IMG/VR virus record: IMGVR_UViG_3300047678_000129
Coordinates: 1-38,547 of that record
DNA: 38,547 nucleotides
Reading direction: 5' to 3' (one strand)
Origin: a virus
Part shown: in pieces, positions 1 through 38,547 of the stretch
Numbering within the stretch: position 1 is the first letter of the stretch
Layout of the letters: each line of letters starts with the position of its first letter
Notes under the pieces: generated by a model
What the model was told of the DNA's origin: nothing
Databases searched by the model: none
Seen by the model: only the letters and a program-made list of their open reading frames with translations
Position numbers and translations under genes: made by a program

Positions 1-401
1 TTGGCATCGCCCAGGTTGGCACCGCGCAGGTCGGCACCGCGCAGGTTGACATCGCGCAGGTTGGCATCGCCCAGGTTGGCATCGCTCAGGTTGGCATCGC
101 GCAGGTTGGCACCGCTCAGGTCGGCACCGCCCAGGTTGGCATCGCGCAGGTTGGCACCGCTCAGGTCGGCACCGCCCAGGTTGGCACCGCTCAGGTCGGC
201 ATCGCGCAGGTTGGCATCGCTCAGGTTGGCACCGCGCAGGTTGGCATCGCTCAGGTTGGCACCGCGCAGGTTGGCACCGCTTTTGTAAGCCAATTTGACG
301 GCGAGCCCGAGCTTGACGCCTTCGGTCGCGTCAACACTGCACTCGATGTCGGCGGTGAAAATCACCGCGCCGTTCCAACGGTTTTTGATCTGATATTCCA
401 T
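1..401 (-). CDS. Pentapeptide-repeat protein, N-terminal part (runs off the left end)
   Basis: On the minus strand ATG at 401 opens a frame beginning [15 protein letters not shown], about 40 residues of non-repeat N-terminal domain. It then enters a run of A(N/D)LxG/D pentapeptides ([15 protein letters not shown]) that continues to base 1 without a stop. Because 38401-38526 repeat 1-126, the frame continues in phase at the right end and stops at 37968. On a 38,400-bp circle this gives 277 residues with about 25 pentapeptides (roughly residues 41-167). Pentapeptide repeats fold as a right-handed quadrilateral beta-helix; some family members mimic DNA and protect gyrase, but the target here is unknown. 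It follows the 57-residue gene at 412-585 by 10 bases, so it is an early gene of the leftward operon. The number of repeats may be affected by assembly of a 15-bp repeat. Confidence 0.9.
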
Positions 402-411
402 GCCCCCTGCC

Positions 412-585
412 TCAGTTTCCGAGTTTCGCGATTGTCTCGTCTTGTTCCTCACACCCGCCAACCAGCATTGAGCCGATGGTGAGTGCGTGATGTGTTGGGC
501 GGCATTGCTGGGCCGTGATGGCTGAGGCAGCGAGGCCGATTGCGACCCCCGCTATCGCTCCGAGAATTTGGAGTGCCCTGCCCAT
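412..585 (-). CDS. Small membrane protein (57 aa), first gene of the leftward early operon
   Basis: ATG at 585 is preceded by GAGGGGACAGGACG, a good Shine-Dalgarno region. The product has a hydrophobic N-terminal helix ([19 protein letters not shown]) followed by [13 protein letters not shown], a second short apolar stretch (SMLVGGC) and an acidic tail. It could be a one-helix membrane protein or carry an uncleaved signal; no lipobox of standard form is visible. It is the first gene after the leftward promoter at 635-664 and ends 10 bases before the pentapeptide gene start, so the two are likely co-transcribed. Early phage membrane peptides often act in host takeover or exclusion, but nothing in the sequence proves a role here. 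Confidence 0.7.
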
Positions 586-608
586 CGTCCTGTCCCCTCA
601 ATCCGTTT

Positions 609-623
609 CCCGCTCGAAGCGGG
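609..623 (-). promoter_or_regulatory. Small hairpin in the leftward operon leader (possible nut-like element)
   Basis: The leader RNA (minus strand) contains CCCGC-TTCGA-GCGGG, a 5-bp stem with a 5-base loop, between the promoter and the first gene. The size matches a lambda boxB hairpin, but the loop is not GNRA-like and no clear boxA or N-like protein was seen. Functional meaning is uncertain. Confidence 0.3.
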
Positions 624-634
624 TGACAGATGCG

Positions 635-664
635 AAGATAGTTCACGCCATGTGAAACTGTCAA
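635..664 (-). promoter_or_regulatory. Leftward early promoter (pL-like) with operator in its spacer
   Basis: On the minus strand there is a perfect -35 TTGACA (664-659), an 18-bp spacer and a -10 TATCTT (640-635). The 15-bp operator 642-656 fills the spacer, so bound repressor would occlude RNA polymerase. It reads into the 57-residue gene, the pentapeptide gene and, across the contig junction, the recombination and integration genes. Confidence 0.65.
642..656. promoter_or_regulatory. Operator O1 (perfect dyad)
   Basis: TTCAC-GCCAT-GTGAA is a perfect 5-bp inverted repeat with a 5-bp centre. It matches three other sites at 674-688, 1286-1300 and 1311-1325 and lies within the spacer of the leftward promoter. 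The likely ligands are the XRE repressor (948-1250) and/or the Cro-like protein (1336-1593). Confidence 0.7.
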
Positions 665-673
665 GCACAAAAA

Positions 674-688
674 GTCACGTCGCGTGAA
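674..688. promoter_or_regulatory. Operator O2
   Basis: GTCAC-GTCGC-GTGAA has the same half-sites as the other three operators, with one changed outer base. It is 32 bp centre to centre from O1, upstream of the leftward -35 box, and overlaps the expected -35 position of a rightward TATAAT at 697-702. Confidence 0.65.
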
Positions 689-696
689 AATTGTGC

Positions 697-702
697 TATA
701 AT
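697..702 (+). promoter_or_regulatory. Candidate rightward -10 box
   Basis: A perfect TATAAT lies on the plus strand. The hexamer 17 bp upstream (674-679, GTCACG) is a poor -35 and is part of operator O2. If active, it would transcribe the small ORF at 737-943 toward the repressor gene and be controlled by O2. Confidence 0.4.
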
Positions 703-736
703 CGCACCAACGATTCGCGCCGCCCCGAGTTGTCCT

Positions 737-943
737 GTGGACAAGGGCGGCGAGCCGCATGTCAGCGTTGTTGGGAATGTGGCCATTGACGCTAAGTGCA
801 AGCGCATAGGTCTATGGAATTACATGTTTGCCAACGATGGGCGCAACAAGGAAATCGGCGTCTTATACGGGCGATCTCAGCGCACCAAGCAGATTATAGC
901 CGGAATACTGACGGTGGGGACGCTCGCGCGGCTTGGCTTTTAG
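737..943 (+). CDS. Hypothetical small protein convergent with the repressor
   Basis: This is an open frame of 68 codons starting at GTG 737, with possible later starts (ATG at 824). It ends 4 bases before the repressor stop on the other strand. The product ends in an apolar stretch (QIIAGILTVGTLARLGF) after a basic middle. No good Shine-Dalgarno is seen before GTG 737. I do not recognise the family. A TATAAT box with an overlapping operator lies upstream at 697-702, so the position suits a small immunity-region gene, but the ORF could also be fortuitous. Confidence 0.4.
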   Translation: MDKGGEPHVSVVGNVAIDAKCKRIGLWNYMFANDGRNKEIGVLYGRSQRTKQIIAGILTVGTLARLGF

Positions 944-947
944 TGCG

Positions 948-1250
948 CTACCGAGATTTCTGCGGTCGAGCCTGTTGCAAGGCCTTCACTGCATCGGCAG
1001 TCTCGTAGCGAAGCCCAGAAGGGTCGCCGAGATAAATCCAATCGAGCGTCAAGTCGTAGGCTTCGACCAGTAAAATAGCGTTGTCGATGCTTGGTCGGCG
1101 CTCGCCCTTTTCGTATTGGTTGTATGTGTTATGGGCGATGCCAGCCCTCCTGCAAAAGGCCCGTTGATTGAGGCCTTCCACCTGTCGGACGAGCAGCAAT
1201 CGCTGGCCGATAGCCGCCACCGACTTTTCCCCAGCAGCATCTGTTGTCAT
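948..1250 (-). CDS. XRE-family HTH repressor (CI-like)
   Basis: This 100-residue protein is dominated by an HTH_XRE domain at about residues 13-75. IGQRLLLVRQVEGLNQRAFCRRAG is followed by the recognition region HNTYNQYEKGERRPSIDNAILL and the LDWIYLGD end typical of small Cro/CI-type repressors. There is no S24 peptidase domain, so induction by RecA-driven self-cleavage is not expected. ATG 1250 is reached from a promoter at 1280-1308 whose spacer holds operator 1286-1300, suggesting autorepression. It is divergent from the Cro-like gene, the classic bistable arrangement. Likely role: maintenance of lysogeny by binding the four shared operators. An antirepressor or other induction route is not visible. 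Confidence 0.85.
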   Translation of the reverse strand: MTTDAAGEKSVAAIGQRLLLVRQVEGLNQRAFCRRAGIAHNTYNQYEKGERRPSIDNAILLVEAYDLTLDWIYLGDPSGLRYETADAVKALQQARPQKSR

Positions 1251-1279
1251 GTGCCCATTGTCGTGATTGGCACGCGCGA

Positions 1280-1308
1280 ATGCTATTCACGCGATGCGAA
1301 CTTGACAA
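1280..1308 (-). promoter_or_regulatory. Promoter of the repressor gene
   Basis: On the minus strand there is a -35 TTGTCA (1308-1303), a 17-bp spacer and a -10 TAGCAT (1285-1280), giving a leader of about 20 bases before ATG 1250. The spacer contains operator 1286-1300. Its -35 overlaps the rightward -35 by five bases on the opposite strand. Confidence 0.6.
1286..1300. promoter_or_regulatory. Operator O3
   Basis: TTCAC-GCGAT-GCGAA carries one change in the right half-site relative to the perfect dyad. It lies inside the spacer of the repressor promoter, so binding would repress the repressor gene. Confidence 0.65.
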
Positions 1309-1332
1309 CAGTCACAATGTGTGAATTATATT
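1302..1332 (+). promoter_or_regulatory. Rightward early promoter (pR-like)
   Basis: There is a perfect -35 TTGACA at 1302-1307 and an AT-rich -10 region (TATATT at 1327-1332 with a 19-bp spacer; overlapping TTATAT or ATTATA give 18 or 17). Operator 1311-1325 lies in the spacer. The expected transcription start is at or within a few bases of ATG 1336, so the mRNA may be leaderless. Confidence 0.6.
1311..1325. promoter_or_regulatory. Operator O4
   Basis: GTCAC-AATGT-GTGAA lies within the spacer of the rightward promoter, 25 bp centre to centre from O3. Same half-sites as O1 and O2. Confidence 0.65.
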
Positions 1333-1335
1333 CTC

Positions 1336-1593
1336 ATGGCAAAACAACAACCCGTATTACACTCCGTTGCCGATGTCGTCAAAGCGTTCGGCGGCAATAA
1401 GCCTATTGCCAAGTGGTGCAACGTTCGCACGTCCGCCGTCTCAAACTGGCTGGAACGGGACTACATCCCTCCCGGCTGGCATTACCGGATGGCCGTCGAA
1501 CTTGGGCAGCGAGGCTATCAGGTTGACCCGATGGTGTTCGGGATCAACGCCGAGCTGGTGGGCAACCCCTACCGAGCAAAGCGAGTAGCGTAA
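1336..1593 (+). CDS. Cro-like HTH regulator
   Basis: This 85-residue protein begins MAKQQPVLHSVADVVKAFGG. Its helix-turn-helix part (NKPIAKWCNVRTSAVSNWLER, then DYIPPGWHYRMAVELG) resembles YdaS/Cro-type regulators of phage immunity regions, in which a residue pattern AVSNW marks the recognition helix. It lies just after the rightward promoter and opposite the repressor, so it is probably the lytic-side regulator. The start at 1336 is preferred over an in-frame GTG at 1321, because the latter lies upstream of the likely -10 box. There is no Shine-Dalgarno before 1336, consistent with leaderless translation. Confidence 0.75.
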   Translation: MAKQQPVLHSVADVVKAFGGNKPIAKWCNVRTSAVSNWLERDYIPPGWHYRMAVELGQRGYQVDPMVFGINAELVGNPYRAKRVA

Positions 1594-1684
1594 CCCCCGC
1601 GTTATGCGTGCCCAGGGTCGGGAGTACCGACCGGACGCGGGGGAGAGGACCGGGGCGATTTGGGAAACCAGCTCGCCCCGGTCC
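1594..1684 (+). other. Highly structured segment: two strong hairpins (candidate RNA element)
   Basis: Hairpin 1 is CCCCCGCGT (1594-1602) paired with ACGCGGGGG (1635-1643). It encloses an inner 6-bp hairpin GGTCGG-GAGTA-CCGACC (1616-1632). Hairpin 2 is a perfect 12-bp stem, GGACCGGGGCGA (1647-1658) with TCGCCCCGGTCC (1673-1684). Its top holds TGG-GAAA-CCA, a GNRA tetraloop. It starts right after the cro-like stop. No U-run follows, so it is not a standard terminator. A short ORF from ATG 1604 to TAA 1705 (33 aa) overlaps it and is an alternative explanation. Confidence 0.5.
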
Positions 1685-1690
1685 AGCGTC

Positions 1691-1720
1691 GGTATAGATG
1701 CATAAAGATGAACTCGAACT
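1691..1720 (+). repeat. 30-bp element shared with the parA upstream region
   Basis: The 20 bases from 1691 (GGTATAGATGCATAAAGATG) are identical to the reverse complement of 32918-32937. After one mismatch the next nine (ACTCGAACT) also match. Inside are two near-direct decamers, TATAGATGCA and TAAAGATG(C/A)A. The other copy lies immediately upstream of parA. It is a candidate binding site for the RHH protein or another shared regulator. Confidence 0.7.
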
Positions 1721-1920
1721 AAACCGCGTAACCCGTTGAATTTGTGGCGTCAGCGGTGAGTGCAGATGCGGCGTGCCGCGAGGCCGCTGACCTCTCCCAT
1801 GGGTTCCCCGTCTGCGCTCTCCGGTGATGCCACGCATCGCCACTGGCCCGCATTGGGCGTTTCCTCGTCAGGACTTGGGGCTTTGTGCCGAGTGCCCCGA
1901 TTTTCTCAAAGGCACGATCA
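1721..1920 (+). other. Leader region without a clear gene
   Basis: No confident gene is seen between the shared 30-bp element and ATG 1921. A frame from ATG 1827 to TAA 2093 (88 codons, with a CAEC motif) is open and overlaps the stop of a short GTG frame (1742-1825) as TGATG. However, it runs through the terminator at 2021-2057 and into the competing 30-residue membrane peptide, so it is doubtful. Confidence 0.35.
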
Positions 1921-2013
1921 ATGCAAACGCAAATAGCCGCATTCGTCATCGGGACAATCTGGATTGTCGCGATTGGGTGCTTCTTTCTGGCGGTTTTGAC
2001 GGGGGCGCATTGA
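1921..2013 (+). CDS. Small membrane peptide (30 aa)
   Basis: ATG 1921 follows a CAAAGGCACGATCA region with an AAAGG Shine-Dalgarno. The product is almost wholly one hydrophobic helix (AAFVIGTIWIVAIGCFFLAV, then LTGAH). Its stop is followed 7 bases later by a rho-independent terminator, which fits an end-of-transcript gene. The function is unknown; the position after cro suits a small early membrane protein. A longer overlapping frame (1827-2093) is the alternative. Confidence 0.5.
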   Translation: MQTQIAAFVIGTIWIVAIGCFFLAVLTGAH

Positions 2014-2020
2014 AACGACG

Positions 2021-2057
2021 AAGGCTCCAACCCTGCCAGGTGGAGCCTTCTGATTTT
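2021..2057 (+). terminator. Rho-independent terminator between cro region and replication genes
   Basis: AAGGCTCCA (2021-2029) pairs perfectly with TGGAGCCTT (2041-2049) around an 11-base loop, followed by CTGATTTTGTG. It would separate the immediate-early cro transcript from the replication genes, like lambda tR1, and implies antitermination, read-through or a second promoter downstream. A second weak hairpin (AACCAG-CGTG-CTGGTTTTT, 2092-2109) lies just beyond. Confidence 0.7.
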
Positions 2058-2098
2058 GTGATCCGGGCGGATCGGTTGCGTTTGAGATTGTAACCAGC

Positions 2099-2167
2099 GT
2101 GCTGGTTTTTGCGGGCGTGCTGTTTGCCCTTACGCTCACTGCGCAAATCATTAACGCAGTCGAGTAG
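2099..2167 (+). CDS. Possible hydrophobic peptide (22 aa)
   Basis: GTG 2099 to TAG 2167 encodes a strongly apolar peptide (VLVFAGVLFALTLTAQIINA). The frame is open back to 2053, but no ATG or good Shine-Dalgarno is seen. It is listed only because early regions of this phage contain other one-helix peptides. Confidence 0.25.
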   Translation: MLVFAGVLFALTLTAQIINAVE

Positions 2168-2210
2168 TCGGGTCAATAGCGCGCTCTTGGGAATACACAG
2201 GAGCGGCGCC

Positions 2211-2942
2211 TTGAGCGTTGACGCGATTGCATTTGTGAAGACGCTCGACGTGGACAATCCCATGTCGCGCCTTCTGCTTTTTATTGTTGGTGAGAACACA
2301 TTCAACGACAGCGGCCTTTGCCGCGTCGGACAAGCAGTCCTTTGCGACGAAACCCGCGCAAGCGAGCGCACGGTTCGCAACCACATCAAGAAGCTCGCCA
2401 AGGCCAAGGTGCTTGCGGTCCATAAGCAAGCTAGGGCTGGGGGTGGGCGCGACGTGGACGCAATAGAGTTAGTTGGTTTCACCAATTGGCTCAAAGAAAA
2501 CAGAAAAAGCAAACCGGCAAAATCTGCCGGTTCAAACCGGCAAAATCTGCCGGTTCAAACCGGCAACCTGTTTGCCGGTTCAAACCGGCAACTGTTTGCC
2601 GGTTCATATAAGGATAACCGTACAAGTAACCGTACAAGTGAAACCCCTTTATCCCCTTTGGACACTCGCAAGGTCGAATTTGAAAATGGCAAGCTGACCC
2701 TTTTCAACGGCCTCCGACAATTTTGGGTTGACGAATTTGGCGGCGACGAAAAGCGCCTCGACCTCGCGCTGACGCAAGCGGCCGGTTACGTCCAGCCCAA
2801 CAGCAGCCGCCCGTTGGAAGCCCAGGTTTCCTCGCAACTCGCCAAGATCGCAGCGGAAAAGCGCGACCGGGACGCGCGCTATCTCGCCGCTGCCGCGGCG
2901 AACAAACCCGCCAAGAAAAAATTCCAACCTTCGCGCTGGTGA
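2211..2942 (+). CDS. Replication initiator with winged-helix/HTH N-terminus and internal origin
   Basis: TTG 2211 is chosen because AGGAG (2199-2203) sits 7 bases upstream; this gives 243 residues. The N-terminal part (MSRLLLFIVGENTFNDSGLCRVGQAVLCDETRAS...RTVRNHIKKLAKAKVLAV) is a winged helix-turn-helix typical of phage and plasmid replication initiators such as lambda O-type proteins. The middle (about residues 100-135) is encoded by four DNA repeats and looks like a flexible linker. The C-terminal part ends in a lysine-rich tail (NKPAKKKFQPSRW), perhaps for helicase contact. The next gene is a helicase. Likely job: binding the iterons inside its own gene and loading the helicase. The TTG start may keep expression low. 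Confidence 0.75.
   Translation: MSVDAIAFVKTLDVDNPMSRLLLFIVGENTFNDSGLCRVGQAVLCDETRASERTVRNHIKKLAKAKVLAVHKQARAGGGRDVDAIELVGFTNWLKENRKSKPAKSAGSNRQNLPVQTGNLFAGSNRQLFAGSYKDNRTSNRTSETPLSPLDTRKVEFENGKLTLFNGLRQFWVDEFGGDEKRLDLALTQAAGYVQPNSSRPLEAQVSSQLAKIAAEKRDRDARYLAAAAANKPAKKKFQPSRW
2511..2605. repeat. Four tandem palindromic iterons (probable replication origin)
   Basis: Four contiguous units start with AAACCGGCA and end with TGCCGGTTC, at 2511-2533 (23 bp), 2534-2556 (23), 2557-2581 (25) and 2582-2605 (24). Each is itself an inverted repeat (AACCGGCA/TGCCGGTT) with a variable 4-7 base centre. They lie inside the initiator gene, as lambda ori lies inside gene O. Two 12-bp tandem repeats (TAACCGTACAAG) follow at 2615-2638, next to a more AT-rich stretch. 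Confidence 0.8.
2615..2638 (+). repeat. Two tandem 12-bp repeats beside the iterons
   Basis: TAACCGTACAAG occurs at 2615-2626 and again at 2627-2638 without a gap. The region from 2606 (ATATAAGGATAACC) is locally AT-rich compared with the genome and could be the unwinding side of the origin. Confidence 0.6.
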
Positions 2943-2945
2943 ACC

Positions 2946-4118
2946 ATGCACGGCACCCTGAAAACCGAACCGCTGGTTATCGTTTCGAGCCAAGCCCACG
3001 AGAGGGCCGTGCGGGCTGCTGGCGCGACGAAAGTCGTGCTCGTTGACCCGCTGCGCGGCGGCGAGCAAATCCTCGGTTATCGCCCCTCGACGGGTGGCTA
3101 CGAGCTAGTCACCGGCTTCGAGCACGAGGCCTACCTGATCGCGCTACCGGCGCAGCTCGCGCAGCTTCGCGACGATCTTGCGGTGCGCCTTGGCGACGAG
3201 AAATGCCGCTGGTGCGACTGGCCCTTCGAGGGCGACGTGGTTGCTGCGCTGGCGTCGGCCCGGCCGATGTGGACGGACGAGCTGGCGACCCTCGACGACA
3301 TCCCCGATCCCGGCCCGGTGCAAACCTACGCGAGCGGTTTTCCTTTGCTCGATCAGCATGGGTTTCGTTTCGAGCTTCCGGCCTTCATGTCGATCATCGG
3401 CCCGTATGGTTCGGGCAAGAGCGTGCTGCTTCGCCAGCTACTCGTGCAGCTTCGCCGCCAACATGGCTGGAAGTGCCTGCTGACGAGCTTCGAGGAACGG
3501 GTAAAGCCCCGCTATCAAATGGATTTGCGCAGGCACTTCCTCGATTGCCGTGTGCAGGATGCCGATGAGCGCGAGCGCGCGCACGCGGACGCTGCAATCC
3601 GCCAGTCATTCGTGTTCCTCCGCCGCAAGCGCAACACCGTGCTCGACCTCGAAAGGCTACTCGACCGCATCGAGTTCGCCGTGAAGGTTTACGGCGTCAA
3701 GGTCGTTGCCATCGACCCCGTAAATGAGATCGACCACCAGGTCCCGAAGGGCGAAAGTAAGACCGACTACATGGGCCGCTTCATCATGAAGCTGAAGGCC
3801 CTCGCCGACGACTACGGCCTCTTGATGATTTGCTGCGCGCACCCGCCTAAGGACGGCGTTGAGAAGCGCCTGCAAAAGCACGGCCTGCTGACGCTCAATG
3901 ACGGCGCCGACACGGCGCATTGGGGCAACAAGTCCGATATCGGCTGGTGCGTTTGGCGCAATCTAGACGGCCCGACGTTGCTGCACATCGACAAGCTCAA
4001 GTGCCACGACACGATGGGCAAGCCGACGCTGGCGGAATTGTTTTTCGACAAGGACATGGGGCGCTTTCGCGTAGCTCGCATGGGCTACGACATTCTCGGC
4101 GACGGCAATGACGACTGA
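2946..4118 (+). CDS. Replicative DNA helicase, RecA-fold (DnaB/Twinkle-like)
   Basis: This 390-residue protein has an N-terminal part of about 125 residues that resembles a degenerate Toprim-like fold (LVIVSSQAHERAVRAAGATK, LVDPLRGGEQ). A RecA-type ATPase follows, with Walker A GPYGSGKS at residues 152-159, the FEERVKPRYQMD region, Walker B VVAIDPVNEID, and an ICCAHPPK motif with the sensor histidine. This matches phage helicases of the DnaB/gp4 type that unwind DNA at the fork. A short CxxC pair (CRWC, residues 87-90) in the N-terminal part is unusual. It follows the initiator by 3 bases and overlaps the next small gene by ATGACGACTGA, so it is part of the replication operon. No separate primase was found, so host DnaG is probably used. 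Confidence 0.85.
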   Translation: MHGTLKTEPLVIVSSQAHERAVRAAGATKVVLVDPLRGGEQILGYRPSTGGYELVTGFEHEAYLIALPAQLAQLRDDLAVRLGDEKCRWCDWPFEGDVVAALASARPMWTDELATLDDIPDPGPVQTYASGFPLLDQHGFRFELPAFMSIIGPYGSGKSVLLRQLLVQLRRQHGWKCLLTSFEERVKPRYQMDLRRHFLDCRVQDADERERAHADAAIRQSFVFLRRKRNTVLDLERLLDRIEFAVKVYGVKVVAIDPVNEIDHQVPKGESKTDYMGRFIMKLKALADDYGLLMICCAHPPKDGVEKRLQKHGLLTLNDGADTAHWGNKSDIGWCVWRNLDGPTLLHIDKLKCHDTMGKPTLAELFFDKDMGRFRVARMGYDILGDGNDD

Positions 4119-4218
4119 TTGGATACCGCTCGGTGTAGCGGCTGAATTGGCGATGGCTGACATCTACGCGCGCAAGATTGCCCGCGCGCTCCGTGAAAAT
4201 GCGAGGGAAGGGACATGA
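4108..4218 (+). CDS. Small ORF (36 aa) coupled to the helicase gene
   Basis: ATG 4108 overlaps the last codons of the helicase gene and its TGA overlaps the next ATG (ATGA at 4215). Exact stop/start overlaps on both sides support a real coupled gene. The product (MTTDWIPLGVAAELAMADIY, then a basic helix) is a short amphipathic protein of unknown function. Confidence 0.6.
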   Translation: MTTDWIPLGVAAELAMADIYARKIARALRENAREGT

Positions 4219-4496
4219 GCAGACGTAGGAATTTCGACGACAAACGCATGAAGGCAGAAGATCACCAGAAGTGGCTGCGGTATACGCGCGCCAAGGAGAT
4301 TAGGCGGGCCGCACTCGATCCGCGACCCGACTACATCGGGTTCGCGCTTTGCAACATTACCAAGCGCTGCCGCGACAAGAAGGGCGATTTCGGAAACCAC
4401 GACACCGTTAGGGACGAGCAGGCCCGATGGCAGCGCTCCACTAGGTCGGCGCCCGTCACGCTGCCGAAACTTGCTTTCATGGATGGCGCGGGATGA
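4215..4496 (+). CDS. Hypothetical basic protein (93 aa)
   Basis: ATG 4215 overlaps the stop of the preceding small ORF by ATGA and its own TGA overlaps ATG 4493. The protein is rich in Arg and Lys (MSRRRNFDDKRMKAEDHQKW, NITKRCRDKKGDFG) and has no recognisable domain. The charge suggests nucleic-acid contact, but this is inference. It belongs to the rightward early operon between the helicase and the packaging genes. Confidence 0.7.
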   Translation: MSRRRNFDDKRMKAEDHQKWLRYTRAKEIRRAALDPRPDYIGFALCNITKRCRDKKGDFGNHDTVRDEQARWQRSTRSAPVTLPKLAFMDGAG

Positions 4497-4711
4497 CCGC
4501 CCCTCCATTCACGAAATACGGCCTCCGTTGGGACTGCATCGTCACCGCTGACGGCTCTGGTCGCTACGAGTGGCGCGCTGGCGCTCTCACGGTATGGCGC
4601 GACGGGAGAACATTCCGCGCCCGCGGGAACGGCAGGGAGGTTTCCGGGACATTCCCGACGCTGCTCGCGGCGATGAGGGCGGCGCAGAACGATTGGTGGG
4701 CCGCAGCATGA
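4493..4711 (+). CDS. Hypothetical small protein (72 aa)
   Basis: The start overlaps the previous stop by ATGA, and its own stop overlaps ATG 4708 in the same way. The product (YGLRWDCIVTADGSGRYEWRAGALTVWRDGRTF) looks like a small beta-rich domain with many aromatic residues, ending in a helix (LLAAMRAAQNDWWAAA). I do not recognise the family. Co-translation with its neighbours is likely. Confidence 0.7.
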   Translation: MTAPPFTKYGLRWDCIVTADGSGRYEWRAGALTVWRDGRTFRARGNGREVSGTFPTLLAAMRAAQNDWWAAA

Positions 4712-5064
4712 CCACCGACACCAAAATCCACCGGCTCTACCACGCCACGGGGTTATCCCTGATGCGGATAGCCAAGCTCTACGATTGCAGCGTCCAGGAC
4801 GTTCGGGACGCGCTGGATCGCGCCGGCGCGCATTTCGATCACGGAAGCCGCCGAATGATCCGCTACTCGAAAACCCCTGCTTGGCCGGTTGAGCCGGTCC
4901 AACTCGATTTGGAGGCAGCAATAGCCGCCAGACATAGCGCCAATGCCCCAGATTTGGCAAACGGCGGCGATTTGAGGTCGAGTGGCTACCAGAGGGCCAG
5001 AAACATCACAAAGGCGCTCCTGGCGCAAATCTCGAAGAAGTTCGGTTGCAACAGCAAAGATTAA
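4708..5064 (+). CDS. HTH-containing hypothetical protein (118 aa)
   Basis: ATG 4708 forms ATGA with the previous stop, so this start is preferred to longer in-frame extensions. The N-terminus (YHATGLSLMRIAKLYDCSVQDVRDALDRAG) reads as a homeodomain-like helix-turn-helix of the kind seen in small phage regulators. The C-terminal half ends in a basic helix (RARNITKALLAQISKKFG). It may be a DNA-binding regulator of early or late transcription, but there is no direct evidence. Confidence 0.65.
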   Translation: MTTDTKIHRLYHATGLSLMRIAKLYDCSVQDVRDALDRAGAHFDHGSRRMIRYSKTPAWPVEPVQLDLEAAIAARHSANAPDLANGGDLRSSGYQRARNITKALLAQISKKFGCNSKD

Positions 5065-5078
5065 ACAGGGGGCATCAC

Positions 5079-5438
5079 ATGAGCCGGGGTTACGTGCAAT
5101 CCGCAGATCGTTACCGTCGAGACGGGCAATGCCCAAAACCTGCGCCGCTCTCAATCGCGCAAAAAGACAAGATCGAGCGGATGGCCCGCGACGGCTACCG
5201 CGACCGTCAAATCGCCGACGAGCTGCAAATCACGGAGTACCAGGTCGCCTATTGGCGCGGGGTTTCCGGCATCAGCACAATCGGCAATCGCGGGGGCAAT
5301 CAGAAATGCAGCAGCGAGACAATGCTCGCCCTCGCGCTTAGGCCGATCAGCATTGTCGGACATTACGGCGATCGCGAGTGGTGGGCATCAAATCACGCCA
5401 GTTTTGTCCGGGGCCTTCGGAAAGCGGGCGGGTGGTGA
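5079..5438 (+). CDS. HTH-containing hypothetical protein (119 aa)
   Basis: ATG 5079 lies 7 bases after a strong AGGGGG site, so this start is chosen over an upstream in-frame start at 5046. Residues about 28-65 (AQKDKIERMARDGYRDRQIADELQITEYQVAYWRGVSG) form a clear helix-turn-helix of the GcrA/homeodomain-like type. The position immediately before the late genes makes it a candidate for a late-gene activator. That role is inferred from position only. Confidence 0.7.
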   Translation: MSRGYVQSADRYRRDGQCPKPAPLSIAQKDKIERMARDGYRDRQIADELQITEYQVAYWRGVSGISTIGNRGGNQKCSSETMLALALRPISIVGHYGDREWWASNHASFVRGLRKAGGW

Positions 5439-5530
5439 AATACCTCTTGCTGGATGGCAACGAATATGTTCGCGTCATATCTCCGCAGAAGCGGCTAAGG
5501 CACGACGAGGCAAGGAAAAACGCCCGGTAG
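5435..5530 (+). CDS. Small ORF (31 aa) coupled by GTGA
   Basis: GTG 5435 overlaps the previous stop as GTGA. The short product (MKYLLLDGNEYVRVISPQKR, then a basic tail) ends at TAG 5530. It is very short, but the exact overlap follows the pattern of this operon. Function unknown. Confidence 0.45.
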   Translation: MKYLLLDGNEYVRVISPQKRLRHDEARKNAR

Positions 5531-5559
5531 CGGTGGGGGTCATCGGTTATCGGGCGTTT
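5518..5559 (+). terminator. Hairpin before the packaging genes (possible terminator)
   Basis: AAACGCCCG (5518-5526) pairs perfectly with CGGGCGTTT (5551-5559) across a 24-base loop. The A-rich left arm and T-rich right arm resemble a terminator, but the tail after it (CTCGATTTC) is not a clean U-run. It marks the boundary between the early genes and the small terminase gene. Confidence 0.45.
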
Positions 5560-5591
5560 CTCGATTTCAAAATAATCAAGGGGCAATCAAG

Positions 5592-5882
5592 TTGCACGGC
5601 GGCAGACGACAGGGATCAGGGCGCCGCGCCGGGTCGCGAAACAAGCGGACCGAGGAATTGATCGCGCTCGCGACGAAAGAGGGAATTACGCCGCTAGAGG
5701 TTCTGTTGCGCTCAATGCGCGCGGCCTGGAAGGCGGGCGACAAAGAAACGGCCTGCCGCTACGCAAAAGACGCTGCGCCGTTTGTGCACCCGCGATATGC
5801 AAGCATCGACATGACCGCCAAAGCCAAAATCGGCATCACGGTCAACATCGTTCGCTTTGGCGACCAGGCTATTGCCGCATGA
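5592..5882 (+). CDS. terS: Terminase small subunit
   Basis: TTG 5592 is chosen because AAGGGG lies 8 bases upstream. The 96-residue product starts with a Gly/Arg-rich segment (GGRRQGSGRRAGSRNKRTEEL), then a helical part (ATKEGITPLEVLLRSMRAAW) and the sequence AKDAAPFVHPRYASID. This layout is typical of small terminase or DNA-packaging proteins of podoviruses and alphaproteobacterial phages. It overlaps the large terminase by ATGA at 5879. Likely role: recognition of the packaging site on concatemeric DNA and delivery to TerL. Confidence 0.8.
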   Translation: MHGGRRQGSGRRAGSRNKRTEELIALATKEGITPLEVLLRSMRAAWKAGDKETACRYAKDAAPFVHPRYASIDMTAKAKIGITVNIVRFGDQAIAA

Positions 5883-7318
5883 CCACGATCACGCTCCCGG
5901 CCGGCGGCTGGCGCCCGCGTCCCTACCAGATGGACGCCTGGAAATACCTAGAGCAGGGCGGCAAGCGTCTCGTGCTGGTGCAGCACCGCCGCGCAGGCAA
6001 GGACGAGGTTGCCTTGAACTGGACGGCTATCGCTGCGGTCCAGCGCCCAGGAACCTATTGGTATTTGCTCCCCGAAATTTCACAGGGCCGCAAAGCGATT
6101 TGGAACGCCGTCAACGAGGACACGGGCATTCGCCGCATTGACCAGGCGTTCCCCGAGGAATTGCGCGCTCGCACCAATGACCACGAAATGTTTATAGAGT
6201 TCAAATCGGGCTCGACGTTCCAAGTCGTGGGCTCGGATAGTTACAACAGCCTCGTGGGCTCGCCGCCTGTGGGCGTTGTTCTCTCTGAATGGGCGCTCGC
6301 CAACCCGGCTGCGTGGGCGTACCTGTCGCCCGTGCTCGAACGCAATGGCGGCTGGGCGATCTTCCCCTATACGCCGCGCGGCAAGAACCACGGTTACGCC
6401 TTCTGGAAAGCATCGCAGGAAAGTGAAGGCTGGTTCGGCGTCAAGCAGACGGCTCTGGAAACCGGCGTATTCACCACCGACCAGCTCGCGCGCATCAAGA
6501 CCGATCTCATACGCCTCTATGGCGATGAGGACGGGGAGAACCTGTTTAACCAGGAGTACTTGTGCAGCTTCGACGCTGCGATCATGGGCTCGTACTACGG
6601 CCGGATCGTTGCTCGCCTTGAGCAACAGGGCCGCATCACGGCGGTTCCCTACGATCCGAATTATCCGGTGATAACCGGCTGGGATTTGGGCCTCGACGAT
6701 GCAACGGCGATCTGGTTTGCGCAGATCGTTGGCCGCGAGGTTCGCGTGTTTGACTACCTCGAATGCCGCAACCGCGAGCTAACTGCCATTGCCCGTGACG
6801 TGCTGGCAAAGGGCTACGCCTACGCCGATCACTACTTGCCGCACGATGTCGAGGTCCGCGAGATCACGAGCGCCAAGACGCGCCGCGAGACGCTGGAATT
6901 GCTCGGGCTCAAGCCTATCCGCCCCGGCAAGCAACGGGACGCCGGCGAGCGGATCAACTCCGTCCGCAACTTCCTTCCTCTCTGCGTATTCGACGCCAAG
7001 CGGTGCGAGCGGGGCCTTGAGGCCCTGAAATCCTATTGCGTGGATTACGACGAAAAGAACGCCACGCCACGCAAGAACCCCAAACACAATTGGGCGAGCC
7101 ATCCCGCCGACGCCTTCGGTGAGATAGCCATGCAGATTAATCTCGTCGGCACGCAGCGCCAGAACGTGGTGCTCTCGGACTATGACGTGTTCTCCGCCTC
7201 GCTGCCCGGCTACGCGGCACAGATGAACCGCAATCCCGTCCCGAACACCGGCTGGCGCGCCGACAATCGTCCCGAGCCGGTAACGTCATGGGACCCCATG
7301 GAAGCGGACTACCGATGA
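5879..7318 (+). CDS. terL: Terminase large subunit
   Basis: This 479-residue protein has the ATPase near its N-terminus: a Walker A-like HRRAGKDE at about residues 36-43, and a Walker B region GVVLSEWA with the acidic residue. The nuclease half starts near GWDLGLDDATAIWF, with the first metal-binding aspartate, and ends with conserved NWASHPADAFGE. The enzyme translocates DNA into proheads and cuts concatemers. The start overlaps terS and the stop overlaps the gp13-like gene by ATGA. The arrangement matches podoviruses that package by headful or short-repeat cutting; which of these applies cannot be read from the sequence, but the circular contig favours permuted ends. Confidence 0.93.
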   Translation: MTTITLPAGGWRPRPYQMDAWKYLEQGGKRLVLVQHRRAGKDEVALNWTAIAAVQRPGTYWYLLPEISQGRKAIWNAVNEDTGIRRIDQAFPEELRARTNDHEMFIEFKSGSTFQVVGSDSYNSLVGSPPVGVVLSEWALANPAAWAYLSPVLERNGGWAIFPYTPRGKNHGYAFWKASQESEGWFGVKQTALETGVFTTDQLARIKTDLIRLYGDEDGENLFNQEYLCSFDAAIMGSYYGRIVARLEQQGRITAVPYDPNYPVITGWDLGLDDATAIWFAQIVGREVRVFDYLECRNRELTAIARDVLAKGYAYADHYLPHDVEVREITSAKTRRETLELLGLKPIRPGKQRDAGERINSVRNFLPLCVFDAKRCERGLEALKSYCVDYDEKNATPRKNPKHNWASHPADAFGEIAMQINLVGTQRQNVVLSDYDVFSASLPGYAAQMNRNPVPNTGWRADNRPEPVTSWDPMEADYR

Positions 7319-7824
7319 CCAACATCACCGACCTCGACGTGACCTCGGTCGAATATGTCTGCATCAACCTGCGCCACATGGATCGGCTGGAGGTTTTGAA
7401 CCTCGCCGATCACGACAGCTCCGTCCGCCTCGCACAAGAGGTCTATTTCACGCTGCGCAATCAGGGCCGGGGCCGCATCGTGTGGCACGATGGCAAGCCC
7501 GCCGCGATTGTCGGCTTTGCAGAGTTCCGCAAAGGCGTTTGGCAAGCGATCCTGCTCGGCACGGATGATTTCCGCGCGGTTGCCAAGGACGCGCTCAAGT
7601 GGTTCCGCATCACGGGTCAGGAGATCAGGGACGTTCTCGGCGCCCGCCGCGTCCAGTGCGACAGCCACATCAATCACTGGGAGGCGCACAGATTTCTGCG
7701 CGCGCTGGGCGCCCAGCAAGAAGGCCCGCCGATGCTGGCCTACGGCAAGGACGGCTCTGCTTTCATTCGGTTCGTTTGGTTCGCGCGTCAGAACGATCAA
7801 TGGCTCAAAAGAAAGGCTGCCTAG
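7315..7824 (+). CDS. T7 gp13-like protein (GNAT-fold virion or assembly factor)
   Basis: ATG 7315 overlaps the terL stop as ATGA, so the shorter start is used (169 aa). The sequence has the shape of a divergent acetyltransferase fold (RGRIVWHDGKPAAIVGFAE, GVWQAILLGTDDF, VQCDSHINHWEAHRFLRALG). It matches the small phage family annotated as T7 gp13 or internal virion protein A, which normally lies between terminase and portal in podoviruses, as here. It is probably a virion-assembly factor; enzymatic activity is unproven. Confidence 0.75.
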   Translation: MTNITDLDVTSVEYVCINLRHMDRLEVLNLADHDSSVRLAQEVYFTLRNQGRGRIVWHDGKPAAIVGFAEFRKGVWQAILLGTDDFRAVAKDALKWFRITGQEIRDVLGARRVQCDSHINHWEAHRFLRALGAQQEGPPMLAYGKDGSAFIRFVWFARQNDQWLKRKAA

Positions 7825-8034
7825 ATGTGTTTTTCGACTCCGAAGGTCGCGACACCGAACATCACGATGCCAGCGATCCCCAAGGCCGTAGCACCGCCGA
7901 CGCAGCGTGACGGCAACCTCGATGCGCTCGACGCGCGCCGCCGCCGCTTGCAGGGCGCCACATCTGCCGACGCAACGGGCGGGCTCGGCGATACGTCAGT
8001 CGCACCGACCACGAAAACAACTCTCGGCGGTTAA
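7825..8034 (+). CDS. Small proline-rich virion-associated protein (69 aa)
   Basis: The gene starts directly after the previous stop and is followed by an AGGAGG site for the portal gene. The product (MCFSTPKVATPNITMPAIPK, then an Arg-rich middle and Thr/Gly-rich end) is low-complexity. Short Pro/Ala/Thr-rich proteins in this slot are common in podoviruses and often detected in virions, but their role is not known. Confidence 0.7.
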   Translation: MCFSTPKVATPNITMPAIPKAVAPPTQRDGNLDALDARRRRLQGATSADATGGLGDTSVAPTTKTTLGG

Positions 8035-8049
8035 CAGGAGGCCCGTGCC

Positions 8050-9753
8050 ATGGCCGACGCAAAGATCATCGACGCCGACATCGAGAAGTTGAAAGCTCGC
8101 GCCGAGCGCCTGCGTTCCGACCGTGGCACGCTCAATTCGCATCTGGATGAGGTTCGCGAGGTCATCTATCCGGCCGCTCCGCGTTTCTCCGGCACCGACA
8201 CGCCGGGCGAAAAGAAGATGCATCGCGTTTACGACTCGACCGGCATCGTTGCAAACCAGCTCCTAGCCGCGTCATTGCACGGCATGGCGACCAACCCGGC
8301 GGCGAAATGGTTCTCGCTGCGCATGGTGGACGACGACCTGATGGCGGCCGATGCCGTCAAGGAATGGCTATCGACCGTCGAGAAGAAGATTTACGCGCGC
8401 ATGTACGCTCCGGGCACCAATCTCGTTCCGGCTCAAGCCGAGTTCTACATGCAGTTGGGCGCCTTCGGGACTGCGATCCTGTTCCGTGGGCGCACGATGA
8501 AAGGCGGGCTGCTATTCCAGTGCCGCTCGCTGTCTGAATGCTACGTCGCCGAGAACGCGGACGGCGTGATCGACACGCTGTTCCGCTTCTTCCCCTACAC
8601 GGTGCGCCAGTGCATCGAGGAATGGGGCGCCGAGAACGTCTCGGAGAAGGTGCGCGATCTCAACTCCAAGGGCAAGCAGGACGACATTGTAACGATAGTT
8701 CACGCCGTCTACCCGCGTCCGTTTACCGGCAAGAAGGGCAAGAAGCACGCCCCGTTCGCCTCGTGCTACTTCGAATTGGCGACGTGCCACGGGCTGGAAG
8801 AGGGCGGGTTCCCGGACTTCCCCTACGTGGTGGCACGCTGGGAGAAGTCGGCGGGCGAAACCTACGGCCGCTCGTGCGGCATGACGGCTCTTCCAGACGT
8901 GAAGATGCTGCAAATCATGATGGCCGAGACCATCCGCGCATTGCAGAAGATGACCAATCCCGTCCGTTATCTCCGCGATGACGGCGTGACCGGTCAAATC
9001 CGCTCGATCCCTGGCGCGACCAACTACTGGCGCGGCAACCCCAACGAAGGGATCATGCTGGAGCCGACCACGGACAAGCTGCCGCTGACGCTGGAAGAAA
9101 TGGACAACCTGCGCAATCGCATTCGCACGGTGTTCCACAACGACACGCTGCAAATCGTCGATGACCGCGAAATGACGCTGGGCGAAGCGCGTATGCGCCG
9201 CATCGAGCGTTTGCGCCTGCAAGGCCCGAACGTTGGCCGTCTCGCATCCGAGTTCCTGGCACCGCTGATTGACGGCGTGTACGCGGACCTGGAACGCAAC
9301 GGGGAAATCCCCGAGGCGCCCGAAGAGATCGACGGCAAGGAGGTCACGGTCGAGTTTGTCTCGCCGCTCGCCAACGCCCAGAAGCAGGAAGAGCTGGGCG
9401 GGCTGCTACAGGCGTTTGACTACCTCGCGCCACTGGGCGATCTCGGCGCCAAGGCGATCAGCCGCAAGCTCAACCTCGACCGCACCGTGGATTACCTCTG
9501 GGACACTCTCAACATCGACCCGCACCTGCTCAACACGGATGAGGAAGTCCAGGACAGCGAGGCGGCAGAACAGCAGATGCAGAACGCCGCCCAGGCGCCG
9601 GTCATCGCCGACGCTGCCAACAAGGGCGCTGGCGCCGTCAAGCAGCTTGCGGACGCGAATGCCGGTGGCGGTGTGGACATGAAGAAGCTCGCGGGGATCG
9701 TCGGACAGGCTGCAATGCAGGGCCAGCAAGGGACACCAAATGGCCCGGCGTAA
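8050..9753 (+). CDS. Portal (head-tail connector) protein
   Basis: ATG 8050 follows AGGAGG. At 567 residues the protein fits the T7 gp8 / head-to-tail connecting family. Markers include LNSHLDEVREVIYPAAPRF near the start, STGIVANQLLAASLHGMATNPAAKWFSL, NYWRGNPNEGIML and the stem region with long helices (ERLRLQGPNVGRLASEFL). It forms the dodecameric ring at one capsid vertex through which DNA is packaged and ejected. The C-terminal 60 residues are Ala/Gln-rich. It overlaps the next gene by 14 bases. Confidence 0.92.
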   Translation: MADAKIIDADIEKLKARAERLRSDRGTLNSHLDEVREVIYPAAPRFSGTDTPGEKKMHRVYDSTGIVANQLLAASLHGMATNPAAKWFSLRMVDDDLMAADAVKEWLSTVEKKIYARMYAPGTNLVPAQAEFYMQLGAFGTAILFRGRTMKGGLLFQCRSLSECYVAENADGVIDTLFRFFPYTVRQCIEEWGAENVSEKVRDLNSKGKQDDIVTIVHAVYPRPFTGKKGKKHAPFASCYFELATCHGLEEGGFPDFPYVVARWEKSAGETYGRSCGMTALPDVKMLQIMMAETIRALQKMTNPVRYLRDDGVTGQIRSIPGATNYWRGNPNEGIMLEPTTDKLPLTLEEMDNLRNRIRTVFHNDTLQIVDDREMTLGEARMRRIERLRLQGPNVGRLASEFLAPLIDGVYADLERNGEIPEAPEEIDGKEVTVEFVSPLANAQKQEELGGLLQAFDYLAPLGDLGAKAISRKLNLDRTVDYLWDTLNIDPHLLNTDEEVQDSEAAEQQMQNAAQAPVIADAANKGAGAVKQLADANAGGGVDMKKLAGIVGQAAMQGQQGTPNGPA

Positions 9754-10114
9754 GCAGAAGAAACCCGCCCCGAAGCTCAAGCGCCCGCCGCCGCCGCGCG
9801 AGACGATCAGCGTCCCGCGTCCAAGGGCTACGGCACGCCAGCGCCGAACCAAGTCACAGGTGCAGCAGATCGTCGCCGACGCCTACAAGGCCGTGTTCAC
9901 ATCGCCGCTCGGCGAGATCGTGAAGGCTGACCTTATGCAGTGGTGCAACGTGTTCAATCCGATTGCCGAAGCTGACCCCATCAATCTCGGCATCCGTATC
10001 GGCGAGCGCAACGTGGCGCTTCGCATCGCTCAGATGATGGGGCTGCGACCCGAGCATTTCCCCGATGAGGCCTGGAAGGTCGCGGATGAGATCAACGCAA
10101 TGGCAGGAGCCTAG
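9740..10114 (+). CDS. Bbp19-like structural protein
   Basis: This 124-residue protein has a very basic N-terminus (MARRKQKKPAPKLKRPPPPR). Its C-terminal domain (VFTSPLGEIVKADLMQWCNVFNP, IGERNVALRIAQMMGL) resembles the small proteins next to the portal in Bordetella phage BPP-1 (Bbp19) and many podoviruses. The start lies inside the end of the portal gene. Probably a minor head protein. Confidence 0.7.
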   Translation: MARRKQKKPAPKLKRPPPPRETISVPRPRATARQRRTKSQVQQIVADAYKAVFTSPLGEIVKADLMQWCNVFNPIAEADPINLGIRIGERNVALRIAQMMGLRPEHFPDEAWKVADEINAMAGA

Positions 10115-10117
10115 ACC

Positions 10118-10288
10118 GTGAAGATCACTCTCTTCCTCGAAATGAAGCAGGTGCAGGCGATTTGCGCCGGTCTGCTTGAGTTGCCCGGCAAGATCGGCCT
10201 GCCGGTGCTGAATGAAATAGAGCGCCAAGTCCAGGAACAATCAAGGCCGCAGGACACGGCGCCAGCGCCCGAGAAGGAAGCCGCCTGA
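10118..10288 (+). CDS. Small hypothetical protein (56 aa)
   Basis: GTG 10118 has AGGAG 9 bases upstream, and its stop overlaps the scaffold gene start as TGATG. The product has one helical segment (MKQVQAICAGLLELPGKIGL) and a polar Gln/Pro/Glu-rich tail. The tight spacing supports it as a real gene. Small proteins between Bbp19-like and scaffold genes are usual in this phage type; the function is unknown. Confidence 0.65.
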   Translation: MKITLFLEMKQVQAICAGLLELPGKIGLPVLNEIERQVQEQSRPQDTAPAPEKEAA

Positions 10289-11199
10289 TGACAACTCTTT
10301 TGACCGAAGGCGCCGCGACGACGCCGAACGCTGGCGCAACCTCTGCCGCTGCGGCGGCAGTCGCCACGACCGAGAACCAGGGGCCGGCAGTTGGCACGCC
10401 CAACGGGTCCACAAATGAAGCGGCGCTCGCGCGCTGGCCCGTCCCCGAGGAATACCGCAGCCAGGAAGCAGTGCGGAAATTCCTCGACGACAAGCACACG
10501 CTCGATCCGAGCGTCCTGCTCAAGTCGCACATCAACCTTGAAAGCAAGCTGGGCCGGGACAAAATCCCCGTGCCGCAGTCTGATGACGACTGGAAAGAGG
10601 TATGGGACAAGCTCGGCCGTCCGAGTGCCCCGGAAATGTACGAGGTCAAGCAACCGGCGCAGATGCCGGAGGGCATGGCCTACGACCAGGAGAAGGAGAA
10701 ATTCCTTCGCTCCTTCGCGCATCAGAACGGCTGGAACCAGAAGCAGTTCGCGTCCGCCTACGATGCGTTTTTCAAGATGCAGGCCGATCAGATCATTGGC
10801 TGGCAGCACGCCATGACGGAGGCCCGCAACAAGATCACGGCCGATCTCAAGCGCGAGTGGGGCGCCGACTACGACCGCAAGGTCAACGAGGCCAAGATTG
10901 CCATGCGTGAGTATGGCGATGCCGATTTCATCAAGATGCTGGACGAAACCGGGCTCGGGAACGACCCGCGCCTTGTCCGCATCTTCAACAAGGTTGGCAA
11001 CGAGCTGCTGGGTGAAGCGAAGCTCAAGGGCGCGGGCGCTGAAAACGGAGTTCCGATGACGCGCGAACAGATCAGCGAGCGTATCAGATCGTTCCGGGAA
11101 CAGAACCACAAGGTACTGTTCGACGCAGAAAATATAGACCACAAAGCGAAGGTCGCCGAGCTTGAAAAGCTGCACCGTTTGCTGGCGGCAGCGTCTTGA
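10288..11199 (+). CDS. Capsid assembly scaffolding protein
   Basis: This 303-residue acidic protein has a low-complexity Ala/Thr-rich N-terminus. A predicted helical body follows (WPVPEEYRSQEAVRKFLDDK, KADLKREWG-type helices around ITADLKREWGADYDRKVNE) and a charged C-terminal coiled coil (NIDHKAKVAELEKLHRLLAA). Phage scaffolds of this type sit directly upstream of the major capsid gene and are removed from mature heads. Here the scaffold-capsid pair is separated by an inserted HNH gene and about 290 bases. Confidence 0.85.
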   Translation: MTTLLTEGAATTPNAGATSAAAAAVATTENQGPAVGTPNGSTNEAALARWPVPEEYRSQEAVRKFLDDKHTLDPSVLLKSHINLESKLGRDKIPVPQSDDDWKEVWDKLGRPSAPEMYEVKQPAQMPEGMAYDQEKEKFLRSFAHQNGWNQKQFASAYDAFFKMQADQIIGWQHAMTEARNKITADLKREWGADYDRKVNEAKIAMREYGDADFIKMLDETGLGNDPRLVRIFNKVGNELLGEAKLKGAGAENGVPMTREQISERIRSFREQNHKVLFDAENIDHKAKVAELEKLHRLLAAAS

Positions 11200-11201
11200 T
11201 T

Positions 11202-11231
11202 TTGTTGAGATTTCTCGCGTTTCGGTATATG
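11202..11231 (+). promoter_or_regulatory. Candidate promoter in front of the inserted HNH gene
   Basis: TTGTTG (11202-11207) and TATATG (11226-11231) are spaced by 18 bp in an AT-rich stretch unlike the flanks. It would let the HNH gene be expressed on its own. The match is weak and unproven. Confidence 0.3.
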
Positions 11232-11259
11232 ATTTGTTCTCATTTTAGATGAGGACGGA

Positions 11260-11928
11260 ATGAAGGAAATACCGAGCGCGCCGGGCCATTTCGCCGATGA
11301 GAACGGCGACATCTGGCATGGAGATCGCAAGCTCAACAGCTACGCCGGTAAGGACGGTTACGTGTCGGTTGCGCTTCGCAACGGCATGTGGAGCGCGAAC
11401 ACGCAGGTCCACAGGCTTGTGTGCGAGGCCTATCACGGGTCGCGCCCGCAGGGACATCAATGTCGCCACCTAAACGGCGTGCGCCACGACAACCAGCCAC
11501 ACAATCTCGCATGGGGAACTCCGATGGAGAATACCGACGACAAGCGGCGGCACGGCACGCTCCATCGTGGAGGTCGCAAGAAGAAACCTTTGGTTCTCCC
11601 GCCGATCAACGATGGGCGACGGTATCGCCGTAAGGGACAGCGGATGCCCCAGGTGCAGATCAACTTCAAGATTTCAGAGGCCGACAAGGCCATTCTTGTG
11701 CGGCTAGCTGAGCTTGAGCGCAAGAGCCTGACGGATGCCATGCTTGGCGCTGTCCGATCCGCTCTAGACGGAAAGATCGGGGTCGGAGTGGTGCGCGCAA
11801 CTATACCAAGTCTCGATTCTGAAATCTCGGCGCCATCTACCTGCTATCTACCAAATAGAACTGTGGGAAATCAGGTGGTTGATGATTTCGCGTTTTCGGA
11901 AATCCTGATTGACCGCGCGGCGGTTTAG
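11260..11928 (+). CDS. HNH homing endonuclease with C-terminal RHH-like domain
   Basis: ATG 11260 follows GAGGACGG. The N-terminal half (about residues 1-95) is a NUMOD4/HNH-type nuclease: FADENGDIWHG, a YVSVALRNG strand, then HRLVCEAYHG, HQCRHLNGVRHDNQPHNLAWGT with the HNH residues, and NTDDKRRHGT. A basic linker follows (RGGRKKKP). At about residues 127-167 there is a ribbon-helix-helix-like segment (VQINFKISEADKAILVRLAE, then LERKSLTDAMLGAVRSAL) that may act as its DNA-binding unit. Free-standing HNH genes spread by cutting genomes that lack them. Its location between scaffold and capsid genes, with an AT-rich leader, marks it as an insertion. Confidence 0.85.
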   Translation: MKEIPSAPGHFADENGDIWHGDRKLNSYAGKDGYVSVALRNGMWSANTQVHRLVCEAYHGSRPQGHQCRHLNGVRHDNQPHNLAWGTPMENTDDKRRHGTLHRGGRKKKPLVLPPINDGRRYRRKGQRMPQVQINFKISEADKAILVRLAELERKSLTDAMLGAVRSALDGKIGVGVVRATIPSLDSEISAPSTCYLPNRTVGNQVVDDFAFSEILIDRAAV

Positions 11929-12221
11929 GGACGCACAACTATACAGCGCGCGGGCCTCACTTGCGGACCCCATTGCTGGACACTGCAAATCAGTTCACCC
12001 CTAGTTCATCGAACGCGGCCACCCGGCACGGGACAACTCAGCTCAGAGCCCACGGCCAGCCCCGCCTTCGCACCTTCGGACAACTCATGTTTGAGCCCGG
12101 ACGGTCGTTTTAGCAAACCGCTAGAACCACCAGCCGCGCCCCCACGGCTATTCGGTTCGACAGCAAGGTCGAAAACCGGAGCGGGAGTCACCCCTGCTCA
12201 AGCCAATTGGAGGGTGGGCTT
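11929..12221 (+). other. Non-coding spacer between HNH gene and capsid gene
   Basis: I see no convincing gene in these 293 bases. It ends with GGAGGG before the capsid ATG. That Shine-Dalgarno lies in the loop of a short inverted repeat (AAGCC/GGCTT). The stretch probably came in with, or decayed after, the HNH insertion, since scaffold and capsid genes are normally adjacent. Confidence 0.5.
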
Positions 12222-13127
12222 ATGTCCATCGAGATCACCACGCATTTCGTCGATATGTACAAATCGAACCTGGACACCCTGGTTCGGCAACGCGGCTCGC
12301 GTTTGCGCGGCGCCGTCAACCTCGAACGCATCACCGGCAAGCAGGCGTTCTTTGACCAGATCGGCGAGACTGCGGTCGTCGAGCAATCGGGCCGTCATCA
12401 GGACATCGAATACTCGAACACGGAGCACAAGCGGCGCCGCGTGACGACGATCCTTGCCTATGCGGCCGACCTGGTGGACGGCGCGGACAAAATCCGCATG
12501 CTCTCCGATCCCACGAGCGAGTACGCCAAGGCGCAAGCCGACGCCATCGGCAAGAAGATCGATGACGTGATCCTGGCGGCCATGCTCGGCACCGCCTACA
12601 CGGGCGTCGATGGCACGACCGCGACGGCTTACGACACGAGCAACACGGTCGCCGTCACCGTGCGCGAGCCTGGCGTTACCTCGGGCAACTACGGCCTCAA
12701 CGTCGCCAAGCTCCGCGCTGCCAAGCGCATCCTGGACGCCAACGAGGTTGACGATGATGACAGGTGGATGGCGCCAAACGCCCGCCAGCTCGAAAGTCTA
12801 CTCGCGACCACGAAGGCGACGAGTTCCGACTATGCGGCGGTGAAGGCCCTCGTCAACGGTCAGATCGACACCTTCATGGGCTTCAAGATCGTCCGCTCGC
12901 AGCGCATCGCTACGGACGGCAACGGCTACGACAAGGTGCCGTTCTGGCACAAGAACGGCGTCAAGCTGGCGCTCGGTCAAGACCTTCGCGTGGACATGTC
13001 GTACATCAAAACGAAGGTTTCCCAGCCGCTCCAAGTTTACTCGGACATCGACCTCGGTGCGACCCGTATGCAGGAAAAGCTCGTGGGGTATGTTGAATGT
13101 CACACGAGCGCAGGTCCTGGGGCGTAA
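12222..13127 (+). CDS. Major capsid protein
   Basis: ATG 12222 lies 7 bases after GGAGGG, so this start is used (301 aa) rather than one 5 codons upstream. The sequence (HFVDMYKSNLDTLVRQRGSR, DADDRWMAPN-like DDDRWMAPNARQLESLL, FMGFKIVRSQRI, KLALGQDLRVDMSYIKTK) has the features of HK97-fold podoviral capsid proteins of the Phage_capsid_2 type. The last residues (ECHTSAGPGA) are encoded immediately before the second HNH gene and may differ from the ancestral C-terminus. It is the main shell component. Confidence 0.9.
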   Translation: MSIEITTHFVDMYKSNLDTLVRQRGSRLRGAVNLERITGKQAFFDQIGETAVVEQSGRHQDIEYSNTEHKRRRVTTILAYAADLVDGADKIRMLSDPTSEYAKAQADAIGKKIDDVILAAMLGTAYTGVDGTTATAYDTSNTVAVTVREPGVTSGNYGLNVAKLRAAKRILDANEVDDDDRWMAPNARQLESLLATTKATSSDYAAVKALVNGQIDTFMGFKIVRSQRIATDGNGYDKVPFWHKNGVKLALGQDLRVDMSYIKTKVSQPLQVYSDIDLGATRMQEKLVGYVECHTSAGPGA

Positions 13128-13128
13128 T

Positions 13129-13623
13129 ATGGACGATCTCCATAACCGCCTCGCCTACAACGCCGCCACCGGAGAGTTTCGGTGGCGGGAGGGCCAGCGT
13201 CACGCCGGGAAAATAGCGGGCACCATCACCACAACCATGCAGGGCTCTAAGTACCGCCTCATCAAGGTTGAGGGAAAGCTGTACTACGCCCACCGCCTAG
13301 CGTGGCTCTACGTAACCGGCGCGTGGCCGAAAGATCAAATCGACCACATCAACCGGGACGGGCTCGACAATCGTTGGGTCAACCTTCGCGAGGCGACGGC
13401 AACGCAGAACACGGTTAATCGTGTGATGCCACGCGAGCGGAAAGGTGAAGGCGTCAGGAACGTCTACTTCAACCGATCCAAGCACCTGCATCAGGTTCGG
13501 CTTCAGATCAACGGCAAGCGAGAGTTCTTCGGCAATTTCAAGTCCGCCGAGGACGCCGCCGCTGTTGCAAGGCTGGCCCAAGCCAAACTTTTCGGCGGCC
13601 TCGTGCCTGCCGTCCTGCATTAG
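13129..13623 (+). CDS. HNH homing endonuclease with AP2-like DNA-binding domain
   Basis: This 164-residue protein starts one base after the capsid stop; a longer form from ATG 13090 inside the capsid gene is possible. The HNH core is AHRLAWLYVTGAWPKDQIDH with INRDGLDNRWVNLREATATQN. The C-terminus (GVRNVYFNRSKHLHQVRLQI, then KREFFGNFKSAEDAAAVARL) is an AP2-like domain that binds DNA as a three-stranded sheet plus helix. This HNH-AP2 architecture is a known homing endonuclease type. It is the second HNH gene bordering the capsid gene. The next structural gene has its own AGGAAAGG site, so downstream expression is preserved. Confidence 0.88.
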   Translation: MDDLHNRLAYNAATGEFRWREGQRHAGKIAGTITTTMQGSKYRLIKVEGKLYYAHRLAWLYVTGAWPKDQIDHINRDGLDNRWVNLREATATQNTVNRVMPRERKGEGVRNVYFNRSKHLHQVRLQINGKREFFGNFKSAEDAAAVARLAQAKLFGGLVPAVLH

Positions 13624-13638
13624 GAAAGGATCAAGACA

Positions 13639-14151
13639 ATGGCAGTTGAAGCACTCAAGGGCTCGCGGGTCATCACTGGCCTTCTGCCCACGTCCTCGCC
13701 CCGCAGCATGGCCGCACCCGGCCTTGCCGGCGGCAGGGTTCGCGTCTGGTCGGAGACGGTTGAGGTCAGTCCGGCAGCGTCCGCAACCTCGACCTACCAC
13801 ATGGCGCGGTTGCCCTCGAACGCTCGCATCTTGGGCAAGTCCACGATCTCGTATGACGATCTTGCCTCGACGGGCACGCCAACCGTGCGTATCGGCGTGT
13901 TCAACCCGCCCGGCCTGTCCGGCATCAACGACGACGATGACGCGCTTAACGCTTCGATCAACGTCTACACGGCTGCCGTCACCAACGCCAACTTGCTGAC
14001 GCCGATTGACTACTTCGGCAAGCGGCTTTGGGAAATGGTGAACGGTCAGACGACCGACCCGAAGCAGGAACTCGACATCAAGATCACGCTCGATGCCGAC
14101 TGCAACACGGGCGGCACGTTCATGATGGAAATCTACTACACGATGGACTGA
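13639..14151 (+). CDS. Structural protein downstream of capsid (170 aa)
   Basis: ATG 13639 follows AGGAAAGGATC. The product is beta-rich (VRVWSETVEVSPAASATSTY, TVRIGVFNPPGLSGINDDDD, LDIKITLDADCNTGGTFMME) and lies in the place of head decoration or head-completion proteins. An acidic loop (DDDDALN) could bind metal. No named family is recognised with confidence. Confidence 0.7.
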   Translation: MAVEALKGSRVITGLLPTSSPRSMAAPGLAGGRVRVWSETVEVSPAASATSTYHMARLPSNARILGKSTISYDDLASTGTPTVRIGVFNPPGLSGINDDDDALNASINVYTAAVTNANLLTPIDYFGKRLWEMVNGQTTDPKQELDIKITLDADCNTGGTFMMEIYYTMD

Positions 14152-14154
14152 CGA

Positions 14155-14208
14155 CCATTGGGGCGGGGCAATCCGCCCCGCCTCCTTCACCATAGGAGGC
14201 CCCAATGG
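14155..14208 (+). promoter_or_regulatory. Fold-back structure that hides the SD and start codon of the next gene
   Basis: An outer stem CCATTGGGG (14155-14163) with CCCCAATGG (14200-14208) contains the ATG at 14205. Inside are hairpin GGGGCGG/CCGCCCC (14160-14166 with 14173-14179) and hairpin GCCTCCT/AGGAGGC (14180-14186 with 14194-14200), which holds the Shine-Dalgarno AGGAGG. With the outer stem trimmed to CCATT/AATGG all three can form together as a three-way junction. It could regulate translation, or the GC hairpin could be an attenuator. Confidence 0.6.
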
Positions 14209-14774
14209 GCGATAAGGTTTACTACAACTTCCCGGTTGTTGTGGCGGGCTTTGACGGCCTCGACGCGACCGAGATCGGTTTGGTCCAAGGCGCCCTTGAA
14301 GGCGCCATCGTTGCGTCGAAAGTCGTCTCCGCCAACTCGTCTGGCTACGTCCCGCATCGTCGGCACGTTGTCGAGGACGGCGCTTCTGTCACGCTGACGG
14401 CGTTGCAGAGCGGTGCGCTTTGCGTGTTCGATAAGACGGACGGCGCTTTGTTCACGCTGCCCGCGCCTGCCATCGGCCTCACGTTCGATTTTGTGGTGGA
14501 TACGGCTTCGTCTTCGGTCGGACAGAAAATCATCACGGACGCTGGCACCACGTTCATCAAGGGCACGGTGCTTCAAATGACGCTCGCGGACGCCGCCAAC
14601 GTAGCGGACACCGCGGATGGCACCACGCACCGCTCCGTGAACTTCAACGGCACCACAACGGGCGGCGTTGTCGGCACCCGCGTTCGCCTGACCTGCCGAA
14701 CGGCAACGGTTTGGGAGATTGAGGGTCTGACCCTTGCTTCCGGTTCCGTCGCCACGTCCTTCGCCACATCGTAG
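14205..14774 (+). CDS. Virion structural protein (189 aa)
   Basis: ATG 14205 lies 5 bases after AGGAGG. The protein has a short N-terminal part (MGDKVYYNFPVVVAGFDGLD) and then a Thr/Ala/Val-rich beta region (ASVTLTALQSGALCVFDKTD, FDFVVDTASSSVGQKIITDAG) typical of head fibre or decoration proteins. Its translation start is enclosed in a strong RNA structure, which is not seen for neighbouring genes. No specific family is assigned. Confidence 0.65.
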   Translation: MGDKVYYNFPVVVAGFDGLDATEIGLVQGALEGAIVASKVVSANSSGYVPHRRHVVEDGASVTLTALQSGALCVFDKTDGALFTLPAPAIGLTFDFVVDTASSSVGQKIITDAGTTFIKGTVLQMTLADAANVADTADGTTHRSVNFNGTTTGGVVGTRVRLTCRTATVWEIEGLTLASGSVATSFATS

Positions 14775-14786
14775 GGAGCGCACAAC

Positions 14787-15317
14787 ATGGGCGGCCAAAC
14801 CTATGTCGTGCCGACATATCGCTACGCGGGGGCAGCGTTCGCCCCGGTAGCGACCCCGACCGACATCATCGTCATCAAGGGGTCGGCAACCAAGCTGCTG
14901 ATTGTCAAGCGCGTGAAGCTCACGGGCGCTGCGACAGCGGCGGGCACCATGCCCGCCGTTCTCATCAGGCGGTCTGACGCGGGCACGCTCGGCTCTGCGG
15001 TACTGACGGCGATTTCCCCAGCCAAGCTCGACAGTTCGGACAGCGCGGCCACGGGCACCGTCTCAACGGTCGGCACCGCCAACTACACGACGCTCGGCAC
15101 CACGGCGGGCAATGTCGGCTCGGGCCGTATCCAGATGACAGCCCTGGGGACCGGCGTTGCCGCGGTGCCCATTGAATGGGACTTCGCGGTACGAGACAGC
15201 AAGGGGCTTTATCTTCGGGGCGTCCTTGAAAGTTTGTGTGTGAACCTCGCGGGCGCGGCGGTCCCATCTGGCGGCGTCATCGACTATGAGATCGAGATTG
15301 AGGAAGTCGCGCCTTGA
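14787..15317 (+). CDS. Virion structural protein (176 aa)
   Basis: ATG 14787 has a GGGAGCG site. The protein is Thr/Ala/Gly-rich with regular beta-strand patterns (KLLIVKRVKLTGAATAAGTM, IEWDFAVRDSKGLYLRGVLE). It is a small beta-rich domain commonly found after the capsid gene in alphaproteobacterial podoviruses, and probably a head-surface or decoration protein. It overlaps the tail tube A gene by TTGA. Confidence 0.65.
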   Translation: MGGQTYVVPTYRYAGAAFAPVATPTDIIVIKGSATKLLIVKRVKLTGAATAAGTMPAVLIRRSDAGTLGSAVLTAISPAKLDSSDSAATGTVSTVGTANYTTLGTTAGNVGSGRIQMTALGTGVAAVPIEWDFAVRDSKGLYLRGVLESLCVNLAGAAVPSGGVIDYEIEIEEVAP

Positions 15318-15904
15318 GCGAGATCACGACATCTGTTGGCATCTGCAACCTTGCTCTCGGCCACCTTGGCAAGCCGCCGATTTCCGCTATCGGCGAGGCC
15401 ACGCGCGGCGGGCAGCTTTGCGGGCTGCACTACGAGGCAACCCGCAACGCGCTGCTGCGCGCACATCCCTGGAACTTCGCCATCAAGCGGGCAACGCTCG
15501 CAGAGGACAGCGTTGCGTCGGACGCGCTGCCCTTCGAGTACGAGCACGCCTTTACGCTTCCGAGTGACTGTCTCAAGGTCGTGCGAACCTCGCAGGAGGC
15601 GGACGGCCTTGAGCACGATTACCGCATCGAGAAGCGGTATCTGCTCACTGACGAAACCGATGTTTCAATCGAGTACGTCTATAAGTGCACCACGGTCGGC
15701 GATTACGACGCGCTGTTTATTCAATTGCTCGCGCTCGACCTCGCGATCCGCATGTGCATGGTGCTCGCGAACAGCAATTCCCTCCTGCAAACCCTGACCG
15801 AAATGCGCAAGGACATGTCTCCGGGCGCGCTGACCATCGACGCACAGGAAGGGGCCAGCCGCGACGGGTACGACGTTAACAATTGGCTCAACGGGCGGCT
15901 CTGA
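15314..15904 (+). CDS. Tail tubular protein A (T7 gp11-like)
   Basis: TTG 15314 follows GAGGAAG and overlaps the previous stop. The 196-residue protein shows gp11/TTA markers: ICNLALGHLGKPPISAI, LCGLHYEATRNALLRAHPWNFA, FTLPSDCLKVVR and the conserved QLLALDLAIRMCMVL. In T7, gp11 forms a dodecameric ring joining the portal to the gp12 nozzle. The stop overlaps the next gene by TGATG, matching the paired A and B genes of podoviruses. Confidence 0.9.
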   Translation: MSEITTSVGICNLALGHLGKPPISAIGEATRGGQLCGLHYEATRNALLRAHPWNFAIKRATLAEDSVASDALPFEYEHAFTLPSDCLKVVRTSQEADGLEHDYRIEKRYLLTDETDVSIEYVYKCTTVGDYDALFIQLLALDLAIRMCMVLANSNSLLQTLTEMRKDMSPGALTIDAQEGASRDGYDVNNWLNGRL

Positions 15905-18651
15905 TGGGCCGCGCAACCAATCTCATAACATCATTCGTTGCTGGCGAGCTGTCGCCGCGCCTCGACCCGCGAACGGACATCAAGCAGTATTCGCAAGGCG
16001 CGCGGGAAATCCAGAACGGCATTGTGCTCGTCCACGGCGGCGTTACGAAGCGCCCCGGAACGATGCACGTCCTGCCCTGCTACGACACGACCTTCGCCTC
16101 GCGGCTTGAGCGGTTCGAGTATTCGACCGCTCAAGCCTACATCATCGAGTTCGCGCCGGGCTACCTTCGGTTCTTCAAGGATCAGGCGGTCATCACCGGG
16201 ACGGCGAAGAACATCACGGCGGCCACCAAGGCTAACCCGTGTGTCATCACGTCCGCTGCGCACGGCTTCGCCAACGGCGACCAGGTGCTGATTACCGGCG
16301 TCGGCGGCATGACGGAATTGAACAACCGCGTGTTCACGGTCGCCAACGTCGCGACGAACACCTTCGCGCTTTCGGGCGTCAACTCGTCCGCTTATACGAC
16401 CTACACCAGCGGCGGCACGGCGGCGCCTCCGATCCGGCTGGCGCACACCTACACCAACACCGAGATTGACGAGCTGTGGGTCACGCAGTCCGCAGACACG
16501 ATGTACATATTCCACCAGGCACACGGGCTGGCGAAACTTACGCGCTCAAGCCATACGTCATGGACGCTTACAGCGGCGTCGATCTCAAACGGCCCGTTCC
16601 GCACGCTCAACACCGACACGGCGCATTATTTGACCGTTGCCGTTACTGGTAGCGCCACCATCACCGCAGCGACCAAGGCCAAGCCGGTCGTCATCACGAC
16701 ATCGGCGGCGCACGACTTCCTTGAGGGCTGCTCGGTGCGGATCGCAAGCGTCAGCGGCATGACGCAGTTGAACGGCAACACCTACGTTGCCCGCAACGTG
16801 ACATCGACGACATTCGAGCTTTGGACCTACTTCGGCACGCAGTTGGATGGAACCGCGTTCGGAACCTACACCAGCGGCGGCACGGCGACGATTGCGGTCA
16901 CGCAGTTCGGCACGATTTCTCCGGGGTCCAAGGTCACACTAACGTCAACCAAGAGCCTGTTTAATTCGAGCCATGTCGGGTCGCTGTTCCGGCTTTGGGA
17001 GCCTGGGCAGGTCACGGGCATAGGGGCACCGGGCGATATCTCGGTTGGCGTCGGCGAGGCCGATAGCTATACCTGGGACGGCAAGGTGTACGGCTTTGCG
17101 AACGCCACGGCGACGACATGGCAGACCGAATGGCACTACCCGAGCCACGAAAGCGGCATCGTCCACGTTCGCGACTCCGGCAACACGAATTATTTCGAGT
17201 CCGTGTTTCTCCACGACAGCTCATGCGTTCTGCAAATCCTGACCTATTCGTCGGCGACGAGCGTCACGGCGCGCGTGGTGCGCAATCACATCCCCCGCAG
17301 CGTGCGCGATGCGCCCGGTACGTCCTTCTGGGAGGAAGGCGCCTGGAGTGCTGTACGTGGCTACCCGCGCGTCGGCACGTTCCACAAGTCGCGGCTGTTC
17401 GGGATTTCCTCCACGAGCGATCCGCAATTCCTCTGGTCGTCCATCGTCCGCAGCTTCGAGAACTTCCAGGACGGCGCGGACGATGATCGCGGCATCGTCG
17501 ATCAAATGCTGTCTGACCGCGTTGAGATCGCGCGCTGGGTCGCGGCGATGCCGAAGGCGCTGCTAATCGGCACGGCTGGCAGCGTGCAGGCGATCTACGG
17601 CTCGACCACGGGCGACAGTCGCGGTCTTACGCCGACGAACGTCGAGATACGCGAACAGCTTCCGCTCGGCGTCAGCGCCATGCGCCCCATCAGGATCGGC
17701 GAGGTTCTGTTCTACGGAGAGCGCAACGGCAGCACGAGCAACCCGGCCCGCGTCATCAACGAGGCGCGGTACGACTACAACTCGGACGCCTTTGTCGCCC
17801 CGTCCGCGACGATCATATCCGAGCACATCACCGGAACGGGCGTCGAGGAAGGCTGCTATCAGGCCACGCCGGTTTCTGTCATGTGGGTGCGCCGCACGGA
17901 CGGCGTGCTGATCGGGCTGACCTACGATCCGGCTCAAGACGTTCGCGGCTGGCACCGGCACCTGCTCGGCGGCTCGACCGACGACAGCGACTTCGGGGAA
18001 TGCAAGCGCATCGCGGTCATGCCGGGTGGTGACGGCGACGAGCCTTGGATGGTCACGCGCCGCAAGATCAACGGTAGCCATGTGCACAACATCGAGTTCA
18101 TGACGACAGGCCTCCTGCCGACGAACGACAAGGAGGATTGTGTCTATCTCGACAGCGCCCTGACTTATGACGGCACGTCAACGTCGAGCATCACCGGCTT
18201 GAACCACCTGGAGGGCGCGACGGTCTATGCACTGGTCGATGGGTCAAAGCAGGGTCCGTTCACGGTCGCGGCAGGCAAGATCACGCTGACATCGGCGGGC
18301 TCGCTCGTGCATGTCGGGCTGCAATATCTGAGCGTCGTCGAAACCGTTGACATCGACGCGGCGGCGCAGATGGGCACGGCCAAGACGCGCGCCAAACTGA
18401 TCTCGACCGCGTGGCCGTTCTTCTACCGTTCACTCGGCGGTCGCATCGGGCCGGATGCCGACAACATGTACGACATCCTGTTCCGCACCGACAGCGACCT
18501 GCTCGGCACGTCGCCGGAACTCAAAACCGATTTCATCGAGCACGACATGGCGGGCGGCTGGGACCGTCGCGGAATTATCCGTTTCGAGCACGACGAACCG
18601 TATCCGTTCACGTTCCTTGGCGTTGCAAGCGAGGTAAGCACATCCGGGTGA
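15904..18651 (+). CDS. Tail tubular protein B (T7 gp12-like nozzle)
   Basis: ATG 15904 overlaps the previous stop as TGATG; an earlier in-frame start is rejected for this reason. The 915-residue protein begins with the typical TTB segment ITSFVAGELSPRLDPRTDIK, YSQGAREIQNGIVLVHGGVT, KRPGT. It contains two internal repeats of a small beta domain (PCVITSAAHGFANGDQVLIT and KPVVITTSAAHDFLEGCSVR, each followed by TYTSGGTA), then HKSRLFGISSTSDPQFLWSS. It forms the hexameric tail nozzle that supports the fibres. It is larger than T7 gp12 (794 aa); the repeated inserted domain accounts for part of that. Confidence 0.9.
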   Translation: MGRATNLITSFVAGELSPRLDPRTDIKQYSQGAREIQNGIVLVHGGVTKRPGTMHVLPCYDTTFASRLERFEYSTAQAYIIEFAPGYLRFFKDQAVITGTAKNITAATKANPCVITSAAHGFANGDQVLITGVGGMTELNNRVFTVANVATNTFALSGVNSSAYTTYTSGGTAAPPIRLAHTYTNTEIDELWVTQSADTMYIFHQAHGLAKLTRSSHTSWTLTAASISNGPFRTLNTDTAHYLTVAVTGSATITAATKAKPVVITTSAAHDFLEGCSVRIASVSGMTQLNGNTYVARNVTSTTFELWTYFGTQLDGTAFGTYTSGGTATIAVTQFGTISPGSKVTLTSTKSLFNSSHVGSLFRLWEPGQVTGIGAPGDISVGVGEADSYTWDGKVYGFANATATTWQTEWHYPSHESGIVHVRDSGNTNYFESVFLHDSSCVLQILTYSSATSVTARVVRNHIPRSVRDAPGTSFWEEGAWSAVRGYPRVGTFHKSRLFGISSTSDPQFLWSSIVRSFENFQDGADDDRGIVDQMLSDRVEIARWVAAMPKALLIGTAGSVQAIYGSTTGDSRGLTPTNVEIREQLPLGVSAMRPIRIGEVLFYGERNGSTSNPARVINEARYDYNSDAFVAPSATIISEHITGTGVEEGCYQATPVSVMWVRRTDGVLIGLTYDPAQDVRGWHRHLLGGSTDDSDFGECKRIAVMPGGDGDEPWMVTRRKINGSHVHNIEFMTTGLLPTNDKEDCVYLDSALTYDGTSTSSITGLNHLEGATVYALVDGSKQGPFTVAAGKITLTSAGSLVHVGLQYLSVVETVDIDAAAQMGTAKTRAKLISTAWPFFYRSLGGRIGPDADNMYDILFRTDSDLLGTSPELKTDFIEHDMAGGWDRRGIIRFEHDEPYPFTFLGVASEVSTSG

Positions 18652-18715
18652 TGTGGGGTTCACCAATGACGCAAATCAGTTTATAAAGAAAGGGGCATAA
18701 GCCGATGAAAACTAA

Positions 18716-18895
18716 ATGAGAATGTACTTCAAGAAAGCGACCTCGCGAGAGGAATACATCGACCTACGCACGACGCCGGAGCCGAACACGGGATGCTGGC
18801 TCTGGAAGGGGCCAATCAACATGCAGGGATACGGACCGCTTCTGCAACGTGCATCGAGGAGGCGGCTAAGCAGCCGTACATACAACGTGCTTTGA
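18716..18895 (+). pseudogene. Truncated HNH endonuclease remnant (59 codons)
   Basis: ATG 18716 opens MRMYFKKATSREEYIDLRTT, then PEPNTGCWLWKGPINMQGYG. This is the N-terminal signature of HNH homing endonucleases (GCWLWxGxxxxxGYG), but the frame ends at TGA 18893-18895 before any HNH catalytic part. The final codons overlap the start of the internal virion gene. It appears to be the stub of a third HNH gene that inserted here and lost its catalytic half. The 64 bases before it hold only tiny frames and an AAAGGGG site. Confidence 0.7.
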
Positions 18896-18920
18896 TCCGG
18901 TTTCTCTTACGGCGATTTCG

Positions 18921-19430
18921 ATGGGGGTTAGCGCGGCGGCGTCCGCCGGCAGCGCCGCCATCGGAATGCAAGGCGCTCGTGTCGCCGCAGCCGGTCAGCG
19001 CGCGGCAGGCGAAGCTCAGGCGCAACAGGCCGAATATGAGGCCAAGGTTGCCGACTACAACGCCACCACGACGCGCATGGAGGGGCTGTCGAAGGCCGAA
19101 GGGATCGCGCGCGAGGGCGCCAGCATGGCTGCTTCGCAGCGTGCAGCAGCGGCAGCGTCGGGCCGCAACCCGGACGTTGGCTCGCCGTCTCTCGTCATCG
19201 CCGACAGCGCCAAGAACAACACGCTCGATCAGTTGACCACGCTCTGGAACTCCAACACGGCAGCGCAGAACTACGAGCATCAAAGCGCGGGCTTGAAGGT
19301 CCAGGCCGACAACACGCGCAGGGCCAGCAAGGTCGCGGCGCGCGGCACGTTCCTCAGCGGCCTCGGGAGCGCGGCAAAGGGCTTTGGTGATGCAGCCAGC
19401 ACGGCCGCCAGCATTCGGTTGAGGGCATAA
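18921..19430 (+). CDS. Internal virion protein, T7 gp14-like (start disturbed)
   Basis: The annotated start ATG 18921 gives 169 residues (MGVSAAASAGSAAIGMQGAR, then Ala/Gln-rich helices such as EAQAQQAEYEAKVADYNATT). The frame is open upstream to 18870 and reads CFDPVSLTAIS just before this Met, which I recognise as the usual beginning (MC.DPVS) of gp14-like proteins. The codon in the start position is ACG (18885-18887), not ATG. ATG 18921 lacks a Shine-Dalgarno. So the original start seems lost to the HNH insertion, and translation may begin at 18921 or at the weak ACG. In T7, gp14 enters the cell envelope during ejection. Confidence 0.75.
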   Translation: MGVSAAASAGSAAIGMQGARVAAAGQRAAGEAQAQQAEYEAKVADYNATTTRMEGLSKAEGIAREGASMAASQRAAAAASGRNPDVGSPSLVIADSAKNNTLDQLTTLWNSNTAAQNYEHQSAGLKVQADNTRRASKVAARGTFLSGLGSAAKGFGDAASTAASIRLRA

Positions 19431-19431
19431 C

Positions 19432-21813
19432 GTGGCAATCATCCCGCGCGCCTCACGACAGGTTGACGCCAACGCGGCGCCCCTGCGCCCCGTCGATACG
19501 GGCGCGGATCGCGTCGGGCAGGCACAGGTTGCGCTTGGGCGCGGCATCGGCGACCTAGGCGAAGGCGTTGGCGGCGCGGTCAAGCAATTCGCGCTGACCG
19601 TCCAGAAGGAGCGCGACGATCTCGACGACTTCCAGACGAAGATCGCGCTGACGAAATACTATGGCGACCAGGAGCGCCGCCAGGACGCCTACGATCACAG
19701 TATCGCTGGCGATGGTCGCGATCACACCGCGAACCGTCTGGCGGAAGTCGATCAGGGCAACGAGGCGTTGCTTAAGTCTCTGCCGAACAACAAGCGGTCG
19801 CGGCAAATGGCAACGCTTCAGTTGCAGAGCTGGCGCAACCAGTGGGGCGAGCGGTCCTACAAGGCGCAGACGGACCACATCGACGTTTATAAGACCGATG
19901 AGGTGCTGGGCATCGCCGAGTCGCAATTCCTGCCCGAGATCACGGACAACCCGGAGACGGCCAGGGCCGCGGTCGCCAAGACGGATGCGGTCCTGGCATC
20001 AACCGATCTGCCAGAGGCGCGCAAGTCGGCGATACGCAAGGCGGTAGGCCAGGGCGCTTACAAGGCGTGGTTCGCAAAAGCCGGTGCCGACGCGCCAGCA
20101 CAGGCAGATGCGATTATCAAGAGCTACGGCGAGCGCTTCCCGCAGGGAGAAGCGGAGCCGCCTGTTATCCGCGACATGACGGGCCAGGGCGCACCAGCAA
20201 AGCCGCGCACCGCGCCGATCCAGGGCGTTGTCATTCATCACACGGCGGGCTCGACGTTGCAGGGTGCGCTCGATACCAGCCGCCAGAATGGCAACGGGGC
20301 TAATTACTACATCGACCGCGATAGTTCGGTGGTAAAATGGGTTCCCGAAGATCAGCAAATCGCCAGCATTCAGGAACCCGGCTCACGTTTCCGCAACGGC
20401 TCGCACCCGAACCTCAACAACGCGAACACCATCAGCATCGAGGTTGTTGCCAAGAACGATGCGGACGTGACGCCGGACCAGCGCAAGAAAATACAGCGCC
20501 TCGTTGGCGACATCGTGAAGCGCAACCGCCTCGACCCGAATAATGTTGTTGGCCACGGTGAAATCCAGGGCGGACCTGGCGGCAATCGCGAGCCGGACGA
20601 GGGGACGGCAGCGGCATCCGAGTTCCGCGACAATCCGGGCAGCAATTACGTTCCCCCATCCACGGAAGGCCAGTTTGTTCGATGGCTCGTGCACGACCGG
20701 CCGCAGATCGAAGCCAAGGCGGCAAAGCTCCGCGAGCAGATCGCGGCGCAGCAGTTTGTGCAGGGCGCCGTCGAGGGCCGCATACCGTTCAACCCGTTCA
20801 ACGACGATCATAAGAAGATCGTCAACAAGGCATATGAAAAGGCCGAAGTATCGAGCGCGTTGTTCGCGGGCGACGAGGGCGCCATGCGCAGCGCCGTCGA
20901 GGTCAGCCAAAAGCTCAACTACGTCCCAGAAAGCGTGTCGCAGTCCATCCTTGGACTTGTGTCGCAGAACGATCCAACGAAGCGCGCGACCGGCTACCGG
21001 GCAGCATCCGCCATCATGGCGAAAACGCCGTATGCCTTCGACGCCGCGCCGAACGGGACCAAGCTGCGCCAGGACGCGGAAGATTACACGGCGATGGTGA
21101 CGGGTGGGCTCGCGCCTGACGAAGCGATCCAGCGCCTCGATGAAATGAATACGCCCGAGTGGAAGAAGGCGGAAGCCGTCCGCAAGGTGGACCTCGACGG
21201 ACAGGATGGCATCAAGGCGTCACTCTCTGTCGGGGATTTCACGGCCGCGTTTGACAACTCGTTCCTCGGGCTCGCGCGCGATCCGACGCTCGCCAGCATG
21301 GGACCCGAGGCGCCGGTCGCCTTCAAGGACTTCCAGGACTTGGTTGCGGAGAACTACATTCGCCACGGTGACGTTAACCTCGCCAAAACGCTGGCGCTCG
21401 GCCAGATGAAACGCATGTGGGGCGTCTCGACCGTCAACGGGACCAAGACGGTCACGCGCTACCCCATCGAGAAACAGTATCCTGACGTTCCGCTGCACAC
21501 CGGCAATTTCGACTATATCGGCGCCCAGCTCGCGGCAGACGTGAAGGCTGCGACCGGCAAGGACGTGGCGCTGTCGAGTATCGTCCCGCGCGCCGACGAC
21601 CAGACGCAGCGCGAACTCGCGAGCGGCAGGCCGAGTTACGTTGTCATCTACCGGGACGAGAACGGCGTGCCGCAACGCCTGCCCGGCCGCTGGCACCCTG
21701 ACGTTGAGAAGGCACAAGCCGAGATCGGTAAGACGTTCGCCGCCGAGCACGCGGCGGAAGTCGAGCGCCTCGCGCGCCCCGCGCTGCCCGATCTTGGCCG
21801 GATGGTGCGCTGA
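19432..21813 (+). CDS. Internal virion protein with amidase (PGRP/Amidase_2) domain
   Basis: GTG 19432 follows directly on the previous stop. In this 793-residue protein, residues about 260-390 form an N-acetylmuramoyl-L-alanine amidase domain. PIQGVVIHHTAGSTLQGALD holds the first zinc histidines, GANYYIDRDSSVVKWVPEDQ follows, then NTISIEVVAKND and NNVVGHGEIQ with a further histidine. The rest is helical, with the RQVDANAAPLRPVDTGADRV start typical of gp15-like ejection proteins. Likely role: an ejected protein that opens peptidoglycan locally for DNA entry. In T7 that function is a transglycosylase in gp16, so an amidase in this position is a different solution. Confidence 0.85.
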   Translation: MAIIPRASRQVDANAAPLRPVDTGADRVGQAQVALGRGIGDLGEGVGGAVKQFALTVQKERDDLDDFQTKIALTKYYGDQERRQDAYDHSIAGDGRDHTANRLAEVDQGNEALLKSLPNNKRSRQMATLQLQSWRNQWGERSYKAQTDHIDVYKTDEVLGIAESQFLPEITDNPETARAAVAKTDAVLASTDLPEARKSAIRKAVGQGAYKAWFAKAGADAPAQADAIIKSYGERFPQGEAEPPVIRDMTGQGAPAKPRTAPIQGVVIHHTAGSTLQGALDTSRQNGNGANYYIDRDSSVVKWVPEDQQIASIQEPGSRFRNGSHPNLNNANTISIEVVAKNDADVTPDQRKKIQRLVGDIVKRNRLDPNNVVGHGEIQGGPGGNREPDEGTAAASEFRDNPGSNYVPPSTEGQFVRWLVHDRPQIEAKAAKLREQIAAQQFVQGAVEGRIPFNPFNDDHKKIVNKAYEKAEVSSALFAGDEGAMRSAVEVSQKLNYVPESVSQSILGLVSQNDPTKRATGYRAASAIMAKTPYAFDAAPNGTKLRQDAEDYTAMVTGGLAPDEAIQRLDEMNTPEWKKAEAVRKVDLDGQDGIKASLSVGDFTAAFDNSFLGLARDPTLASMGPEAPVAFKDFQDLVAENYIRHGDVNLAKTLALGQMKRMWGVSTVNGTKTVTRYPIEKQYPDVPLHTGNFDYIGAQLAADVKAATGKDVALSSIVPRADDQTQRELASGRPSYVVIYRDENGVPQRLPGRWHPDVEKAQAEIGKTFAAEHAAEVERLARPALPDLGRMVR

Positions 21814-24800
21814 TGCCGTTCACATACAACAAAGAGGACCTGGGCTTTACCGAAGTCGGTCATCCGACCGGCTTTGTCGTAACGCCCGACGCAGACTCGC
21901 TGGCGGCGACAAATCCGCAGGCTCCTACCCTACCAGACGCACTCAAGCCGCCGCTCCTGCGCCAACCCAGCGCCCCTGGCGACTCATTGGACGTGCCAGA
22001 GACGGGCGAGCCGCTTCCGGCCCCCGAATTTGACGCGGACGTTAACTTTTTGGGCGCTCCGTCGCCCGACACGACGACCGTTACAACTCAAAAGCCTGAG
22101 AAGCGGTCAGTCCTCGCCGCCGCGTTCCGGCAGGAGAACCTTGTCGTCGCGGCGATTGATGCGCTCTCGCGGGATTTCGTGTTCAAGGCGGACCCCAACC
22201 ACAACCCCTGGGACACGATCAAGGGCACCGACCTCGAAGGCAACTGGAAGGATTTCGTCGGCTCGCGCTCGCAGGCGGAAACCGACGCCATCGCGGATCG
22301 CATCCATGCGGAGCGCAAGGACCGCGAGACCATCGAGGAAGCCGGATGGTGGGGCACCGGCGCAATGCTTCTGGCGGGCATCCTCGACCCGACGATGCTC
22401 ATTCCCATCGGCGGCGAGGTCGCCAAGGGATTGCAGGGCGCGAAGCTCGCGGCGGCGGCAACGCAGGCGGCGAGAACCGGCGCCGTCATCGGCGGTATCA
22501 CGGCGGCACACGAGACAGGCTTGCAGGCGTTGCAGTACGAGCGCCCGCTAGAGCAAAGCGTTGCAGCCGTGGGCGGCTCAATTGTACTCGGCGCCCTGTT
22601 GGGGGCTGGCGCGTCCGGTCTTGCTTCGCGCGAGTTCTCGCGCGTATCCGCAAACCTTGAGGCCGTGTTGAAGGTTCCAGCCGACAGCAAGGCTGATCCG
22701 TTCGGCATGGGCGGGCTCGATACGCTTATGAAGGAAGGGCAGAGCGCGGGCGCTCAAGCGGTTGAAAGCAAATCTCCTGCCGTCCTCAAGCCGATGCTCG
22801 GCCTTGAGAAGGTCAACCAAATTGAAAACCCCATCGGGCGCGCCGTGACCGCGCCGCTGCGCTGGGTGATGAGGCAGGACCCGCTTATCCGGTCACTGAC
22901 GAGCCCGATCCCGTCCGTGAGAGAGGGGGCAACGCAGCTCGCGGAAACCGTGCTCGGTCTAACGCGGAACGCCAAAGGCGAGACGACCGCGCCGCTCGGT
23001 GGCGCCGTCGAGACGCGCATCGCCCAACATGGCTCCGCCATCGAGGGCAAAGCTGTCCGCGATACCGATGCGATCTTCGGCGACTACGTGAAGCGCGTTA
23101 AAGGAGAAGGCGGCAAGCCGCTGCGCGAGGATGCGTTCTGGGAAGAAGTCGGCCGCTCCAAGGTTCGGTTCAACAAGCACGACATTCCAGAGGTCGCGAA
23201 GGCGGCGAAATATTACGACGACAACGTGTTTATGCCGACCGCCAAGAAGGCCGTCAAACTCGGGCTGCTGAAAAAGGAAGTGCTGGGCGGCGAGCCTGCT
23301 GCGGAAGGCGCCGAGCGTGCAAAGAAATTCCCCGGCCTTGACCGGCACAAGGCGCTGGACCCTATGCGCAAGCTCGTGCGCAACATTGAACGGGCACTTG
23401 GCACCAGAGGCTCGCCGGATGTGTTCGACGCCACGGTCGAGGCGCTGGATCGCGTCCATCCCCCATTGCTTGAGGCGGTGCAGCGCGCGGTTGCAGAGCA
23501 TTCGGCTGGCGTTACTCCGCAAGAAATTGAAAGCGTGCGCGGAATGCACAAGTTTGTGCAGGAGCAGAAGGGCACAAAGCCAGGTCAGCGCCTTATTCCT
23601 TGGATCGTGGCGGGCGGCGGCATTAAGGACGAAGGCGGTGACGTGCTGCAAATCATCGGCAAGCACAAGGCGCGGCCCTTCCTGATTTCCAAGAACGGCC
23701 AGCGCCTTGATGATCTTGCCCTCCGTGCCTGGGAGAACGGGTTTCTACAGACTTCCGAGCGGCCAACGATCAACGACATTCTCGACGCTATCCGCGAGGA
23801 TTTCGCGGGCAAGCCCGTTGTCAGATCAGGCGACAGCGAGGCGCTTATAAATCACCAGACGGCGGAAGATTTTCGCACGCAACTCGAAGCGATGGGCGTC
23901 ACGAATGCAGCGGACGGGGACGAAGCGGTAAGCCAATTCCTGGCGGCAAAGGCGGCTCAAGCCGGGGCAACACCAACGGCAGATGGCCGCGCCGCTATTA
24001 AGAAAGCCCTCGACGACGCGCTCGGCCATCCGAGCGCCGCACCTGCAATCGAGTTCTCACCAACGACTGCCGCGCGCGTGTGGGATGACGAAGGCCAGTC
24101 GTACCTGTCCCGCGTTTACAACAAGGACATGATCGCGAAGCGATACGGAGAGTTCAAAAAGATAATCACGGACTGGATTGAAAGCCGACAGGTCCGCGCC
24201 GAAGCGGTGTTGAACAGTGCGGAAGGCGGCGGCGAGGACGCGGGCAAGCTCGCCGAGTTTGTATCGCTTGAGCCTGATGCGGTTGACGACATCGCGCACA
24301 AGGCAATCGAAAATATCCTAGGCCACCCAGATGGCCAGATGATGTTTGACTTGCCAGCATCCATTAGCGGCCCGCTCAAGGCACGCACGCTGCGCATCCC
24401 CGACAAGATGATCGAAGAATTTTTAGAGCGCAACATTCGCCACGTAGCTCGGTATTACCTGCGAACGGTTGTCCCCCAACTCGAAATGCACGCCGTATTT
24501 GGCGACCTCGAAATGACCGGGCTTCGCGCAAAGATCAGCGAAGAAGCCAAGAACCTCGCGAGTGCCGCCAAGACGCAGAAGGCGTCCGAGCGGATCATGG
24601 GCGAAAAGGGCTTCCTCAGGGAGGGCATCGATGACCTTGAGGCGATGCGCGACCGCCTTATGGGCCGCTTCAACACTTCGGACCCGAGTTCAAAGCTCGT
24701 TCGTCTCGGTCGCGGTATCAGGCAATGGAATTTTCTATCTCACCTTGGGAACATGACGCTCTCGGCGCTCTCCGATTCCATGCGCATCATGGCGGTTCAC

Positions 24801-25943
24801 GGCGTCAAGGCGCAGTTCGCCGATGCGTTCCTGCCGATGATTGACAACATGAAGGCATTGAAGCTCACTTCTGAGGAAGTGCGACTGGCCGGGACGGCGC
24901 TCGACCTTGAGCTCGGCACGCGCTCGTCCCTCATCGCAGATGTTCTCGACGATTACGGGCGATATTCCAAATTTGAGCGAATGCTGCATTGGGGGACGGA
25001 GAAGTTCGGTTTCATCACCGGCATGAACCATTGGAACGCCGGGTGGAAAAGCGTAGCTGGCGTCGTCACCATCAAGAAGATCGTCCAGGCGGCGCAGCGC
25101 GTGGCGGAAGGCAAGGCGTCCGCCAAGGACATCGAGAAGCTGGCGGCATCGTCCATCGACCAGCGCCACGCGGAGATCATAGCGCAACAGTTCGCGGAGC
25201 ACGGTCAAGTCATGCCGGGAACCATCGGCAGCACCGTGTTTCATCCGAATACGCTCGCCTGGAACACCGCCGACCCGAACATAAGGCACGCGGTTGAAGC
25301 GTTGCGCGCTGCCGTCAAGCGTGACGTTGACCGCATCATCATCACACCCGGCCAAGACAAGCCGTTGTGGATGTCAACGGAGGTCGGTGCCCTTGCTGGT
25401 CAGTTCCAATCGTTCGGCATGGCGACTGTGCAGAGAACAATCCTTGCGGGTCTGCAAGAGAGGGATGCGGGCGTTCTGATCGGCATGATGTCCATGATGG
25501 CGATGGGCGCGATGTCCGTCTACCTGCGCAACATCGCGAACGGCAAGGAGCAACCCGACAACCTGGCGCAATGGGTCGAGAACTCAATCGACGCCTCGGG
25601 CCTCGTCGCATACCTGTTCCAGGTCAACCATTTTGCGGAGCAATGGACGAACGGCGCTATTGGCCTGTCGGCGCTGACCGGAAAACCGATCTCCCGCTAT
25701 GCCGCCCGCAATTGGCTCGACGCCGTGCTCGGGCCTACGGCTGGCACGCTCAACGATTTGCGCGGCGCGACCGCCGACACGTTCAGCCATGTGTTCAGTA
25801 ACGAGCCGATGCATGAAAGCGATGTGCGGGCGTTGCGGCGCATCCTACCGTTGCAAAATCTTTTCTATCTCTCGTGGCTGTTCCGGCAAATGGAACAGTC
25901 AACCAGTCGCGCGCTTGGCGCCGTACCATCGGGGAAACGATAA
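21813..25943 (+). CDS. Large internal virion (ejection) protein, gp16-like, 1376 aa
   Basis: ATG 21813 overlaps the previous stop as TGATG. The protein is very long and mostly helical, with early apolar segments ([20 protein letters not shown] and [20 protein letters not shown]) that could insert in membrane and later regions such as [21 protein letters not shown] final apolar patch ([20 protein letters not shown]) precedes the tail. Size and position match the last internal core protein of podoviruses (T7 gp16), ejected to form the trans-envelope channel. No transglycosylase motif was recognised, which fits the amidase being in the previous gene. Confidence 0.8.
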
Positions 25944-27358
25944 TGGGCGTTTCACAGGTTTACGCACCGCTGGTTTACACCTGCAACGGGGTGACGACAT
26001 CGTTCCCAGTTACATGGGAGTTTTTCGCTGAAGGCGATTTGCTCGTGACGGAAATCGTCACGGCAACAGGCGCCGAGACGGTCAAGACGATCTCAACCCA
26101 CTACGATGTGACGGGCGGCGCCGTAGATGGCGACGACAACCCGATTGCAACGCCGGGGACGGGTGCAGTCGTGGCGCTTGTCGCTCCCGCGTCCGGCCTC
26201 AAGTGGCGCATCGAGCGCGTGACGGCAGAAACCCAAGGCACCACGTTTTCCAGCAACGACGCATTCCCGCCAAAGACCATCGAGGGCGCTTACGACCGGC
26301 GCGCTCTGGTCGAGCAGGAGTTGCGGCACTTCACGCGGCGCTCGGTCATGCAGAGCGTGGCGTCCCTTGCGGCGCTGGGAGAGATCGCGCTTCCCGAGGC
26401 GGCGGCGGGACAAATCATCGGCTGGAACAGTGACGGCACGGCGTTGGACAACCTAGGCACTCCCGTTGATGCGGGAACCGTTGTCGTCTCCGACTACATC
26501 TTGACGCTGATTGACGATGCGGACGCCGCCACGGCACGAGCGACACTCGGGCTCACCATCGGCACCAACGTCCAAGCCTACGACGCAGACCTCACGACCT
26601 GGGCCAGTCTCACGCCATCAGCCAATGCGCAGAGCCTCGTGACGGCTGCGAATTATGCGGCCATGCGCAGCTTGCTCGGGCTCGTGATCGGGACCGATGT
26701 CCAGGCGTATGACGCGGACTTGACCGCGTGGGCTGGCGTCAACCCGTCCTCGTATTCGACAACGGCGCAGATCGCGGCGGCCTATCAGCCGCTTGATGCC
26801 GACCTGACCTCGTGGGCCGCCATCACGCGGGCGTCCGGCTTCGATACGTTCGCGACAACGCCAAGCTCCGCCAATCTCAGGTCGCTCCTGACCGATGAAA
26901 CGGGTTCCGGCTCTCTTGTGTTCGCGACCTCGCCGACGCTGGTTACTCCGGTGCTCGGCACGCCGTCGAGCGGAACGCTTTCAAACTGCACGGGCTACCC
27001 GACCGCGCAGTTGACCGGCGCGGGGACCGGCGTTCTCACGTTCCTTGCAACGCCGTCGAGCGCGAACCTTCTTGCTGCTGTAACCGACGAGACGGGCACG
27101 GGCGCGCTCGTATTCGGCACGGGCCCGACGATTTCAGGGGCCACGCTGTCGGGCAACGCCACGCTGTCGCAAGCGGCCTTGTTCACCGGCATCATCACAC
27201 CGACAACGCTCGCCGCCAACACCGACGATTGGGCGCCGACCGGGTTTTCGACGGCCTCCGTCATTCGCGTGGCGGCATCGAGCGCGGTCAATCTTACGGG
27301 CATCGCGGCGGGCGCGGCTGGGCGCACGATCTTCCTGCACAATCACGCTCAAGGATGA
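25943..27358 (+). CDS. Tail fibre, N-terminal part (frame ends early)
   Basis: ATG 25943 overlaps the previous stop as TAATG. The first about 150 residues ([20 protein letters not shown], then FEGAYDRR-like [20 protein letters not shown]) match the T7 tail-fibre N-terminal domain that attaches fibres to the tail. A region of short repeats follows ([16 protein letters not shown] and [16 protein letters not shown], then [20 protein letters not shown]), typical of phage fibre shafts. The frame stops at 27358 just where the sequence would be expected to continue into the next ORF. Probably the front half of a broken or frameshifted fibre gene. Confidence 0.85.
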
Positions 27359-27359
27359 T

Positions 27360-28958
27360 GTGACATCGACGGCGGCGAACCGCTTTGCACTCACGGCCGA
27401 TATTGCGCTCGCGACCGACGCTTTTGTGATGCTTCAGTATGACGGCACATCGTCACGCTGGCGCGCGGTCAGCGGCGGTGGTAGCGGCGGTGGTAGCGGC
27501 TCGTCGCTTGGCAACTATTCCGGTTCCGGCGACCTCGTATCTATCACCAACGCGGACGGCACGAACCGCGTGCTCTATTTTCCGGCCGGGTTTGTCACGT
27601 CATCGTTTTTCATCGGCGACGGCGGCGCGAGCCTCACGCACACGACCGCGCTCGAAGGCTATTACAATATCGGTATCGGCTGGCGCTGCCTCACGAACAT
27701 TCGTAAGGGCTCTTACAATACGTTCTGCGGCTTCGAGGCCGGACAGGACATCTACGACAACAACTACAATACCGGCTTTGGCGAAGCGGCCCAGATTTAT
27801 AACGTGTCGGGTAATGGCAACACAACAATTGGGTGGAAGGCTGGCCTCGGGACCACGGGCGTCGGGCTCGGCAATTACAACACCGCTGGCGGATACGGTG
27901 CTTTGCTTAACCCGTCATCAGCGGTCGCCAACAATACGGCATGGGGCAGCTTCACGCTCGCGGACGCCGCGTTTTCTGGCAACAGCAACGTGTGCATCGG
28001 ATACGGCGCGGGCTATCAATTCACGTCCGCTTTCAACAACATAGTGATTACCTCTAGTGGCACCGGCATGGGTATCACGACGGGGGATTACAACACGATC
28101 ATCGGGACGTACACGTCCCCGTCCTCATCCCTGTCCAATAACATCGTGCTTGCTGACGGGCAGGGCAACGTTCGCGCTCAGTGCGACAACACCGGCATCT
28201 GGACCGGCATCCAACCGCGCGGCTGGATCGCAGGGCTCAACCTTGCGAACAACGGCACCGATGCGACGAATGACATCGACATCGCCGAAGGCACCTGTCG
28301 CAACGCGGCCAACACGGGCGACATGACACTGGCAGCCACGCTCACGAAACAGCTCGACGCGGCGTGGGCGGTTGGCACGAACGCCGGGGGCCGCGACACA
28401 GGTTCGATTGCTAACGGCACTTGGCACGTATGGCTCATCAAGCGGTCGGATACCGGCGTGGTTGATGCGTTGTTCTCGTTGAGCGCATCGGCGCCGACGA
28501 TGCCAACCAACTACGACCAGAAGCGCCGCATCGGCTCGATCTTGCGCGAAAGCGGCGCAATCGTCGCCTTCGTCCAGGACGGTGACGAGTTCCGCCGCAA
28601 GGTTGGCGTGCAGGACGTGGCAACAACAAACCCCGGTACGTCTGCGGTGACTTCAACGCTCAGCGTCCCGACTGGCATCCGGGTTTACGCCTACCTGATG
28701 ATCCACTTGCAGGCGGCATCGGCCGCTGCGCGCATCATCGTGACAGACCTCGATTTCACAGATGCCTCGCCCAACGCATCAACCGGCGCGGTTGGTTCTC
28801 ATACTGGTGGCAACAGCGCACAGGACGGCCGCACGAGCGACTGGATAAGAACAAACACGTCGGGGCAGGTGCGCTATCGCCTCGACAGCAGTGACGCATC
28901 GACCGCCGTCTATATCAACACGCACGGCTGGCGTGACAGGCGCGGGCGCGGAGGTTGA
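27360..28958 (+). CDS. Tail fibre, C-terminal part (separate frame)
   Basis: The first in-frame start is GTG 27360, with AAGGA (27351-27355) in front, giving 532 residues. Upstream of it the same frame already reads TITLKDD. That continues naturally into VTSTAANRFALTADIALATD and AFVMLQYDGTSSRWRAVSGG, the standard fibre segment that follows GRTIFLHN in the previous ORF. After a Gly/Ser linker come TNxGxGxxAG-like repeats (NTFCGFEAGQDIYDNNYNTG, NTTIGWKAGLG, NVCIGYGAGYQF), a beta-helical shaft pattern, and a C-terminal head likely to bind the host surface. It may be made as a separate protein by reinitiation or be the second half of a frameshifted gene. Confidence 0.8.
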   Translation: MTSTAANRFALTADIALATDAFVMLQYDGTSSRWRAVSGGGSGGGSGSSLGNYSGSGDLVSITNADGTNRVLYFPAGFVTSSFFIGDGGASLTHTTALEGYYNIGIGWRCLTNIRKGSYNTFCGFEAGQDIYDNNYNTGFGEAAQIYNVSGNGNTTIGWKAGLGTTGVGLGNYNTAGGYGALLNPSSAVANNTAWGSFTLADAAFSGNSNVCIGYGAGYQFTSAFNNIVITSSGTGMGITTGDYNTIIGTYTSPSSSLSNNIVLADGQGNVRAQCDNTGIWTGIQPRGWIAGLNLANNGTDATNDIDIAEGTCRNAANTGDMTLAATLTKQLDAAWAVGTNAGGRDTGSIANGTWHVWLIKRSDTGVVDALFSLSASAPTMPTNYDQKRRIGSILRESGAIVAFVQDGDEFRRKVGVQDVATTNPGTSAVTSTLSVPTGIRVYAYLMIHLQAASAAARIIVTDLDFTDASPNASTGAVGSHTGGNSAQDGRTSDWIRTNTSGQVRYRLDSSDASTAVYINTHGWRDRRGRGG

Positions 28959-28972
28959 TACTCACTAACCCT

Positions 28973-29001
28973 TTGCCGGTGAGTCGCCAGCGTGCTAATC
29001 T
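28973..29001 (+). promoter_or_regulatory. Candidate promoter for the lysis genes
   Basis: TTGCCG (28973-28978) and TAATCT (28996-29001) are separated by exactly 17 bp in the 127-bp gap between the fibre and endolysin genes. A weak dyad ACTCAC/GTGAGT (28960-28984) overlaps. No U-run terminator for the virion operon is evident. Confidence 0.4.
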
Positions 29002-29085
29002 AGTTTGTCAAGATGATTTTCTAGCCCACGGTATTACCTACATTTTGTTGCGTCCCGCGTCTGTCTGAAACCGCAGAGGCGCATC

Positions 29086-29961
29086 ATGGCTACGCGAGCG
29101 GCAATCGCTGCCGACTACCAGCAGAAATACGACAGCATGACGATCACGCGTCCCGGCGCGGTCGATGCTGCTGCCCGTCGCATCCTCAAGAATTGGGATG
29201 CCTACAAGGCCGTGGAAGCAAAGACCGGAGTCCCGGCCGCCTTCGTTGGAACGCTCCACATGCGCGAGTGCGACAACAATATGCGGGGCTGCCTCCACAA
29301 CGGCGAACTCATCATCGGCACCAACCGCAAGACGCGGCTCGTCCCTCGCGGTCGTGGTCCGTTCGCGACGTGGGAAGAAGCGGCGATTGACGCGCTCAAA
29401 TTCGACGGCTTCGCGGACATGGCGGACATGAGCATGGGCGCGCTGTGCGAAGCGGCGGAACGCTACAATGGCACCGGATATAGAGCCAAGGGTCGCCCGT
29501 CACCCTATGTCTGGGCCGGATCGCAGTTCTACAAGAGCGGCAAGTATATCCGTGACGGCGTGTACTCGGCGAGCGCCATTGATCCGCAGCTTGGCGTTGC
29601 TCCGGTGATGAAGCGCGTTCTCGAACTCGCACCCGGCACGTCAGCCGTCGCCAAGGTCGCTGCAAAGCGCACCGAGGAAAAGGCCGTGGTCAAGAACTCG
29701 CGGGCTCTCACCTGGGGCGAGCGGTACGCCGCGTTCTGCGAATACCTCGGGCTGAGCTGGGCCAGCGCCGTCACGTTCATTCAGGGCGCGCGGGACTTCC
29801 TCACCGACTGGCGCACGCTCGCCGTTCTGGGCGCGCTCGGATCGGCCTACGTGCTCGCGAAGTATTTCAAGTGGAACCTGCTGCAAGCCCACAAGGAAGG
29901 GCGCTACGTTCCGAGCGGCTTCAAGATACCCGCCGCCGATGGAGACAACGCCAATGCTTAA
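29086..29961 (+). CDS. Endolysin (lysozyme-family) with C-terminal membrane segment
   Basis: ATG 29086 follows AGAGGCG. The catalytic domain spans about residues 10-185 of 291: AVEAKTGVPAAFVGTLHMRE with a likely catalytic glutamate, then CLHNGE, AIDALKFDGFADMADMSMGA, LCEAAERYNGTGYRAKGRPS, PYVWAGSQFYKSGKYIRDG. This pattern is common in putative lysozyme-like hydrolases of rhizobial phages and chromosomes. A linker leads to a C-terminal hydrophobic helix (LAVLGALGSAYVLAKYF), which could anchor or help export it. It overlaps the next membrane gene by ATGCTTAA. Confidence 0.8.
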   Translation: MATRAAIAADYQQKYDSMTITRPGAVDAAARRILKNWDAYKAVEAKTGVPAAFVGTLHMRECDNNMRGCLHNGELIIGTNRKTRLVPRGRGPFATWEEAAIDALKFDGFADMADMSMGALCEAAERYNGTGYRAKGRPSPYVWAGSQFYKSGKYIRDGVYSASAIDPQLGVAPVMKRVLELAPGTSAVAKVAAKRTEEKAVVKNSRALTWGERYAAFCEYLGLSWASAVTFIQGARDFLTDWRTLAVLGALGSAYVLAKYFKWNLLQAHKEGRYVPSGFKIPAADGDNANA

Positions 29962-30385
29962 CATGCTCCAATCCTGGTGGCTGTGGCTCGGCCTCGGTGG
30001 CAGCGCCACGGCAATCGTCGTCGTCCTGCTCACCCTCAAGTATGCCGGTCTCGACAAACTGCTGGACATCGTGTCGGAGGCGATCCGACCGGCAGCGTCC
30101 GCAGTCGGCAACATGGCTGGCGACGTGATCCGCCTCTCGTGGGAGAATTTCCGCGACGGTGCGCTCCTCATCGCCACGAGCACGAAGGCAGTGTTCGCCT
30201 TGCTGGTGGTTAGCGCCGTGGTCGCGGGCTCGATGTATTTCCACACGGCGAAGAAGGTCGAGAAACGCACATGGGTGGCCGCGCATCGCGACTACACGTT
30301 GATACGCAAGCCCAAGCCCAAGCCAAAGCCGAAAGCGTCGTTTGATCCGCGCAGTACCGTGCATAAATCACTGGGCGGTTTATAG
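29954..30385 (+). CDS. Two-helix membrane protein, holin-like (143 aa)
   Basis: ATG 29954 overlaps the endolysin stop and has GGAGA at 29941-29945. An upstream in-frame ATG at 29939 has no such site. The protein has one helix near the N-terminus (WLWLGLGGSATAIVVVLLTL), a polar middle (SEAIRPAASAVGNMAGDVIR), a second helix (AVFALLVVSAVVAGSMYF) and a basic tail with a KPKPKPK repeat. Its position and topology suit a holin or pinholin, but the basic KP tail is also seen in spanin-like proteins. Confidence 0.65.
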   Translation: MLNMLQSWWLWLGLGGSATAIVVVLLTLKYAGLDKLLDIVSEAIRPAASAVGNMAGDVIRLSWENFRDGALLIATSTKAVFALLVVSAVVAGSMYFHTAKKVEKRTWVAAHRDYTLIRKPKPKPKPKASFDPRSTVHKSLGGL

Positions 30386-30404
30386 GGGCGCGGGGATCAC
30401 ATGA

Positions 30405-30665
30405 ATGCGGCGGAACCCAGAGACGCATTTCGACCCGGCCTCCTGGCTACAGGGCCGGGAGCACGCGGCTCTGTCGGCCCGCGTGTCCGCATTGGAGGCG
30501 TGGCGTACCGGATTGGAGGGCTACACGGAGATTGCACGGATTTACCTCCGCCGCCTCCTGCTCCTGGTCGTGATCTGGGGGCTCGCGATAGTGACGGCTT
30601 GCCTGCCGGGGACGCCCGCCGCAAGGCTGGCAACGGCTATAAGGGGGCTTTTGATCTCGGGCTGA
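30405..30665 (+). CDS. Small coiled-coil/one-helix membrane protein (86 aa)
   Basis: ATG 30405 is preceded by a GGGGCGGGGAT region; a competing ATG at 30401 opens another frame. The product has a charged helix (HAALSARVSALEAWRTGLEG) followed by a membrane segment (YLRRLLLLVVIWGLAIVTAC). This is the layout of small lysis accessory or antiholin-like proteins of rhizobial phages. The protein pattern favours this frame over the Pro/Gly-rich one. Confidence 0.6.
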   Translation: MRRNPETHFDPASWLQGREHAALSARVSALEAWRTGLEGYTEIARIYLRRLLLLVVIWGLAIVTACLPGTPAARLATAIRGLLISG

Positions 30666-30760
30666 CGTGGGCCTGCCGGGGCGGCTGGGCGATGGTGTTC
30701 TTCAACGTGGCGGGCTGCATCGGGTATGGTATTGGCCGCGCAATGGCGTGGGCGTTCTAA
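30662..30760 (+). CDS. Possible small membrane peptide (32 aa)
   Basis: A CTG at 30662 overlaps the previous stop as CTGA, with AAGGGGG upstream. The product (TWACRGGWAMVFFNVAGCIG, then YGIGRAMAWAF) is apolar. The stop overlaps the stop of the convergent minus-strand gene. The CTG start makes this uncertain; a shorter form from ATG 30695 is also possible. Confidence 0.35.
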   Translation: MTWACRGGWAMVFFNVAGCIGYGIGRAMAWAF

Positions 30761-31647
30761 GCCGCGAGCTTCACGCCGAGCACCTTGCCTTGCTGCATGG
30801 TCAACTCGGCAGCCTTGCAGAGTGCAACTAGGGCCTCGTCGAATTGCCCTCTGGGGAGCGCGCTGAGGCCCTTTTGTTGGGCGTGCTGGCAATAGGCCAG
30901 CCAAAGGCGTTTCGACTCCACGGACGCGCCTAGGGCCGGGGAAAGGCATTCCGCTGCGAAGGCGGCAACGTCAGCCATCTTGTGGGAGACTTCCACGACC
31001 GTTTTCGGAGTCTCTGCAACCTTCCTCTTGCCGTGCAGCGCCAGCCCGACCGCGAGTGATCCTCCGAGCACGGTGATGGACCGGAAGATTGCGAGGATTA
31101 GCGCGAGCCGCTGGGGCCTCATGCCCAGCTCATCGGCAAGCGCCGAGCGCGCCTGCGGCCGGGGCGCAGCGTCCAGCGCCACCCGCGCCGCAACCAATTC
31201 CCGGTCCGCCGCCGCTTGCGTGTTCCCCAGTAGCGTCCTGCAATTCAATGCGCAGCCCTTCTCGGCAGCCTTGGAGATCGCCGCTGCATCAGCGGCCCTC
31301 TTTGCGATCTCCGCGTCTGCAACCCGCTTCTCGGCGGCGGCGTGTGCCTCGGTAGCTTGGACGATTGGCGCGGCGTCCCGGAGCATCGCTTGCAGCTCGC
31401 GCTCGGTGTTCATTGCCGCCCAATAAATCTCCCCCACCACGATGGCGAACAGCAGGCCGGTGGCATAGAGCCATCCCCCGTTGGCGTACCCGTAGCCGAC
31501 GATTGCCGCGCCGACCAGAACGAGGAACGCGACGGCGACAATCAGCGGCGCTCCCTCGGACTGGAAGCCACCTGCGATCATGACGTTCCAGTAGGTCGCG
31601 GCGCTGACGACAGCGAGGCCGGATATGAAGGCGAGGAAGCGTATCAT
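30757..31647 (-). CDS. Membrane protein with coiled coil and D5-like C-terminal domain (296 aa)
   Basis: ATG 31647 has AAAGGG just upstream; a longer TTG start at 31677 would overlap the upstream gene. Membrane segments are seen at about residues 3-20, 34-54 and 59-78. An Ala-rich coiled coil (about 81-160) contains a GCALNC cysteine pair (132-136). A fourth membrane helix lies at about 181-204. The last about 70 residues (AFAAECLSPALGASVESKRL, WLAYCQHAQQ, LPRGQFDEALVAL) resemble the winged-helix domain at the C-terminus of D5/P4-type primases, here on a membrane protein. It is the last gene of the ParA cassette. Function unknown; signalling, exclusion or anchoring roles are possible. Confidence 0.7.
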   Translation of the reverse strand: MIRFLAFISGLAVVSAATYWNVMIAGGFQSEGAPLIVAVAFLVLVGAAIVGYGYANGGWLYATGLLFAIVVGEIYWAAMNTERELQAMLRDAAPIVQATEAHAAAEKRVADAEIAKRAADAAAISKAAEKGCALNCRTLLGNTQAAADRELVAARVALDAAPRPQARSALADELGMRPQRLALILAIFRSITVLGGSLAVGLALHGKRKVAETPKTVVEVSHKMADVAAFAAECLSPALGASVESKRLWLAYCQHAQQKGLSALPRGQFDEALVALCKAAELTMQQGKVLGVKLAA

Positions 31648-31666
31648 TGGGCGCCCTTTGCGTGAA

Positions 31667-31918
31667 TCATTTTCCAAGTGCGGATCGTGCCACTCTGTTG
31701 ATGCCAGAAACGAGCGGCCAGTCGTCGCTTTCCCTGTATGCGGCGGTGCGCAATTCTATCTCGCGCAGCGCTCGCTCATAGCGTTCACTCACGCAGACGG
31801 GGCAGAAAGCCGGGTCGCCTTCATGCTCGCAGAGTTGGTCGCCCATGCCCCGGCATTTGCACGGGTGCAGCGGGTCAAAATCGTTGCCGCATTTCTGGCA
31901 CTGCTCGCCGATCTGCAT
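31667..31918 (-). CDS. Cysteine-rich putative zinc-binding protein (83 aa)
   Basis: ATG 31918 opens a short protein with clustered cysteines: CQKC (7-10), CKC (20-22), then C30 with EH, and CPVC (39-42). Several Cys pairs and a His suggest one or two zinc sites. The C-terminal half is a charged helix (VSERYERALREIELRTAAYR). It lies 12 bases after the RHH gene and ends 19 bases before the membrane gene start, so the four genes form one unit. Function not recognised. Confidence 0.7.
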   Translation of the reverse strand: MQIGEQCQKCGNDFDPLHPCKCRGMGDQLCEHEGDPAFCPVCVSERYERALREIELRTAAYRESDDWPLVSGINRVARSALGK

Positions 31919-31930
31919 TGCTTCAGCGAC

Positions 31931-32275
31931 CTAAGTTATTGCCTTCTCGTCCTGCTCTTGCAGCAGATAGACGGCCTCTGTGATGATGTCCGTCATGCCG
32001 ACCCGCTTCTTCTGGGCGAGTGTCTGTATCACCAACTTGAGCTCCATCGGCACCTTGAAATTCAACTGCACCGTTGCGGCGGCTTGGCCTGAGCGGCGGC
32101 GGCGACCGTCCCCATAGTGGAACGCATCTTCCTCGCGGCGCACGCGCTCGGCGAGTTTTGACGGCTTCTTAGCCCTGCCCCGTTTTGCAGGAGGCTCGGC
32201 CCTCGATGCCGCTATCCCCGCTATGAATTTTGCCACGGCGTCGGGGTCCATGCCTGACAGGTCATCTTTGCTCAC
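31931..32275 (-). CDS. Ribbon-helix-helix partner of ParA (ParG/CopG-like)
   Basis: GTG 32275 overlaps the parA stop as GTGA, showing translational coupling. The 114-residue protein has a basic, flexible N-terminal part (PPAKRGRAKKPSKLAERVRR, DGRRRRSG) and a C-terminal RHH domain (ATVQLNFKVPMELKLVIQTL, AQKKRVGMTDIITEAVYLL). Type Ib partition systems pair a small ParA with exactly such a protein (for example ParF with ParG), where the flexible arm stimulates the ATPase and the RHH binds the centromere and operator. It could equally act as a plain repressor of the cassette. Confidence 0.8.
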   Translation of the reverse strand: MSKDDLSGMDPDAVAKFIAGIAASRAEPPAKRGRAKKPSKLAERVRREEDAFHYGDGRRRRSGQAAATVQLNFKVPMELKLVIQTLAQKKRVGMTDIITEAVYLLQEQDEKAIT

Positions 32276-32892
32276 ACGCGCTCCTTGGGCAGCAGCGCGG
32301 CGACCTCTTTCCAGAGTGCGGCGATCTCCTTCTGGGCCGTGTCGTCCAGTTCGCCGCCCGTGGCGCCCTTGCTCATGGCTCTGACGTGCGCGGCGCGGTG
32401 GGTGATATGCGAGCGCGCGACGGACCCGAACACTTGCAGCGTAGTGGCGAGCTGGTCCCCGGCGTGCCCCTGTGGCGGCGCCGCGCTGACCACAAAGATA
32501 AAGGGGCTCCCTTCGCCCTCGATTATTTCCATCATCGTTTCTGTGGACTCAAGATCGAGCATCGACGGGCGCACTGGGATCACAACCAGGTCAGCCGCTC
32601 CGATGGCGGCCGTGATCGTGCGGACTATGGCGGGCGGTGTGTCGAGGATCGCGAGCGTGCAGCCTTCTTCCTCTAGCCCGTCGAGGCAGCGGGCAAGCGA
32701 GCCCTGCACCTTGACGATAGCCGGGTTCTCTGGCTCGCCACGGCGCTCCCACCATTGCTCAAGCGTGTCCTGGGGGTCGAGGTTGAGCAGCGCGACGCGC
32801 TCGCCACGGCGCGCGGCCTCGACGGCTAATGCGGCTGCCGTGGTTGATTTACCAGCGCCACCCTTTAGGGACGAGACGGCCAAGGTTTTCAT
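32272..32892 (-). CDS. parA: ParA-type ATPase (small, ParF-like)
   Basis: This 206-residue protein has a deviant Walker A KGGAGKST at residues 10-17, an LDPQDTLEQWWERR switch region, Walker B LAILDTPP and the VVIPVRPSMLDLESTETMME segment. All are typical of the ParF/type Ib ParA subfamily that uses ATP-dependent dimerisation to position DNA. There is no N-terminal HTH, also as in type Ib. The start ATG 32892 has a GGAAC region. The RHH gene follows with a GTGA overlap, and a 30-bp element repeated elsewhere lies 16 bases upstream. The orientation opposes the lysis genes, so it can be expressed in a lysogen. Confidence 0.88.
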   Translation of the reverse strand: MKTLAVSSLKGGAGKSTTAAALAVEAARRGERVALLNLDPQDTLEQWWERRGEPENPAIVKVQGSLARCLDGLEEEGCTLAILDTPPAIVRTITAAIGAADLVVIPVRPSMLDLESTETMMEIIEGEGSPFIFVVSAAPPQGHAGDQLATTLQVFGSVARSHITHRAAHVRAMSKGATGGELDDTAQKEIAALWKEVAALLPKERV

Positions 32893-32907
32893 AGCGTTCC
32901 GTCGCGG

Positions 32908-32938
32908 AGTTCGAGTGCATCTTTATGCATCTATACCT
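32908..32938 (-). repeat. parA-upstream copy of the shared 30-bp element
   Basis: Read on the minus strand it is GGTATAGATGCATAAAGATG, then C, then ACTCGAACT, matching 1691-1720 at 29 of 30 positions. It holds two direct decamers TATAGATGCA and TAAAGATGCA, and two ACTC boxes just downstream (ACTCGAACTC). Short direct repeats upstream of a type Ib parA are where centromere/operator sites usually lie. Confidence 0.7.
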
Positions 32939-32973
32939 TACACTGATTTGCGGGTGCGCGCTTCGAGGCACGA

Positions 32974-32990
32974 CTGTCCCGCTGGGACAG
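32974..32990. other. Palindrome left of the att core (possible integrase/excisionase arm site)
   Basis: CTGTCCC-GCT-GGGACAG is a perfect 7-bp dyad. A near copy occurs at 33184-33200. The two flank the tRNA-like core at 33086-33138, suggesting recombination accessory sites. Confidence 0.45.
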
Positions 32991-33085
32991 ATTTGTGGGA
33001 ACGGGGGAAGAACCGGCACCAAAATCGTCCGCATCGTGATTAGAAAAACGCAACGGACTCAAATGGGAAACTTCGGCGCGGTTCC

Positions 33086-33138
33086 TTGAGGTGGTAGCGG
33101 GGCAACCCGTGGAGGTTCGAGTCCTCTCGACCGCACCA
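33086..33138 (+). other. attP core: 3' half of a tRNA-Leu(GAG-type) gene
   Basis: The segment holds an anticodon-loop-like TTGAGGT, a long variable arm CGGG-GCAA-CCCG, a T arm GGAGG-TTCGAGT-CCTCT, acceptor strand CGACCGC, discriminator A and CCA. There is no matching 5' half (GCGGTCG) upstream, so this is not a complete tRNA. It lies 15 bases past the integrase stop. Integration into host tRNA-Leu would restore the tRNA 3' end. The exact crossover borders cannot be set from one sequence. Confidence 0.85.
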
Positions 33139-33153
33139 TAAGGGTTTTTTGGC

Positions 33154-34344
33154 CTAAATGGCATTTGAAGCCCCGTCTTGGTTCTGTCCCATTGGGACGG
33201 ACTTTGAGCTTTCCAGACCCTCATCGGAGCCCGCTTCGGCCTCGGAATGGGCAATTTTGGGTAACGGGGCAAACTCCGCATCGAGCAGCGAAACGGCCTC
33301 CGTCAGAAGCTCGTGCGACGAGTGCGTGTAGACCTTGTTCGTTGTGAGCGGGTTCGCGTGGCCCAGGAGCTGCGCCCGGCGCCGGTCATCGACTGCCTTC
33401 GCTTCCAGCCAGGTCGAAACGGTGTGGCGGATCGTGTGCGGCGTTATCTTGTCGCTCAACTTGGCGCGGGCGACCGCCGCCGCGAAGCCCTCACGGATGC
33501 TCTTGAGACGCTTGCCGCCGTGCTCGATGACGTGGACGGTTTGGCGCCCCTTGTGGGCCGTTGTTAGCGCCGCGCGAACGGTCTTGTTCATGGGAACCGT
33601 CGCCCTGCCTTTGCGCCACGCCTTTGACATTGGGTCGGGCGGCAAGTCCTCGTCAAATTCGATCACGCCCCGATTGAAGTCGATGCGGTCCCAGGTGAGA
33701 TCGAGGATCGCCATGTGCCGCGCTCCGGTCGCGAAGGCGAGAACCACAAACAGATAGACGTGAGGGTCGCCGCCGTTCGCACCTTCGACAAGCAACTTAG
33801 CCTCATCAATGGACAGAACGCGATCACGGTGTTTGCCGGGGCGGGGCACCCACACCTTGGGCCGTCTCGCTATCAGGTGCGTGTCAGCCGCCCATTTGAG
33901 GCAGGCGCGCAAGCGAACCAGCTCGGTGTGCACCGTCCACGGCGCTTTCCCGAGCTTGAAGCGTGCATCGGCATAGTCGCGATAGTCCTGCGCGGCCAGA
34001 AGCTCTGGCGACCGGGGGCCGAAGAAAGGGCCGAGCGCAACCCAGTTGGCCTTATAGATGGCGTTGCTTAGACGGTCTGCCTCGCGCTCCTTGAGCCACA
34101 ACTTCCAAAGCTCGGCAACGAGATACGACGCCTGCTGCTTCTGGACGGCCCGCCGCGCTTCCGCAAAGCGATCAAGCGCGGCCTTGGCCTCGTCGATGCG
34201 CCCGAACGGAACCCCTAGCCGCGCCCGCTTGCGCTTACCATTTTCATCGCGGTAGTCGGCAACTGCGACGGTAATGCCGTCCTCAGTGCGCCATCCGAGG
34301 GCGCAGTCTCCATTGCGGTGCTTTTCTTGTTTTCGCTTTCCCAT
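33154..34344 (-). CDS. int: Tyrosine-family site-specific integrase
   Basis: In this 396-residue protein, the N-terminal part binds arm sites (GITVAVADYRDENGKRKRAR). A core-binding SAM-like domain lies around residues 75-160. The catalytic domain has Arg in AFATGARHMAILDL (about 209), HTIRHTVSTWL, LLGHANPLTTNKVYTHSS with His and the nucleophile Tyr. All catalytic residues are present, so it should be active. The gene ends 15 bases from the tRNA-Leu core. Its C-terminal tail (SKSVPMGQNQDG) is partly encoded by palindrome 33184-33200. It overlaps the excisionase-like gene by 130 bases. Confidence 0.92.
   Translation of the reverse strand: MGKRKQEKHRNGDCALGWRTEDGITVAVADYRDENGKRKRARLGVPFGRIDEAKAALDRFAEARRAVQKQQASYLVAELWKLWLKEREADRLSNAIYKANWVALGPFFGPRSPELLAAQDYRDYADARFKLGKAPWTVHTELVRLRACLKWAADTHLIARRPKVWVPRPGKHRDRVLSIDEAKLLVEGANGGDPHVYLFVVLAFATGARHMAILDLTWDRIDFNRGVIEFDEDLPPDPMSKAWRKGRATVPMNKTVRAALTTAHKGRQTVHVIEHGGKRLKSIREGFAAAVARAKLSDKITPHTIRHTVSTWLEAKAVDDRRRAQLLGHANPLTTNKVYTHSSHELLTEAVSLLDAEFAPLPKIAHSEAEAGSDEGLESSKSVPMGQNQDGASNAI
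33184..33200. other. Palindrome right of the att core, inside int
   Basis: CTGTCCC-ATT-GGGACGG matches the dyad at 32974-32990 except for the centre and one outer base. It is part of the integrase coding sequence near its 3' end. The symmetric placement around the core makes a binding-site role plausible. Confidence 0.4.
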
Positions 34345-34499
34345 CTACGCCTCTCGTGGTCTGTGATGCGCACCCCGCGCTTGCCGATGCCGAAGGCATC
34401 CAGTTCGCCTCGGTCTATCATCTTGTAAATCGTGCTCGGCACACAGCCCCATTTCTTGGCGAGGCGGCTGACCGACCAGGCTGGCTTGTCGTCGTCCAT
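34215..34499 (-). CDS. Excisionase-like HTH protein (94 aa)
   Basis: ATG 34499 has GGGGGAG in front and is preferred to an upstream start. The N-terminal 60 residues (AWSVSRLAKKWGCVPSTIYK, MIDRGELDAFGIGKRGVRIT, HERRRWE) form an HTH_17/MerR-like winged helix typical of phage excisionases. The C-terminal 35 residues are encoded within the overlap with int, in a different frame, and look like low-complexity read-on. The location directly upstream of int and the overlap support a role in directionality of recombination. Confidence 0.75.
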   Translation of the reverse strand: MDDDKPAWSVSRLAKKWGCVPSTIYKMIDRGELDAFGIGKRGVRITDHERRRWESENKKSTAMETAPSDGALRTALPSQLPTTAMKMVSASGRG

Positions 34500-34519
34500 G
34501 CTCTCCCCCTCTCGCATTA

Positions 34520-34723
34520 TCAACCGCCCACTTCGCGAAGCATGTCCATGTCCAGGCCCATGGCGTTGAGCGCGTCCGTGATCTGACCTCGCGCTGTGTC
34601 TTTGGTCGCGCCACAGCCGGCGATGACGACCGAATATCCACGGTCCCCGGTGGTGTAGTCGCCGCGCAGTTCGGCCTCGAAGGCCATGCCGATTGCTCTG
34701 ATTTTGATGTCTGAGAGCACCAT
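34520..34723 (-). CDS. Hypothetical small protein (67 aa)
   Basis: ATG 34723 overlaps the previous stop as TAATG. The product (SDIKIRAIGMAFEAELRGDY, then GYSVVIAGCGATKDTARGQI, TDALNAMGL) reads like a small alpha/beta domain of no known family. A short dyad CACCAT/ATGGTG surrounds its start codon. It is part of the leftward early operon. Confidence 0.65.
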   Translation of the reverse strand: MVLSDIKIRAIGMAFEAELRGDYTTGDRGYSVVIAGCGATKDTARGQITDALNAMGLDMDMLREVGG

Positions 34724-34971
34724 TATGGTGCCTCGGTAGATTTAGGGGTGACTTCCCTCACGTTCACTTGAACGTCAGGCCATTCGTTCAACAGAGCCGC
34801 TGCTGCCGGGTGCCTTGTCGCCTCGATGCACTTCGCAAGCGTCTCGCGCACCGGCTGTTCAAATCGGTAAATGGTTCTCAGGGTCTTGATCGCAGCGCGT
34901 AGCTCTGGCGTCGGGCCGATTTCGTCGGCGAGGCGTTCCAAATGCGCGATCTGATCCAGGAGCGTTACCAT
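34723..34971 (-). CDS. Hypothetical helical protein (82 aa)
   Basis: ATG 34971 overlaps the HNH gene stop (ATGGTAA); a longer in-frame extension upstream is rejected. The product is a helical bundle-like sequence (LLDQIAHLERLADEIGPTPE, LRAAIKTLRTIYRFEQPVRE) with an acidic/Val-rich end. No family recognised. Confidence 0.65.
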   Translation of the reverse strand: MVTLLDQIAHLERLADEIGPTPELRAAIKTLRTIYRFEQPVRETLAKCIEATRHPAAAALLNEWPDVQVNVREVTPKSTEAP

Positions 34972-35336
34972 CGCGTCACCGTCCCATCCATTTTCTTGCG
35001 CAGACCAGAAGGATGGTTGCGGCTGCCAGGCATCGGATACTTGGCGACCTTGGCTCCGACGCGCTTCGCGTATCCGTTGCGGATCGCGGACAGGTCGGCT
35101 GCATCCTGTTTCGTTTTCTGGCGGGCGCACTTCTCATGCGCTGGGCCACGGTTCTCAAGATCGTTGCCGCCGCCTTGAGCGAGCGGGGTTAGGTGCTCGT
35201 CGATCCAACGCTCGTTCGCGCCGATCTGGAACTTGCAGAGGCAGCATTTCCCGCCATGCGCGGCGAACATCCTCGCGCGCTGCAATGTCGTCAGCGGCTT
35301 GCGCTTGACCGTCTCGAAGGGGTTGCGCTCGGTCAC
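34965..35336 (-). CDS. HNH endonuclease (123 aa) in the recombination operon
   Basis: GTG 35336 overlaps the ninB stop as GTGA. The HNH core is CCLCKF (Cys pair), then NERWIDEHLTPLAQGGGNDL, ENRGPAHEKCARQK, giving the His, Asn and His residues and a second Cys. The N-terminus (LTTLQRARMFAAHGGK) is typical of small HNH proteins in phage recombination or packaging clusters. Unlike the capsid-region HNH genes it is tightly embedded in an operon, so it may serve a phage function such as junction or concatemer processing rather than homing. Confidence 0.8.
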   Translation of the reverse strand: MTERNPFETVKRKPLTTLQRARMFAAHGGKCCLCKFQIGANERWIDEHLTPLAQGGGNDLENRGPAHEKCARQKTKQDAADLSAIRNGYAKRVGAKVAKYPMPGSRNHPSGLRKKMDGTVTRW

Positions 35337-35731
35337 GACGCGGCCTCCGTCTGCTGACCGCCGAAGCGCACGCCATGTTGGGCGCCGAAGGCGGAGATAA
35401 GCTCTAGAAGATCGCCCAGCTCCTGCTTGGTCATGTCGGACGTGCGCAGGCCGAGCGGGACCATGGTCCCCGCGTCGAGGCCCGGAACAAAGCGCATCTG
35501 CCGAAGCGATGCCGTGAATATGTCCTTCCAATCCCCCGTCGATAGCCTCTGGCCGTACCAGGGCACCTGCTGGGCAACATCACTGAGCATCGCCCAGAGC
35601 TTATCGTTCTGGGGGATTGACCGACGGGTCGCCTTGAAATCGACGCGCGTCCCGCTCGGCGCGCTATGCACCCAGGCCGCCGCCTTCTGGCGTGAGGCGT
35701 CACCGCCGAGAATGATTGTTGCCCGGCTCAC
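35333..35731 (-). CDS. ninB: NinB-type recombination protein
   Basis: GTG 35731 overlaps the exonuclease stop as GTGA. The 132-residue sequence has the NinB/Orf signature: TRRSIPQNDKLWAMLSDVAQ, VPWYGQRLSTGDWKDIFTAS, LRQMRFVPGLDAG, then TSDMTKQELGDLLELISAFG. NinB (lambda Orf) binds single-stranded DNA and SSB and can replace RecFOR at gaps. It lies directly after the exonuclease and ERF genes, forming a complete phage recombination set. Confidence 0.9.
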   Translation of the reverse strand: MSRATIILGGDASRQKAAAWVHSAPSGTRVDFKATRRSIPQNDKLWAMLSDVAQQVPWYGQRLSTGDWKDIFTASLRQMRFVPGLDAGTMVPLGLRTSDMTKQELGDLLELISAFGAQHGVRFGGQQTEAAS

Positions 35732-36372
35732 GCTGCGACCTCAATCGGCTGATAGAGCTTGCGCAGCTTGGCTTCCGTCTCGGCGATCTCGGCCAGAAAC
35801 GAAACGACCTCGCGCTCCAACTCCTTGATTAGTGCGTCGTCGCGCTCAACGCGGCGGACGTGAAGCTGCATTTCTGCGGGCATCCTCGGGTCATAGCTGG
35901 CGAAGTCGCACCACTGGCGCCCCGTGCAGGCCATTTGCCATTGCATTTGTTTGACGTACCTGCCGTCTATCTCGGCGCCGAGAAGCGTTTCGATATGCGT
36001 TGCCGTGTTAGGGCATTTGATCTCGACAAGCCCATCGCCCAGGACAAGCCCGTCAGGTGACGCGAGCGCCATGTCTATCGCTGGGTGCAGGGCGAGGCCA
36101 ATCTGCACGACCTCGACGCCAGACATGAAGCTGTAAAGAGCGCGGGCGTCGGGCTCCTTCTCGGTGCCCCACGACATGGCGGCATTTGTGAACCTCTCGG
36201 CGGGCGCGCCGGTCAGCCGCTCAGCGACAAGCTCTGCCGCATAGTTGGCGCGGGCAGCGCCCCATCCTGTCCGCGTCTTGGCAACCACGTCAGCAACGCG
36301 GCTGGCCGTAACCTTGCCGCAGCGGGCGCGCAGCCATTCGTCGCTACCCTGGGTGACTTCGAGGACAATCAC
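35728..36372 (-). CDS. YqaJ/lambda-exonuclease family nuclease
   Basis: GTG 36372 overlaps the ERF gene stop. In this 214-residue protein WLRARCGKVTASRVADVVAK and NAAMSWGTEKEPDARALYSF precede the catalytic region SPDGLV...GLVEIKCPNTATH, with the Asp and Glu-x-Lys of PD-(D/E)XK enzymes, and QMQWQMACTGRQWCDFASYD. These are hallmarks of YqaJ-type alkaline exonucleases, which resect double-strand ends to give 3' tails for the annealing protein encoded by the previous gene. A C-terminal coiled coil (LIKELEREVVSFLAEIAETE) is usual. Confidence 0.92.
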   Translation of the reverse strand: MIVLEVTQGSDEWLRARCGKVTASRVADVVAKTRTGWGAARANYAAELVAERLTGAPAERFTNAAMSWGTEKEPDARALYSFMSGVEVVQIGLALHPAIDMALASPDGLVLGDGLVEIKCPNTATHIETLLGAEIDGRYVKQMQWQMACTGRQWCDFASYDPRMPAEMQLHVRRVERDDALIKELEREVVSFLAEIAETEAKLRKLYQPIEVAA

Positions 36373-37223
36373 GACACCTTCTCCATCTTAGCGTGCTTGG
36401 TCTTGAGCATCCCGACGACCTTCTCGAAATCCTTGGCCTTGATGTCGGAGACGTTTGCGACCTTTGCCCACGCGAGGAACGGCGGCGGTTGCGTGTTGGT
36501 CAGCGCCAGCAATTCGAGGATGGTGTCGGCCTGCTTGTCCGAGATCGTTTCTGGCGCGACACTGACCGCCGCTCCGTCATCGTCGGTTGACGCGGCGAGG
36601 CCGAGCGCGGCTTTGAGCGTGTACCTTTGCAGATATGTGATCGTGGAACCGATTGCTTGCAGGCTGTTCTTGTTGCCCGTGTCGTCGCGACCGGCAGAGA
36701 GGCTGTTTCCCTCAGAGTACCCGAGCCGGTGAGAAACGATGCATGTTACGCAAATCGGCTCGTTCGCATTCGAGGTCGTGCGGAACCGATAGGACAGTCC
36801 GTGCTTGCTCAGGATTGGGTCAACCGTGCGTGCTATATCGCCCAAGTCCTCGTGCTTGTAGCTCTTGGTGCCGCCCGACTTGGTTTCGTGTGAGACGGTG
36901 CGGTTCTTGATGATCGGCGGTATTTCTGCCTTGGCGTCGGCGAGCGCGGCGTCGAATGCCTTGCGGGCGCGAGCGGCTTCCACCTTTTGATAGAACTCGA
37001 ATGCTTGGTGGGCTCGCTCAACCGAGGCGCTTGGGTCGGTCATAATGCGCTCAATCGCGCCAAACATTGCCGCCCCTTCGTCCTGGGCCGATACAGCCGA
37101 AGCAGGAGCGATCTTGGCCACCGCATTCTTTGCGGCGGCGTTCTTCTTCCGGCCGCGCTTCGGCTTTGCTTCCACGATTGAGGCGTCGATGACCTCGCCC
37201 GTGTCCTGATCGAAGTTGTCCAT
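36369..37223 (-). CDS. ERF-family single-strand annealing protein
   Basis: ATG 37223 overlaps the upstream stop as TGATG. In this 284-residue protein a Lys/Ala-rich disordered start (KPKRGRKKNAAAKNAVAK) is followed by the ERF domain at about residues 50-215. Markers are FDAALADAKAEIPPIIKNRT, SYKHEDLGDIARTVDPILSK, HGLSYRFRTT, and the GSTITYLQRYTLKAALGLA motif with the following DDDG. ERF proteins (P22 Erf type) anneal complementary single strands during phage recombination and genome circularisation. Its partner exonuclease is next. Confidence 0.93.
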   Translation of the reverse strand: MDNFDQDTGEVIDASIVEAKPKRGRKKNAAAKNAVAKIAPASAVSAQDEGAAMFGAIERIMTDPSASVERAHQAFEFYQKVEAARARKAFDAALADAKAEIPPIIKNRTVSHETKSGGTKSYKHEDLGDIARTVDPILSKHGLSYRFRTTSNANEPICVTCIVSHRLGYSEGNSLSAGRDDTGNKNSLQAIGSTITYLQRYTLKAALGLAASTDDDGAAVSVAPETISDKQADTILELLALTNTQPPPFLAWAKVANVSDIKAKDFEKVVGMLKTKHAKMEKVS

Positions 37224-37387
37224 CACAGCGCCCCTATTTGTGCCAGCCCGTACCCGACAAAACAGAACGCTACCGCTAGAAGAACGCTGCCAACCCAGAT
37301 CACGCCGATCTTGGCGCGGTCCTTGATCTGCCGGAAATGATCCGCGCGCCGGGGCAGGTCGAATGGAATGTCGTTCGGGTCCATCAT
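37223..37387 (-). CDS. Small membrane protein (54 aa)
   Basis: ATG 37387 (or ATG 37384) overlaps the previous gene end. The product has a basic N-terminal part (DPNDIPFDLPRRADHFRQIK) and one membrane helix (IGVIWVGSVLLAVAFCFVGY). It sits between small early genes and the ERF gene. Function unknown. Confidence 0.65.
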   Translation of the reverse strand: MMDPNDIPFDLPRRADHFRQIKDRAKIGVIWVGSVLLAVAFCFVGYGLAQIGAL

Positions 37388-37587
37388 TTCACCACCGTAA
37401 GGTGCGGGCGCTTCGGCTCGGGCTTTGCGAGTGCCTTTTTGCACTCCATGAACCCGTCAAACCGGCCCTTCTGCCGCGCGTAATCGATGACGCAATCAAA
37501 CAGCTTGCGGGCCGTCTCTGGATCGGCGCTACGGATAATGTTGAAATTATCCGCAGCGAATTGCTCCGCTGTCGGGTACTCGCTCAT
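37384..37587 (-). CDS. Hypothetical small protein (67 aa)
   Basis: ATG 37587 overlaps the preceding stop as ATGA; a start three codons upstream is less likely. The sequence (SEYPTAEQFAADNFNIIRSA, DPETARKLFDCVIDYARQKG) is mainly helical with a Lys-rich end (KPEPKRPHLTVVK). Not recognised. Confidence 0.65.
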   Translation of the reverse strand: MSEYPTAEQFAADNFNIIRSADPETARKLFDCVIDYARQKGRFDGFMECKKALAKPEPKRPHLTVVK

Positions 37588-37748
37588 AGCGAGCACCCGT
37601 TGGCTCGGGCCTGGTGCACCCGGTCGTGCTCCGGGTCGCTGGCGGGCGGCGGGAACTTCGCGGCGACCTTGAACCAGTGGTCAAGGAGCGCCGCGAACTC
37701 CGCGCGCTCAACGTCAGCCTCGATGTCGCCTAATGAACCGTCTGGCAT
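37584..37748 (-). CDS. Hypothetical small protein (54 aa)
   Basis: ATG 37748 has AGGAAGAC upstream and lies inside the end of the previous gene, overlapping it by 19 bases. Its TGA overlaps the next ATG. The product (MPDGSLGDIEADVERAEFAA, LLDHWFKVAAKFPP) is an acidic helical protein ending with ANGCSL. The RBS and the stop/start overlap support it although it is short. Confidence 0.55.
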   Translation of the reverse strand: MPDGSLGDIEADVERAEFAALLDHWFKVAAKFPPPASDPEHDRVHQARANGCSL

Positions 37749-37918
37749 GTGTCGTCTTCCTGTTCGCGTTGCGGGTGGGTATCGCGATACAAGAGCCAGC
37801 CCAGCTTCCAGTAGGTCGCTTCGTGTTCATCAAACGGATCGCCGAGCCTTCCCGCTCGGATGCCGCGATGAAGGTCGTCACGCTCCCAACAACTCAATGC
37901 GCAAATATCTTCGGTCAT
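37730..37918 (-). CDS. Hypothetical small protein (62 aa)
   Basis: ATG 37918 has a GGAGCGAG site. The product (TEDICALSCWERDDLHRGIR, GDPFDEHEATYWKLGWLLYR) is polar, rich in charged and aromatic residues, with three cysteines. It follows the pentapeptide gene by 49 bases in the leftward operon. No family recognised. Confidence 0.6.
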   Translation of the reverse strand: MTEDICALSCWERDDLHRGIRAGRLGDPFDEHEATYWKLGWLLYRDTHPQREQEDDTCQTVH

Positions 37919-37967
37919 GTTCGTCTCGCTCCAACTGGGGTTGAGACGCCGTGCCCTGTAGTGCGGC

Positions 37968-38547
37968 TCAGTCGTGCTGCTGAGCTTCTGTCGTGGTCAA
38001 TGCCGCTTCCGCATCAGCGAGACGCTTCATGTCGTCCAGCGCCGTTTCGTTGTCGCAGTAGAAATCCGGGATGCGCTCGATCTTGGGGTCGCTGGCGAGA
38101 TAGATCAGAGCCGCTGCGGCGGGCGTGCCCATGCAGAACTCCATCGCCTTGCCCGCATCACCCGCCAGCGTGACAACCCATCCGGCACGGCAGTGCGCCG
38201 TGCCGCAGGCCGTTTTGGCGTGCCAATTGCCCATATCGAGGGCGTTGGGTGCGCTCGCCGCCTCGAAAACCGCGCGATGTATGTTGGGAATTTTGGGAAC
38301 ACCGCGCAGGTCGGCACCGCTCAGGTCGGCACCGCTCAGGTTGGCACCGCTCAGGTCGGCACCGCTCAGGTCGGCACCGCGCAGGTTGGCACCACGCAGG
38401 TTGGCATCGCCCAGGTTGGCACCGCGCAGGTCGGCACCGCGCAGGTTGACATCGCGCAGGTTGGCATCGCCCAGGTTGGCATCGCTCAGGTTGGCATCGC
38501 GCAGGTTGGCACCGCTCAGGTCGGCATCGCCCAGGTTGGCATCGTTC
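37968..38547 (-). CDS. Pentapeptide-repeat protein, C-terminal part (enters from the right end)
   Basis: This is the continuation of the gene that starts at 401. From 38546 leftward the frame reads [16 protein letters not shown] and further pentapeptides up to about 38300. A non-repeat C-terminal domain of about 110 residues follows, with the landmarks [48 protein letters not shown] and an acidic end EAQQHD. The stop is at 37968. I recall this arrangement (short N-terminal domain, pentapeptides, C-terminal CGTxHCRAGW domain) from proteins of other alphaproteobacterial phages, but know no proven function. An ATG-initiated frame at 38234 exists, but it is only the tail of this gene because the frame is open far upstream. 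It lies upstream of the small early genes at 37730-37918 and 37584-37748. Confidence 0.9.
38401..38547. repeat. Terminal overlap with the start of the window (circular contig)
   Basis: Bases 38401-38526 are identical to 1-126. From 38527 to 38547 the match to 127-147 continues with three mismatches. The overlap falls inside the pentapeptide gene and keeps its frame, as expected for a circular or circularly permuted molecule cut in a gene. A true packaged terminal repeat inside a gene is less likely. The mismatches at the very end may come from misassembly of the 15-bp repeat. Confidence 0.85.

Follow-up and report, generated by a model that had tools for sequence, protein, structure and literature searches.

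A type Ib ParA-RHH cassette beside the integrase and tRNA attP of a lambda-type phage: a candidate partition module

Integration and plasmid-style partition are usually regarded as alternative persistence modes of temperate phages. The genome analysed here raises the question of what a plasmid-type partition pair does next to an integration system. An earlier note on this DNA had described four minus-strand genes, encoding a small ParA, a ribbon-helix-helix (RHH) partner, a Cys-rich protein and a membrane protein, adjoining a tyrosine integrase and a tRNA-derived attP. It had left two answers standing: either the phage is a phage-plasmid with two ways to persist, or the ParA system has been recruited for another job. 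The window, by which we mean the whole stretch of DNA analysed, is one virus record of 38547 bases.

The phage genome and its integration functions

The plus-strand genes of the window encode an O-like initiator and a DnaB-like helicase (together at 2109..4118), a terminase, a portal-type head-tail adaptor, a major head protein and tail proteins. The right-hand minus-strand genes encode an Erf-like protein, an exonuclease, NinB, an excisionase-like protein and the integrase. The cassette was found on the minus strand, with attP on one side and the convergent late genes on the other. Both record ends (1-288 and 38249-38547) lie within pentapeptide-repeat DNA, and judging from these ends a circular genome may have been broken by the assembler in the pentapeptide repeat. 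The repeats CAAACCGGCAAAATCTGCCGGTT at 2510-2590, inside the O-like gene, resemble the iterons of a lambda-type origin.

The integrase (33154..34344, minus strand, 396 aa) matched PF00589 at 2.3e-21 and phrog_1 at 2.2e-49, in agreement with the description of a complete tyrosine integrase adjoining the cassette. The excisionase-like gene (34215..34523, minus strand) matched phrog_66 at 3.8e-6. The attP core (33086..33139, plus strand) corresponds to the 3' part of a tRNA-Leu; 37 bp of it are an exact match to the tRNA-Leu(gag) of one alphaproteobacterial genome, which bears out the proposed tRNA attP. Sinorhizobium plasmid-collection records contain a 54-bp match at 89%. No complete tRNA was found in the window by ARAGORN, as expected for an attP fragment, and the number of Rfam families in the window was zero. 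Two near-identical palindromes, CTGTCCCGCTGGGACAGA at 32974..32991 and CTGTCCCATTGGGACGGA at 33184..33201, lie to the left and right of attP, respectively. They occur at these two loci only in the window, with 0.03 matches expected, and are putative arm-type sites of the integrase. The integrase, the excisionase-like gene and an attP matching a host tRNA, all of them present, point to an integrating temperate phage. With attP located between int and parA, the two ends of the prophage would carry int and the cassette, respectively, as had been predicted.

The immunity region (948..1593) comprises a repressor-like HTH gene (948-1250, minus strand; the HTH was read by eye from the ORF), a cro-like gene (1321-1593, plus strand) and putative operators. 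The dyad TTCACN5GTGAA was found four times, at 642, 674, 1286 and 1311, in two pairs around the repressor-like gene. These are the only matches genome-wide (0.96 expected), and all of them are in the immunity region and none near parA. The dyads are probably the operators of the phage repressor and Cro.

The ParA-RHH pair and its relatives

All four cassette genes were found as ORFs in the order previously described. They are separated by a 4-nt overlap, a 12-nt gap and then, depending on the start codon chosen, an 11-nt overlap or a 19-nt gap; this close spacing suggests that the four genes form a single operon. Codon usage clearly supported parA (0.305 bits/codon), the RHH gene (0.298) and the membrane protein gene (0.264), with the other frames negative or near zero, and supported the Cys-rich ORF only marginally (0.025).

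ParA (32272..32892, minus strand) is a 206-aa Walker-type ATPase with the motif KGGAGKST and without an N-terminal HTH. It matched phrog_164 at 2.8e-34 and the NCBIfam family ParA_partition (NF041546) at 1.4e-41, with a score of 142 bits that is below the curated cut-off of 180. Its full-length matches in the PDB were pNOB8 ParA (5u1g) and TP228 ParF (4dzz), both at 3e-12. By these matches ParA is a small type Ib ATPase of the ParF/pNOB8 class, and the first assignment of the gene is upheld.

The RHH gene (31931..32275, minus strand) overlaps parA through the sequence GTGA and encodes 114 aa, with a basic N-terminal tail and a C-terminal ribbon-helix-helix. As a single sequence, the protein gave weak matches to RHH families (0.005-0.07). 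A profile built from this partner and the partners from nine relatives matched ParG (1p94) at 5.6e-4 and omega at 0.47. In the AF2 model, the N-terminal helix is followed by a basic stretch of low confidence and by an RHH fold at pLDDT >90. Profile and model together indicate that the partner is a ParG-like RHH protein, the adjacent adaptor of ParA, and the GTGA-coupled RHH partner of the earlier note was thereby recovered.

A second RHH-like domain was observed elsewhere in the genome. An HNH homing-type endonuclease (11260-11928, plus strand), located between the protease and the major head protein, has a C-terminal RHH-like domain that is 38% identical to the partition RHH protein over 71 aa (3e-8). 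The linker DGRRxRRxGQ is common to both. By sequence comparison, one RHH-like domain is shared within this phage by a homing-type endonuclease and a partition partner.

Among viral relatives of ParA, the next ORF was found at -4 (4 nt before the parA end) in 42 of 80 loci, the commonest arrangement, a count based on a heuristic choice of ORF in which not every ORF is confirmed as an RHH. Plasmid relatives were found in 538 records; in those inspected as examples, parA lay beside RHH genes and/or replication initiators (rep). A tyrosine recombinase was present in 7 of 41 related viral records and absent from 34, and a serine recombinase of the resolvase family was present in 18, in most cases with the size of a resolvase; one record had both types. 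These counts are subject to possible fragmentation of the records and to the fact that a recombinase of Xer type does not necessarily integrate. Because of the frequency of serine recombinases and the general absence of tyrosine recombinases, the family appears to reside mainly on phage-plasmid-like elements. The viral relatives would thus be mostly phage-plasmid-like, and the integrating phage described here would be of a minority type.

Other integrase-bearing relatives had neither tRNA genes nor a convincing tRNA attP fragment in the stretches fetched, and two relatives of the integrase (L176 and L177) have no parA beside int. In the immunity/replication region of two lambda-like phages (L030 and L054), parA and an RHH-like ORF of 72 aa were observed next to an HTH gene; both records also contain a tyrosine integrase.

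One trait of a phage-plasmid is present, the combination of phage structural genes (terminase, portal, major capsid protein and tail) with the plasmid partition genes for ParA and RHH. The partition system of the SXT/R391 elements, srpMRC, is ParM-like rather than ParA/RHH. These elements are integrating ICEs with active partition and resemble this phage in being chromosomal elements that encode partition for a circular form, being ICEs where the element here is a phage (PMC4489591). The plasmid prophages phiCD38-2, pVv01 and D6 are likewise tailed temperate phages and carry the same two kinds of protein, a type Ib ParA and an RHH protein; they are maintained as plasmids with Xer/Cre-like recombinases or resolvases (PMC8026635), whereas the phage described here has an integrase, an excisionase-like gene and a tRNA attP. 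In cluster A mycobacteriophages such as RedRock, temperate phages with partition genes and centromere sites near those genes, parABS replaces the integration cassette (PMC7157519); here partition and integration genes stand side by side instead of being substituted. The combination of an integrase with a type Ib partition pair is a variant of these known kinds.

The interchange of parABS and integration cassettes in mycobacteriophages (PMC7157519) shows that such swaps occur, and most viral relatives of the cassette are without a tyrosine recombinase. Both points would fit a relic, in which a phage-plasmid ancestor later gained int and attP and left the cassette, with the two copies of the 30-bp element described below, as remnants under limited selection. 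Against this, all four frames are open and three have good codon bias, the Walker motif is intact, and the 30-bp element is still conserved at 29 of 30 positions at two places. We regard a relic as improbable.

The Cys-rich and membrane proteins

The Cys-rich protein (31667..31918, minus strand, 83 aa) has seven Cys residues, at positions 7, 10, 20, 22, 30, 39 and 42. Weak matches to Zn_ribbon_8 (0.022) and an FmdB-type ribbon (0.009) make a zinc ribbon possible.

The membrane protein (30757..31677, minus strand) has 306 aa if translated from a TTG codon, or 296 aa from the ATG at 31647. Hydropathy indicated hydrophobic segments close to the N terminus and around residues 182-200. The middle of the protein is long and helical and contains the motif GCALNC. 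Residues 226-306 (306-aa numbering) form a C-terminal winged helix in the AF2 model, in which the tail has a pLDDT of 85-92. In Foldseek, the RFX DNA-binding domain was the first match of the tail (probability 1.00, TM (target) 0.64, E 0.058). Pox_D5 matched the tail alone at 0.028, with 15.3 bits against a cut-off of 21.4, and did not reach significance. The description of the tail as a D5-like winged helix therefore holds for the predicted fold, a winged helix of RFX-like type, and not for a proven relationship to primases. The tail is like the C-terminal winged helix of D5/P4-type primases, which is RFX-like, in its topology and in the weak Pox_D5 match; it differs in that a helical stalk and membrane segments precede it in the same protein, with no primase or helicase domain.

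A search of viral contigs, plasmids and phages found no relatives of the membrane protein apart from one domain, in the third gene of the viral contig L002. The ParA of L002 is 43% identical to that of this phage, and the order ParA-RHH-winged-helix protein is the same, with no transmembrane helices and no Cys-rich gene. The membrane protein matched the third gene of L002 at 3e-4 with 28% identity in tblastn and at 7e-4 in phmmer, and Pox_D5 weakly matched each of the two proteins independently. The pairwise evidence for homology between the tail and the L002 gene is modest, and gene position and the Pox_D5 matches agree with it. The Cys-rich and membrane genes are, as had been stated, extras that are no standard part of type Ib loci; the third component is not wholly unique to this phage, as the same winged-helix domain follows ParA-RHH in L002. 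Three other candidate relatives were rejected: two matches in 385 alphaproteobacterial genomes, in which the alignments cross stop codons, and one contig from a search with the motif GCxxNCR (L163), in which the match is in an unrelated frame.

As a working guess, the membrane protein may hold a DNA-binding tail at the membrane and so tether or sense phage DNA. If it acts with ParA, a membrane protein with an RFX-like tail would be a new kind of partner. The presence of a membrane protein in the cassette could also fit a host-directed system, which would affect the cell and not the phage DNA. Such a system might halt cell division or shift its timing, as is reported for a system with ParA in ICEclc, an integrating element (PMC6812849). 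On the other side, a ParG-like RHH partner would be expected to have a DNA site as its target, and the phage has a candidate pair of such sites. We consider an action on the host very improbable.

A repeated 30-bp element and the role of the cassette

A 30-bp element, GGTATAGATGCATAAAGATG[C/A]ACTCGAACT, was found at two places in the window. Site A (GGTATAGATGCATAAAGATGCACTCGAACT; 32908..32937, minus strand) has its end 15 nt upstream of the parA start codon (ATG); within it is a tandem repeat of 10 bp (32916-32935). Site B (1691..1720, plus strand) is a second copy, identical at 29 of 30 positions, between the cro-like and O-like genes. Both sites face the downstream gene. The longest exact match between them is 20 nt; in 40 random third-order genomes such matches reached at most 14 nt. 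There is no third copy in the window, where the next-best place has 12 mismatches, and the element did not occur in other viral contigs or other fetched loci (L001 is the window itself). An identity as a phage-repressor operator was rejected: the TTCACN5GTGAA dyad differs. As all four putative operators are in the immunity region, the element appears to be a distinct signal.

We propose the element as a candidate operator/centromere of the RHH protein, linking partition to replication. The proposal that RHH binds both copies is modelled on pSM19035, in which the omega protein has parS sites that overlap the copS, delta and omega promoters (PMC9499535). TP228 parF-parG and pSM19035 delta-omega resemble the cassette in having a small ParA without an HTH, an RHH adaptor with a basic tail and a repeat-containing site immediately upstream of parA. 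They differ from it in several respects. The site upstream of parA here has only a two-copy 10-bp repeat and no longer array, whereas in pSM19035 at least four contiguous repeats are needed for full ParA activation (PMC9499535). In addition, the operon here has two further genes and lies beside int and a tRNA attP, and the second copy of the element is remote from the first: it belongs to the replication region of the phage, at a distance of about 7.3 kb provided that the genome is circular.

The reading that we favour, with a probability of roughly 55%, sees in the cassette a partition module of type Ib, carried by a lambda-type integrating phage, which serves an extrachromosomal phase (the unintegrated or excised genome) and may be linked to replication by way of the shared site. 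An RHH dimer would bind site A, repressing its own operon and forming the partition complex. It would also bind site B, which could be a second centromere and/or an operator that adjusts early/replication transcription, on the model of omega at PcopS, Pdelta and Pomega. ParA-ATP on the nucleoid would then move the complex of RHH and DNA, distributing copies to both daughter cells. The weakest step is the last, in which the membrane-anchored winged-helix protein of the same operon might tether or sense DNA at the membrane.

The ParA family, the RHH-ParG profile match, the RHH fold, the gene overlap, the rep neighbours on plasmids and the 30-bp pair all argue for partition. Of the two answers left by the earlier note, partition is favoured over a recruited job because the relatives are plasmid and phage-plasmid genes and because the element recurs in the replication region; a plasmid state as such we only infer. 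Several points count against partition. An integrated prophage needs no partition, and replication genes of the lambda O/DnaB type usually serve lytic growth, which counts against a plasmid phase. Long iteron arrays, which are typical of parS, are missing from site A, and the absence of the element from other viral contigs deprives it of comparative support. The main ORFs that were searched yielded only the O-like initiator and DnaB-like helicase, with no plasmid-type Rep initiator or resolvase recognised, and a search around the cassette gave no consensus sigma-70 promoter.

The position of site B between the cro-like and O-like genes would also suit the main rival to partition, superinfection control, in which partition proteins act as an immunity or incompatibility device. 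The cassette would be expressed from the attR end of the prophage, and RHH, together with ParA and the membrane protein, would bind site B of an incoming related genome, excluding it by blocking early/replication transcription or by anchoring it at the membrane. The location opposite int is that of a moron, the membrane protein bears a DNA-binding-type tail, and no putative repressor operator lies at the cassette, so that expression in lysogens is conceivable. Weighing against it, the relatives of the parA-RHH pair are mostly plasmid or phage-plasmid partition genes, and we know of no example of partition proteins used for superinfection control. PADLOC gave no defence match beyond generic P-loop hits, and a defence system was rejected on that basis. 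Superinfection control is a real if minor possibility.

We hold as doubtful an extended form of the partition reading, with two modes of inheritance, in which RHH bound at sites A and B would act as a switch coupling cassette expression with the replication region, and the winged-helix protein would anchor the phage's own or an invading genome at the membrane. If true, this partition system would have a third component, a membrane anchor for DNA. One compact genome here combines a seemingly complete system for integration at a tRNA with a type Ib pair and a 30-bp site shared with the replication region. It makes a partitioned plasmid phase testable, and the same genome allows partition proteins that double as immunity to be tested.

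Several further features were observed near the two copies of the element. A very stable hairpin (1647-1684; -36.5 kcal/mol with flanks, z -5.4) stands directly before site B, and a terminator-like hairpin lies downstream of it, at about 2020-2050. Between the two hairpins is a small ORF (1921-2013) with a hydrophobic stretch. A 13-codon leader ORF can be read by eye from each copy of the 30-bp element.
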